Shown here: piece by piece, positions 1 through 64,000 of the stretch
Layout of the letters: every line of letters starts with the position of its first letter
How positions within the stretch are numbered: the stretch's first letter is position 1
Origin: Tieghemostelium lacteum
Taxonomy: Eukaryota; Evosea; Eumycetozoa; Dictyosteliales; Raperosteliaceae
NCBI GenBank assembly: GCA_001606155.1
Contig: LODT01000021.1
Location: 708,501 to 772,500 of the forward strand
Length of the DNA stretch: 64,000 bases
Direction: 5' to 3'
Notes under the pieces: generated by a model
The model's database searches: none
Told to the model about the DNA's origin: nothing
Seen by the model: the letters and a program-made list of their open reading frames with translations, nothing else
Program-made: the position numbers and the translations under genes

Positions 1-201
1 TCAGTTCTCGAGAGTCGGAAATTTCATTTTATCTTTTTTTGAAAAGTTGAAACTTAGACAACTCAGATGATGACATTAAATATTTATTATTAATAAATTT
101 TTTTATTGGGTTAAATAAAAGATCGATAGTGTTTTTTAACTAGATATTTTATAGATATTACAATTAAACAATTTTTCTTATATATACAGTATATTTTTAT
201 A

Positions 202-762
202 TTAAATTTCAACTGCAGATCTTCTTCTTTGACTGGTAAATTGATTTTGAGCTGTAATTCTAGGTGAAAGAGAGGATGGGTCCATACCAATACCTCCCAT
301 TGATAAACCACTAAATGTTATAGATACCCATTTATAAATATTCTTTTTGAATTTACCTTTAGAAGAAGTAGGTGAACCAACTTGGTCACCGTCTTCATCA
401 ACTAAATCATATTCATCATCAGAAGGACAACCACCATTCCAGTATTCTTCTTCTTCCTGATAGTTATTGTGATCATCTAAAGTAGAGGCTTCATCTAATT
501 GATAGATATCAACTTGATCAATAACCTTTGTAGGTACATTAATATCCTTTGATTTACTTAAAGACTTTTCTTTTTTCATTTTTTTTGGTTTTGGTAAGTG
601 TTTTCTTGGTGATAATGTTTGATCAGTTTCCATTGGCGTTGGTGATAATGTCATACAACTATTTGTTTTCTTTAATGATTTTGGATCACTAAATGATCTC
701 AATCTATTTAGTAATGGTCTACTAATTTTTCCTCTAAGAGTTCCATTCTTTACTTCAGACAT
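202..762 (-). CDS. Uncharacterised 186-aa Ser/Pro-site-rich protein
   Basis: I do not recognise this gene. It is a single open frame starting at an ATG at 762 and ending in a stop at 202. The N-terminal third is basic with several Ser-Pro or Thr-Pro sites (around residues 38-60), a Lys-rich stretch follows, and residues about 85-130 are strongly acidic (EEEE, DDEYD, DEDGD). The tail contains a short hydrophobic GGIGM segment and ends in Arg-Arg-Arg. No transmembrane segment or catalytic motif is visible. The alternation of basic and acidic low-complexity regions with proline-directed phosphosites would suit a nuclear or regulatory protein, but that is inference. The frame is clean and the codon use looks like that of its neighbours, so I believe it is a real gene, probably lineage-specific. 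Confidence 0.7.
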   Translation of the reverse strand: MSEVKNGTLRGKISRPLLNRLRSFSDPKSLKKTNSCMTLSPTPMETDQTLSPRKHLPKPKKMKKEKSLSKSKDINVPTKVIDQVDIYQLDEASTLDDHNNYQEEEEYWNGGCPSDDEYDLVDEDGDQVGSPTSSKGKFKKNIYKWVSITFSGLSMGGIGMDPSSLSPRITAQNQFTSQRRRSAVEI

Positions 763-1695
763 TTTTTTATTCTTATTAATATTATTAATGAAATGAAAAT
801 ATAATTTACAATAAATTGAGAAATAAAATATAGTACAATTTATATATTGGGAATGAAATTAAATGAATAAATTGGTATTACAAAAAAAATTAATTTAATA
901 GAAATTGGGCTAATTTTACAATAATAATAAATATATAAAGTAATATTATAGTAGTATTAATGTTACAACAAAATTATTTTTGGGCAAATTATTCAAATGA
1001 TTATAATATTTTAAAATTTCTTTAAATTCAAATATCTATGTTACAGCAATAAAATATTATAATAAAAACAACAAAATAACAGTCTTGTGTGTACTGTTTA
1101 TTTTGCTTCACATATTTAAAAATAGAGTCACATGCTATTTTAAAATTTAAACTAAAATCAATTTGAAAATGTTGGTGAATCTAAATATATCTCTATCACT
1201 CTTTCACATTCTCTCTTTAATTCAAAAATCAATAAAATGATTGATTAACAATAAATATTGTATAAACGACAGCACACTATGAATTTTGAAATATTTAAAA
1301 AATAATACCCCCCCTTCACTCAATTTTTCATACACAACACTCTATAAAATATTGTTTAACAATTAACCCACTATTAAAACACTTTTTAAAAAACTCTACA
1401 CAAAATAGTTTGATATCTATCTTGATAGATGTAAATTACAATACACAATCAAAAACAACTATTAAAATTTCTATTTTAAATTGAATCATGAATCAAGGAA
1501 TATGATAAGAGATTAAAGGATTAATTGAGTGTTTGAGAGTATTTAATTAATATATAAATATAGATTATATTGGTAGGGGTAATAGTGCCACGCTGAAAGT
1601 CAATGTAATTTTTAAAACTGATTATTCGTTAATTAATCAAAGTCAAACTATAGATAGAAATTTGTATGTTAATGTATAATTATATTTTTAAAATT
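763..1695. other. Intergenic region, promoter side of the 186-aa gene
   Basis: This region holds no open frame I can support. It lies between the 3' end of PWP2 and the 5' end of the 186-aa gene, both on the minus strand. It is AT-rich with poly-A/T runs and a short perfect inverted repeat at 1415-1430 (seven-base arms, two-base loop). Confidence 0.6.
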
Positions 1696-4600
1696 TTACT
1701 TTTTATTATTTGATTTCTTAACCTTTTTCTTTGGAGCGTTTTTCCCAGTTGATTTTGTTGGTGGTTTAACTGTTTTAATTAATTCTTCTTCTTTTTTAAT
1801 TTGGTGTTCTTCTTTTTGTTGTACTTTAACTTTTTTAATTGATTTTTCATTTTGATCTTCATCACCACTAAATTTATCTTCTTCTTGTTCTTGCTCTTGT
1901 TCTTTATCTTCATTTTCTTCTTTTACTTGATCATTATTGGAAACTTCAACATTTTTCCATTTTTTCATTCTGTTTAGTGATTTGGAATAAACTTTTTCTA
2001 GAGATTTTGATGGTGCGTCTGATGGAGATTCAGCAGACTGATCATAGAGAGGTCTAAGGGATTGGAAATAGTTGAGAGTATATTGATTATCATCACATAT
2101 CTGTGAGAGATCATTATAGTGTTGTGTAACGGTTTTTTGGAGATTTCTAATGTGAGATAACATGGAGGTACTGTTATCTTTAATGAATTTACCGTGATAG
2201 ATAAACAAGAATTTCAACCATCTCAATTGTAATTCTAAATGTAAATGAGATTCATAGTAGTTACTGAGAAACTGTAGGAAATTCTTTAGATAAAATACTG
2301 GAAATTCTTGAGAGACCAGTGAAATTTGAGTTGGAGGAATCTTTTCAAAAACACTTTCAACAATGGTCTTTTCATTTAACTTTAATGCCATAACTAGTGA
2401 TTTCAAATACTCTTGATTCTTTAATGATTTTAGTATAGTCTCTGGTGTGATTTGTACAGTAAGATCAGTAGGGTCAAAATACAAATGTTCATCGAGACTG
2501 TATATTAATAGACCTTCTGTAGTTGCAGCAGCCCATGATCTACCAGTAGGGGAAACACTCAGACATTTGGTCTTTGGTCTTCTCTTAGTATCCCTTTTTG
2601 AAAAATCACCAGTTTTCACACCGGGGAGTGCCTCTCTATTACGATTTTCACCAGATTTGAAGTCACCTTCCATGAGGTCTAAATGACCGTATTCAGTTAG
2701 ATTCTTCCATGAGAATGCTACACCATCCATAGACTGATTCTGTGTGACTTGGAATTTCTTAACCAACAATTGTTGTTCAATATGATAGATGCAGACAAAA
2801 TTGGAGTTACCTCCTGCAATTAGACATTCGGAGTCTGGTGTGAATGCAATTTTGGTGAATGCTTTACCTTCGGGGTCGTTTTGAACTTTTTTCTCTTCAC
2901 CAGCTATACGTACACCCAACATATCGTTTCTTCCATCAATCATACCAATTTGAGTCCAATAGGTAGTTTCAAAGATTTGCAGTGTACCATCTAGAGAAGA
3001 GGTAACAAATTTCTTACCATCGACACTATAGGCACATGCCAAGATCTCGGATTGGTGTCTTACAGTTTCTCTGATGTCTCTCTCTTCAAAGATATTCCAA
3101 ACTCTTGCAGTCTTATCCCAACTTGTTGAGGTAAGATATGGATTTACAGGATCAAATGCCAAGTCACTTATAGCTGACTCATGGCCACTTATAATATCAG
3201 TAAGTTTACCAGTTCGAACTGACCACACATAAATTTCAAAACTATCTGAAGTTCCAGCTACAACAATCTCACCAGATGGGTCTACTGCCAAAGTTGAAAA
3301 CTGAGCCTTATTAGGTGACACAAAAGTTCTAAAATTTCTATATCTTAGTAAATCAAATGCTCTTACACTGCCATCGAGCGATGCTGAAAATAAAACATTT
3401 TGGTGTGTAACTGGTGAGAATCTAACAGCAGTTACAGGGGCTTCGTGATCTGAAAATGTCACAAAACAGTATCCAGTGGTGGTAGACCAGACTTTAACTT
3501 TACCATCATCACCACCAGTGGCTATTGATTGTCCATCGGAAGAGTAACTAAGAGCATTCATGGAATAAGAGTGACCTTGTTGTTTTAGGATATAACTCTC
3601 AGATCTCCACTCCCATACTAATAACTGACCCAAATCCTCACAACCAAAAGCCAACCATTCACCAGTATTATTAATAGCAGCTGTGGTAATGGAGTGACTT
3701 GATATCTTTAATTTATACAATTCTTTGTATTCAGGCATCTCATGTAACGAGAACTGACCATTGGACATACCAATAAGCATCAATCTTGATCTTAGTTGAT
3801 ATACAGCTGAATTGACTTTAACTGTATAACTATTAAATGACTCTAATTTCTGAAGTTTACTAAATACCCAACGTCCTAATATTGGTTTAGAATTTGATGT
3901 TGTTACTTTTAGTTTCTTAATATCATTTTCATTATCTTCATCTTCTTCCATTTTAACTTTAATTTCACCAGAGTTTTCCAATTCCTCTTTAGTGTGATAT
4001 TTCCAAATGAGAATTGCCTTTTCAGAGACACCATAGACTTCAGTTGCATCTTGATTACCAAATACACAAGTTATTGCCTCAGAACCTTTAATTTGAAAAT
4101 TATCAACACGTTCATTTTTACCTTTTCTTATACACACAAAACCATTTTTACAACAAATCAATAGTTTCTTACTATCAGATGACCAATCTAAACTTGCTAC
4201 TGGTGATTTATGTTCAAATCTACTGAGTATCATTAATGGTGTTGTGTGTGTTTTTATAGGTAGTGGTGCTTTATATAGATATACAAAATTATTAACACCT
4301 ATAGCTAAAACTGCTCCATTAGGACTAAACTTCATTGCTGTAGGTGCGCCATGATGTTTATATGATCCTAATATAACCTGTCTTGAATAATTAATTATAT
4401 AAATTACACCAGCTATATTTTATATATACATGTTAACATTATCATTATTATTCTATTTCATTTATATATTGATAGAATCTATTCATACCTTCATCTGATA
4501 CAACTAAAATACTACCATTAGGAGATATTTCAATTGATACTATATCTTTTGTGGTTTGAAATGGTAGAGTTACAGATTTATTGGCAACTAAATCAAAAGC

Positions 4601-4714
4601 TGTGATTCTATTACCAACTGGACTTATAACTGTGTTACCATCTGGTGTGTATACTATATTTCCTTGGTTATAAACTGTTCCAAGTAAATTTGAAAATTTG
4701 AAACCAAATTTCAT
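1696..4714 (-). CDS. pwp2: PWP2, periodic tryptophan protein 2 (small-subunit processome WD40 protein)
   Basis: Two exons: 4714-4489 and 4412-1696. The donor reads GAAG|GTATGA and the acceptor ATATAG|CTGG, with phase 1 joining to phase 1, giving 980 aa. The N-terminus (MKFGFKFSNLLGTVYNQGN) and motifs such as SPVGNR, LLVWEWRSESYILKQQGH, RYRNFRTF and LAVDPSGE are diagnostic of PWP2/UTP1. In yeast and humans this is a UTP-B subunit of the 90S pre-ribosome that acts in nucleolar 18S rRNA processing. Two tandem WD40 propellers fill most of the protein, followed by the C-terminal helical Utp12-like domain (about residues 740-860). The C-terminal tail is a Glu/Lys-rich low-complexity extension. The length is close to the family norm (about 920 aa), the excess being the charged tail. 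Identity is very secure; the only uncertainty is the exact splice junction. Confidence 0.96.
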
Positions 4715-5623
4715 TTGTATCCAATAATTTGTATCTAATCAATGAAAAGCCGACTCGTTTTTTTTTTTTTTATAAAAAATATAATAAATATTTGAGTATT
4801 TTTATTTAAACTTTGATTAATGTTGATATCCACTTGATATTGTAAACAATTTAAATTAAATTATTCAGAGAATTTCGCATTTGTTCCTCTAAAATATACA
4901 AAGATTTAAAATGGCAACATCCAAATAAAAAAAAAATAATAGAAATCCATATGTTTTTTTTAATGTTGTAATTGGTAACAATAAAATAAAAGTAATGAAG
5001 GCATTTTAAATTTCAAGTCTAGAAGTTAATGGAAGAAAAAATTGATACCTACTTTTTTGTAGAACAACTCAAAGTGATTAACACACAACAGATTTCATTA
5101 TAAATAATAGAATATTTATAATGATATCACAATATTGTTTTTAAAATTAACTATGTTAACAAATTTCAGTTATATTTAACTTTGTTTTTTAAAATATATT
5201 ACACCAGTTTCATTGGAACACTTGGTCAATTAATATTTAAATAATTTAAAAATGAATTACATTTTGTTTTTTTTGATTTCTTTTAGTTCAGGTTTATAAA
5301 ATGATAGTATATAGTATAGATTACAATTGATTACTTGTATTTTTTTATATTTTTTTTTTGTTTCTTTTTTTAGGTTAGGCTTTGATTATATTATTTATTG
5401 AGAAATTATAATTATACTATATTTTGATTGCTTTTTTTTTTCCTTTTATATACAAAACAAATAACCAAAATTTAATTGTACAAAACAAATTGTATTTATA
5501 GGAATATACTAGCTAAATGCTAGGTTTTTTTTTTAGACAATGGTGAGAGTGATGATTTTAAAATGAGGGTTAAACAAATAGGATGAAAAGATGAATAAAA
5601 TGATGGGGATAATGGAAGTTTTC
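4715..5623. other. Intergenic region between PWP2 and the triple-RRM gene
   Basis: About 900 bases of AT-rich DNA with long T runs. It holds the PWP2 promoter side and the 3' flank of the RRM gene, both on the minus strand. No open frame or RNA gene was recognised. Confidence 0.6.
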
Positions 5624-8147
5624 TTAATGTTTTCCTCTTTTGTTATCTTGACCTCCATGATGGTAATGAGTATTAAATCCACCATCTAATGTTCTTTTTT
5701 GGCCAACATGTTGTTGTTGTGTGGTTTCTGTTGGTGTTTGTTGTTGGAAACTTGCATAATAAGCATTTAAATCTTGTTGAGTATAACCTGCATATGCACC
5801 CTAACGTAAAAATATATTAAAATTAGAATACAAAAACAAACTGTAAAAAAAATAAATAAATATTCTAACTAATACATACTGGATTCTGAGCATAATATTG
5901 CCAGAATAATTCAGGATTCTGGTAATATTGTGCATATAATTGTTGCCAATTTGCTGGATATCCTGCTGTTGTAGCTGATGTTGTTGTAGCTGATGCTGTA
6001 TTGGTAGTCATTAAATTTGGAGGTACCAATGGATTAGTTGGTGTTTGATTTTTAAGATTATTAAAATAGTTTTTCTGTTGATGTTGATGTTGTTGTTGTT
6101 GTAATTGTTGTTGCTGTTGTTGTAATTGTAATTCCTGTTGTTTCAGTCTCTGTTGTTGTTGCTGTTGCTGCTGTTGCTGTTGTTGTTGCTGTTGTTTAAT
6201 AAGTGCATCTCTTTGAGTTTTTTCATGTTGAGCTTTAGTGAGTTGGTCTTGTTGTTGTTTTAATTTGACCTCCATCATTTTGATTTGGGATTGGTATTGA
6301 GCTAATATTTGGTTCATTGGATTTACAATTTGTCCTGGTGGAGTTGGTATGGCTATAGGTGGTTGAGGTGGATATCCAGTACCAGGTGGGAACCCTCCTG
6401 GCCCTGGAATCAAATGGTGAGGGCCAGCACCCAATGCCTGTTGAGCACCTCCTGGTCCTGCTCCAACTCCATATGGAGCATGTATACCAATACCTGGGTA
6501 CCCTGGATGTATTGGAGGACCCTGAGGATTTCCATAAAAATTATTAACATTATGATTCGGATTGATATGATGATTATTTTGATTATTGTTATTATTATTG
6601 TTATTTCTATTGTGTCTTCCACCTCCTCCCCTTTGATTAGGGTTCTGTGTCATTGGATTACCATGAGCATGAGGAATACCTTGTTGAGGTGGAAACTGAT
6701 GCATAGGTGGTCCACCATGATGTGGAGAAGGATTTTGATGATGTCCACCAGCACCTCCATGATGGTGATGTACATTTCCTACTTGTTGTTGCTGCTGTTG
6801 TTGTTGAGGTTTGGGTTTAGGCATCATAGTATGACCAGCCTTGCAAGGGTTACCAAAACTCACTCGAATTTTAAAACCTTTAATCTCCTTGTCATTCATT
6901 AGTTTCTGAGCTTTTTCAGCTTCTTCATAGGATTCGTAGTCTACAAATGCATAATCTCTATTATGATTCTGCTGGTATTGATTGTGGTGGTTGTTATTAT
7001 TGTTGTGATTGATATTAGTTGACACATTCATATCCTTAATCTTTCCAAATGTAGAGAAAATGTTTCTCAATTTTGTCAAATCTACAAGGAACTTTGGAAT
7101 TCTGTCAACAAACACAGTCTTACTATGAAGAGATGCCAAAGTAGTGACATTATCAGCCCAATCGACTCTGACATTTCTTCTGTTGAAAGTTGTATGTCCT
7201 ATGGCAGTCTTTGCAGAATTTGCTTGTAAACGTGTTCTAAAATCAACAAAACAGTAACCTTTGAAATCCGATTGCTTATTTCTAACCATTATAATACGAT
7301 CAATGTCACCATACTTTTCAAACATTTTACGAATCTGAGATTTCTCCATTTCGGGAGCAAGGTTACCTACAAACAGTAAACTGTCACATGGTGATACATC
7401 AACAACTTGAATAGTTGATTGCTTTAATTTAGTCTGATTCAGTTTCTCCTTTATGAGTTGTGGTTGATCAGCTAGTACAATTGCAAAATCTTTTTTAGAG
7501 CCCTCATAAGTTACCTGGTGTACTACAACACCTTCACCAGCAGTCACTAGATAATCTCTCAACTCCTGTTCACTAATCTGATCATTTAAACCAGTTATTT
7601 TAATTATAGGTTTCTTTTTAAAAGATTCTTCCATATCTAATAGATCAGCTGCTACTTTTGCAATATCTTTTGCTGGTTTTTTTACAATTGGTGTTGTGGT
7701 TGGTTTTGCAGGTGTTGTTGTAGTTGTAGTAGTAGTAGTTGTAGCAACACCATTGCCATTAGTTGAAATAGTTGGTGTTGTTGTTGTAGTTGTTGGTGAT
7801 TCTGTTGTAGTTGTTGTATTTGTTATTGTTGAATTTTCAGTTTTTACATCATTAGGTATATCCCCATTGGTATCATTATTTTCTGCTGTTTGGTTATTAT
7901 CATTTTCTTTTTGTGTATTTTCAATATTTAAATTACTATCTTCACTAGAATGTTCAGTGGTTTCATTGGTTTCATTGATTTCATTACTATTATTATCGGT
8001 GCTATTTTCATTATCGTCATTATTATTTGATTCTATATTATTGTTTGAACTGTCATTGTCGGAATAACATTGTTCACCAAGTAATTCCTCCATAAGTGCC
8101 TGTTCATCATAATTATTTGTTGAGTCTTCATTTATAATATCAGTCAT
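5624..8147 (-). CDS. Triple-RRM RNA-binding protein, raver-like architecture
   Basis: Two exons: 8147-5880 and 5800-5624. The 79-base intron has a CCA|GTATGT donor and a GTTAG|GGT acceptor in phase 0, giving 814 aa. An acidic Asn/Thr-rich N-terminus is followed by three consecutive RRMs at about residues 178-250, 255-330 and 343-430. RRM2 has LLFVGNL (RNP2) and KGYCFVDF (RNP1). The linker DWAD...LHSKTVFVDRIP and the RRM3 end GFKIRVSFGNPCKAG resemble the tight RRM1-3 module of animal raver (PTB-binding) proteins. RRM3 contains an inserted Asn/His run. The C-terminal half is Gly/Pro/His-rich, then Gln-rich with a long polyQ near nucleotides 6080-6200, and ends in repeated aromatic NP-type segments (QLYAQYYQNPE). 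A role in mRNA processing is inferred from the RRMs. The raver assignment rests on remembered family features; an NONO/PSPC-like or other multi-RRM protein is the alternative. Confidence 0.85.
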
Positions 8148-8615
8148 ATGTGTGGTTATTTGTAACGTAAAATAATAAAAAAAAAATAAAAAAAATTACA
8201 TTTAAAAATCTCTACAAATCTTGTAAAACATCAATTTTTAATTAATAAAAATTAAGATAAATAAAATCCCAAAACATCTTATTTATTCAATTTTACTCCC
8301 CTTCTATTAAATAAATAATTTTATATTTTTCATAAAGGTTGACTGCCCTCACCATTTTACATTAAAGTCTTTAACACAATAACAAATTAAAATAAACTAT
8401 AGTAGAATATAAACTATAATGAAGAAATATAATAACTAGTAATTAGCAAACATTCTCTTATAAGAGAAACACTGCATTGGAAAGTAATTTATTTGTTTAT
8501 TTTATATTATTTTGTAAAATAATGAAATAATTTTGGTTAATTTTTATATAATTAGTTAAAATTTTTCATATTTAAACATTATAATATTGAAATAAAATAC
8601 AGTTTTTCTCAAAAT
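8148..8615. other. Divergent intergenic region
   Basis: About 470 bases between the 5' ends of the triple-RRM gene (minus) and the 104-aa gene (plus). It presumably holds both promoters. It contains poly-A/T runs and nothing else that I recognise. Confidence 0.6.
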
Positions 8616-8930
8616 ATGCAACCATGTCCTAACCACAAATACTATGATACAAATATACACTTTAAAAGATACCAACTGCTAGCAGATATTGATGTTTATC
8701 CAATAAGTGAGAATTGTAACCAGGCTTGTAAAGATTTAATGAAAAAGTTGTATAACGAACTAATAGAATTTGCCAAAGTGTGCAAACTTTATTTCAAATA
8801 CCACGAATTTAAGGGCAATTATATTGAGCGTAATGTTGGGGTACTACTTTTCAAATCATATTTAGAAGGTAAAACTGACGATGGAGATGACAAATCCCTC
8901 ATTTCAAAGAAGAGAAATAAAATAAAATAA
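8616..8930 (+). CDS. Uncharacterised 104-aa protein
   Basis: A single-exon open frame with an ATG at 8616 preceded by an A-rich leader, ending in TAA. I do not recognise it. It has five cysteines in its first two thirds (CPNH, ENCNQAC, KVC), a mostly helical-looking charged middle (DLMKKLYNELIEFAKVCKL) and a basic C-terminal tail (KKRNKIK). No signal peptide or membrane segment is visible. Its composition looks like real protein rather than a low-complexity accident, but length and lack of homology make it only moderately secure. It could also be a remnant of a longer gene, because only noncoding AT-rich DNA surrounds it. Confidence 0.5.
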   Translation: MQPCPNHKYYDTNIHFKRYQLLADIDVYPISENCNQACKDLMKKLYNELIEFAKVCKLYFKYHEFKGNYIERNVGVLLFKSYLEGKTDDGDDKSLISKKRNKIK

Positions 8931-9540
8931 CATATGTACAGAGTTTTTTATTGCTGGTATCTATATCAATGAGAGTATTCTGGGTGGTGTATACTTCATC
9001 AAGTTGCATATTTAAATTTTTAAAGGGTAATAATTTCAGAAATTTATAACCAAAAAAGATAAAGTTAAAAAATATCAAAAATCATCTTTACAAACTGTAA
9101 TTACTTTGCATGAATATTCAAATCATTCTAATATTATATGATTATTATTTATTTATTTTTATAACAATCTACCACCATATAAAATTATTTAGAGAGATTA
9201 TAATCTCTATTTTTAAAAATATTGTTCAAAAAATTAGATTTCTATTATAAGATTTATCTGAAATGTCCCATAGTTCAGTGTGTATGAAAATTAAAATAGA
9301 AATGTATACTTTTTAGGACTAAAAACAAACAAATCAAATCATTATTGGTCTATTTATTTTGAAATAACCATATTTTCTGTTGTAAAAAAAAATAATGTGC
9401 ATTTTATTGGGGGATAGACACCCACTAACACACATTGACATTGAACTCCCTTGAATTTTTCATTGAATATACTAATTTGTAAACTGGTTTTAGAGACATG
9501 AATGTGTAATATAAATTATTTTTAATACAACTTCTCCAAT
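8931..9540. other. Intergenic region with a 16-bp palindrome
   Basis: About 610 bases between two small plus-strand genes. No coding signal. A perfect 16-base palindrome, AGAGATTATAATCTCT, lies at 9193-9208. Confidence 0.55.
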
Positions 9541-9810
9541 ATGAATTCTATAACAAGTTCAAATGAAACTATTCCATCAAATATAGAAAAGTATGATATA
9601 GTTGTTAGACAAAGATACCATATAATAGTATGTTTCATTTTGGGTATATTTTTATGGTTTCCATGGTTCTATGGATTTAAGTTTTTAAGAAAAACTGATA
9701 GGATACTCAAATGTTTTTCAAGTTTATCAATATTTATGATAATGTTATATTTGATAGGTGTTTTATTAATATTATCAATATATCACTATAAACTCGATAA
9801 AAGTTTTTAA
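9541..9810 (+). CDS. Small two-TM membrane protein, 89 aa
   Basis: A single-exon frame from ATG 9541 to TAA. The N-terminal 25 residues are polar with two NxT/S-type sites. They are followed by two strongly hydrophobic segments at about residues 29-45 (IIVCFILGIFLWFPWFYGF) and 61-81 (SSLSIFMIMLYLIGVLLIL), separated by a basic loop (KFLRKTDRILK). The C-terminus is short and charged. The pattern of aromatic residues in TM1 and a basic loop is that of a small integral membrane protein; no named family is recognised. Because hydrophobic segments like these are unlikely by chance in noncoding AT-rich DNA, I take it as a real gene, but function cannot be inferred. Confidence 0.6.
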   Translation: MNSITSSNETIPSNIEKYDIVVRQRYHIIVCFILGIFLWFPWFYGFKFLRKTDRILKCFSSLSIFMIMLYLIGVLLILSIYHYKLDKSF

Positions 9811-10508
9811 AGAAACCTATAACATTACACTGTAGATTCTCATTATCTACTAAATCTATAATAAAGAAATATTGTATTTATAAAAAAACTAACTAAAGTC
9901 TAAAGAGGAGTTGTTGTGATTTAAAGGGATATAACGAAAACGGTACAGAAAAATTCTTAATCATTTATTAAAATTTTCTTGAATAACCATCTGTGATCTT
10001 TTAGCAACCTTTGGACTATTAAGTATAGAACTATATAAATTTAATATAGAACCATACATTATTGACACCAGTTGGCAAAAAGGGCCAGACATAACCTCAT
10101 CATTGAGACTGTGAGTGTGCGTGCACTAACCATATGTGTTGTGGAAGTGTATAATACAAAAACATTACATTTGTCTCTTCTAAATCAAGCATCTTGTTGA
10201 TTTTATAGAGCTCTTAAAATGTACTTCAAAATTAGCACTAGGCAATTATAAATACTAGCAGTATTACAAATGATGAGTTGATTGATCATGAACTGGAGAT
10301 GTTGGGGGGAGAGTTTGTTTTAAAACAGGGGAGTTGGTGTAGGAGTAGGAGTAGGATTAGGAATTGGGGGAGTTGGGGGGTTTTGTATATGTATATATAT
10401 ATATAAAATATATAAATAAAATGAAAAAAACATTATTTGAAATGTGGTGATATTTAATATAAATTTTGCGATTGTGTAAATTGAGGGGAGTGGGGGTGGG
10501 ATTGGAAA
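9811..10508. other. Convergent intergenic region with G-rich tracts
   Basis: No gene seen. The right half carries two unusual G-rich runs on the plus strand, 10328-10380 (repeated GTAGGA units leading to GGGGG and GGGGGG) and 10484-10503. They are separated by a (TA)n/ATATAT tract at about 10385-10420. These lie in the 3' flank of the minus-strand 518-aa gene, so its transcript would be C-rich here. Confidence 0.6.
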
Positions 10509-12065
10509 TTAATTGCACAAGATACTTCTGAGAGCAGTGTTTTGACATGTAAATGGTTTTAGAGTTACCTTATTGATGACAGTAGATAAATTGGACCATT
10601 GATCTTCATCGTGTTCATTCAATTTAACAACAACATTACCAGAATCTTGAAACTCCAGATTAAAAGCAGAGATTTTAAATACTGAAGTTAGAGATTCACG
10701 AAACTCTGAGAAACTCTTGATTTTGGAGATATCAATAATCTTATAAGAAGGACTATTTTGTATTTTACAAAATATATATTGACAAATGCTAATATTGTTT
10801 TCTTTTACCAAATGTTGTTGTGGTGGTGGAGAAATGAGATTGGTTGATGATGTTGAACTTGATAATGGTTGATATTTTGGAGTACTTGGTAAAGCTTGTT
10901 CTTGATCACTGCTACTATCATCACTATTAAAATCTTGTAAAGTTTTTACTTTTTTAGACATTATCGAAAGTGATAAAAGTGGGTTAAATTCATTATTATA
11001 ATTGTTGTTGTTGTTGTGGTAATTGTTGTTATTCATTGAAATTGTTGTTGTTGTTGAAAAATTATCGAAACTTCTTTTTTTACTATTATTATTATTAATT
11101 TCAGGAACTTGACTTAATTTAGTTGGTGATGGTGGTGACAATGGTGTGAATTTAATTGGTATTGAATGATTATAAGATAGTGGTGATTGTGGTGGTGAAT
11201 AACTATTCAAAGAATTACCATTAGCATAATACTTTAATGGTTGTGTTGAATTTCCTGTTGATATCAAATTTGGTGAAGAATTTGGTGACTGATAAAAATA
11301 ATTTTGGAATAACATATTGTTATTATTGGTATTATGTTGCTGATATTGATTAATATTATTATTATTTAAACTAATAATATTTTGTTGTTGTTGTGGTACT
11401 GGAGATGTTAATTGTTGTTGTTGTGGTTGTTGTTGTGGTTGTTGTTGAGTTGATTTTGTTGGTAAAATTGTAATGGTATCAGAATTTCTGATAAATGTTA
11501 GATTAGCTTTAGTTAGATTATTTTCAATGTCTTTAAGAGAGGTACCAAGACGTTCGTGATTATTTGCAATCCATTCAGAGAGGGCAATGTTTACTAAATG
11601 TATATGATTGAGAGCTACTAAACCATGTAATGAAGAGACACCATTACCACTAGATCCCAAAGTTGGACTGTCATCAGTAGAACAATTACTACCAGTACTA
11701 CTATTCATACTCTGAAGAGTTGGACTAGATGGTAATTGTTGATTACCACTGTTATTGTTACTATTAGTACCCCAATTGATAAAATGTAATGATGAGAGAC
11801 GAGCTTTAGATTTCTCACTGATTAGTAATCTGTAACCTTCATGTTTCTTTGTCAGACGATTAAATCTACCTCTTAGAGTGGATAAATTGACTTGAAACAA
11901 TGCAGCCAAAGTTCTATCTGGAAAGTAAGTTGGTTCACCTTCCTTATTGCAAAAGTACTGTATTGTAATAGATTCGTTACTCTTTGACTGATGAATTTCA
12001 TATTCCTGTACAAAAAGATCTTTTGTATCTGTGAATGGTATAGTTCCAATATTTGATTCAACCAT
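10509..12065 (-). CDS. Asn/Gln-rich 518-aa protein with conserved-looking N- and C-terminal domains
   Basis: A single exon from ATG 12065. I do not recognise the family. Residues about 1-105 are complex sequence with no low-complexity insertions, including FPDRTLAALFQVNLSTLRGRF followed by a Lys/Arg-rich stretch, which could be a helix-turn-helix-like DNA-binding unit. A second ordered stretch around residues 143-200 has LVALNHIHLVNIALSEWI. Residues 200-400 are Gln-, Asn- and Ser/Pro-rich. The last 100 residues are again ordered (ISICQYIFCKIQ..., VVKLNEHDEDQWSNLS). The layout (ordered ends with a long disordered linker) suits a transcriptional regulator, but this is inference only. The very long 5' flank (12066-14677) is consistent with a regulated gene. 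Confidence 0.8.
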   Translation of the reverse strand: MVESNIGTIPFTDTKDLFVQEYEIHQSKSNESITIQYFCNKEGEPTYFPDRTLAALFQVNLSTLRGRFNRLTKKHEGYRLLISEKSKARLSSLHFINWGTNSNNNSGNQQLPSSPTLQSMNSSTGSNCSTDDSPTLGSSGNGVSSLHGLVALNHIHLVNIALSEWIANNHERLGTSLKDIENNLTKANLTFIRNSDTITILPTKSTQQQPQQQPQQQQLTSPVPQQQQNIISLNNNNINQYQQHNTNNNNMLFQNYFYQSPNSSPNLISTGNSTQPLKYYANGNSLNSYSPPQSPLSYNHSIPIKFTPLSPPSPTKLSQVPEINNNNSKKRSFDNFSTTTTISMNNNNYHNNNNNYNNEFNPLLSLSIMSKKVKTLQDFNSDDSSSDQEQALPSTPKYQPLSSSTSSTNLISPPPQQHLVKENNISICQYIFCKIQNSPSYKIIDISKIKSFSEFRESLTSVFKISAFNLEFQDSGNVVVKLNEHDEDQWSNLSTVINKVTLKPFTCQNTALRSILCN

Positions 12066-14677
12066 TTTGTTTTTATCTGTCAGTCTGTTTTCTATAGTTG
12101 ATGTGAGAGAGTGTGTGTGTGAAATATTTCTATGTGAAAAATGTTGATTCTTTTGTTGTGTTGTTATTGTTGAGTATTGTAACTTTATATAATATCCTTT
12201 AATAAAATTCTTATTGTATGGATAGTTATTTATAGTTGTAATTAATGTGATGATTGTGAAAAAGTATTTGAAAACTATCGAAATTAATTAATTATTGTAA
12301 AAATTCTATTTTTAAATTGATTAATGAATGTTAATATACTTTTTTTTTTGGTTTTAGAATTTTGGGTTTTTTGGATGGTTTGTGCAATAAATTATGAATT
12401 GAAGCAGAGAGCAGGGTTGGAAAATAAGACGTGTCTTTTTATATATAGAAACTCTACTCTAAATGAACATCAATCGAGAATGTCTATGTAATAAATCAAT
12501 AGGTATTTTTTGTTTTGTTTTTTTTTTTTTTTTTTTTTGTTTGTTTATCCAATATTCCTCCTGCTTGAAGAAATTGTAGTGAACAAAGTATTAAGAGCAG
12601 TAGTAAATGGGGTTGGTTCAATAAATGATGTGTATGAAAGACCACCTTTGGAATTGAGAGAAATGTACAAGAGTGAAAGTGAAGGGGTAGGGGTGAATGT
12701 GTGTAAAATGAGATAGAGTGGAAAATGGTGTTTTTATGATAATATTAAAATACACTAATGTCCATATATAATGGTGAAGGACAAAGAATTCAAGAAATCT
12801 TCTAAAAACAACAACAAAGAGGTAAAACTATTTAAAAACCTCTAACCAAATTTATAAATTCCAAATGGATTATTTTGTTTAATAACAAGATTAACTTCCT
12901 TGTTTGGTCATATTAATAATTGAATTAACCTAGATAGATTCAAATTGAAAATCTATAGATATTGATGAAGGGAAGGGGGGAGTAAATACCATCCCACTAA
13001 CCTTTGATTTTTTGTTAAACCCACTCAACACCATGTGTCTCTTTACTATCTATTGAAAAACTAAACGCCACAAATAAACAACAACACTATAAACACGGTG
13101 ATATCTGTGTGTGTGTATGGTATTTCTATTAATTGTTTTTTCCTTTATCACCCACACACGAAAAAAACACCACACTATTAAACAAAGATATAGGGGTAGT
13201 GTGGGTTGATAACATTTCACACTGTTCTAGTGTATGTGTGTGTGTATATCTACTTAGATATTAAATGGTATCTGTACTAAATTGGGGTTTTTTTTGGAAA
13301 AAAATTGTTGATGTTGTTTGGTGTGTTTTGATTAATGTGGAAATTCCAAAAGTGTACAACAATATTCTCAATGAACATAAAGTGTAGTGTGTGTGTTTGT
13401 GTTTGTTGTATTTGAACAATATATTTAATAATTGTCTAAATAACAATTATTATAAAATGATTAAGGTAAATTCCAAATCATCATATATAATGATAGACAC
13501 AATTGTGGTATTGTTAAATGATTCTGTTGCTTCTACACTACTAAACCTCTGCTTCTAACACTATTTCTCTGTGAAGGTGTGGGGATCTTTAATTACTTAC
13601 TTTTTAATTTCTAAAGGTTTTAATTATAAAATCTAAGTGTTTGGTTTTTGCGATTAAACAAAAAAAAAAAATAAAATAAATGGTTGTTTAGAAAAAAAAA
13701 AAACAAAAATTTTTTAAAAATGGTGATTACTTTCAGTGCTGTTGTTGAATTAAAAAAAAAATCCCAACCTGGGTTTTCTTCACTTTCAGATTATTTTAAA
13801 ACTAAAAAGTATTAACGAAAATAAGAAGATTGTGTGGTGTACTGGAAATATGTAAAGTTTGATGAAATTTCAAATTGATCGATTTGTTTGATATCGATGA
13901 TAATTGTAAATAGCAATAAAATAGTTGTTGATAATATCTAATTGATTTGATGTGTGTTGTTAATATAATAAAAAAAGAAATAAAAAAAATCGAACCTTTT
14001 TATAGAGGTCCAGAGATTTTTAATGTATTTCTTTTGAATTTAGGTAAATTGTTTTAATTATCAATTCACAGGTCAATTAATAAATTAGATTTAAAATTTG
14101 TTTTGCCTTAGTTGTGAAATTATAAAAAAATTGAGATGGGCCTCTTCCTCATCATAATAATATCAGTTTGGAGGACTAAAATAATGAATTGCAAAAAAAA
14201 ATCTTTTTACTAAATTCTCAAAAAATATCTAGGACCCATCAAAACTCAATTTTCACTATCAATTCACCTTCGTCTATAAAAATAGATTTACCTTCGTGTC
14301 AGAAATTAGGATAATGGTCTCTTTGCAATGTAGATTTCATAGGACTTTCACTTTTTATATTTTTTTGATTGAAATTTAAAATTTAATAGATTGATTTATT
14401 AATTTGATTTATCTGAAAGAATACAGAAATTCTTAAATGGTGTAAATAAACACTTTTAAGATCTTTTTTCGACTCTTTACCAAATTCCTTTGCAATAAAG
14501 ATCTAAACATTGTTCTACACAAATTTTAATAAGTGAGCAGTATTGCTTCTATAGCACCCCTCACACAAAATTTACAATAAAATCATAACATTATAATAAT
14601 TTAAATATAGAAGATAGATCCATATTCCATTACATAGTAGTTATAAAATGTGATTTCTTTATTAGAATTAACTACTA
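12066..14677. promoter_or_regulatory. 2.6 kb gene-free upstream region with GT-rich tracts
   Basis: The longest gene-free stretch of the window, directly upstream of the 518-aa gene and downstream of the Med29-like gene. It has no convincing open frame. GT-rich tracts occur at about 12112-12120, 13105-13120, 13193-13208 (ggggtagtgtgggttg), 13231-13247 and 13381-13410. Such G/T-rich boxes resemble the G-box elements bound by GBF upstream of Dictyostelium developmental genes; this likeness is inference. The remainder is AT-rich with poly-T and poly-A runs. Confidence 0.4.
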
Positions 14678-15772
14678 TTATTCATCAAGATTAATAATTT
14701 CAGTATGACCAGTATTCTCAAGATCAATTTCTATTGGACCTCCTCCTATATTTTGATTACTTTCATTCACTTCAATTATATTTCCACTATTGTTATTGTT
14801 ATTATTATTATTATTATTTACATTTTGATCATCTGAATTATTTTGATGATCCATTGGATTATTTTCAGATGAAATTTCAGTTGAAGTAGTATCATCATTT
14901 GTAGGATTATTACTACTTTCGTCATTCCCATCTGTATTATTATTTTGAAGATTACTTTCAATATCATTATTATCAATTTGATTATTAGTTTGATCATCCA
15001 TTGATACATCAGCATCATTATTGTTATTATCAATATTTGTACTATTTTGATTATTTTGATCTACTATATGATTATTTTCATTTTGCATAATTTCATTCTC
15101 CCCACTAGTATTCATATTAATAGTACTAGGTGTTGTAGATTGATTAACAACTATATTCTCACTACTATTACTATTATTATTACTAGTATTACTGGTATTA
15201 CTAGTGTTATTATCACTATAGTTAATAGTATTGTTATTGATATTACTATTACTATTATTATTATTATTGTTGTTGTTGTTGTTATTATTATTATTTACAT
15301 TGTTATTTAGAATAGTATTACTATTGGTTAGATTTTGATTTGTAAATAGATTATTTAAGTTACTATTTAATTGAGATAATAGATCGTCCATTGTTCCTCT
15401 AGTTTGTTTTACTGAGGATAGTTTTTGAGATAGTTTTGTTGATAATTTCTCGGGGTGTTCTTTATGACCTATCAGTGATGGTCCATTTATAATGTTACTA
15501 TATATGAGGTTTTGTTTATGAATTTCCATAGTTGCGCAAAACTCATCACAACATAATTCAAATTCCTCTAATTTCTGTGCTAATTCTAAACATAATTCAG
15601 CTCTCTTTACAGGATCACTAATCATCTACTATTAGTATCCATACTGTTTCCACTATTGTTTATATAGTACATACTCTGACTGAACTAAAACTTTAGATAA
15701 TGGATGAATCGCATTTTGTAATTTAGTTTTTAATGGTTGTAATAACTTACTAGATGAACTTGCATTGCTCAT
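14678..15772 (-). CDS. med29: Putative Mediator subunit 29
   Basis: Two exons: 15772-15675 and 15617-14678. The donor is CAGTCAGA|GTATGT and the acceptor GATTAG|TGATCC, in matching phase 2, giving 345 aa. An unspliced start at 15625 would give 315 aa and lose the N-terminal helix. The first exon encodes LLQPLKTKLQNAIHPLSKVLVQ and exon 2 begins with KLEEFELCCDEFCATMEIHKQ, then KLSQKLSSVKQTRGTMDDLL. This order of three helices with the EEF..CDE pattern matches animal Med29 (LIPQLKESL, CLEEFYALCDQLE, then a C-terminal helix). Med29 is a tail/head-junction component of the Mediator co-activator in the nucleus. The last two thirds are Asn-rich, acidic low complexity, common in dictyostelid Mediator subunits. 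The assignment rests on a short core, so it is moderate. Confidence 0.62.
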
Positions 15773-15866
15773 ATTTTCAACTTTCAAGTTTTTAATTGAA
15801 AATGAGTTTTTGAAAAAAAGAATTTTTAAATGACATGTGTGTTCCTTTTGTCAAAAAAAATTTGCT

Positions 15867-15876
15867 ATCGAACAAC
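15867..15876 (-). promoter_or_regulatory. Candidate extragenic B box (ex-B) downstream of the tRNA gene
   Basis: On the minus strand this reads GTTGTTCGAT, an exact ten-base copy of the B-box region inside the tRNA gene (15943-15952). It sits 52-61 bases past the tRNA 3' end. D. discoideum tRNA genes are known to carry a B-box copy in their 3' flank. Confidence 0.55.
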
Positions 15877-15911
15877 AAACAGCATAACTAAATTGATCTT
15901 GTCAGGTAGAT

Positions 15912-15927
15912 TGATTAAAAAACAAAA
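15912..15927 (-). terminator. Pol III terminator of tRNA-Sec
   Basis: Immediately after the discriminator base the minus strand reads TTTTGTTTTTTAATCA, giving T4 and T6 runs, the normal stop signal for RNA polymerase III. Confidence 0.85.
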
Positions 15928-16014
15928 CGCTCCCATGGTTGAATCGAACAACTCGGCATCTCTGCCGCAATAGATTTGAAGTCTATTCCTACCGCCAGGC
16001 AGGCTCACAGAAGC
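15928..16014 (-). tRNA. tRNA-Sec (selenocysteine), anticodon UCA
   Basis: An 87-base gene that folds into the eukaryotic selenocysteine tRNA shape. The acceptor stem is nine base pairs (GCTTCTGTG with CATGGGAGC, three wobble pairs), followed by a G discriminator and no encoded CCA. The D arm has the hallmark six-pair stem and four-base loop (CCTGCC-TGGC-GGTAGG). The anticodon arm is AATAGA-CTTCAAA-TCTATT with anticodon TCA at 15979-15977. The long variable arm is a five-pair stem (CGGCA-GAGA-TGCCG). The T arm is four pairs with loop TTCGATT. The 9+4 acceptor/T domain and long D stem rule out an ordinary UCA suppressor or tRNA-Ser. In the cell it is charged with Ser, phosphorylated by PSTK, converted by SepSecS and delivered by the dedicated elongation factor to UGA codons in mRNAs with SECIS elements. 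It lies between the Med29-like and BEACH genes. There is no intron. Confidence 0.96.
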
Positions 16015-16073
16015 AACTAAATTATTAAAAGTTATTAACTTATGAACAGAGATTTTTACAATTTCAATTTAAA

Positions 16074-16081
16074 TTATGGAA
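16074..16081 (-). promoter_or_regulatory. Candidate DUSE-like upstream element of tRNA-Sec
   Basis: On the minus strand TTCCATAA lies 60-67 bases upstream of the mature tRNA 5' end. It differs by one base from the Dictyostelium upstream sequence element (A/T)CCCATAA found near position -60 of many small RNA genes. Vertebrate tRNA-Sec genes also use an upstream element. The match is imperfect and the flank is AT-rich, so this is tentative. Confidence 0.3.
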
Positions 16082-16217
16082 ATAAACAACAGATTTTCTC
16101 AAAAATTTTAATATTTATGATTATAAATGGTTATTGATTATTTTAAGAATAAAATCAATGAAAAATAGATTAACTAAAGTAGAAATAAAAGGAGAGGGTA
16201 ATAATAATTTATAATTT

Positions 16218-19200
16218 TTATTCTTTGACAAATGGTATTATAATTAAATTACCATCATTTAGACCAATCATTAGATATTTTTCATGAGAGATGAGGGCAA
16301 TAGTTCTGATGGTAGTTGGCGATTCAAAACTATTGACAATGTTAAGGTCAGGTAGTGAACGTACTTTTACACCTTTTGAGCCACCAGTGACTAGGAATTG
16401 TTGACTGTCACCAACACCCAATACACCACCCTTCTTTTGAAGTGATCCTGTGAGTTTTAAATCATAGATTCTCTCATCACACTGATCCATTTTTAGTAAT
16501 TTACCATTAAATGAGTGTACATAGAGATAAGATTGTGAACAATAGGAGATTATATATTGACCTGCTGTACTGATTTTAACCATTTCCACAGATCCTTGGT
16601 GGGCCATAGATCTTACATAGGTACCTGTTCTCAATGTATGTAGAATTGATTTTCTATCCATACCACCACTGACTATCAGATCCCATTCTTCATTGACATC
16701 CAAACAATTTACAGTATCATTGTGACTGCATAACCTGTACAATGGTTTAGTTCTGGGATCTTTGATGAGAGTTGATAAGTCATCCCATACTAGAACTGTT
16801 GTATCCGTACTTGCAGTAGCAAGGGTTCTTCCACTGCCTCCCATGGATATACAGGTAACAATACCTCTATGAAAGTCTCTGTATAATCTATGAATTCTTC
16901 CATTTTGGATATTACAACACTTGAATATAGAGTCCCAGTTAGCACATGAGAACAGCATCTTTCCATCCGGTGTAATTGCAAAACAGTTACTGATGCATGA
17001 AACAGTGTCTGACATGAACAGTGTATCTATCTGTTTCTCTTTATAGGTTGATAATGTCTTATCAATATCAAATGTAAATGGCAGACCGTTGGAAGGTGAG
17101 TTTACAAACTGATTAACAGCCATAACACCATCTCTGTAAACTAGTACGATATCATCACTATCTTGACAGCACCCAATATGTACTAAAGGTATACTATTGT
17201 TAGTCTTAAGTATCTTAAACTGATACTGCTGTTGACTATTTGGTGAAGTAGGTTGTTGAGACTGAGCACTATTCAAATTCAAAGAAGAAGGAAAGAGATT
17301 AGTGAACTTACTCAACAAATCTCTAGGAGGTCTATTCAACTCCTTCAGCGACTTTCTCTGGGGATGTGCTTTTTTAAACAACTGAGGAGGAGTCTGACCA
17401 AACTCCTTTATCTGAGATTCTATAGAATGTCTAGCATCTGGATCATCACGTTGCAAGGCCACATTATTCTCATAAGTCAGATAAAAGAATACATTATTAG
17501 CCTCTAATGCGGAAGGTCCAGTTTGCTTATATCCAAAAATCAAGTCGATCCAATGATGTATATTCATACTGACATACTCTGATTCCAGTGCTTCTCTCAT
17601 CTTTTGAACAAAAACCTCTGGAGATTGGTTAGACCATTTAGGAAGTATCAAATCCCCGTTAGGACTAGACTGAAAATTGAATTGAAACTGTTCGTTATTA
17701 CTTATAAATTCAGGTAGATAATAGAACTCTGGTGTCAGTTCTTTTACATCAGAGAGATTTGGACTTGTTACCCCATCCCACATTTTATCCATTGACTCAA
17801 ACATTCTCTGAGCGTGATCAAAGACTCCAGATTGCAATTGTAAATGACAACTTGTGAATGGTTCCATTCTGACTAGATAGTAACTTACAATACCTCCACT
17901 ACTGTAATGACTGCCATAGAGAAATGCTGGGATATCAGGATCCATTAATGCTTGTGATCTCTTGATTAGTGTATCTAATCTCTGTTGGTTTAGAGCTCCA
18001 ATTGGTTTACGAAGGTCTCTAAAAGTGGACTCTACAGTCAAATCCAAAACCTCAGATTTATAGTCAGCTAGAACTTGTGGGAATACAGGGTACTGTGAGA
18101 TATCATTATAAGTTCTACCAGCTATACTATTCAAAGACATGAGATACTCAAAATTACTAATCTCTCTATCTTTCCATTTTTGAGTGAGTTTAAGACGTTT
18201 GAGTATCTTTTCTGGACTGTCAGACCATTTCACTTTGAGATTGGGTGGATGACAACTTACAATCTTTTGATAGACATGCATTGACTCTTGATCTGATTGA
18301 AAGTTAAACATATAGGTTTTGGTATTGATAAACAGTTCCAAACTATTCCATCTCAATAGATATCTGACACGATGTAGTTCTGTTAAATCTCGTAACTTCC
18401 AATAGTATACATTTTTTACACGGTAACTTCCACAATCAGGATCCTGAATTCTTCTACCTTGAATATCAAATCTATAGTCCTTCTCATAGCTTATATAGGA
18501 AGTTGTAATGATAAACTTTCCAGGGAATGCACCAATAGGTGTAACCATCTGACATCCATACACTCCAACCACTTTCTCTTCAATTTGAACATCATTTTGG
18601 AAATTATTTGTCAAATTATTCAAAGTATCTTTTGATTTCTCTGATACAGTATCAGAATTACTACTTCCAGGTGACAATAACTCACTTATACTTATAGGTG
18701 ATATCAAACCACTAATACTAACAATTGGTGAATTATTATTATTACTATTATTATTATTATTATTATTATTACTATTAGCATTATTTGAATTATAGTTGTT
18801 ATTACTATTATTTACAGGTGAGAGTGAATTTGGTGATGTACTTGATGTTGTTAATAATGATAATTTACTTGGTGATTTTAATATAGTTGGTGTTGAGTCT
18901 ATACTTGATTGTGTTGTTGTTGTTGATGTTGTTGTTGTAGTTGATGTGGTTGTATTTGGATTTGATGATTTAATTGGGGTACCTAAACTAGAAGATAATG
19001 ATTGAAGATCTTTACATTCAAATTCTTTATAGAGTGTAGATAGATGAGGTAAAGGTGGATCAGTTTTAATCTGTAAAATCATATTACCTAAACCATCACC
19101 AGTATCTTGATTTATATAAAATGTCTCTTTTTCAGTCTGATAGATATCAATGATAATTCTTCTGTTTCTACCATACTTGTTTTGCTTTGATAAACCTTTA

Positions 19201-22067
19201 TAATCACTACCCAAATAATTTCTTTTTAACTTTCTTCTCATTCTTAATGGACCTTCACTTTTATCTAATTTCCAGTGTACAACAGTAGTGTCTTCAGGTT
19301 CCAATATTAAACTATTATTATTACTGTTTGTACTATTATTTATAGTTGATGTTGCAGTTGTTGTGGTTGTTGTTGTTGTAATAAAATCATTACTAGTTAA
19401 ATTCAAAGGTGAGTTAACAGGTGGACTACCATAAGGTGATATTATAGGTGATGATATAGGTGAAGATATTGAATTACTAGCTTTAATGGTATTACTTGAT
19501 GAACTTGTTGTTGGGTTTAGTTGTGGAATATTAATACCCAATTCTTTGAGTTTATATATAATAGGTAGATAGGGTGGTTTAGGTAGAATAGACTGTATAC
19601 CAGATAAATTAGCAGCACGATACTTTCTAATTTTCAACCAATGTCTATACAATAGATACATTGTCTTTTCTTCAAGAATGAGATCATCTCTTAGTTTTTG
19701 AATTTCATCTTGACAGTCAATCTCCCATATATAAGAGATATGTTTAGGTAGAGGTAGCTGAGTACTTAGAAGATTTTTAGATTTTTGAGATTCATCATGC
19801 GCCATATCATCATACCATGTATCCTTGTTTTGCATAGGTGGTATGATATCCTCAAGCATCTTTGTAATATCATCTTGGTTCTCAACAGTAGATTCTTTAA
19901 GATACAATGCAAGCCATCTAGCTTCGGTATTGGTGAAATAGGGTGCAACAGATTCTCTGATGATTACAATAATCTGTGACCTTGACTTCTTAATTCTATC
20001 CATTTGAACCTTCTTTTGACTGTCAGAATCTATAATATAGAACTTCTTGAGAATACTCAACCACTGTTCAATCTTTATAGTATTTCTCCAAAAATGACCA
20101 TTAGTCTGAACACGTTGTCTTATAGACTCAAACAATGCCATCTGTGTAAGAGAATGCGTTTGAGACCATAGCTGAAAGTTATTCATCACCAAATACTGTA
20201 TAGACAAATTCCACAATTGTTGATTGGTACTACAAAAACTTAAAATTCTTCCAAGAATTTCAATGTCCTCTGGAGTCCAATATTGCACTGATGAGGGCTC
20301 AGATTTCAAAAGTAACGAAATCACTTGGAATCCGTGTGTTTCTATGATCTGGTCTCTGAATATAGTGTGATGTTCTAACAGTGACAGTAAAAGTCTTAAT
20401 AAAGACCCTATATGTCCTGATCCTGAACTATTAGGGAAAATTGGAATAGGTGCCTGACTCGACACTGGCATAGACTGGAAACTTAATTGTAAAGGTGACA
20501 GTTGAGTTGAATCTGTAATCTCAGCAGGTTTCATTTCCATTCCGGATATTGGTTGTCCCAATTGATAAAACAGTGGGTACACCATTCGAATGCCTCCACA
20601 ATAGACCAACTGTTCCAGAGGTGGTATGGTTTTTACAATATTTACACCTTCCATTATAGTAGAGGCATTCGATAGCTCTCCTGTTGAAATCTCAAAACAT
20701 AAAGCCTTGTCTGTAGCTTTAGGATGATATAGGAATATAATCTTTAGATTTCTTCTTCCATTCTCTAGAAACAGCTCTCCATTGTAGATGCCAGTTGACG
20801 AGTTCTCTCTTGGCATTTTTTCATGTAACAGTGTACTGTCTTTACTCAAACTGTACAAATGTTGAACTTCAGCTGGATTTAAAAACTCATTCAACATAAG
20901 CACTGAACCTATTCGACCTGTGAATCCATTGCATAGCGATTGACTGTTTCCCAAATGACATTTGGTAAATGGTTTATCAGATTTAGGATAGAGTAACGGC
21001 ATCTTTTCTTCTAATCTACCATTGATATATAGAGACAATTGAGATTTTCTCAATAAAAAGTATTCATGACTGATGGTGAGATAGTACCATTTTTTAGGTT
21101 GAAATTTAAAGATACTTTTGAGAATGGGTGCCTTGTTTTTAGTCTTTATAGAGAATACTAATGATTGTAGTTGAAATGTACATTCTAGACCTATGTCATC
21201 GTCAGAGAAGAAACTGAATAGAGAAGGTCTGTAATTTAAATTGGAAAAGTCTTCACAACTCATCCAAAAACTTATTGTATATCCTGAACCATCAAATGAA
21301 TTTCTCTGTGGTATCATAAGTCCAGAATTCAAAGTACTGAAATTAAAGTACAAATCAGGACCTTCTCTATTCCTAAAAACATATTCTAAAGTCTCTATCA
21401 ATACATTCCACCAATATGGTCTCTCATCATTCTGTGACTCTAATAACCTAAAAAAGTATTTCAATTCTCTAGCTGTTACCGAATGAAATGTCAACATTTG
21501 TAAAGTTACTGAAATCTCACCTATCACATCACTGTCACGGTGAGTTGTAATCAACAGATTAAGTAATCTCGTTATCCAACCTTGTTGACAACAATAGTTC
21601 TGTACCAATATATTTGAAAATATACATCCATTCAGTTTCTTTAGTAACAACATATGTAATATAGAGTTACCTGTCAAAAACGACAATGAAGGTGTATCTA
21701 ACAGAACATTAAAAAACATATAAAAGAAATCAAATGGTTTCCTCCCATTCTGTTGTTGTTGATTACTATATTGATGTTGTGTCTGTAAATCATTATTATT
21801 ATTATAAATCAATGATAACTCTATCAACTTTAAAATCATTTCAAATGTTAGTTCTATACATTCCTATATATCCACTATTCTATTCTCATTGCATTCTATC
21901 CTCCATACTTTATCAAATATAACTATTAAATCTGCAAATTCAGGTGTATCCTTTTTCTTTGATTTTGAAAGTAATTCTTGTATATATATTTCTTCAATTG
22001 ATTTTATATTATTTGATTTTAATATAGAGTTATTATTATTATTGTTATTATTATTATTTTCCTCCAT
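16218..22067 (-). CDS. BEACH-domain giant protein (ConA-like, PH-BEACH, BEACH, WD40; Lvs/WDFY3 family)
   Basis: Two exons: 22067-21909 and 21863-16218. They are separated by a 45-base intron (AAA|GTATGG, ATATAG|GAA, phase 0), giving 1,934 aa. Domains in order: an alpha-helical region; a concanavalin-like/LamG domain at about residues 235-410 (PDLYFNF, GYTISFWM, LSLYINGR); more helical repeat; an Asn/Ser/Thr-rich linker around 860-1140; PH-BEACH at about 1144-1260 (YGCQMVTPIGAFPGKFIIT); BEACH at about 1280-1555 (SLNSIAGRTYND, YPVFPQVLADY, TFRDLRKPIGA, HYSSGGIVSYYLVRMEPFT, HHWIDLIFGYKQTGP); and five or so WD40 repeats to the end. BEACH proteins act in lysosomal and vacuolar trafficking, membrane fission/fusion and cytokinesis; Dictyostelium has six (LvsA-F). 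Length and order suit LvsE or a WDFY3-like member, but I cannot choose. No FYVE domain is visible. Confidence 0.93.
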
Positions 22068-22538
22068 TGCTGAGATATATATATAAGTGCTTCCTCAGAA
22101 AAAGCAATTAAAATTTAAAAATCAAAAAAAAAATTACACAAATTAAATTGATTTATTTCTCCGACTTTGAACTAACCCTTACATTTTTCTTTAGAATCTT
22201 ATTACAATTAAATTTCTATTGATATTTCCACTTTCAATACCACCCTTAAATTTTTCAAATTATTTTTAAATATAGATCAAAACATATATTTATACATATA
22301 AAATTAAAATCAAATACAATAAAATTTTATTAATTTTATTTTAATATTAGTTAGTGATTATAATATATTTATATTAAATTTAAAATGATGATACACTAAA
22401 ATAATTCTTGTATTATTACAATATTTTAATAATGAAAATTTTACGAATTTAGGTTTTTTTTGAAATTTATCATTTTTTGATCGTTTTTTCTTTCACACAA
22501 AATTAGATTAGTATTACTAATCCGATATTAATATAACT
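22068..22538. other. Divergent promoter region of the BEACH and ELP1 genes
   Basis: About 470 bases of AT-rich DNA between two divergent genes. It presumably holds both promoters. No further feature recognised. Confidence 0.6.
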
Positions 22539-25500
22539 ATGAAAAATCTTACAAAATTAACAGAGGTTATTGATGATATCAGTGTAGATAAAACCATTCA
22601 ATTAAAATTATTTACAGTTGATACAGATAATAATATAATATTTTTTGTCAGTTCAGACAATCATTTCATTGTCTACAATCCATCTGCAAAAAAAGTACAA
22701 TTACTCATTGATTTGAATAAACAAGATATTATATCACAAGGTGCTTTCGTCATTGCTATACAATACATTCCAGATCTAAATGCAATATGTATGGCAACTG
22801 ATAAAGGTGATATTTTAATGTACACCATTTCAAATAGTCAAGTATGTAATACATTACATCACCCACCACACCACTCTCTTTTTTAAAAGAAATATCCCTA
22901 ATTTAGATTTTATATTTTATAAAATATACAGCTTGAGTGTGTTGGTGTTGTTGGATCATCAGGTATATCATCCATGTCATGGAGTCCTGATTATGAATTA
23001 TTTATTATAGCTACACTTTCAGGTACACTTATTCAAATGACAAAAGATTGGGATATTATAACAGAGGTACCAATTGATTCTCAATTACCAGGAAACAAAG
23101 CAACAGTAACTACAATACCAGATAACAATAATGCTAATAATAATAATAATAATAATATAATACCTTGTATAAGTTGGAGAGGTGATGGTCAATATTTTAC
23201 ATGTTCAAGTTATGATGCAGTACAAGGTAAAGTTGTAATTAGAGTTTGGGATAGAACATTAGTTTTACATTCAATGAATGAATCGAATGTAAATGGTTTG
23301 GAATCTAAGGTACATTGGAGACCTAATGGTTCATTAATTGCAGCAAGTCACAGATATCCAGCTGAACAAAGACATGATATTTCATTTTTTGAAAGAAATG
23401 GATTGAAACATGGTGAATTGACATTGAGAGACAAGTATGTGGTAGAGTCTATACAATGGTCTTCTGATTCAGAAGTATTGGCATTACATTTGACTGAAGA
23501 TGGTGGATTGAAGAGATCACTAGTTCAACTATGGCACAGATCCAATTACTATTGGTTTTTAAAACAGGAATTAAATTTTGATGCTGATCAACATGTTGCT
23601 TCTATACAATGGGATCAGTCATCTAGTGGTGTGTTGAGAGTGATTACCAAAGAGTTAAGATATCACGAAGTTAGATTCTGCTGGGATTATGACATATCAC
23701 CTGGATTCTCACAGGAGAATCCAAGTACCTGCGTGATGGTAGATGGAAAAGATCTTAAATTAACCCCTTTCCGTAGACTTGTGGTACCACCTCCAATGTC
23801 TGCCTATGCTGTGAAATTGAATTCCAATTGTCTTGGATTTTCATTTAATCACACTACTTATCAATTGATGACTTTTGGTAGTGATAATGAAATTTCTATA
23901 TACACACCAGCTGTATTACCTCCTATTCCAACAAGACAATCAACAACATTACCAAACTATTCAATAGCTCCAACTCTTACTGCTCAGACTAGTAAACAAA
24001 GTTCAGTTAAACTCTATCAACTTCGTCATTTCCTATGGTTGAATGATGAGACTATTCTAGCTGTTGAAGCTGCTTTAAACTCTCAACCTGAACAATTAGT
24101 TCAACTTCAGATTTCTCTAAAGGATAATGTAATTCAATTGGATAGAGTTGACAGAGTATCACTTCCTGGAAAAGTATTGAGAATGATTCGTCAAGCAACT
24201 CCAGATTCTCAACTCAACGACGAAAGAGTACTTTTTGAGACTTTGGATGGTCATTTGTATATTTACAATAGTATGACTAGTAGTTTTATTCCGTTTGTAA
24301 GTCAGATTCAAGAGAATATATTTAAGTTCCCTACACCATGTTTATGGATACATTCTTGCATTTCAAATGGTGAAGATGCAGTTGTAGGTCTAACTGACAG
24401 ATCAAGACTCTACCTCAATCAACATGTAATGTCAACTGATTGCAATAGTTTTGCAATTCATAATAAATTCTTAATGTTTACTACCACTGCTCATGTACTT
24501 AGATCAGTACCATTATCATTACCACCACCTTCACAACCATTGGTATATCAACAACCTTCCATTGCCTCACAATCTCAACAACAAAACTCAAAGTTTGGAC
24601 CACCACCATCCGCAGTGTCATATGATGACTCTATAAGAGAAGTAGAAAGGGGTTCAAAGATTGTTGCAGTTGTACCTCATGACACTAGACTAGTACTCCA
24701 AATGCCCAGAGGTAACTTAGAAACCATTTCACCAAGATCTCTAACCCTCTCCACCATCAGAGAACTCCTAAGTCAACATCAATATGAAAGCGCATTCTCT
24801 CTAATGAGAAGAAACCGTATTGACATGAACCTCATCTATGACTATAATCCAAAAGATTTCATTCAACATATTGATGAATTTGTTAACCAAATTCAATCCA
24901 TTGACTATCTTAATCTTTTCATTTCCTCTCTTCGTGATGAAGACACTACCAAATCCCTCTTTATCGATCTTGAAACTAATGGAATTTCAACTAGTAAACA
25001 AACCTCTAATAACAACAATAATAATAATAATAGTAACACTGGTAAAGTTAATCTAATTTGTGATAAATTACGTCAAGTATTTGTTAAAAAAGATTCCATT
25101 GCTTATAATTTACCAATATTGACTACCTATGTGAAGAAATCACCACCTGAGCTAGACCAAGTTCTTAGACTTATTCAGAGTCTACGTGGTGAAGAAATCA
25201 ATGACCAAGGTGAAACTGTTGTCAATCGTCTCACTGAAGAGTCATTGGATTACATTGTATTCCTTGTTGATGTAAATAAGCTCTATGATATTGCATTAGG
25301 TACTTATGACTTTGAACTAGTTATAATGGTAGCTCAGAAATCTCAGAAAGATCCTAAAGAGTACATGTCATTCCTAACTGAATTACAAAAAATGGAGAAA
25401 TTCTATCAGAGATATTCTATTGATAAGCATCTAGGTCGTTGGGAATCAGCTTTAGAGAACCTTTCTCAAGCTGGTTCTGAATACTTTTCAGAGTGTTTGG

Positions 25501-26669
25501 ATATCATTCGTCAACATAAAATCTATAAAGAAGCAGTTCAGTTGTATTCCAAGATTGGTGATCAAGAGAAACTCAATCAAGTTCAGGAAATCTATGGTGA
25601 CTATTTAATGCAATCCAATGGTTTTTTGGAAGCTGGTTTTATGTATTGTAATGCCAATCTCTATAAGAAGGCTATTCAATCATTTAAAGATGCTGGTGCT
25701 TGGGAATTGGCTTTAGTGCAATCTGTACATCTGGGTTACAGTCCATCTGAACAGAAATCTCTATGTTATGATCTAAGTGAACATATGAAGAGACTAAGTA
25801 AATTCAAAGATTCTGCAAATGTTTTGGTACATTCTTCATGTCAGGACTACCAATTAGCTGTCAATACACTTATTGATGGTGTGTTTTGGACTGATGCTTA
25901 TACATTGTCAGTTAGTCATAAGATTGAACTTCCAAAACAAATGTTATTGGACCAGGTTAGTCAATATCAGAGTGAGATTAGTGAGAACAGTGCAAGTTAT
26001 CAGAAATATCTTCAAAGAGTGCAAGTTGTACGTCAGAATAAACTTAATTATCAACCATTGCTATTACCAAGATCTTCAATGGACCCAGAAACAAGTTCAG
26101 TAATGTCAGGAATGTCAGGTATGTTCAGTGAAGGTGGAGGTAGTGTAAGTTCACAGGCATCTACATCAACCTATGTCAGTACCTATTCCTCACAAACTGG
26201 TACATTTTCACAAGCTACCAAGAGTAGAATAAAGAAACCAAAACAACATAAACCAAAGAAAGTAAGATTAACAGGTAAAGAAGGTTCAGCCTACGAAGAA
26301 GAATTCCTAGTTGAAGAAATGAAAAAACTTATTCCATCCACTTCCAACCAAGATCTCATTGGAAGACTCTTACGTGGACTTGTTCTATTCAAAGAATACA
26401 AAATTGCCAAAGAACTTCAAGATCAATACACTACATATTTGAAAATAATTGATGACAGTTTAGATATCTTATCAACCTCTGCCACTGCTATCTTACCTGA
26501 AAACAAAAAAGAAAAAGAAAGAGAATTTGAATTCAATCAACAACAATTAGAATTACCAACCGAACAACAACAGCAATCAAATAACAACAAACCACCTACA
26601 TTTACACTAACCATAAACAAAGTAACCATTACTAGAGAAAAATCAAATTGGAATTTAAATATTTTCTAA
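22539..26669 (+). CDS. elp1: Elongator complex subunit 1 (ELP1/IKI3/IKAP)
   Basis: Two exons: 22539-22841 and 22932-26669. The junction is CAA|GTATGT to ATACAG|CTTGAG in phase 0, giving 1,346 aa, almost the human length of 1,332. After the splice the sequence ISSMSWSPDYELFIIATLSGTL and MTKDWD match ELP1 closely, as do ISWRGDGQYF, VRVWDRTL-like and FFERNGLKHGELTLR. The N-terminal half forms WD40 propellers. The C-terminal half is a TPR-like helical solenoid (KHLGRWESALENLSQAG, GDYLMQSNGFLEAGFMYC). The basic stretch KSRIKKPKQHKPKKVRLTGKEGS near the C-terminus corresponds to the conserved tRNA-binding/NLS region. ELP1 scaffolds the Elongator complex, which makes the cm5U-type modification at wobble uridine of tRNAs. 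Short Asn runs are lineage inserts. Identity is secure. Confidence 0.97.
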
Positions 26670-26940
26670 AATAAATAAGTGAATATAAAATTATTATTGT
26701 CTTATATTCAAAAATCCAAATTGGTGTTAATGTACACTTTAATTTTTTTGAATATTATTGATTGAGACATAAATAAAGGTTGAGAAATTATGTTTTTTTT
26801 TGGGTTTAATTATTATTTATTCTTATCAAAAAAAAAAGAAAGATTATTTGATATTTAATATTGTATTGTTATTATTATTATAGTATATTTCGAAATAGAT
26901 TTGTATTTGTATTTTGAGAAAGTGTTTTTGGTAAAGTTTT

Positions 26941-28561
26941 TTACAATCTATTGAAATAAGTCCAACCTCTAATGTGATTATATTCTGGGATATTTGAAGT
27001 TGGGCCGATGGCAGTGACAGCTGGTGAAACGTCTTTCAAGAGATAGGTAGCAACACGACGAACATCTTCAACAGTGATTTCAGAGACACGTAAAAATACT
27101 TCATATGGGGTTACTCTACGACCAAGAGTCAACATTTGTCTACCAATACCTTCACAAACTTTAGAGTTACCGTCATAGAACATCAAAGAGGAAGCAATCA
27201 ATTTTTGTTTGGCTCTTTCAACTTCAGATTTAGTAGCACTGGTACCGATTCTTTGCCATTCAGAAAGCATTTCAGCAATCAAATCGTCGGAGGTCTCTGG
27301 AGAGCAGACACCCATATTACCAAACAAACCAGTATCGTGATAGGCAGAGATAAAAGTTTGATAACTTTCAGCCAAACCTTCAGAAGAGACAATCTCACCA
27401 AGACGAGAACCAACATTCTTACCGGCACCAATATTTCTGTCCCAGTTACCAATCATGGTTTGAATGAGCTCCAAAGTTACAAAATCTGGGTGATCCCATG
27501 GTAAACCTTCAACAGCAACGGCAAATCTAACCAATGGTTGTGAGTCATCACGAACTCTTAATTCTGATCCTACAAATTCTGATTTGATGGTAGAACGTTT
27601 GGATTGTGATCCTGCTTTGATTTGGCCAAATTTATCTTTAACTTGTTGAACTAATTTCTCGTGATTAACTGCACCAGCACCTACAATGACCAAACGTTGA
27701 CCTGTATAATTTTCTTGGACAAAATCTTGAATTTGTTGTTTATTCATAGCTTCAATGTTTTCAACTGGTCCTAAAATTGTTCTTCCTAATGCTGATCCTT
27801 GAAATGCTGCAGCATGTAATTGATCAAAGATAACCTCACTTGGGTTAGATTGAACAAATTCCATTTCACTTAAAATGGTTGATTTTTCATTATTAATATC
27901 TGATGTTCTATTATTATATAAATATATTCTTAATTAGTATATTTTTCTTAAAAAAAAATCTATAATTTTCCTATATATCTATATCATATTTGTAATATGA
28001 TATAATCTAGTCTGACATACTCGAATTTAGAGTTTTGTAAGATATCAGAAAGGATATCAACTGCATTTGGTACATTATCCTTTAAAACTTTCATATAGTA
28101 GGCAGAGTGTTCTCTGGAGGTGAAAGCATTTAAGCTACCTCCCATATTTTCAATTTCCAATTCAATTGATTGAGCATTTGGACGCTTTGAGGTACCTTTA
28201 AATAACATATGTTCCAAAAAATGTGCTACACCATTGTTTTTATCGTTTTCATATACACTACCACTGTCTACCCAAACACCAATGTTGGCTGTCTCTCCAA
28301 ATGATTCCTCAGTAGCTACTCTAATACCATTTGGTAGAGTAGTAACTTTAGTCTCTGGTGTATTTTTTAAAAATGATGGGTTCAATAATATTGATGAACC
28401 TGATGAATAATATCTCTTGTTGATCTATAATAGTATTTTTTTTAAAAAAAAAATAAGAGGTCAATCATTTCTGATCTCTTTTGTATATTTTGCCTTTCAT
28501 TTGTAAAACTTACTAAATTCTTGGTAGAATTTGTTAAAACTTTACTAATATTATTTAACAT
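26941..28561 (-). CDS. mppB: Mitochondrial processing peptidase, beta subunit
   Basis: Three exons: 28561-28514, 28424-28021 and 27907-26941. Junctions are TTA|GTAAGT to TATAG|ATC, then TTCGA|GTATGT to AATAG|AAC, with phases agreeing, giving 472 aa. The first exon and the start of the second encode an amphipathic Arg/Lys/Ser N-terminus ending in NKRYYSSG, a typical mitochondrial presequence. The zinc-binding inverzincin motif HFLEH is at about residues 84-88, followed by [16 protein letters not shown] and [21 protein letters not shown]. The Gly-rich loop of the alpha subunit is absent and the catalytic His-Glu-His residues are present, so this is the catalytic beta subunit, not alpha. It removes matrix targeting peptides and may be part of complex III core as in other species. 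Convergent with ELP1 (271 bases apart). Confidence 0.95.
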
Positions 28562-28683
28562 CTTTGAATTCGACGTTTATTATTGTTAATCAAAAAAATA
28601 AAACAAAAAAAAATAAAAGTACAAAAAAAAATGAAAAAAAAAAAAATCATTTCGTAGTTCAAATTTTGATAGTGTGTTGTGCA

Positions 28684-28704
28684 ATGAAAATCCAAAATGA
28701 ATAA
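28684..28704 (+). other. Six-codon upstream ORF overlapping the ARM-gene start
   Basis: ATG AAA ATC CAA AAT GAA TAA begins 13 bases before the main ATG at 28697 and ends after it, in another frame. It would have to be bypassed by leaky scanning, or the transcript starts downstream of it. Confidence 0.4.
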
Positions 28705-30289
28705 TAATAATAATAATCATCAATTTAGATTATCACAATTTAAAAAAACAAAGACTGAACAAGAATATATAGATGAGAGACAAGAGAAATTTGAAAAACA
28801 AAGAAATGATCAAAAGCGATCTAGTCTATTAGATAAACGTAAAAAGTTATCTATAACAACTCAACAAGAGTCACTTGATAAATCACAATTGATTCAGTTG
28901 GTATCTCGTTTGAAATTAGATATTGCATCTAGTTATAATGTTGATAAAGATACTAAATTTAGAATATTAGTGTCTCTTAGAAATCTGGTGTCTAGAGAGA
29001 TGAGTTTAGATCAAACTATTCTATTGACTCAATTGATTATTGATGACTATATTAGTTCAAATAGTTTGAAAAAGAATGTAAAAGATGAAGATATTCATAT
29101 GGATGATGAAAAGAGTGTAGAAAATACAAAATCTATATGGTCATTTGTGATAGAGTGTCTGAGGAACTCTAATGCTGGACTAAGGTTTCAATTGGAGTCT
29201 GCATGGTGTATAACTAATATGGCATGTGGAAATGAGGCACAATGTAAATTTCTATTGGAGAGTAGTTGTTATTTAGTACAGTATCTAGGTAGTGGTCATA
29301 AAGTTCTACAAGATCAATGTGCTTGGGCATTGGGTAATATTGCAATGGATAGTATAGAGATACGTGATAGTTTACTTAGACAAGGTATCATTCCATCACT
29401 TGTAAAGTTATTGGCATCTGATACTAAATCACTTCTGGATAGTACTTGTTTTTGTATGAGTTCTCTACTCAAATTACCCATAGTAAATGTTAAACTACAT
29501 AAACTCATTCATAGTCATTTATTAAGTATATTGAATCTACTCAATTACCAATTATCACACTCAAAAGACTCTGAAATTATCTTTAACCATTTGTGGTTAC
29601 TTTGTGATATTTTTAGAAATTGTAAACTATCTTATCTACCTTTAACGACAGAGTATTTACCTAAAGATATATCTGTTATTCTAAGTACAATCTCCATAAT
29701 GAATAATAACAATATATGGAATACATCCATTGCATTACCATGTATAAGAATATTAGGAACACTAGTGACTGATGAATCAATATTTAGTAATTATATATTA
29801 CCAAATACCAAACAAATTGATCATCTTATAAAACCAATATTAGAAATACTCAATAACATTCAATTGGAGTACTCTAAAATATCAACAAAATCCATTATAA
29901 CCATTGTAAAAGAATCACTATATTATCTATCAAATTTAATTTATTATGATAATAGTAATAATAATAATAGTTTAACAAATATATTAATACAAAGTCAATA
30001 TATAAATCAACTATTTTTAATGAAATTAAATGATATATTTTCAACAAGTCTATGTAGTGACCAATGCATTCAAATTGAGTTGATTCAGTTACTCTACAAT
30101 ATATACTGTAAAGATTCAACCATACTATTAAAGCAACCATATTGGACATTGGTGTTAGATCTATTCAAAGAATACAGTGATAAATCAACAATTGAAAAAC
30201 ATCAACACATTGAAGATCTAGGATTAGAAAATGTACAAAAACTCACTAATAATCTACTAACACATGTGAATTCAATAAATTTAAAATAA
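28697..30289 (+). CDS. Divergent importin-alpha-like armadillo-repeat protein
   Basis: A single exon of 530 aa. The N-terminus after an Asn run is basic and helical (RQEKFEKQRNDQKRSSLLDKRKKL), resembling an importin-beta-binding (IBB) domain. Residues about 145-260 contain clear ARM repeats with importin-alpha signatures (LESAWCITNMACGNEAQCKF, DQCAWALGNIAMDSIEIRD, GIIPSLVKLL). Downstream repeats are degenerate and interrupted by Asn-rich insertions. Canonical importin-alpha has ten ARM repeats with conserved W-N pairs that hold nuclear localisation signals; here the W-N pair is visible in the first one or two repeats (AWCITN, AWALGN) and largely lost afterwards. It may be a specialised import adaptor or a TMCO6-like relative. 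It is convergent with the next gene, with only seven bases between stop codons. Confidence 0.8.
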   Translation: MNNNNNNHQFRLSQFKKTKTEQEYIDERQEKFEKQRNDQKRSSLLDKRKKLSITTQQESLDKSQLIQLVSRLKLDIASSYNVDKDTKFRILVSLRNLVSREMSLDQTILLTQLIIDDYISSNSLKKNVKDEDIHMDDEKSVENTKSIWSFVIECLRNSNAGLRFQLESAWCITNMACGNEAQCKFLLESSCYLVQYLGSGHKVLQDQCAWALGNIAMDSIEIRDSLLRQGIIPSLVKLLASDTKSLLDSTCFCMSSLLKLPIVNVKLHKLIHSHLLSILNLLNYQLSHSKDSEIIFNHLWLLCDIFRNCKLSYLPLTTEYLPKDISVILSTISIMNNNNIWNTSIALPCIRILGTLVTDESIFSNYILPNTKQIDHLIKPILEILNNIQLEYSKISTKSIITIVKESLYYLSNLIYYDNSNNNNSLTNILIQSQYINQLFLMKLNDIFSTSLCSDQCIQIELIQLLYNIYCKDSTILLKQPYWTLVLDLFKEYSDKSTIEKHQHIEDLGLENVQKLTNNLLTHVNSINLK

Positions 30290-30296
30290 TGTTTAT

Positions 30297-30959
30297 TTAT
30301 GGAAATGGTGGTAATGCACCATGGTTTCGTTCAGGTAATGGAGGTGGATTTGGATAGTTTTCAGATTTATCATGTGTTGAGTAATTTGATCTCTTGTCAT
30401 AATGATTAAATACAGCTTCACCATCTTTACTCTGTGAAGGATTAGATTGATCATTTTGAATTGATCCTCTATAAGATAACCAAGTAACAATAACAAAGAA
30501 CAAGAACCCACCTAAAAATATTAAATCTAAAATACCAACAGCTCTAATTACTTTTTTAAAATTTGAGTTTGAGCAACTATATGATTTTGGTACAAGCTCT
30601 GATATGACAAATAATGCAATGGAAAAAGCCAAAAATACTAAAAATAGTAATAATATTACATTTCTTTTTCGTTCGGATTTTGGAATACCTCTGGTGTATC
30701 TGAAATGATAACAGAAACCAAAGAATATATTTACTAAAAATACAGCTAGATATATAACTAGAATTGCAGTTGGAAATTGACATTCATCTGATTCATAGGA
30801 TATAATTAGAAATACAATTCCAATAATGAATATTGCTACATTGATTATCAATGTCCACACTGGAAGCCATGGTATCTTTCTTGCCTTTTTATTCTTTGTG
30901 AAAACATTAGCATTACTACTAGCCAACATTGATCCTGATTTACCTTCTGAAGTTGTCAT
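30297..30959 (-). CDS. Four-TM integral membrane protein with Pro-rich cytosolic tail
   Basis: A 220-aa single-exon protein; I choose the ATG at 30959 (MTTSEGKSG), because the frame further upstream offers only a TTG. Four hydrophobic segments are visible at about residues 36-58 (VWTLIINVAIFIIGIVFLII), 67-88, 101-122 and 142-165 (LDLIFLGGFLFFVIVTWLSY). The loop after TM2 is basic (RYTRGIPKSERKRN), which suggests N- and C-termini in the cytosol, and the TM3-TM4 loop has two cysteines or one Cys near SYSCSNSN. The C-terminal 55 residues are hydrophilic and end in a Pro-rich stretch (NPPPLPERN) that looks like an SH3/WW ligand. The topology is tetraspanin-like in number but lacks the CCG motif. 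No family recognised. Confidence 0.8.
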   Translation of the reverse strand: MTTSEGKSGSMLASSNANVFTKNKKARKIPWLPVWTLIINVAIFIIGIVFLIISYESDECQFPTAILVIYLAVFLVNIFFGFCYHFRYTRGIPKSERKRNVILLLFLVFLAFSIALFVISELVPKSYSCSNSNFKKVIRAVGILDLIFLGGFLFFVIVTWLSYRGSIQNDQSNPSQSKDGEAVFNHYDKRSNYSTHDKSENYPNPPPLPERNHGALPPFP

Positions 30960-32023
30960 GACTATTCCCCAATATATTTTATATATAAGCAAAGAACTTT
31001 CCCTAAATGATATAATAATTAATAATAATAAATTTTATTTGTTTAACAATACTTTCTTTATTTCTTTCTTTTTCCCACACCTTTACCACTATATCATCTA
31101 TGTGTAAAAATTAAATATTATTTTCAATGTACACTGATATCTATTTAATTCAATCCCCACCACACACCCACATTTAATTAATTTTTTTGTAAATTATTAA
31201 ATAAAACACGAAAATCGGAAAAGTAAAATGAAATCTTTTAAGAGAGATTGAAAATTACTGCTATGGCTTCCAATCCACTGTAAATATCCAATTTTTCATC
31301 TAATTTCTCAAAATTTGTGGGTGTTGGTGCAAATATTGATCACTTGACTTTTTTTTTTTTTTTCATTTTCATTTTCATATTTGTGTATAAATTTATAAAT
31401 ATATTTTGTTTAAATATATTTCCGAAATCATTTTTAAAGAGTGCTATTTAAAGTCTCTGTGTATTATATTAATATTTATCAGCATTTTAAAATACAAGTT
31501 TTTTTTTACCTGTAACTTTTAAAATTTAGTTGAATGTGGGTATACAAATATAACTTTTAAAGTTCAGTCACTTAATCACTACACCTGTCGACATGAATTT
31601 CTTACCATATTGTTGATAGATCTATGTAAAACTACTACACCACTCTAACCCCCCTTTTTATCTCACACCCACAATTAACATCACCTTTTTAAAAACCACC
31701 CTCACCAATCAAAATCTAAAATTGAAATCTCAAATTTGATTTTTTTTTTTTTTAAATATATTAATATAAATAACATTGTTTATACATTTTTATAAATTTG
31801 ATTAATTTAGAATAAAGAAGAAAAAACTAATTTTATTTATTTTAAAAATAATTTCAGATTCTAACCAAATCAAAAAAAAAAAAACATCCTCATCAACAAA
31901 AAAAAAAAAAATCACACCATCAGACTAAAAATTGTATTGAGGGTGGGTTCCTAATTAGTAGAGTTGATCAACAACATCTAGAAAGACTTGAATATAAAGG
32001 GAAGAATATAATTTGAAAAAAAG
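30960..32023. other. Divergent intergenic region upstream of the G-alpha gene
   Basis: About 1.06 kb of AT-rich sequence with long T and A runs and CAC-rich patches (31151-31170, 31650-31710). It likely holds promoters of the four-TM gene (minus) and the G-alpha gene (plus). No ORF or RNA gene recognised. Confidence 0.55.
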
Positions 32024-33280
32024 ATGGCATTTTGTACTTCTCCTAAAGGAGGAACAACAGTTCAGACCAAAGTTTCACATGAGATTGACAAAGAGATTAG
32101 AGAGAGTAGAAGAAGACTAAAACAAGATGTACAAATTCTGTTGTTGGGTGCAGGTGAATCTGGTAAATCAACAATATTCAAACAATTAAAGATTCTGCAA
32201 GATAATGGTAAATGGACTGAACAGGAATTGTTAGAGTATCGTAATACCATTTATGTAAATATAACTTCACAATTGCACGTATTAGTATTAGCAACTGAAT
32301 CTCTTAATCAACCATTATCTCCTCAAAATATAGTATGTATTTTCAATAGATTGGTAAAAGGCCCACCTTTTTATTGAGGTAAAGGCCCTTAATTAACATC
32401 ATAAAAACTAATTTTATAAAATTAAAATTTAACTTCCCAAAACATTAGGAAAGAGGAGAAAGAATAAAAAATAGACAACATGGTATCGAAGAATTTACAC
32501 AACAAGTAGGTGAGGATTGTCTACAACTTTGGGGAGATCCTTCCATCAAATCAGTTTTTCAAAAAAGAGATAAAGAATTTCAATTAAATGATTCTGCAGA
32601 ATAGTAAGTTTTTTTTTTCAAATAATCATCCCTCCCCATTCAATCCACCACAATTATATTAATTTACATATATAATGTTTGAAATCAATAGTTTTTTTGA
32701 AAATTTAACAAGAATTATAGATAGTAAATATATTCCATTGCCAGCAGATGCATTGAGAACTAGAATTATGACAAGAGGTATAATAGAGGCACAAGTTGTA
32801 TTTGATGAAATCAATATGAAGATTATAGATGTTGGTGGACAAAGATCACAGAGAAGAAAGTGGATACATTGCTTTGATGGAGTGAGTGCGGTTATATTCG
32901 TAGCAGCTCTTTCGGAATACGATCAATTCCTCAGAGAGGATGACACTGTAAATAGAATGGACGAATCACTTAATCTCTTTAATGAGATTGTCAACAGTCG
33001 TTGGTTTACCAATACCTCAATGATATTGTTCCTCAACAAGAGAGACATCTTTACTGAGAAACTCAATACCACACCATTTAGCGCCTATGACCCAAAGTAC
33101 AAGGGTAACAATACCTATGAAGAAACTTCACAATATATCAAATCAAAGTTCCTCTCTGTCAGAGAGAAATCAAATCAAGTTTATACTCATTTCACTGTGG
33201 CTATTGATACTCAAAATATTAATTTTGTGTTTAAAGCTGTTAAAGAAATTATTTTGCGTTCAATATTTGATGATCTTTAA
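32024..33280 (+). CDS. Heterotrimeric G-protein alpha subunit
   Basis: Three exons: 32024-32332, 32449-32603 and 32692-33280. Junctions are ATA|GTATGT to TTAG|GAAAGA (phase 0) and GAATA|GTAAGT to AATAG|TTTT (phase 2), giving 350 aa, the usual size. All guanine-nucleotide motifs are present: G1 GAGESGKST at about residues 42-50, the switch I Arg/Thr in LRTRIMTRG, G3 DVGGQRSQRRKW with the catalytic Gln, G4 NKRD and a G5 variant TVAIDT. The helical domain includes LQLWGDPSIKSVFQKR. Two oddities: residue 2 is Ala rather than the myristoylated Gly (MAFCTS, leaving Cys4 for palmitoylation), and the alpha-5 tail ends RSIFDDL, about three residues shorter than the normal ...CGLF-type end that contacts receptors. 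It probably signals from a cAMP or related GPCR at the plasma membrane. Which of the dozen dictyostelid G-alphas it matches I cannot say. Confidence 0.95.
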
Positions 33281-34465
33281 ATATATCCCATTTCAATGAA
33301 TAATTATAGGAATAATAATAATAATAATAACAGCAAAACACACTAAACTTCCCAAAATGTTATAACTTTTCTAAATTTCAAAAAAAAATAATCAATTTCC
33401 AACAAATAATATTATTCTATTAATTATATTAAATTCACCAATGTTCCCACTTCATCTCTTATCTAACATCATGATAATAGTAATAAAATATGTAATTGTA
33501 TTAATTTCTATATAAACAATATTTTAAATGATTTTTTTTATTATTTTTACTAATATAGATAATCTCTTTTTCATTGTCTATTTTAGTATAATTTGTATAT
33601 CTATAACTGTCATCATCTGATTATATTATTCATCATTGATGTATAATTATAGATATAAAAAAAAGTTGTAGTTAATGTCTAAATATAACAATATTAATAT
33701 CTAAATATGTGGGTTAATTAAATTTTATAATAATGGGTATGAAATCCAAACTAAACCATCACCCCTATTTACTCCTTCTATACTACTACTACTACTAAAA
33801 ATAAATAGTAAAAATAACAATTATTCAAATAAAGATATTATTCAACATCATCAATACTAAATGTAAATGATAAAAGAAGTTAAGTGTGGTTCTGAAATAA
33901 AATATAAAAAAAAATAAAAAATAAAGACAAATTATAACCATGGTAATATATCAATAGACAGATGTTTACTGATGACTTTTTTATTCACAAAACAACCCCT
34001 ATAAATAAATCTATCAAAACACAATCAAAACAACCACATACCACCACACTCACACCAACACCCTCTCACACAAATAATTAAAATTTATAAAAATTAAAAT
34101 GTAATAATTTGATTTCTAATAATGGTCACTATCAACCAACTAAAAAATTGATATATAAATTCTTTATCCCTGTCTAATTAATTCTATTCATAATTATTAC
34201 TATTTTAATCTATTAATAATCATCCCCATTTTCTATTGTGATTTCTTGGTTTTTCTATTTTTTATAAATTACTACAGAAAAATCATATAATCTATTGATT
34301 ATTTATATCAATTATCATAAATTAATCAACATTTGGGAATCAATCAATTATTATAAATATTTCCTTTTTTATATTTTAATTTTATTGTTTATTCAAATTG
34401 TTATTATCATAATCAATCAATAATTTTATTTATAAAACTATTATTAGTAAAACACCTTAACAAAA
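33281..34465. other. Intergenic region between G-alpha and the profilin-like gene
   Basis: About 1.2 kb of AT-rich DNA containing short (AAT)n and (CTA)n repeats (33310-33330, 33782-33800) and a CAC-rich stretch at 34030-34075. No coding or RNA signal recognised; it is presumably the 3' UTR of G-alpha and the promoter of the next gene. Confidence 0.55.
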
Positions 34466-34894
34466 ATGGTAGTAGTTCCTCAACCTTTTCAAAAAGATAA
34501 ATTTTATAAAGATTATCTAAGTAATGAGTTATTCTCTGTTTGTATCATTGTGGGGTTAGATGGTAAAGTAATTGCATATAATAAAAGTCCACATGTAGGA
34601 GAACCTGAACTTTTGGTAAAAGGTTTTAAAACCAATAAAACTGTACAAAAACTAGATTCCATATCTATAAATGGTGAAAAATATAATATTAATTTCAAAG
34701 AAAACTTTAAAGTAATCGGTCAGAATGAAAAAAAATCTGCAATCATTATTAAAACCAAAAAAGCATTTATCATTGGTGTATTCCCAAAGAGACTCGAAAT
34801 TAGCCCTAGAATATCATTTTTAGATACCTTTTGTAAACAGTATGAAGATCAAGTCGAGATCCTAGTAGATGAAAGAGAAAAATATGTTTTATAA
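34466..34894 (+). CDS. Profilin-like protein, divergent
   Basis: A single exon, 142 aa. The strand order and the C-terminal pattern match profilin: IIVGLDGKVIAYN near residue 28 corresponds to GIFGLDGAVWA, GEKYNINFKENFKVIG to GEKYMVIRADDRSIYG, and SAIIIKTKKAFIIGVFP to GVVIVKTKQAILVGVYPE, with a C-terminal helix afterwards. Profilins bind monomeric actin, proline-rich ligands and PIP2. The normal N-terminal helix with the conserved Trp of the poly-Pro site (W in MSWQ) is replaced by a different, Phe/Tyr-rich sequence, and the protein is about 16 residues longer than typical (126). It is thus a divergent paralogue, possibly like Dictyostelium profilin III. Actin or poly-proline binding cannot be assumed. 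Confidence 0.75.
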   Translation: MVVVPQPFQKDKFYKDYLSNELFSVCIIVGLDGKVIAYNKSPHVGEPELLVKGFKTNKTVQKLDSISINGEKYNINFKENFKVIGQNEKKSAIIIKTKKAFIIGVFPKRLEISPRISFLDTFCKQYEDQVEILVDEREKYVL

Positions 34895-35010
34895 GAAAAA
34901 TTAAAATAAATGAAAAATATCGCCAAGCAACACATTATACACAAATTGTGTTTTAATTATAAGAAATTTAGTTTACAGGAATGTGTTTTATTAATTTATT
35001 TGAAAATTGA

Positions 35011-36711
35011 TTAAACTATAGTCCAACCAGCATCTTCAATAGCATCCATTTCTTTTTGAATTTGTGATTCTAATTTTTGTTTTTTCTCTTGTTGATTCTT
35101 TTCAGTTAGTTGAACTTTTTTAACAGACTTTGTCAAACGAACATAGAAACTAGAGCAAGCCAACAATAGCTCAGCTTTAGATTCAGTTAATTTCTTCTCC
35201 ATGTCTGCAGTCAAGAGTTTACGATTCTCCAATACTTTGAAATGTTCAACTGCACGTTGAGCATCTTCAACCTTTTGGTAGGTGATAAAAAAGTGATCTT
35301 TAGCGACAGATCTCTCCTCAACCTGACCAAATTGATTAAAATAAGGAATCAAATAGGAAATCTTTTTCAACTTCAATTTTGACAATTGAGATGGTTTTCT
35401 GCTATACTTTTTCTCAAGTTCAACAAAATCAATACCACCTACAAATATCTTTCTAAGATCTTTGTGAATGCCTGGTTGTTCTTTTGGTTCCACTTTCTTT
35501 ACTTCAGTAGTGGATTTTGGTGTATCAGGATTGGATTCAGCAGCTATCTTTTCCATTTCTAATTGAAGTTTTTTCTTTCTCTTTTCCTCTCTGAGTAAAA
35601 AGAGTCTAAGAGATTCTGCCATTTCCTTCTCCTTGGTTTCTTTATCTAATTGATCTTGCTTGATTTTGTTTTCATTATAAATTCTAGTTCTTTCTTCTTT
35701 AGCTAATCTTTTTTGAGTTTCATCTTGTTCTCTTTTTTCTTGTTTTTCTTGTTTTTTTGATTTCTTATTGATTGGAACTTGTTGTTGTTTACTATGTTTA
35801 CTATTTATAGTTGGATTATTTAATTTTATTGAGGAATGTGAAGAAGTTAAACTACTGGCTTCAAGATAGGAAGTTGGTTTAATATTTAAACGCTCCAAAA
35901 CAGATTTTCTTCTTTCTGATTCTGCTTGGATTTTCTTTTCCTTTTCCAAATTCATTAGACGTATTTTTTCTTCTTTCTCCAATTTCTTTTGATCAAGAGC
36001 TTTTTGTCTTTCTACTTGTTTAGCAGCAAGTTGCAATTGAATTTCTTGATTCTTCTTTTCAAGTTCCAATTTTCTTTGGTTCAATGTCTGTTGAAATAGA
36101 CTGACAGCTGCAACTGAAGCTGAGCTTGGTTCAACATTAAGAACACTGCTACTAGTAGTAGAAGGAGCTGATTTAGTTGGTGAAGTAGAAGGAGATGTAG
36201 TAGAAGTAGATACAGTCTGAGCAGAATATTTGGTATAGGAAGAAGGGGTTGAATGTTTAGTAGAAGTGATAGAGGAAGTGGGTATTGATTTTAAAGGTAA
36301 TGTAGTGGTAGTTGGTACAGGTCTAACATTAAAATCTAAATCAGATAAAACAGATTTTAATTGAGAAGAAACCCAATCAATTGAACTATTAATTGATTTT
36401 TCATAATTTTGACGAACCAATTCACCATTAACAGAAAGATATGGGAGAATATCACATCTCTTATTCTCGGTCATACAATCAATTAGATATTTGTCAGTTA
36501 CAACACAACAACCAATCTTGTATCCTGATTTTGCTTTGAAACCATTGATATCATGTGTAATGAGATGTGTTGTTTTACTTGATAGTGCAAAGTCAACTTG
36601 GCCACCATTATCCTTTATAAATGCAACATATTGATTCTTTTGAACAGTCTTGGTTGATATTGGTAAATCCAATACAAAAGAAAGTCCATCAAAGAATTTA
36701 GTCATTTGCAT
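35011..36711 (-). CDS. BRCT / coiled-coil / RRM-like protein
   Basis: A single-exon protein of about 566 aa with the first ATG at 36711 (a second lies six bases on); no ATG precedes it in frame. A BRCT-type domain occupies about residues 3-95 (FFDGLSFVLDLP, IKDNGGQVDFALSSKTTHLITHD, CCVVTDKYLIDCM with the aromatic/hydrophobic spacing). A Ser/Thr-rich linker follows, then a very Lys/Glu/Gln-rich coiled coil at about 205-400. An RRM-like domain with an insertion occupies about 425-535 (RKIFVGGIDF as RNP2, DHFFITYQ as RNP1-like, EDAQRAVEHF). A short Lys/Gln-rich tail ends in DAGWTIV. BRCT domains usually bind phosphopeptides in DNA repair or replication; RRMs bind RNA. Having both in one protein is unusual. 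I do not recognise a named orthologue. Confidence 0.85.
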   Translation of the reverse strand: MQMTKFFDGLSFVLDLPISTKTVQKNQYVAFIKDNGGQVDFALSSKTTHLITHDINGFKAKSGYKIGCCVVTDKYLIDCMTENKRCDILPYLSVNGELVRQNYEKSINSSIDWVSSQLKSVLSDLDFNVRPVPTTTTLPLKSIPTSSITSTKHSTPSSYTKYSAQTVSTSTTSPSTSPTKSAPSTTSSSVLNVEPSSASVAAVSLFQQTLNQRKLELEKKNQEIQLQLAAKQVERQKALDQKKLEKEEKIRLMNLEKEKKIQAESERRKSVLERLNIKPTSYLEASSLTSSHSSIKLNNPTINSKHSKQQQVPINKKSKKQEKQEKREQDETQKRLAKEERTRIYNENKIKQDQLDKETKEKEMAESLRLFLLREEKRKKKLQLEMEKIAAESNPDTPKSTTEVKKVEPKEQPGIHKDLRKIFVGGIDFVELEKKYSRKPSQLSKLKLKKISYLIPYFNQFGQVEERSVAKDHFFITYQKVEDAQRAVEHFKVLENRKLLTADMEKKLTESKAELLLACSSFYVRLTKSVKKVQLTEKNQQEKKQKLESQIQKEMDAIEDAGWTIV

Positions 36712-37118
36712 ATATTGTCCCAAAAACCTCTTTGAGTTTTTCTACTTGAAATTGTTGTTTAGGGTGTTTGCTAAATGTGTAGGAGGCGGAGAGAGTGAGT
36801 TACCCCGTTTGGGGGTTGTTTATACAAAGTTTAAAACTAAGTAGTTGTTAATTAAAAAAAAAAAATTTTTCATTCATTTTATAAAACTGAAATTTTCAAT
36901 TCAAGAAAATATCCAGATTGCCGTTTTTCTAGAGTTTTTAGCAGATGTGTGTTCACTTGATCAAGAAACAAGTTGAAATTTTTTTTGTTATAAACATTCT
37001 ACAAAATTAAATGAAATTCACTATGAGAACTTTTTGATTATAAAGAATACAGAGGGGTTATTTTTATTATTTTGATTTTTTTAGAGACAAAAGGGATTGT
37101 TGAGGGACCTTTTACAGT
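36712..37118. other. Intergenic region upstream of the BRCT/RRM gene
   Basis: About 400 AT-rich bases between the 3' end of CAP and the 5' end of the BRCT/RRM gene, with a short CG-containing patch at 36780-36820. No gene seen. Confidence 0.6.
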
Positions 37119-38552
37119 TTAAATATGAGAAACTGATTCAGTAGCCAAAGTTTTACCTTTGACAACGGTTCTGAATTGTTGGGGAACAGCAATTTCAATC
37201 ATATCATCATTGGCAGTCTCACCTGGGATCAAAACATTCATATCAGAACTCTTGGAGGTGATAATCTCTGCGTCTAAGGATTCCTTGGATAGATATACTT
37301 GAATATTTGAGGTCTTATCAATGGAGATGGATGGTACTTTACCGGTAGTTTGAATTTCAACAGAGGTACAATTGACAACCTCACAAGATGAGATGACATT
37401 TCCAAAGACAACAGCAGTCTTTTTACAGCTGTCTAGAATGATGGTGTTTACTTTACCTTGAATTTGAACGACAGAGTCAACACATTGGTAAATGTATACA
37501 GTGTGTTTGGCTTCTGGAGCTTCAATGATAATGTTCTTGTTAGATACTTGATATTCAACGACCCATTTGTTGGCTTCTAATCCAAATTTGGGTGGTTTAG
37601 TTGGGATATCGGCCTTGGCGACGGTTGGTTTGTCGGAGGCTTTGACGACGGAGCTCTTGTTAGCCATGTTGGAGGTTTTCATGTCTTTGGTGACTTTATT
37701 GAGACCTGAGGTAAGGTTACCAGCAGCAATGGAACTCATGACAGATGACATGTCTGCTTTACCTGGTTTATTGAATTCAGAGACATCGAGGACTGGGGGT
37801 GGTGGTGGTGGTAAAGGTGGACCTCCAGAGGTTGTAGTTGGGGCGGAAGATGGTGTAGAAGCACCACCAGCTGCAACGGTAGCTTCACCTCCTTTTGGAT
37901 TCCAAGTCAAACCGGTAGTGTGGTACTGTTTAATGTATTTTTCAAGATCTTTCAAGAAGGAAATGTAATTGGTAACCCAGTCAACTTGATCTTGGTTGAC
38001 ACCTTTGAATTCCTTGAGAATTCTGTTGGTGTAGAATTCAGCAGAAGATCTCATTTCAGAGACATGTGGACCTGGGGTTGGTTCAACTACAACCCAACTG
38101 AGGAATCCAACACCCTCACTGAGGGCACTGAGGTTATTGAAAACCTTTGAAGAACGATGACTGTCACGAATTGAACTAACTTGTTGAGCAGCAGCATTGA
38201 TTGGTGCAATAACCTTCATTAGTAAATCTTGATTTGGTTTCTTACTTTGTGAGGCTGTTTGAATGACTTTAGTCTCTGCATCAATTGCTTTGGCTAATTC
38301 TTCAGCTTGTTTACCAAGTTCTGGTGCAATCTTCTTTGATAATGCTACCAAATTAACAATGTATTGATCTACTAAATTTTGGAATTCCTTTGCAGATTGA
38401 GCTGATGGAGCTGATGATCCTGCTGATCCTGCTGATGATCCACCTGCATTACCACCTGAGGCTAATGCTTTTTCAACTGTTTCAAGTCTAGTTGTGGCTT
38501 GTTCAAGTCTTTTTAATAAATCTGCAACTGTAGATTCCAAATTATTGTTCAT
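37119..38552 (-). CDS. cap: Adenylyl cyclase-associated protein (CAP)
   Basis: A single exon, 477 aa, near the size of D. discoideum CAP. The N-terminal coiled coil (LLKRLEQATTRLETVEKAL) and the helical-folded domain (about residues 50-215, with LSWVVVEPTPGPHVSEM and EFYTNRILKEFKG) bind cyclase and cofilin-actin. A proline run (GGPPLPPPPPPVLD) at about 243-256 precedes a WH2-like segment, and the C-terminal beta-helix CARP domain (about 320-477, with KWVVEYQVSNKNIIIE and KTNIQVYLSKESLD-like strands) binds ADP-actin. CAP recycles actin monomers and helps cAMP signalling; in this window cofilin and a profilin-like gene serve the same cycle. Codon use is more GC-rich and biased than its neighbours, as expected for a highly expressed gene. 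Confidence 0.97.
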   Translation of the reverse strand: MNNNLESTVADLLKRLEQATTRLETVEKALASGGNAGGSSAGSAGSSAPSAQSAKEFQNLVDQYIVNLVALSKKIAPELGKQAEELAKAIDAETKVIQTASQSKKPNQDLLMKVIAPINAAAQQVSSIRDSHRSSKVFNNLSALSEGVGFLSWVVVEPTPGPHVSEMRSSAEFYTNRILKEFKGVNQDQVDWVTNYISFLKDLEKYIKQYHTTGLTWNPKGGEATVAAGGASTPSSAPTTTSGGPPLPPPPPPVLDVSEFNKPGKADMSSVMSSIAAGNLTSGLNKVTKDMKTSNMANKSSVVKASDKPTVAKADIPTKPPKFGLEANKWVVEYQVSNKNIIIEAPEAKHTVYIYQCVDSVVQIQGKVNTIILDSCKKTAVVFGNVISSCEVVNCTSVEIQTTGKVPSISIDKTSNIQVYLSKESLDAEIITSKSSDMNVLIPGETANDDMIEIAVPQQFRTVVKGKTLATESVSHI

Positions 38553-39019
38553 TTTCGATTAATATAATTGTAATAATAAATAGCAAAATATAGAAAAAAA
38601 AAAAAATAAATAGAGATGATATTCAGATATTTATAATAATTTTCAACAAAAAAAATAATCCAACCCATTTTTTAGCAGTCAAAACCCACTTCAAAAATTC
38701 ATTAATTTTCCATTGTGTTACAAAAAAAGAGAGATAATGAATATCAAAAGAAATATATTTTCCATTAATTATATTTATTACTTTCAATAATATAATGATA
38801 CTTTGCAAAATTATTCAAATTTGTGATAACCATTCAATTAAATTTTCTTTTGTATCATTTAAAAATATTTATTATAAACAAATATTGTTTGAATCATTTG
38901 AAATAGAAATAAGGAATGATTAATCGACAATTATTTTGATAAACAAATTTCAAATCATATTAATACTTGTTTTATTTCAATATTTTTTATTTTTTATTTT
39001 TTTTTATAAATTGAATTAG
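38553..39019. other. Divergent promoter region of CAP and CIAO2
   Basis: About 470 AT-rich bases between divergent start codons, with several T runs. It presumably drives both genes. No other feature seen. Confidence 0.6.
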
Positions 39020-39046
39020 ATGAACAACATTCAATATGAATTTTAA
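39020..39046 (+). other. Upstream ORF overlapping the CIAO2 start
   Basis: ATG AAC AAC ATT CAA TAT GAA TTT TAA starts 16 bases before the CIAO2 ATG at 39036 and ends past it in another frame. Confidence 0.4.
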
Positions 39047-39484
39047 TAAGATTGATTCTGTTGATGTTTATGATATTATTAGAGGTATTAAAGATCCAGA
39101 GAAACCTTATTGTACATTAGAGGAATTAAATGTTGTACAAGAAGAACTTGTGCATGTAAAAGATTTAGAACAATTTGTTGAAATTGAGATATTCTTTGTT
39201 CCAACAGTTCCCTATTGTCATTTAGCACCAACGATAGGTTTATGTCTTAGAGAGAAAATTAATAAATATCTACCAAAGAAATCAAAGATTGATATCTTCA
39301 TTCAACCTGGTACACATCAAATTGAAAAAGAAAGTAAGTTTATAGCAAAAATTTAAAACATTGTTGGGGTACTAATTAATAATTAGTAAACAAACAAATC
39401 AATGATAAGGAAAGGATCATAGCTGCATTAGAGAATAGTGATTTAATGTCACTGGTATCCAATTGTATATCTGAGGGTGATTAA
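39036..39484 (+). CDS. CIAO2/MIP18-family cytosolic Fe-S assembly protein (FAM96)
   Basis: Two exons: 39036-39333 and 39387-39484. The junction is GAAA|GTAAGT to ATTAG|TAAAC in phase 1, giving 131 aa. The sequence DVYDIIRGIKDPEKP, TLEELNVV, PTVPYCHLAPTIGLCLREK and, after the splice, INKQINDKERIIAALEN are all signature MIP18 (DUF59) blocks. The Cys of the HC motif (PYCHL) is the conserved reactive residue. The TPTVPYCHLA and C-terminal DKERIIAA pattern resembles human CIAO2A more than CIAO2B, although the exact clade is inference. The protein works with CIAO1 and MMS19 in the CIA targeting complex, inserting Fe-S clusters into nuclear and cytosolic proteins. The small size is normal. Confidence 0.95.
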
Positions 39485-39563
39485 ATAGGGTAGGGAGGTT
39501 TATTGTACAACAGTTAGAAGGGAGAGTAAAAGCAGTGTCTAATAAGTTATTATAACTCAACAC

Positions 39564-39789
39564 TTATTTGCCATAATAGATTGGATTTTGGTGACCTTTA
39601 CGCATTGAGGTACCTGGGAATTTATCTTCTTTAGGTAATTCAACATTTTTTGAATCTGTTGATGACATATAATTACCCCATCTTGAACTTTGATTGGTAG
39701 TAGTTGTTTGTGGTGTACCTGTTGGTTTTTGGCTCCTAAATCATACCATTAATATAATAATTACAAAAACAAAAATAAAAAACTTACAT
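39564..39789 (-). CDS. 57-aa protein with an intron-split start codon
   Basis: Two exons. The first supplies only AT (39789-39788), followed by GTAAGT; the second runs 39735-39564 and begins after GATTTAG with G, so the ATG is completed across the 52-base intron. The frame then reads MSQKPTGTPQTTTTNQSSRW, and ends in HQNPIYYGK and TAA. I do not recognise it. It has no membrane segment or cysteine, and the C-terminal half is complex sequence (ELPKEDKFPGTSMRKGHQNP). A shorter product from the internal Met at residue 24 is possible. The good splice signals and the clean continuation to the stop support a real gene. It is convergent with CIAO2, whose stop is 79 bases away. Confidence 0.55.
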
Positions 39790-39918
39790 TTTATTTAGAT
39801 ATGTTGGTGTTTAAATAATTATAATAATTTTAAATAAAAAAAAAAAAAGTTTTTACCTTTGATTTTTTTAGTTGAAAGAAGGACAAGTTGGGTTTTTTTT
39901 AAATTAAGGTTATTGGGC

Positions 39919-39942
39919 ATGGTTGATGGAATCGGAAAATAA
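39919..39942 (+). other. Upstream ORF overlapping the 150-aa gene start
   Basis: ATG GTT GAT GGA ATC GGA AAA TAA starts seven bases before the chosen ATG at 39926 and reads through it in another frame. Confidence 0.4.
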
Positions 39943-40378
39943 TCATAAAAAGAGTGATTATGAAAATTCATATTCACTATTGGCTACTATTACAGCATTA
40001 AATGATTATTTTGAAGGTACATCAAAGCAATATGATTACATAGCAAAAAGTAACATAGAATCAAAACAATTTCTAGATAATGAAATTTCAAAATTACAAA
40101 ATCAATTGGATATTTATAAAGTACAGTTTGATAAACAATTGGTTAAATCAACTAATAACAATAAAACTCCAATATTTTATGAAGATGAAGATGATTATGA
40201 TTATCCAGATAACAATACAACTACCTATCTTTTACCACTATCTAAAGATAATGAAGCTAATCTCAATAATATATTTACAAAACAGAGTGAGGATAAACAA
40301 TTAAAAATCACTACTATTTCAAATGATAGTGATAATGTCGAACCAAAAACAAAAAAACATAAATCAATTCAAAGTTGA
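39926..40378 (+). CDS. Uncharacterised 150-aa coiled-coil/acidic protein
   Basis: A single exon starting at the ATG at 39926 (MESENNHKK). It contains a predicted helical region at about residues 18-75 (LLATITALNDYF, NEISKLQNQLDIYKVQFDKQL) that looks like a short coiled coil, then an acidic patch (EDEDDYDYPDN) and a polar tail ending in a Lys-rich KTKKHKS segment. No family recognised. The helix pattern hints at a small subunit of a larger complex, but I cannot say which. An overlapping out-of-frame ATG lies just upstream. It has no intron that I can see. Confidence 0.65.
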   Translation: MESENNHKKSDYENSYSLLATITALNDYFEGTSKQYDYIAKSNIESKQFLDNEISKLQNQLDIYKVQFDKQLVKSTNNNKTPIFYEDEDDYDYPDNNTTTYLLPLSKDNEANLNNIFTKQSEDKQLKITTISNDSDNVEPKTKKHKSIQS

Positions 40379-40632
40379 TTATAATTTATTGTTGCTTTTA
40401 TTAAAATTACTACCATCAAATGAAGTGTAATGAAATTGAAAGAAATAAAACAGATGGGTTGGCTTTTATGAAACCCAATTTATTCAGTTGATTTATTTTT
40501 ATTTTTTCATTTTTGTAAAAAAACTAATCACACACCCCATTGTAGCATACATATATATCATATATTTTTGCATATTGTTTAAACTTCAGATTAAATATAT
40601 ATTAATGTTTATATTAATATTAATGAAATCCA

Positions 40633-43600
40633 ATGTCATATTATTCAACCAATTCATTAAGTTATAAAGTATATGACTCTGATGTTTATAGCTATTTTGA
40701 TGAGATTGAGGCTTTTGGTGATGATTTTAAATGTAATAGTACCTATATAAACGATAATCAGTCTGTAGTTGAAGAAACATTTGTAAATGAAATTCATTCA
40801 CCTAGATCTACCAATACAACCAAATCACAACACCACCATCATCAAATTAGTAAAAACGAAAATAACAACAAAACTAATGATGAAGTAGGTTGTTATGTAA
40901 ATACAAATACAAGTAATAGTAGCATTTCAACTAGTGCTACTCATATATCATATGTAAATAATACCCATGAAGAACTACAACCCAGTAACCACAACCACAA
41001 CCACCACAACCAACAACAACAGCAAAACAAATCTAGAAGTAATAGTAGTAGTAATCCATTACATCATTCACCAACTCAAAGTATACAGAAACCTAATGGT
41101 CAGTTTTTGTCAGTTTCAGGTTCTGGAAGTAGTATAGATATTGTATCACAATTGAATAGATATACAACTAGAGATTTTAAGAGAAAGGATTGGAATGCTG
41201 AATTTCAAACACTTCTCTCAATGCAAGATTCTGAGATGAAGTTTAGTAAACTGTCTCATTTGGCGAGAGATTTTGTGTTTTCAGCAAAGAGTTATGCACA
41301 GATTATCATTAATGAATTGTGTGTACCTCTGGATCAAAAGACTATAAAACCTATTGATGTAGGTGGTTTTGCAGGTGGTCTAAAGTACCATTGCCATAAT
41401 ATTCTATTTAAATTTGCAATGGATACAATGTTAGGTAAAGAGTGCTGGATGTATGGTGGAAAAGCACCTAGAGATGATTATGCCGCTAAAGCTGCTTCTA
41501 ATGAACTTAAAGGTCTGACATCATACTATACCGCAGGTGTAGAGGGTTTAAATTACCCAATGATGGCACTCATTGATTATAAAGGGTTTAGACTTATTGC
41601 ACTCTCTGTTCTACCCATTTCCTCTGAAACCATTCGATATGGTAGCTCGGATAGTGGTACTGTCGTACACTATGATATCGATGAGTTAAATAATAAAATG
41701 TTAGAAACTGGTAGAAAACTTAACCTTAAACCTCATAGAGTAGGTTCCGTACCTGAACTCACCAAAGTCCTAGCATCACCAGGTGATATTGAAGCACATT
41801 TAGGTACTGATAATAGATACTATGTAATTGATTTCTCTAGAACATTTCCACCTGAATCTCTAACTAAACAGTATGTACCCCACCCCTTATTCCTAACGAA
41901 TCACTATATATAGATTTTAACTCATATTTTTAACTTTAAAACTACTAGACCTAATATCAACAAAAGATGTATTTTTTATAATTTATTACGACCTGAATTT
42001 GTATCAAAATGGAAGAAACCATTGTGTAGCGATTCTTTTAGTGGTTGGCAGAGGTTAGATAGTGATAAACATATTCATAATAAGGAGGTTGAGGAGGCTA
42101 CACATTACCTGGTTTATAATCAAATTAAGATTTTGGCTAATAAATTTGATGGTAATAGAACTTTTAAGAGTAAATATGAAATGGTTAGTGAAGATGCTGC
42201 AAAGAATATCAATGCAAAGGCACAACAGAGTAAGAATAAGGTGATTCAAGGTCCTTCAGATTTCACACAGATAAAATCAACATTTGCTGTAAAGTTTCTG
42301 TCTATTCTTCAGAAGAGATTTGAAGATTCTTCTCTACCTTCTCCACCTACAATGTTAATGAAAGAAGATACAAAATTGATAAATTCAAGTTTGGAATCTA
42401 CTAGTAGTAATAATAGTTCATTAATGAATGCCAATGGTGGAGGTGTGTCTGGTGGTGTTGGAGGAGTTACTGGTGGTGTGACTGGTGGGAATCTTGGTGG
42501 ATCTATAGCTGGTACAACTCCACAGATTTCAGGAGCTAATAATAGAACTAATAGACCACTGAATCAGGTAAAGAATGAGGTTCAACAACAACTTTTAAAG
42601 ATTATAGAGGAAATGCATAGATTAGGTATCAATATCAGACATATGGGTAGAGTTAGATATTATACTCAAACTAAATCTATAAGGGATTTGTTGTTATTGG
42701 AGATGACTGCTAGATCTATAAAAACCATCATTCGTGATGAAATGAGAAATACGATGAAAAAGGAACAAGGTCTCTCTGAAGAACCATTCAAACAAATTAT
42801 TATTCAAACATTTAACCAAGTTCTAGATACTGATTCTCCAATGTGGAGAAGAGTCTACGAAAACATTAAATCAAAATATTACATGGCATTCATGAAATAT
42901 GATGAATCCAATGAAATTAATATAAAACTTTCAACTTCAACTTCAAATGCTTTATCTAATCTATCAATTGATGAAGCTGCTGAAAACTCAAATAACAAAT
43001 CTACATCAACCACCACCACCACCACCAACAACAACAGTGATAATAATTATATAACAAATAGTAATAACTATGTAAATAATAATATTGATATAAGATCAAG
43101 TAGTAAAGGTGTAAATAGAAAAACAGCAACTTCAACTACAACAAATAATTTAAATATTCCAAGTGCAATTGAAGAATATACAATTGATGATAACTGGAAA
43201 GAACAGATTAATGTAAAGAATCTATTGGATAGATTGATTATATTGACTGGTATAACATTATCACCAGTTGCTCAATATGAATTCTCAAAGGATCCATATA
43301 GATTTCAATTTGTGGATTCGGATATCCAAGAAATCTATGCAAATGTAAAGCATATGAATATAATTGACTATGCTGAGGGTATGGCATTATCAATGGCTTC
43401 AAAGTCTAAACAAGGTAGAGAGAAACTACGTTTGTTAAAAATGTCATCTTTGAAATTTCAAACCTCTTTGAAATCCAATCCAGATAATTTTGAATGTCTA
43501 TGTCAATTAGGTAGAACTCTAGTTGCTCAGGCTGAATCTATTAGTTTGACTACTGGTATCTTTGGAAAGAATATATTTCTAAAAACACTCGAAGACGCTG

Positions 43601-46488
43601 CTACTAAATTCCAAGATGCACTATCCATCTCTCCAACCTACTCCAAAGCCTATTACGAGTTGGCTCACGTCTACATTCTGATTGCCAATCACTATCATGG
43701 AAATTACTTTAAAGCGCAGGCAAACTATCAAATGGCTGCTATTAATTTTAAAAAGTCAATTGAAAACTCTATAAATATATTTACACTACAGAAACAACAG
43801 CAGCAGTTAACAAGTGGTTTGGCAGTACAGAATATCTCTGATCAGATATTCACAGATATTGAGGGTTTATATCAAATTGGAATGGAAGGTTTCCCAAGTT
43901 ACGTATTGGGTGTATATTTACTATGTAAAGAACTTCAGAGACACTATAACAATGATCCTAAACTATATATACTCTATGGAAAGTCACTTATATATAAACC
44001 CTATTTGGATGAAGATACCAATCCAAAAGAGTTCTATTACTCCGAAGCTGCAACCCAACTCTATAATGCATTCTTAATTAGTAAATCTAGTGATAATCCT
44101 CAACATGCTGTTATATCAGAAGAGATTTATGATATTGCTCATGATATTTGGGTAAAGAGTAAAGTGGGTAATAGAAAACTATATTATCCTACCTACTATG
44201 TACTTAGATTACTAGTAAGAAATAATCTAACTGAAGAGAATAGACTCTTTAGTATGTACTCTGATGCACTCATTGAAATTATTAAAATGGATGCGGAGAA
44301 TTCTCAACCCTATCTAGAAGAACTAGCTGAACTCTATAATAGACTAATTAAAAAGGATAGTTTATACATAAATGATAAATTACAATCTGCAATTGTAAAT
44401 CAACTCCATGAAATTACAATATTTCTAAAACTATCTCAATACTCTACACTTATTAAAGATAAATTAAAATCTAAATTACAGCAGTCCTCTTCATCTCCTA
44501 ATATTAATAACAATAATAATAATAATAATAATCAATATACATCAAAATTAAATTTAGAAAAAACATTGGTATCTAATCAAGATTTGATAGTAGTAGGTGA
44601 AATATATCCGCAGTTGGAGGAACTTAATCTTAGTAATTGTTCAATGATTACTGATCAACCTGTATCTGAATTTCTGACTTATCATGGCAAATCATTAAAG
44701 ACCTTAAAGATAACTGGTACATTAATAGCTGATAAGACAATATCAATAATGGCGAATTATTGTTTGAATTTGGTGGCATTGTATATACAGAATTGTCAGT
44801 TTATTGACCCTGGATCACTATCACAGTTACATCAGTTACCTAAACTAAAGACATTAGATTTGTCAAAATGTAAATTGACAAATGAGGTGGTGCAGACTTT
44901 CCACAATTCACAATTGTCTGAATTGTATTTGAGGAATCAGTCTAGGGTATCAGATAAACCCTTTAAAGTCTATCAATCACCATGGTCAACACTAAAAGTT
45001 CTAGATTTATCATCGTGTTCCAAGTTGACTGATAACTCATTTACATCAATTCCTAATTGTCCGTCAATGGAGCAATTGATTCTCGAAGCTTGTTATAATC
45101 TAACTGATCAATCTGTTATATCCATTGCTAATCATATGCCAAAACTCACTAAACTCTCATTGAAAGGGTGTAAGTTCATTACAGATAAGTCTATTGATTA
45201 TTTAGTGAGAAGATGTACAATGATTAGGGATTTTAAATTATCAAGATGTCATTCAATTACAGGTGACTCGTTAAGAGCTATAACGGATCATCTTTCAGTT
45301 GTACTTGAGAGAATTGATTTATCAATGTGTCCTCAAATTCTTGAATCGGATATACAGATTCTCATTGATAGATCTACAACACTTTTAGCTATAAATCTCT
45401 CTGATATACCAAAGATCTCTGATACACTGATTGGTAGTATAATGTCAAGGTTTACTAAACTACAACATTTACGTCTAGACAGTTGTTCTAAAGTCACTTT
45501 GGATGGAATCAATATGGAACCACAATCAAATTCTCTATTGACATTGTCATTAAAGAAATCTCAAATTACCAATCAAGCATTCCAATATCTCAGTACAACA
45601 TTCCATAAACTCACCTACCTCACACTTAAACAATGTCTACAACTAACTGATGAATCATTCAGTTCTATTTCCAATCTAGTTGCACTTGAATATCTCGATC
45701 TCTCCGATAACTATCGTCTACTTGATAACTCAATGGTATCCATTTGTAAATCACTAGTACACCTAAAGACACTAGACATCTCCAGTTGTCTAAGACTTAC
45801 AACCAAATCCTTTATGCTCATTGGTAAATACCAAACAAAGATTGAAAATCTCTACATGTCTGGCTGTGGAAACCTCACTGATGCCTCTTTAATGTATATC
45901 CTAGAGAATATATCACATTTACAAAACTTGGATGTCAGTAGTTGCGTAATGATCACTGATAAATCAATATACTGTCTCTCCAAAAACCAAATTCAATTAG
46001 AATCCGTTTCTTTGAAAGATTGTAAAAATATAACACAATCTTCAATTAATCTCCTGAAATTGAATTGTCCATTATTTAAATTGGCTAAACTATCATTACA
46101 CTCTTTATCAATGGTTGGTGAACTTCGTGCAAACTCTCCAAAAGATATATTGAAACCCATACCCTATGGTGAAAATAAAGAGACTTTGGAATGGAAGATC
46201 AAAACTCAAGCAAAGAAACAACAAGAATATGAGAAAAAAGAAGAAAAAGAATTACAACAACAGCAGCAGCAACCAAAAGAACTAATTTACCAATCATTTG
46301 ATATCAAAGTTCCCTACACTGATCTAGTACTATATCACCAAAAGAACCTAAATCTACATCCAAACTTTTTGGAAAAATATCTTTCCAAAGAGGAGTTTAA
46401 AGATAAATTTGGTATGACTATTGAAACTTTTTATACCCTATTAAAATGGAAACAAGATGAAAAGAAGAGAAACTTAAGAATTTATTAA
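40633..46488 (+). CDS. Clu-domain / TPR / leucine-rich-repeat fusion protein
   Basis: Two exons: 40633-41870 and 41949-46488. The junction is AAACA|GTATGT to ACTAG|ACCTAA in phase 2, giving 1,925 aa. The N-terminal 170 residues are His/Gln/Asn/Ser-rich. A Clu domain lies at about 185-420, extending past the intron (DFKRKDWNAEFQTLL, IKPIDVGGFAGGLKYHCHN, YTAGVEGLNYPMMALIDYKG, FYNLLRPEFVSKW). Gly- and Asn-rich linkers and a helical region follow. TPR-like repeats occur at about 890-960 (NFECLCQLGRTLVAQ, AYYELAHVYILIANHYHG). About 15 Leu-rich repeats of the Cys-containing AMN1/F-box type occupy about 1270-1790 (LDLSSCSKLTDNSF, LKGCKFITDKSIDYL), then a charged tail. Clu proteins organise mitochondria and bind mRNAs for mitochondrial proteins. 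This is distinct from the ordinary CluA, which lacks LRRs. The role is unknown. Confidence 0.9.
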
Positions 46489-46657
46489 TAAACCTAATAT
46501 TTATTCAACTCTATAGACCACAAAAAAATCGAGTTCAAAATTTGATTTTTAACATATTTATCACAAATCCTATGGATTTGGAAATAGATGTAAAATGTAA
46601 AATATTTTTTTTTTTTTCATTTTAAATCTTTTTCTAAATCAAGATTATTGTTCAGGT

Positions 46658-48091
46658 ATGGATATTGATGCCCTTTGTTTAAATTTAAACATTACCAATA
46701 AAAAAGTTATAAATAAATCAAAAGAATTTGTTAGATTATCAAAAGTAAAATTACCAGCAGGATTGGGCCCGGTAAGTGTGAAAGCCTATGACTGAGTATA
46801 TTCATAGCATACTTATAATATAGATCTATATTCAAATCAGAGTGAAATATGTAGACCAGCAGCATGTTTAACAATAGCTTGTCAAGTGTAAATACCAGTG
46901 ATCATGTTATTAACAGGTGTAATATATTAACACAAAATATACAGTTTAGAAAATGAAATAGACAGGAATAAAGCAGTAAAGTTATCTGGTGGTTCTGAAA
47001 AACTATTTCACACAGCGTTATCATCATTACATAATATATTAGGTATAAAGTAGGATTTAATTAATGTTACATTATAGTATATCAAAGACTAACATTGTCA
47101 ATCTAAAGAAAACGTCTTAGTATTCTAGAAATTGCAATAGAATTTAATCAAATTCCATTAGTTGAACCCAGTGATAATCTATTGGAAAAGTAAATTTTAA
47201 ATACCCCCCCTCTAATTAATACTACTCATTGTATACAGTGAGAAAATGTATCAATTTAATATATTAATTATATATCATCAGATATAAATCAAAATTTCTA
47301 GCAGGTATACCAGAATTACAAGCGAAATTTGTTGATTTCTCAAGTGCAGAGATTTCTGCTGCTGTATTTTTTATAATGTCTTGTCAAAATGAAGTATGTT
47401 TAGTTGATATATACATATGTTGTGTTAGTTATACACATACTAACTAATGTATATTTAGATTACCATTGATAAGAATAAGCTAATAGAGTATTCAAAGTGT
47501 AATCCTGTTGAATTTCAAAGGGTTATTAACAGTATCAAAGAATATTGTTATACAGATAGTCCATTTCCTACATCACCAAAGTTAAAATTAACTTTGAAAT
47601 CAACAAAACCTGTCAGTCAAGCTGAGATGAAAAAACAAAAAGATGAAATGAACAAATTGGATGAGAATAGAGTGAATAAGGGTGACCTTTCACTTGAACA
47701 AGAGAGAAAAATTATTAAAAAGAAAAAAGAGAATAGTTATAAAGAATGGAAAACAAAGGTTTTACAAGACAATCAACAATCAAATTTAAAAATTAAAAGT
47801 TTAAATCAATCTAATAGTAGGCAAGAGAGAATTGATAACTTTTTTAATCTATCTAATACTGTTGATCCTATACCTGTACCACAACCAAAATCAAATACAA
47901 CAACTACTACTACTACAACAAATAATACATCCAGTAATGTAACACCAGGTACTCTATCTCCTCCTATTATTATTATTGATGTTGATATAGATGATATAAA
48001 TAATAGTCAATGTAATAGTATAATAGAAATGTCAAATCCAGAAAGTAACACCACTACAATAGATCATCAATCAATTGTCACTAAAATCTGA
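46658..48091 (+). CDS. orc6: Origin recognition complex subunit 6 (ORC6)
   Basis: Six exons: 46658-46771, 46808-46887, 46945-47049, 47109-47189, 47282-47393 and 47459-48091. All phases agree and give 374 aa. Intron 1 (36 bases) is uncertain; an alternative is a GTGTGA donor at 46776 with the acceptor at 46823. The N-terminus (KEFVRLSKVKL), the TFIIB-like fold (LTIACQVLENEIDRNKAVKLSGG, ILGIKKRLSILEIAIEF) and the C-terminal helix (YKEWKTKVLQ, matching the human YEEWKRKIL) are the ORC6 landmarks. The C-terminal helix contacts ORC3 and the N-terminal TFIIB-like part binds DNA. The remainder is a Thr/Asn low-complexity tail. ORC6 licenses origins in the nucleus. Six exons is unusually many for this window. 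There is no long family of lookalikes, so I am fairly sure. Confidence 0.88.
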
Positions 48092-48202
48092 AATAAAAAT
48101 GTCAGATATTTATTTTTATTTTTTTTTTTTTATTTTTTCCTTAATTTCCTCAGTCCCTCGTATTTTTTATATTAGAGATAAATCCATTATTGTCTTGTAA
48201 AA

Positions 48203-49018
48203 ATGGATACACCAACACCTATACCAGTTTCAACTGAGAAAATGCACAAACTTATATTTTTTGGTGCATCAGGGTAGGTACATTAACTTTAAAACAATAT
48301 TGAGGCAGAATATTAATTCCCGATACCACCCACAATGACAGATCAGGTAAAACTGCACTTATAAATAGAATGATTTTTGATAAATATAGAAATGATTATG
48401 TCTCCATTCCAACAATAGATCTTTATACCAAAACTTTATACCATCAAACTGATATGATTAAATTAAATGTATGAACAATAATAATAATATTTTCTAATCA
48501 ATATTTTGTATGTGACTAATACCTATCAATGTATACAGATATTTGATACACCTGGAGTAGGAGCAATGTCAGTTGGTGATACATTTTGGAAACAAACTGA
48601 AGGAATTGTATTAGTTTATGATATTAAAAATAGAGAAACATTTGAAAAACTAGGATACTGGTTGAATTTCTTTAAGACTCATAGTCAAGGTGCTAAAGTA
48701 CCTGTCATGGTTTTAGGTAATAAATTAGATCTGGATAGTAATTTAGATGGTGGTGGTAGACAAGTATCAAGAGAAGAGGCTGAGGAATGGTGTAAATTGA
48801 ATAATATTCATATTTTCTTTGAGGTATCTGCAAAAGATGCTGTTAATACCAAAGAATGTTTTACAAAATTCATGGATGCCTTCGTATCAGGAATTCATCA
48901 GGATTTACATCATGATGATGACGATGATGATTCCTCAACACTTTTAAAAAAGAATAATACAAATTCAGATGATGATGCACCTAGTAAAGGTGTTTTTTCA
49001 TGTTTTTGTTGTATGTAA
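48203..49018 (+). CDS. Atypical Ras/Rab-like small GTPase
   Basis: Three exons: 48203-48273, 48342-48468 and 48539-49018. The junctions CATCAGG|GTAGGT to ACAG|ATCAGG and AAT|GTATGA to ACAG|ATATTT agree in phase, giving 225 aa. P-loop GASGSGKT is completed across the first intron. Switch I contains the Thr of IPTID. Switch II reads IFDTPGVGAMS where Ras and Rab have WDTAGQE, so the catalytic Gln is absent and a Pro replaces the Ala. G4 is GNKLD and G5 is EVSAKDA. A Gly-rich loop (LDGGG) is inserted after NKLD. The C-terminus is Asp-rich, then ends SCFCCM, a CCX-type prenylation signal for membrane attachment. Predicted weak intrinsic GTP hydrolysis is inference. I cannot place it in a named subfamily. 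Confidence 0.85.
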
Positions 49019-49182
49019 ATATAGTATTACCCTCCTTTTCCCCCTCTCACCTCCTCCTCAATAAAAATTTGAAAATTAAACCAACAACATTTGTAAACTA
49101 TCTATAGATACATGTTCAGTGTAATTTAACACACAATTTGTGATATACTTTAATCTAGATCTATTATTTAATTTATTTGAAA

Positions 49183-50061
49183 TTATACACTCTTTTCAAC
49201 AATTATTGACTCTTCAGTATAAATAACATCATTAAAGATATCTGATTTTTCAAAACAATTATTTGGACATGAAAATATAAATGCATTACCAAATTCTAAA
49301 TGATTACTATTAGTTGATACTGTTGGACTATTATTATTATTACTATTTGTTTCATCATTTTGTTGTTGTTGTTGTTGTTTTTGGACTTGATCTAATTGAG
49401 CAGTATATTGTTTAATTATATGGTCATATGCCTTAATCTGTGAAATTATAGTGGAGAGTATTTGAAATTCAAAAACCTTAGTTTGGTTACATTTTGTACA
49501 GATTGGAGGTGTAGTAATCTGTTTTAAACCCTCAATAGATAAACACAATGGTTTACCGTTATAGGAATAACGTAGACATTGTGATGGTGCAACTGATATT
49601 TTCTTTAAAAACTTATTAAATGTTCTGTCTTTTACATATTCATAGGATTCATTTGACCACTCTACCGGATCATCACCAAACTCATTCTCTAAATTTGAAT
49701 ATTTTTTCATTATATTATTACTATTATTATTATTACTATTACGAGTATAATTTGATTCTTCTTCAATACATAGAAAATATGGTTCAATTTGGTTACATTT
49801 ATCATCATTTAATTGAATACCACTGATAATTTCCTCATCACTTGTACAATCGTCTGCATAATTACTTGTTCTAATTGACGAACCATTTCCATTTTCTTTT
49901 TGTTTTAATCCTAAATCTCTTATTTGTAATAGTTCCTCAATTGATTTACTGTCATCATTACCTATTGGCTGTTGTTGATTACCATTACTTTTAATACCCC
50001 AATCATCACCATCATTCACACCCCAATCATCATTGTCATTCTCTTCTTGTTTCTTTATTAC

Positions 50062-50094
<33 letters not shown>

Positions 50095-50580
50095 GTTTTC
50101 TAAATGTTCAACTAGATCATCATCTTCTTTTAAAGGATCTAAACATTTTATAACTTTCCAACCTTTAGAAGTTGAATTACAATTCGCATTTGGACAAACG
50201 AATATGTAAAAATTTCTTTCGTAGTTTGGTAGAGAGTTTAATGGACAATAGGCTTGAATTAGAAATGATAGATAGCTGTTACATGTTTTACATCTGATAT
50301 CTTTTAAATGGTTTGGTGGTTGTGCACACCATATCTAAATTTAAATAATCTATGTAAATATATGTATTTGGCTATTAATCAAACTGTTACTGTATATTAT
50401 ATTTACTGGTGCACCTCCAATTTTGGTTGAGTATGGATAGATATCTTCAATATCGTCATAGTCATCATCAATACTGCTGTTATTACTTGATCTTAGATCT
50501 CTTTTGGGTTCAAATTTTGGAACAATGATTGGTTCATCTATGAATCCTAAAAAAGTTTTACTATCATTTTGAAGTTTCAT
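49183..50580 (-). CDS. PDCD2/TSR4-family protein (PDCD2-like)
   Basis: Two exons: 50580-50407 and 50334-49183. The junction CCA|GTAAAT to TTTAG|ATATGG is phase 0, giving 441 aa. The start MKLQNDSKTFLGFIDEPI and STKIGGAPIW match the LGxxDxPI and KIGGxP motifs of PDCD2. Zinc-binding cysteines follow in WCAQPP, CKTCNSYL, QAYCPL and FVCPN, and CNSTSKGWKV. An Asn run and an acidic DDWG repeat link to the C-terminal PDCD2_C domain at about residues 295-441 (PVEWSNESYEYV, QCLRYSYNGKPL, PPICTKCNQTKVFEFQIL, FSCPNNC). PDCD2/TSR4 acts as a chaperone for nascent uS5 in 40S ribosome assembly. A short Gln run is inserted before the last block. Both domain ends are intact. Confidence 0.9.
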
Positions 50581-51405
50581 ATTATTACTTTGTCGGGGAA
50601 AACGAAGGTAAAAAAATGGGTCTAATACTTAAAAAAAAAAATTAAAAAAATTTTAATAATTCATTTGTTGGATAGGGATATTCATTTCCTAAAATATCTT
50701 TCATTAAGATATTGTGATATTGAAATATTTAGATGTATCATTACTATTAACCATCACCAATTATAATCATTGTTAATATTTGGTAAATTTTGAACAACTA
50801 TAATTGCATCTTTCAAATTAATTTATATAAACAATGTAGGTGAACTATTTGAATTTGTTTAAAATAGTTTTAATTGTAATACTCGAATAATCTAATTGTT
50901 GGGTTTGGAAATTGAATTTTGATAAAAATTATTTTTCATTTTCAGTGAATGAATCAAAGATCTAAATAATTTAAAAATCTAGATAATATTATACTTTATA
51001 CTACAAAGACTGATCAATATTCAAACCAAAAGTTAGTCAATTTATTATTTATTTATTTATAAATCTATTAAGTCTACTGTTGATTAGATTTTAAATAAAA
51101 ACATGTAAATTGGAAATAAAGATATTAAAAATCGAAATGCCAAAACACAACCCCACCGAACACACCACATCTTAAAACAGGGGGTACAATTAAAAACATT
51201 GATATAACTATTTTTACTTGATTTAAATTTGAATTTTTTTATATGAATATTTCAATAAATATATATCCATGGGTCTATCCAAAAAAAAAATATGGATGAA
51301 AATTTGGTTTATTGGGTTTTTTTTTTTTAATAAAAATCTTTTTGGTTTTTTCATTTTTTTTTATATTTTTCATTCATTATATAATTATCACACTAAAACA
51401 ACACA
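50581..51405. other. Divergent intergenic region, PDCD2L and cofilin promoters
   Basis: About 825 bases of AT-rich DNA. Close to the cofilin ATG there are runs of T and a TATATAATTATCACAC-type leader. No coding or RNA signal recognised. Confidence 0.6.
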
Positions 51406-52148
51406 ATGGTAATTTTCGTTTACTCTTAACCTTTATTAATAACTTTTTTTTTCCATTCACTGTATACTTTATTCATGACAATAATAATTAACTTTACCTA
51501 AAGATGGTAATGAGTGATGTGATGATAAATTGAACATTGATCAACACATCAATATTCGTTTATCGTTTTTATATTTAACTTAGTTTGAAAAAAAAAAAAA
51601 TATAATATTTTATGTAAAAACATGTATATAGAATACAGTGATTGGTTGAAAAAAGTTATAATTTTAGCTAAAATTATATCATTATATTAATATAAACTCT
51701 TTTTTCTCTATTTTTGTATAATTTTATAAATATCTAGTCTTCAGGTATTAAAATTGACGCAAACTGCACTGAAACCTACAACCAATTGAAATTGGGTAGA
51801 AAATTTGGTATGATTAGTTACAAAATCTCTGATGATTCAACTCAAATCGTCGTAGACAAAACCTATCCACCAAACACCCCATTTGAAACTTTCACTGCTG
51901 AACTCCCAGAGAAAGACTGCAGATATGTAGTTTATGATTTCGAATACTTTGAAGAAGGTGCCAACAAGAACAGAATTGTTTTTGTTGCTTGGTGCCCAGA
52001 TGTTGCCCCAATCAAGAAGAAGATGATGGCCACCTCCTCTAAAGACTCCCTCCGTAAAGCCCTCGTTGGTATCCAAACCGAAATCCAAGGTACTGATTTA
52101 TCTGAAGTCACCAAAGAAGCTTTCATGTCTAAAGTTAACAAGATTTAA
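51406..52148 (+). CDS. cofA: Cofilin / actin-depolymerising factor
   Basis: Two exons. The first codes only for Met (51406-51408), followed directly by GTAATT; the second is 51738-52148. The intron is 329 bases and the product is 137 aa, the same length as D. discoideum cofilin. SSGIKIDANCTETYNQLKLG starts the second exon. KKKMMATSSKDSLRKALVGI is the conserved long helix that binds actin, and the N-terminal Ser3 is the usual LIMK-type regulatory site. Cofilin severs and depolymerises ADP-actin filaments and works with CAP. Codon use is GC-biased (CTC, AAC, GCC), as in highly expressed dictyostelid genes. Whether it matches cofA or cofB of D. discoideum is uncertain, so the symbol is provisional. 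Confidence 0.96.
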
Positions 52149-52752
52149 AAAAGTCCTTTCAGTTGGATTATCATACATATTCTTCAACCCTTTAGTACTT
52201 ATATAGAAAATAAAAAAACAAAAAATGTTATATTATACCCCCAATCACATCCTGTTATAATAGTTAAACAAAACAAATATCAATATATATATTCCCATTT
52301 TAATTTTTTTTTATTAATTTCAATTGGGTAAATAAATTCTCTAAATTATTGAATTTTCAAGTATTTAATATTAAATCATTGTAACACTGATATAGACAGA
52401 TATTTATTGGTATTACCACACCACAAAACAATAATTAGTTTTTTTTTTTTCAATAATTATTTGTTTTTTATTGAAAGTTTATCTAAATCATTTATTTTAT
52501 TCGAAAGTAGAGTATTTAGGAAAAATTTTAAGTTATATTGTATTTAATTGTGACCTAAACTGCAGTTTAAAAAGCATATTCCTTGAATTAAATCGATCAG
52601 TTAGAGGTGCTTTGGTAAACTAAAAAATGTTTTTATTTTTTTTTATTTTTTTTTTTTAATTATTGTATTTTTTGATAATCTTACTAACTTTTGTAACATT
52701 TCTTTCCCTCTCTAGAATTGTATAGGGAGATCATTTATTTGGATTATAGATT
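52149..52752. other. Intergenic region between cofilin and the Shk kinase
   Basis: About 600 bases of AT-rich DNA with poly-T runs at about 52440-52450 and 52635-52658. No gene recognised. Confidence 0.6.
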
Positions 52753-54494
52753 ATGATGGATCCACAACAATATGCAAACAATTATCAAGATGTAGGTTAA
52801 ATCACAAATGTGGAATTGGTATGAAAATGGATAATTAATACATTTATTCTACATATAGTTTAATTCTGATAGATCTGGACCACCAGAAATTAGACCTGAG
52901 GAAATTTCATTTGAAGATTTAATTGGTACAGGTAGTTTTGGTAAAGTTTATAAAGGCCGTTGCAGACAAAAGGCTGTAGCTGTTAAATTACTTCATAAAC
53001 AAAACTATGATGCTGCAACATTGACAGCATTTAGAAAAGAGGTTCACTTGATGAGTAAGATCTATCATCCAAATATTTGTTTATTCATGGGTGCTTGTAC
53101 TATTCCTGGTAAATGTGTAATTGTTACCGAATTGGTACCAAAAGGAAATCTAGAAACATTATTACATGATCAAAAGATTCAATTACCTTTATATTTAAGA
53201 ATGAGAAGTAAGTTTAAACATTTACAATAATTAATAACATTTAATATTAATATTTATTATAATTATAGTGGCAAGAGACGCAGCATTAGGTATTAATTGG
53301 TTACATGAATCTAATCCAGTATTTGTTCATAGAGATATTAAATCATCAAATTTATTAGTTGATGAAAATATGCGTGTTAAAAGTATGTATTAGTTAGTTA
53401 TATTGTTCTTTTACAATAATAATAATAATAATATTAATTATAAAATGTTATAAATTATAGTTTGTGATTTTGGTTTAAGTGCACTTAAACAAAAACATAA
53501 GATGTTAAAAGATCAATCATCAGCTAAAGGTACACCATTGTACATGGCACCTGAGGTTATGATGTTTAAAGAATTCAATGAAAGTAGTGATGTCTATTCT
53601 TTTGGTATCGTACTTTGGGAGATATTAACACGTAAAGAACCTTTTTCACATCACAGAGAATTAGAGAAGTTCAGAGAGGCTGTTTGTGTAAAACACGAAA
53701 GACCACCCATTCCAGCTGATTGTTTGGATTCTTTAAGAAGACTTATTGAGAAATGTTGGGATAAGGATCCAATTCACAGACCATCTTTTAAGGATATCAT
53801 TGCTCAATTGGATCAAGTCATTATTGATGCTGCCATGAATGATGCTAAAGGTAGAGAATTTTGGAAGAAATCATTCCTAACTGAACAAGAAGTACCTTGG
53901 GAAGCCTTTATTGATGCACTTTGCAATTGGTCAAAATCACCAACTCGTACACAATGTGATAAGAATTCTATTGACTATTTGAATATCAAATGTCTAAAAG
54001 CAATTTTGGCTGAACAACCAAAATCTGAAGGTACTGGTGTAGATACCATTGTCAATATTGAGAAGTTTGGTAAGATTTTAGAGTTCTTTGGACCAGTTCC
54101 AGAACCAACACCAGGTCACAGTATTATGGATACTATCAGAGAGGTACTCAGTCATAAATGGTTCCATGGTGATTTGGATACTGCTGATGCTGCATCCAGA
54201 CTCAATGGTCAACCAGTTGGTAGCTTTTTAATTCGTTTCTCATCCACCAACATAGGTAATTTCACAATTAGTCAAGTGGTGGCTGATAATTCAATTAAAC
54301 ATCAAAGAGTCTCTAGACAAGCCTCCAAGTTTGTCTATCAAAATGTTGTCTATGATTCTCTTATTGATATTGTACTAAAAAATGGCGGTGGTTTAAATGG
54401 TGACATTAAACTAGATCAAAATCTAGGTGTACCAAATTATAAATTTATGTATTTGTTTTGTAATGTTTCTGGTACTTCTCAACAATATGGATAA
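52753..54494 (+). CDS. Shk-type dual-domain protein kinase with SH2 domain
   Basis: Four exons: 52753-52791, 52859-53207, 53269-53382 and 53461-54494. All phases agree and give 511 aa. The kinase domain (about residues 28-290) is TKL/Raf-like: the glycine loop GTGSFGKV, the VAIK-like Lys in AVAVKLLHKQ, the HRD loop VHRDIKSSNLLV, DFG in KICDFGLSAL-type sequence after the last splice, and an APE in YMAPEVMM. An SH2 domain is at about 385-480 (WFHGDLDTADAASRLNG, GSFLIRFSS with the phosphotyrosine-binding Arg in FLIRF). A Shk family of five kinases is known in D. discoideum, ShkA being a phagocytosis and actin regulator. The high identity to the family is obvious in the kinase domain, but I cannot assign ShkA-E. 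It is a cytosolic protein with no visible lipid anchor. Confidence 0.96.
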
Positions 54495-55807
54495 TTCTAG
54501 TTGTTGTGGGTGTTAGCAGTGATGTCTAAATCATATCCTCTCCCCACCCTACCTTTTCTATCAATAAAAACAACAAACCTTTATTTTCAAATTGCAATAA
54601 CAATAATAAACCTAAATGTGATATAATATAATTCCATATCAACCCTCCCCCACAACTCTGCATCAAAATATTATATGTTAAGTTTTAATCATTTTTTTCT
54701 TCAAATAGTTTAGCCAAATGTAGTATTAACATTTTGTAAATTGTGTGAAATATAAAATATTGAGAATTATTTAACAATGAATTTAAATAATTTAACCTCC
54801 TTAATTGGTGATTATATTGCATATTAACAAAGTTATCAAAATTATTTATAAAAAGTGTGCACCACTTGAACAAAGGCTATATTTTATAACGCTAAATTAG
54901 GGGTCAAATGAAACATTATTGTTATTTTATTTCGTTTACAAAATTAATATGAATTTAGTAGTGGGCATTTTCAAATAAATTCAATATGGTATATGTTAAT
55001 TTATATTCAAATTAAAAAACATGGGTGTGTGATGATCACCAATCACCTTGTTAATCAATATTAAAATTAATTAAAATTTTATTTCCTAATATCAAATTGA
55101 ACTTATGCAATGTTATAGTGTGAATTTAGTTTTTTTTTTTTTTTTATATGTGTAGGAGTGTGTTGTGGGTGTGTTTTTGGTGGAGGGGTGGAGGTGATGG
55201 TGTGTGGTGTTTTGGAAATTTGTTATGTTGTTCAAGTAGATATAGGAAAGATAGTTCGTTCAATTGGAAAAACACACTAATTGTGAAAACAAGATATTTT
55301 CTCAAATAACACAACTCAGAGTGGTTGAAAATATTTTAAAATTTTTTTTCTATTTCTTTTTTTTTTTTCATTTTTATAAAATCCACCAATCCACACTCTT
55401 TTTGATTTTTTGTTTAACACAAATAAATTAGAAATTTCTTTATTTATTTCTGCTTTTTTTGATTCCTTTTATTTATCTGTTGTGTTTAAACTTAATAAAA
55501 GAAGAAGATACATATTAAAATACAATTAAACCAAAAACAAAAAGATCTTTTTAAAAAACACCCCCCTCTTCCCCTTTTACACCTCCCCACCTCACATTTT
55601 TTTTTTCCTAAAAAAAAAGGCCACACACAAATAATTATTTTTTTCAAACAAATTATAATCTTTGAGGGTATTTACAAATTATTTTTAGATCTATCTAAAT
55701 TCCCTCACCCACTGTTTTTCACACTTACCACAAAAAAAAAAAAACCAATCCTAAAAAAACAGCCTCCACATTCTCACTAATTATCACCATTATAACAAGT
55801 ACAAAAA
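54495..55807. other. Intergenic region between Shk and the zinc-ribbon gene
   Basis: About 1.3 kb without a gene. It has a strong G-rich patch at 55151-55214 (see separate entry) and a C-rich stretch at 55560-55600 just upstream of the next start. AT-rich elsewhere. Confidence 0.6.
55151..55214. promoter_or_regulatory. G/T-rich cluster, candidate G-box region
   Basis: 64 bases with almost no A or C (TGTAGGAGTGTGTTGTGGGTG then TTTTTGGTGGAGGGG...). The cluster stands out in an AT-rich flank, about 600 bases upstream of the zinc-ribbon gene start. G/T-rich boxes of this kind bind GBF in D. discoideum. Function is inferred. Confidence 0.35.
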
Positions 55808-56414
55808 ATGGAGCCTCTAATACAACCAATTGAAAATAGTAATAAAATTAATGGTTTATCACCAGCAAACAACCCAAATAATGGTACACAAACACATACA
55901 AAAACTAGTATTTTAACAATCAACAATACCAATGTAAATGCTGATATGCATGAGGATGCCAGTACATTAATTAATCTTAAAAAGAGGTTACTTGAAGATG
56001 ATTTACCAATTTCTATATTTAAAAATTCATCTACATTTAATCAACAACCACAACAACAAGCATCAGGTAGTAATATCAATAATAATGTAAATTCCAAGAG
56101 TACACCATATCTACCATCACTATCTAATCAATATTATAGTAATAGTAATAATTCATCAGGAACTTCATCACCTATTCTTACAAATGGAAGTATAGAATCA
56201 CTACCTAGTTGTCCACAATTACAAACTCTAAATTTTTCATCAAAAATCACACTTCCACAAGCACCACCTCAACAAGCAAAATATCCTGCAATTCCACAAT
56301 TGCCACCGCCATCACCACAGTCTTGTATTTCTCAAGCTTCACCATTATCTCTATCTAGTAGTAAATTATTAAATCCTAATACATTATCACAAACCACTAC
56401 CACAACTACCACTA

Positions 56415-56497
<83 letters not shown>

Positions 56498-58189
56498 ACA
56501 TGTTCATCATCAGTTTCATCATTATCATCTTTTAGTGGATGTAATTCAGCACCAACTACACCAAATATTGTATCTAGTAATTCATCAATCGTATCAATTT
56601 CAGAATCAACCTCAACATCATCATCTTCACTCTCTGCTTTGGCACTTGTCAGTACTTCTCCATATAAATCTACATCTAATAACAATAACAATAATAATAT
56701 TAATAATATTACTAGTAGTGGCTCTTTAAGTTCACCATTGTCATTATCTAGTAATTCATCAATGATACCAACAACTACACCAGCCCACTGCCATCAAATA
56801 CATTTGAGTACAGAAGAGAATCCATGTTGTCCAAAATGTACAACACCAGCTACTCGTAGACATGACAAGCGAAGATGGTGGTGTAAAATTTGCACAAAAT
56901 CATTCACACCTTATAGAAAAGAAAAGAAAGCAATGTTAGGTCATGAAATGAGTAACAGTGCTCCACATTGTGGTCGTTGTTATCAACAAGCAACTAGAAA
57001 ACATGACAAGAGAAGATGGTGGTGTAAAGAATGTAAAAAACCTTTTACACCCACTCAATTTAATCTATCTTCTTCTGATGGTCAACAAATTTATGTTATG
57101 GGTTCAAATAAATTTAATGGTTCCTCTGATGATATACCTATTAGTGACCCCAACCATAAAGACAACAATAGTAGTAGTAGTACAGTAGCTGAAGAATCAA
57201 TTAGTGATTTAAAGAATATTATAAATAGTTTTTCCAAAAACTCTGTACCTAATAACTTTAATGGTAGCACCACTTCAAATAATTCTAATAAGTTTTTAGA
57301 AATTATTGGTGGTGCTCCCTCAACAACATCTACTTCATCACCAAAGATTAATTCACTGTTGAACCCAATTTCACATCAACAACCTGAACAAAAACAAACC
57401 GAACAAGCTCAAAAGAAATTAAAAGTTTCACTGTATGATACACCAAATGATTTTAACCATAAGGATTTAATTGACCACCACCAACAACAACAACAACATA
57501 TGAAACCACTATACACCCAACCCACTAAATTATCATTAAATAGTAATAATAGTAATAATAATACTAATAACAATTCACACCATAACACACAATTTATAAA
57601 AAATCAAATTAATCTTACCAATAGTTATGATATTATTAATAATGATGAATATTCAAGATCAGCTTCATCACCAACCTATTCATCATCACCATCAACATCT
57701 TCATCTGCATCCTCATCTAACACATCATCTCCTGTACACAATTCATTGTCATCAATGTCTCTAAATTCTCTCTCTTTTTCTACATTAAGTCCACCTCTAT
57801 CATCAACTAATATTTCACACGATATGAACATTACTTTGATTAGTAACAAAAGTAACAATAATAATAACAATAATATTTTAAAATCTAATACCACAGAAAT
57901 TATCAATAATAATAATAATTTAAAAATGAATAACAATGCATTGTCCTCCAACAATAACAATAATAATAATAATAATAATATTATTGTAATGTCTAGTAAT
58001 AGCAATAATAATGCTATGAATAAATCGAGTCCTAGTGAAGTTATTTTAGATCATGCATTTCAAACATTGATACAGTTCAATGGTGAAGAAAATACTCCCT
58101 TGGTGGTACTAGAGTGGTTTGAAAAATCTAATTACAACCACATATTTGAAAAAATGATGCTATTACGTTCGTCACATAGTAAACAATAA
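55808..58189 (+). CDS. Ser/Asn-rich protein with two tandem CX2CX14CX2C zinc ribbons
   Basis: A single exon, 793 aa. Residues about 340-365 and 385-410 are two near-identical units. Unit one reads CPKC, then 14 residues with TRRHDKRRWW, then CKIC and KSFTP. Unit two reads CGRC, 14 residues with TRKHDKRRWW, then CKEC and KPFTP. The Cys pairs, the basic aromatic RHDKRRWW turn and the F-T-P end resemble zinc ribbons of the InsA/transposase or TFIIS type. The rest is low complexity: a 27-residue Ser run encoded by (TCA)n at 56417-56497, Asn runs, and Ser/Pro blocks. The last 45 residues are complex and conserved-looking (FQTLIQFNGEENTPLVVLEW). A nuclear nucleic-acid-binding regulator is plausible but inferred. 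I recognise no named protein. Confidence 0.85.
56417..56497 (+). repeat. (TCA)n trinucleotide repeat coding poly-Ser
   Basis: 27 uninterrupted TCA units within the zinc-ribbon gene. Such runs are a normal feature of dictyostelid coding sequences and may vary in length between strains. Confidence 0.95.
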
Positions 58190-59965
58190 AATGATCCCCA
58201 TATCCACCCTAACACCCACAAGATATTGATTTTTTTTTTCGCTTTTTCACCAAAATTATCAAACCAACTCGACTTTTGATTTTTAATGTTTATTGAAGGA
58301 TGATACATCTGAAACTAAACATTTGAAAAAACATTTAAATGTTTTCCCGTGATTTTATATTTTTTTAAATTATCGCACAATGTGAATCAAGATTTCTTAC
58401 AACTGTCATATACAATTTGTCGCGATCACCAAAGGACACTCAAAAATTAATAGTTTTTAAGACAGTGTCAAAAATTCAATCAATTTTGAAAAAGCACAAG
58501 AGGCCTTTTTTCTTGAAAATAATTTAAAATCAATTGTTACCCCCTAAAAATAAATGATGATATGATTTAACTTAAATTTGATAAACAAACGAAATTTTTT
58601 AATGCGTATTCTTTATATTATATTTTATTTTCTTCTTTAATCATTTAATCATTTAAACATAGCTTTTTTTTCTACAAACAAGTTAACGTAAAAATCAGAT
58701 CACCCCAAATCTTTTTCATGGTTTTAAATAATAATCTGATTAATATCTTTTATATTTTTTTTCATTTAATTTTTAGGTTGAAATCGATTTCTGCAGAAGA
58801 CAAATAATTATCTATTAACACACAGATATTAAGCAGCAACAACATCTAGCAGCAGGTAGTAGTTTAAAGGATTATTATCACAATTGTTGTGTCATTGCAG
58901 CAGATTTTTTTTTATTTTTTACACCAATAATACAACACAGAATCAGTTTGATTTCAGGTTCTGCAGATTTTTTTTTTAAAGTGTAAACCAGAACTTCAAA
59001 TTAACTGCACATAATTATTTTTTTTTTTTAATTCAATTAATTGAAAAAAAAAAAATATATTAAAAATTGTAAATATTTAAAGAGACCAAATTGAAATTAT
59101 ACCCCCTTGCTAGTTTATATTAAAAAAAAATCAACACACCCACTATATACACTCTCATCTCTTTTCTTCATCTACTATTAACAATTGTGGTTGGGTGGAA
59201 AAAGATTTACAATTTGAATCTGATCATCCATTCGTTACAACTATACAGCTCTTTTAAAAGAAAAACTTATTTTCAATCTTTTTTTTTTTTTTTTTTTTAA
59301 TGTGTTTTTGATCATTTAAATTTTAAAAAAAATCAACAAGTTTTTTTTTTAATTTTATTAAACTTGACAAAACTTTTAGATATAGTAGTAGTTGTAAAGT
59401 ATACATGTGAAGCAAAAACCATTTATGCTTATTATTGTATTAATAATAATCATCACAAAAACCACTCTTAACCATATTTTTATTCTTTTTTTTTTTTTAC
59501 CTTTTTGAGATGTTCTCAATTATAAACATTACATTACCATAATTCTTATTTGTATTTCATTAATGAAATAAAAACAATTATACTTTTCAACTTATGTTGG
59601 AATTACTATTACTTAAACTCTTGACAAAAAAAAGGTCACTTTTCAAACTCCATCCATCCTATCTAACTATTATCTTTTACCCATATGAAATGACCTTTTT
59701 TGAAAACATTCTATTAATTATTTTAAGTCTTTTATTACATTTATTTGATTGAATCTTTTCTTTAATTCTTTTTTTTTTAATTATATAATTTTTGAAGATG
59801 GTGTAATACTAATTTTACAAAAAATTTTAAAATTACTTCGTTTTTAGCAAGTAAATAGAGATTTATTTTTTTTTTTTTTTTGAATTAGCAAGTAATACTC
59901 AAAAAGATCAGATTTTAAATATTATTTAATTGATTATTTTGTGGTGTAATAAAATTCAAGGTTAA
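58190..59965. other. 1.8 kb intergenic region upstream of the seven-exon RRM gene
   Basis: AT-rich with many poly-T runs (up to about 18). A direct repeat TTAGCAAGTAA is present at 59844-59854 and 59885-59895 near the next start. No open frame or RNA gene recognised. A long 5' UTR of the RRM gene is possible. Confidence 0.55.
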
Positions 59966-62481
59966 ATGAATACATCCAAAGTAATTGATATAAACAACAA
60001 TAATATTCCAATTGAAAATGATCAGAATTTTACACAGTTCACCGATAACACTTGTAAGTATTATCCTATCTATTGGATTCCATTTGTAGCCACATGGTTA
60101 TTAACTATTTATATTATTTATTTTTTTCTAAAATTTTAGATCAGGTTATAACAAATGAAGAAAATATAACATCTTCTTCTAGTATAGACGGAACTAGTAG
60201 GAGCCATGATTCATTTTTTGAGGCAGAGATGGAAGATGATACTGGCGGAGATAGTGGTGGAGAATCAGTATCAAGTTCTCACAGTTCAGATAGTTTTTCT
60301 TCATTTGCACCGAATAAAGATTTGACAGAATTACCAATTAATCTTTCAAAAAGTAAGATATATAAAAATATAACTAATAATCAACTTTATTTCTAATTTC
60401 AAATATGTCAAATTAGATACTATATTTATTGGTAATTTACCAAAGCACATGTCAACTGTAAGTATAAATAATTATGACATTTTATTTATTCTCATTTTAA
60501 TATTTATTTTATCTTTTTATTTTCCACTAGTATAATCTAGGTGCATTATTAAAAAAATTTAATCCAGTTCAATATCATTTGAAAAAGAATTATGGTGGTA
60601 CATCGGAAGGTTACGGATTTGCTAAATTTAATGTAAATATCTTTGCAGAGGACGATTTTTTTTTTATTTTTGTAAAATTCTAGAAATCTAATAATCATTT
60701 TTTATTTTTAGACAAAGGAAGAGGCTATACGAGCAATGACAGAACTAAACAGGACAAGTATGTAAATCATTGTGTATATTTTTTTTTTATTTTCATTTAC
60801 CGAAAATCAGCACATACTGAATAGTTGTATTAATATTCTCCCTAAAAAAAATTAATAATAATATTTAATTTTTTGTATAATGATAGAAATTGATAATAGA
60901 GATTTAAAATCATCATGGGCGTCAGAAAATAGTACTATTTTTGTGTACAATATAGATGTTCATAAGCCCAAAGAAGAGTTATTTAAATTATTTAAGAGAT
61001 ATGGTGAATTCAATGATGCTGAATGTTATTTTAAACTAAATTATGCATTAATCAAATTTTTTAAACGAAGTGATGCACAAAACGCGATCTCAAAATTACA
61101 GGGAAAAATGTTTGGTTCTAAACCTCTTTCTATCAATTGGGGTGACTCAATTGTATTAAGAACTAGTGTTTATATAGTTTTTGATCAAACATTAGTAAAA
61201 ATTACAAATTACACTAAAAATAATAATAATAGTTCAGATAATAATAATAATAACAATAATAATAACAATAATAATGGTAGTCCCACTCCAATTGTAAGTA
61301 TTTAAAATAATAATTTAAAATCAGAGATGTAAACGTTATATGAAAAAAAATAATTTAGAGTTTCTGACCACAACTTATTAAAAATAATAGAGCGAAGATG
61401 ATAAACCATTTCATAGAAAAATATTTGATGTTGCACATAAATTTGGTAAAACCAACCATTATCATATACCAAAAAAAGAAGATGGCACCTACGAAGGATT
61501 TGGATTTATTCATTTTAGATATTCAAAAAACGGAGAAAAAGCAGCAGAAAACATGATTAAATATTTTACAAAAAACACCATTGATGGAATTACCATCACT
61601 TGTTCATTTGCTAAGAAAAAGAGATCTAAAAAACATTCCGATGAATCAACTTCACCAACACTTGTATCATCACCACCACCACCACCACAACCAGTTGTAC
61701 CAAATTATCACCATGAATTTATAAACACTAATAATAGACCACAATTTTTTCAAAATACTCCATTGTCCCCAAAATATACTTCACCTAATCCTCTCCAAGA
61801 GTTAACCCAAACTTCAACATTTGACAATAGATTTTATAGCTCACTTCCATCTAGTAGCTCTCCACAAATACAATCTCAAACTAATACTATTCAACAACAA
61901 CAAAACAACAATAACAATCTTAACAATAACAATAACAATAACCCAAACAATAACAATAATAGTAGTAGTAGCAATCAACAACAATTTCTCTATCCATATG
62001 GATATAGATATCCATCGAATATTTATCAATCACAATCACCTCCTCAAACTCCTCAACAACAACAACAACAACAACAACAGCAGCAACAGCAACAGCAACA
62101 ACAACAACAGCAACAGCAGCAACAACAACAACAACAATATAATTATTTACCCTACCAACAATTTCCTCATACAGATTTGCAATATCCACCAACTTTCCAA
62201 CCATTTCAAAATCATTTCCCAAACTTTATTAATCTTCAACCTGGTCAATCTCAAAGTTTGACTAGCTCGTCTAATAAATCATATCAGTCACAAAACACAT
62301 ATTTGAACAAACAGCTGGGTCCAAATTCACCTCAATTGGAATCAATGGATGTTGACCAAAACCAAAGATCACTTCGTTCATCTGATAGTTTCCTTCAATA
62401 CACATCCAATTCTTCTTCATCAACACCAACTTTTAATCTATTCCCAACTGATTACATATATCCTTACCAATTTTTACAACC

Positions 62482-62515
<34 letters not shown>

Positions 62516-62563
62516 CCACAATATACAAATAATAACAATAATACAATCAAAAAATCACAATAA
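59966..62563 (+). CDS. Three-RRM RNA-binding protein, seven exons
   Basis: Exons: 59966-60053, 60140-60352, 60417-60457, 60531-60632, 60712-60757, 60887-61293 and 61391-62563. All splice phases agree and give 689 aa. A Ser/Asp/Glu-rich N-terminus (about 30-100) precedes RRM1 (TIFIGNLPKHM... with GYGFAKF) split by two introns, RRM2 (STIFVYNIDV, YALIKFFKR), an Asn-rich linker, and RRM3 (HKFGKTNHYHIPKKE, FGFIHFRYSKN). A basic KKKRSKKH follows and the last 260 residues are Pro/Gln/Asn-rich with a 28-residue Gln run. The order of RRMs resembles ELAV/Mei2-like or PUB1-like proteins, but RRM1 is short, so I do not choose. Exon boundaries in the RRMs differ from the nearly intronless neighbours. It probably binds mRNA. 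Confidence 0.88.
62054..62137 (+). repeat. (CAA/CAG)n repeat coding poly-Gln
   Basis: 28 consecutive Gln codons, mostly CAA with CAG interruptions, in the last exon of the three-RRM gene. Confidence 0.95.
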
Positions 62564-62958
62564 TAATCAATCCCCAACACATAAAATAATCACCTCTCTA
62601 CAAAAAAAATAATAATGAAATAATATTTTACCTATTGTATAACATATACAATTTTACTATACCAAATAATTTATTCACCTTATACCATAATCAATAACAA
62701 ACATCTAATCATCATCGCATCAAAACAACACAACCAATCATCCCACTATTTATTTTAGTAAATAAAAAGTTCTTTTGTTTTTTTTGGCAAAAGGATGGAA
62801 TCTCTACCAGTAGAAAAAAAGAGGTATATATCAAACATCCAATTAATTTTACATTTATCCTTTTAATCATAAAAAAAATCCCGTGGATTGATTGAGTTCC
62901 AAAAAAAAGTAAAGAAAAGAAATTTATTATGTGATGTATATATAACAAGGTATTTTTT
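62564..62958. other. Convergent intergenic region
   Basis: About 395 bases between the stop of the three-RRM gene and the stop of the minus-strand Asn/Met-rich gene; AT-rich, probably two 3' UTRs. No feature recognised. Confidence 0.6.
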
Positions 62959-63959
62959 TTAGAAATAAATATTTTGAATAGGTTTTTGTGCTTGATTCAT
63001 TGGCATCATTCCATTTCCCATCATCATATTATTATTCATTGGCATTACACCACCATTATTTATATTGTTATTGATTGGCATCATGCTGTTATTCATGCCA
63101 CCCATCATTTGTGGGTTTCTATTCATATTATTATTCAACATGTTATTGTTATTCATTGGCATTAGAACACTATTACCATTATTCATGTTATTATTATTCA
63201 TCATGTTATTATTATTCATCATGTTATTATTCATCATGCTATTGTTATTCATTGGCATTAGAATACTATTACCATTATTCATATTATTATTCATTGGCAT
63301 GTTGTTCATTGGCATCATAGGTCTATTCATGTTATTATTGTTCATTCCCATTGATATGTTACCACTACTATTGTTTAATGGTATCATTCCATTATTTCCA
63401 CCCATACCATTATTGTTGATGTTATTGGCATTTTGTGGCATAATTAAATTCATATTTGGCATACTATTCATTTTGTTCATTTGATTCATTTGGTTCATAG
63501 CACCTTGATTCATATTGTTGTTGAGCATTGGATTATTCATGTTATTATTACTATTCATGTACATATTATTACTATTATTATTCATTGGAGTTAGACCAAC
63601 TTGGTTAGTTGGCATGTTATTCACATTCATTCCACCATTCGAGCTTATGCTTCTATTATTAATTAAGTTATTGTTACCAACAGTTGTACCACCATTTTGG
63701 AATAAAATATTACCACTGTTATTTAATGATTGTGGTGGAGTTGTTGATGATTCGAATGCAGCTTTGATTTGCAATGCTTTGGCATTGAATGCTGGGTCAA
63801 ATGGATTATGATAATTTTTAGACAATGGTTGTACACCCCCATTATTTACCATACCACCTCCGCTACCAGTATTAGATTGGTTTACGTGGAATGGATCTAA
63901 TAGATTGCCATTCACTGATGCCCTATTATTTCCATTTCCAAATGATCCTTGGGAATTGA

Positions 63960-64000
<41 letters not shown>
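62959..64000 (-). CDS. C-terminal part of an Asn/Met-rich protein with DPF/NPF motifs (partial)
   Basis: The frame is open to the right edge, so the N-terminus lies outside the window and about 347 C-terminal residues are seen. After a Gln run at the edge come NLLDPFHVNQ and NPFDPAFNAKALQIKAAFESS, which contain DPF and NPF tripeptides that in endocytic adaptors bind the AP-2 ear and EH domains. The remainder is Asn/Met/Gly-rich low complexity (repeated MPMNN units). By motif it could be an AP180/CALM-, epsin- or other clathrin-adaptor-type protein, but the diagnostic ANTH or ENTH domain would be upstream and is not in view. The C-terminus ends QKPIQNIYF. Confidence 0.7.

Follow-up and report, generated by a model that had tools for sequence, protein, structure and literature searches.

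In vertebrates, the selenocysteine tRNA (tRNA-Sec) gene has a gene-external type 3 promoter of RNA polymerase III (Pol III), for which Brf2 (PMC4671959) and SNAPc/PSE (PMC3499247) are described. The locus presented here resembles that arrangement in having an external upstream element common to U6 and, at a shorter distance, to the snRNA genes of RNA polymerase II (Pol II). The elements themselves differ, being the PSE in vertebrates and the DUSE (CCATAA) here. In Leishmania, tRNA-Sec is reportedly transcribed by both Pol II and Pol III; it is another protist tRNA-Sec with unusual transcription, likened to ours by description and not by sequence.

Among dictyostelids, a tRNA-Sec was reported in D. 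discoideum by Shrimali et al. 2005 (as cited in PMC2375036). PMC2375036 describes five selenoproteins in that species, including the two-Sec membrane protein MSP, and the labelling of its selenoproteins with 75Se. A 2026 paper (PMC13063481) gives one Sec in each of five D. discoideum selenoproteins, and it calls the sole tRNA-Sec gene, which lies in no nucleosome-free region, constitutively repressed. Dictyostelid ncRNA genes have an upstream element known as the DUSE (PMC3188802). In D. lacteum it mostly has two Cs and a position near -60; Class I genes that scored highly but lacked it were not expressed, and in the view of the authors the DUSE is required for expression of Class I genes (PMC7919456).

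We analysed a 64,000-nt stretch of Tieghemostelium (Dictyostelium) lacteum DNA (the window) together with the genome around it. As in D. discoideum, there is a tRNA-Sec accompanied by SPS2, Sep15, a deiodinase homologue, and a two-UGA MSP candidate; the species is a different one, and MSP here is a candidate set by the description of MSP. With the DUSE-bearing ncRNA genes (Class I RNAs and U snRNAs; PMC3188802 and PMC7919456) the locus shares the same core, at the spacing that Class I and U6 genes show in this genome, and it differs from them in encoding a tRNA whose B-box core is intact. Direct observations cover the tRNA structure, the genome-wide search, the Sec machinery and UGA-bearing genes, the motif, its spacing, and the controls. 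We propose, with a probability of about 0.8, that the locus is a functional dictyostelid tRNA-Sec gene feeding UGA recoding and transcribed by Pol III from a gene-external DUSE promoter. In the literature searched, whose coverage was partial, we found no tRNA-Sec gene described as having a DUSE, and an earlier printed mention is possible; nor did that literature yield a publication on the selenoproteins of lacteum.

The tRNA-Sec gene and its surroundings

The features of the locus are as follows.

15928..16014, minus strand: tRNA-Sec gene, 87 nt, UCA anticodon, G73 at 15928 (ARAGORN, Rfam, fold)
15977..15979, minus strand: UCA anticodon, tRNA positions 36-38 (ARAGORN)
15995..16006, minus strand: degenerate A box, three mismatches to TRGYNNARNNGG (motif scoring)
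15941..15949, minus strand: intact B-box core, GTTCGATTC (motif scoring)
15917..15927, minus strand: T-rich terminator, TTTT G TTTTTT, directly after G73 (sequence)
16074..16079, minus strand: DUSE core CCATAA, -65 to -60 from tRNA G1, inside TTCCATAAT at 16073-16081 (sequence match, shuffle control)

The single tRNA that ARAGORN finds in the 64-kb window is a minus-strand tRNA-SeC (15928-16014), its anticodon being tca at position 36. Rfam family RF01852 matches 15929-16014 on the same strand over its full model (1-91), with 65.6 bits and an E-value of 3.9e-11, and it is the sole Rfam family above its gathering score (47 bits) in the window. A sequence-only reading of this DNA had placed a tRNA-Sec gene at 15928..16014 while leaving its strand unstated, and had named a low covariance score as grounds for refutation; both programs confirm the gene, on the minus strand, with a score above the threshold. 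The minimum-energy fold is the Sec cloverleaf (-33.8 kcal/mol, z -3.13, with 1 of 200 shuffles equally good). It comprises a 9-bp acceptor stem, a 6-bp D stem with a 4-nt loop, a 6-bp anticodon stem, a 5-bp variable arm, and a 4-bp T stem, and every stem pairs, with several G-U pairs in the acceptor. The traits claimed by that reading are therefore all present, as judged by ARAGORN and the fold: the 9+4 arrangement, a D stem of six pairs closing a loop of four bases, the long variable arm, and the UCA anticodon. A second copy was not found at E <= 0.001 in an RF01852 search of 23,333,832 bases on 43 contigs, in which 53 of 572 candidates were scored. The locus is most likely a functional eukaryotic tRNA-Sec gene, and its expression and its charging with Ser and then Sec are predicted. 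The gene itself is a further example of a known gene type, Sec tRNA being already known in D. discoideum.

The gene sits between two minus-strand ORFs: one with BEACH/PH/WD40 domains that spans 16218-21839 and ends at 16218, and an Asn-rich one beginning at 15625, to which no Pfam family was assigned. Elsewhere in the window are ORFs with Utp12/WD40 domains (1696-4335, minus strand) and a CLU domain (40633-41913, plus strand). The GC skew is -0.41 at 56001-58000, overlapping a Ser/Asn/Thr-rich ORF without a Pfam family (55808-58189, plus strand). Window position 64000 is the end of contig C18 (708501-772500 of 772500).

Selenocysteine decoding in the genome

The total absence of Sec machinery, which the sequence-only reading would have counted against the gene, did not occur. 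A SepSecS-family gene matches PF05889 with 421.2 bits, a family that also matches B. subtilis among the controls. The eEFSec-specific domain PF21208 is found with 128.8 bits, and matches none of the controls. SPS2 is matched by TIGR00476 with 185.6 bits against a cut-off of 125, over model positions 64-262. A PSTK-like kinase has TIGR03575, the model of eukaryotic PSTK, as its best NCBIfam match (79.8 bits, E 2.1e-22), ahead of TIGR03574, and is placed in KTI12 by Pfam; since the TIGR03575 score is far under the cut-off of 382.35, its assignment as PSTK is probable and not proven.

Four genes bear in-frame UGA. In SPS2 a TGA stands directly before GCKIPQ, in the exon that precedes the TIGR00476-matched part, at the position of Sec in human SPS2. 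A deiodinase homologue reads CGSFT-TGA-PPF. Sep15 (PF08806, 33.1 bits, cut-off 26) reads CK-TGA-RLGAFPH, its exons having been joined by eye. In the candidate MSP (locus L078, G000:C2, about 559,580-560,680, plus strand), whose frame is 243 residues long, codons 20 and 89 are both TGA. Codon 89 is split as TG|A by a 77-nt intron whose splice site was inferred from GTATGT...TTAG and from the frame, and is therefore hidden from open-frame scans of genomic DNA. By Pfam it matches MerC only, with 11.1 bits, under the cut-off of 27.6, the query having had a different and incorrect splice junction. The two papers on D. discoideum differ on the Sec count in MSP, with two in the 2007 paper PMC2375036 and one in PMC13063481; the two UGA of the candidate fit the former.

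A sequence of the form GTAATGA...AAA...TGAT lies downstream of SPS2, the deiodinase homologue, Sep15, and the candidate MSP (4/4), and in SPS2, the deiodinase homologue, and the candidate MSP this SECIS-like sequence begins TGTAATGA. An Rfam scan of the SPS2 locus at a permissive threshold returned no SECIS match, so we assessed these sequences by how well their helices pair and by comparison with the SECIS of D. discoideum; they match its UGUA and AAA features as given in PMC2375036. The folds of the three that were folded are weak: shuffles were equally good in 124/200 cases for SPS2, 6/200 for the deiodinase homologue, and 133/200 for the candidate MSP, so that folding gave no separation of the SPS2 and MSP sequences from shuffles. 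A SECIS pattern search gave 85 matches, against 27 with the reversed pattern. It is an incomplete screen, because 67 of the 85 were scored and the other 18 omitted by eye without a stated rule. Among the 67 scored, SPS2 and the deiodinase homologue rank first with nine pairs, followed by two others with seven and five with six. Two of these seven lower-ranked matches were examined: L078 (six pairs) led to the candidate MSP, and nothing was found at L093 (seven pairs). Of the five selenoprotein families of D. discoideum, four (SPS2, deiodinase, Sep15, and MSP) thus have UGA-bearing candidates here, and the in-frame UGA with a SECIS-like sequence in each of the four genes upholds the earlier claim that some UGA codons are read as Sec in this organism.

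The upstream element and its spacing

On the minus strand, CCATAA starts 65 nt before the tRNA-Sec G1 (16079-16074), which is a DUSE core at the spacing of known members. The sequence-only reading had the tRNA-Sec gene and the recoding right, and overlooked this element. Its attribution of the DNA to a dictyostelid agrees with the presence, in the same genome, of Class I-type RNA loci whose DUSE has two Cs. CCATAA is found at -63 to -65 in ten distinct Class I RNA loci carrying the AGAAC...TTACAGC motif. These are ten of the 26 matches to a pattern in which CCATAA had to precede CTTACAG by 45-75 nt, and L044, L058, and the other 14 were left out; the reversed pattern gave 44 matches, so the control was not exceeded, and because the pattern demanded CCATAA, the sole independent evidence is how tightly the spacing clusters. 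L044 and L058, outside the ten, are divergent Class I relatives with AGACTTTCTTACAGC that have CCATAA at -64 and -58. In U6, assuming that the RNA starts at GG, the motif is at about -66, or at -68 when counted from the start of the model; U6 and tRNA-Sec share an identical TTCCATAAT at this site. All four U2 genes have an element at -57 to -59, CCATAA once and CCTTAA three times, and one has an additional CCATAA at -77; CCTTAA would be a DUSE variant.

The tRNA-Sec element at -65 groups with U6 and most Class I loci, and not with U2 at about -58. Across L108-L111 and L034, the U2 elements are at -57 to -59, versus -63 to -66 for U6 and the ten Class I loci. A rule in which DUSE distance separates Pol II from Pol III is possible, to which L058, the Class I relative with its motif at -58, is an exception.

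The motif is six bases long in AT-rich DNA and was spotted by eye ahead of the controls. We scored 44 other tRNA genes, representing 23 distinct sequences, and found neither CCATAA nor CCTTAA at -70 to -55 in any of them; they are a subset because 63 of 1668 RF00005 candidates were scored, and at least one of them (L075) is truncated. Elsewhere in the 150 nt upstream, CCATAA is found in four of the 44 (at -8, -25, -50, and -138), and at -70 one of the other tRNA genes matches the looser CCA[TCA]AA. When the 150-nt flank was shuffled 20,000 times with its dinucleotides preserved, 0.16% of the trials had CCATAA in the interval -66 to -63 and 0.67% in the interval -70 to -55, while 5.8% had it at any position. 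The window contains it 22 times in 127,990 positions, and TTCCATAAT once. The evidence on the DUSE concerns one tRNA-Sec gene in one species.

Near-identical repeats, AACTTGGTAAGGAGCATTCTTACA and AACTGGGCATTCCAGGAGCAAAACACCAAAAATTCAGAGG, stand beside many tRNA genes, upstream at L005, L006, L020, and L022 and in the flanks at L013, L021, L026, and L029-L032 (sequences unoriented). They look like the ends of tRNA-targeting mobile elements.

Transcription of the gene and rival explanations

The internal boxes of the gene are unequal. Its A box ranks last among the 45 that were scored, with three mismatches to TRGYNNARNNGG; among the 44 others, 18 have none, 25 have one, and one has two. This weakness is partly due to the shape of the Sec D-arm. 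The B-box core GTTCRANNC is intact, and the longer GGTTCRANNCC has two mismatches, as it does in 8 of the 44 others. G73 (15928) is followed directly by TTTTGTTTTTT, a T-run terminator of the kind that goes with a type 3 Pol III promoter, and the upstream flank is very AT-rich.

The presence of a DUSE upstream of tRNA-Sec, and its absence from the ordinary tRNA genes examined, suggests that the gene is switched on externally. In the model that we propose, CCATAA at -65 would act as the promoter, unlike in the other scored tRNA genes of the genome, and Pol III would read the gene from it, probably with assistance from the intact B box. Transcription would end in TTTTGTTTTTT, the tRNA would be charged via PSTK and SepSecS, and the mature tRNA-Sec would supply UGA recoding.

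Serine tRNA and tRNA-Sec both have long variable arms, and on that common trait an ordinary serine tRNA, or a suppressor tRNA, might be misread as Sec. The UCA anticodon, the 9-bp acceptor with a 4-bp T stem, and the six-pair D stem all speak against such a misreading, and it is contradicted by the RF01852 covariance match above threshold; we reject it as having almost no chance of being right. Another possibility is that Sec decoding has been lost from this genome and that the tRNA-Sec gene is decayed or out of use, which would accord with the several G-U pairs of the acceptor stem and with the D. discoideum counterpart being called constitutively repressed (PMC13063481). It does not accord with stems that all pair, with the presence of SepSecS-family, eEFSec, and SPS2 genes, or with four genes that retain in-frame UGA and downstream SECIS-like sequences, and for these reasons this explanation was also rejected, as highly improbable.

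There is finally the explanation in which a real tRNA-Sec gene uses its internal A and B boxes like any tRNA gene, and the CCATAA at -65 is there by chance. The intact B-box core agrees with it, as do the mere six bases of the motif, its low yet not negligible recurrence in shuffled flanks (0.16-0.67%), and its 22 occurrences in the window. Coincidence would nonetheless have to place the motif at the spacing of Class I and U6 of the same genome, in a position where 0 of 44 other tRNA genes have it, and in front of the worst A box of the 45, and we hold it to be unlikely. The preferred reading is therefore that of a functional tRNA-Sec gene driven by an external DUSE. Such a gene may look different in nucleosome data.

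We are inclined to extend this to dictyostelid tRNA-Sec genes as a group, although with less assurance than for the locus itself. They would have joined the snRNA promoter class, with the DUSE setting the start, its distance (-65 versus -58) selecting Pol III rather than Pol II, and the A box freed, as an amoebozoan counterpart, inherited or independent, of the PSE-driven tRNA-Sec of vertebrates. External control of tRNA-Sec is already familiar from vertebrates; if our reading is true, an snRNA-type element of a different supergroup stands at tRNA-Sec, and external control would be older, or easier to evolve, than thought. For D. discoideum, an external DUSE offers a handle on a tRNA-Sec gene that lies outside nucleosome-free regions despite selenoprotein production. 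The spacing of -65 versus -58 would give dictyostelids a testable rule for the choice between Pol II and Pol III.
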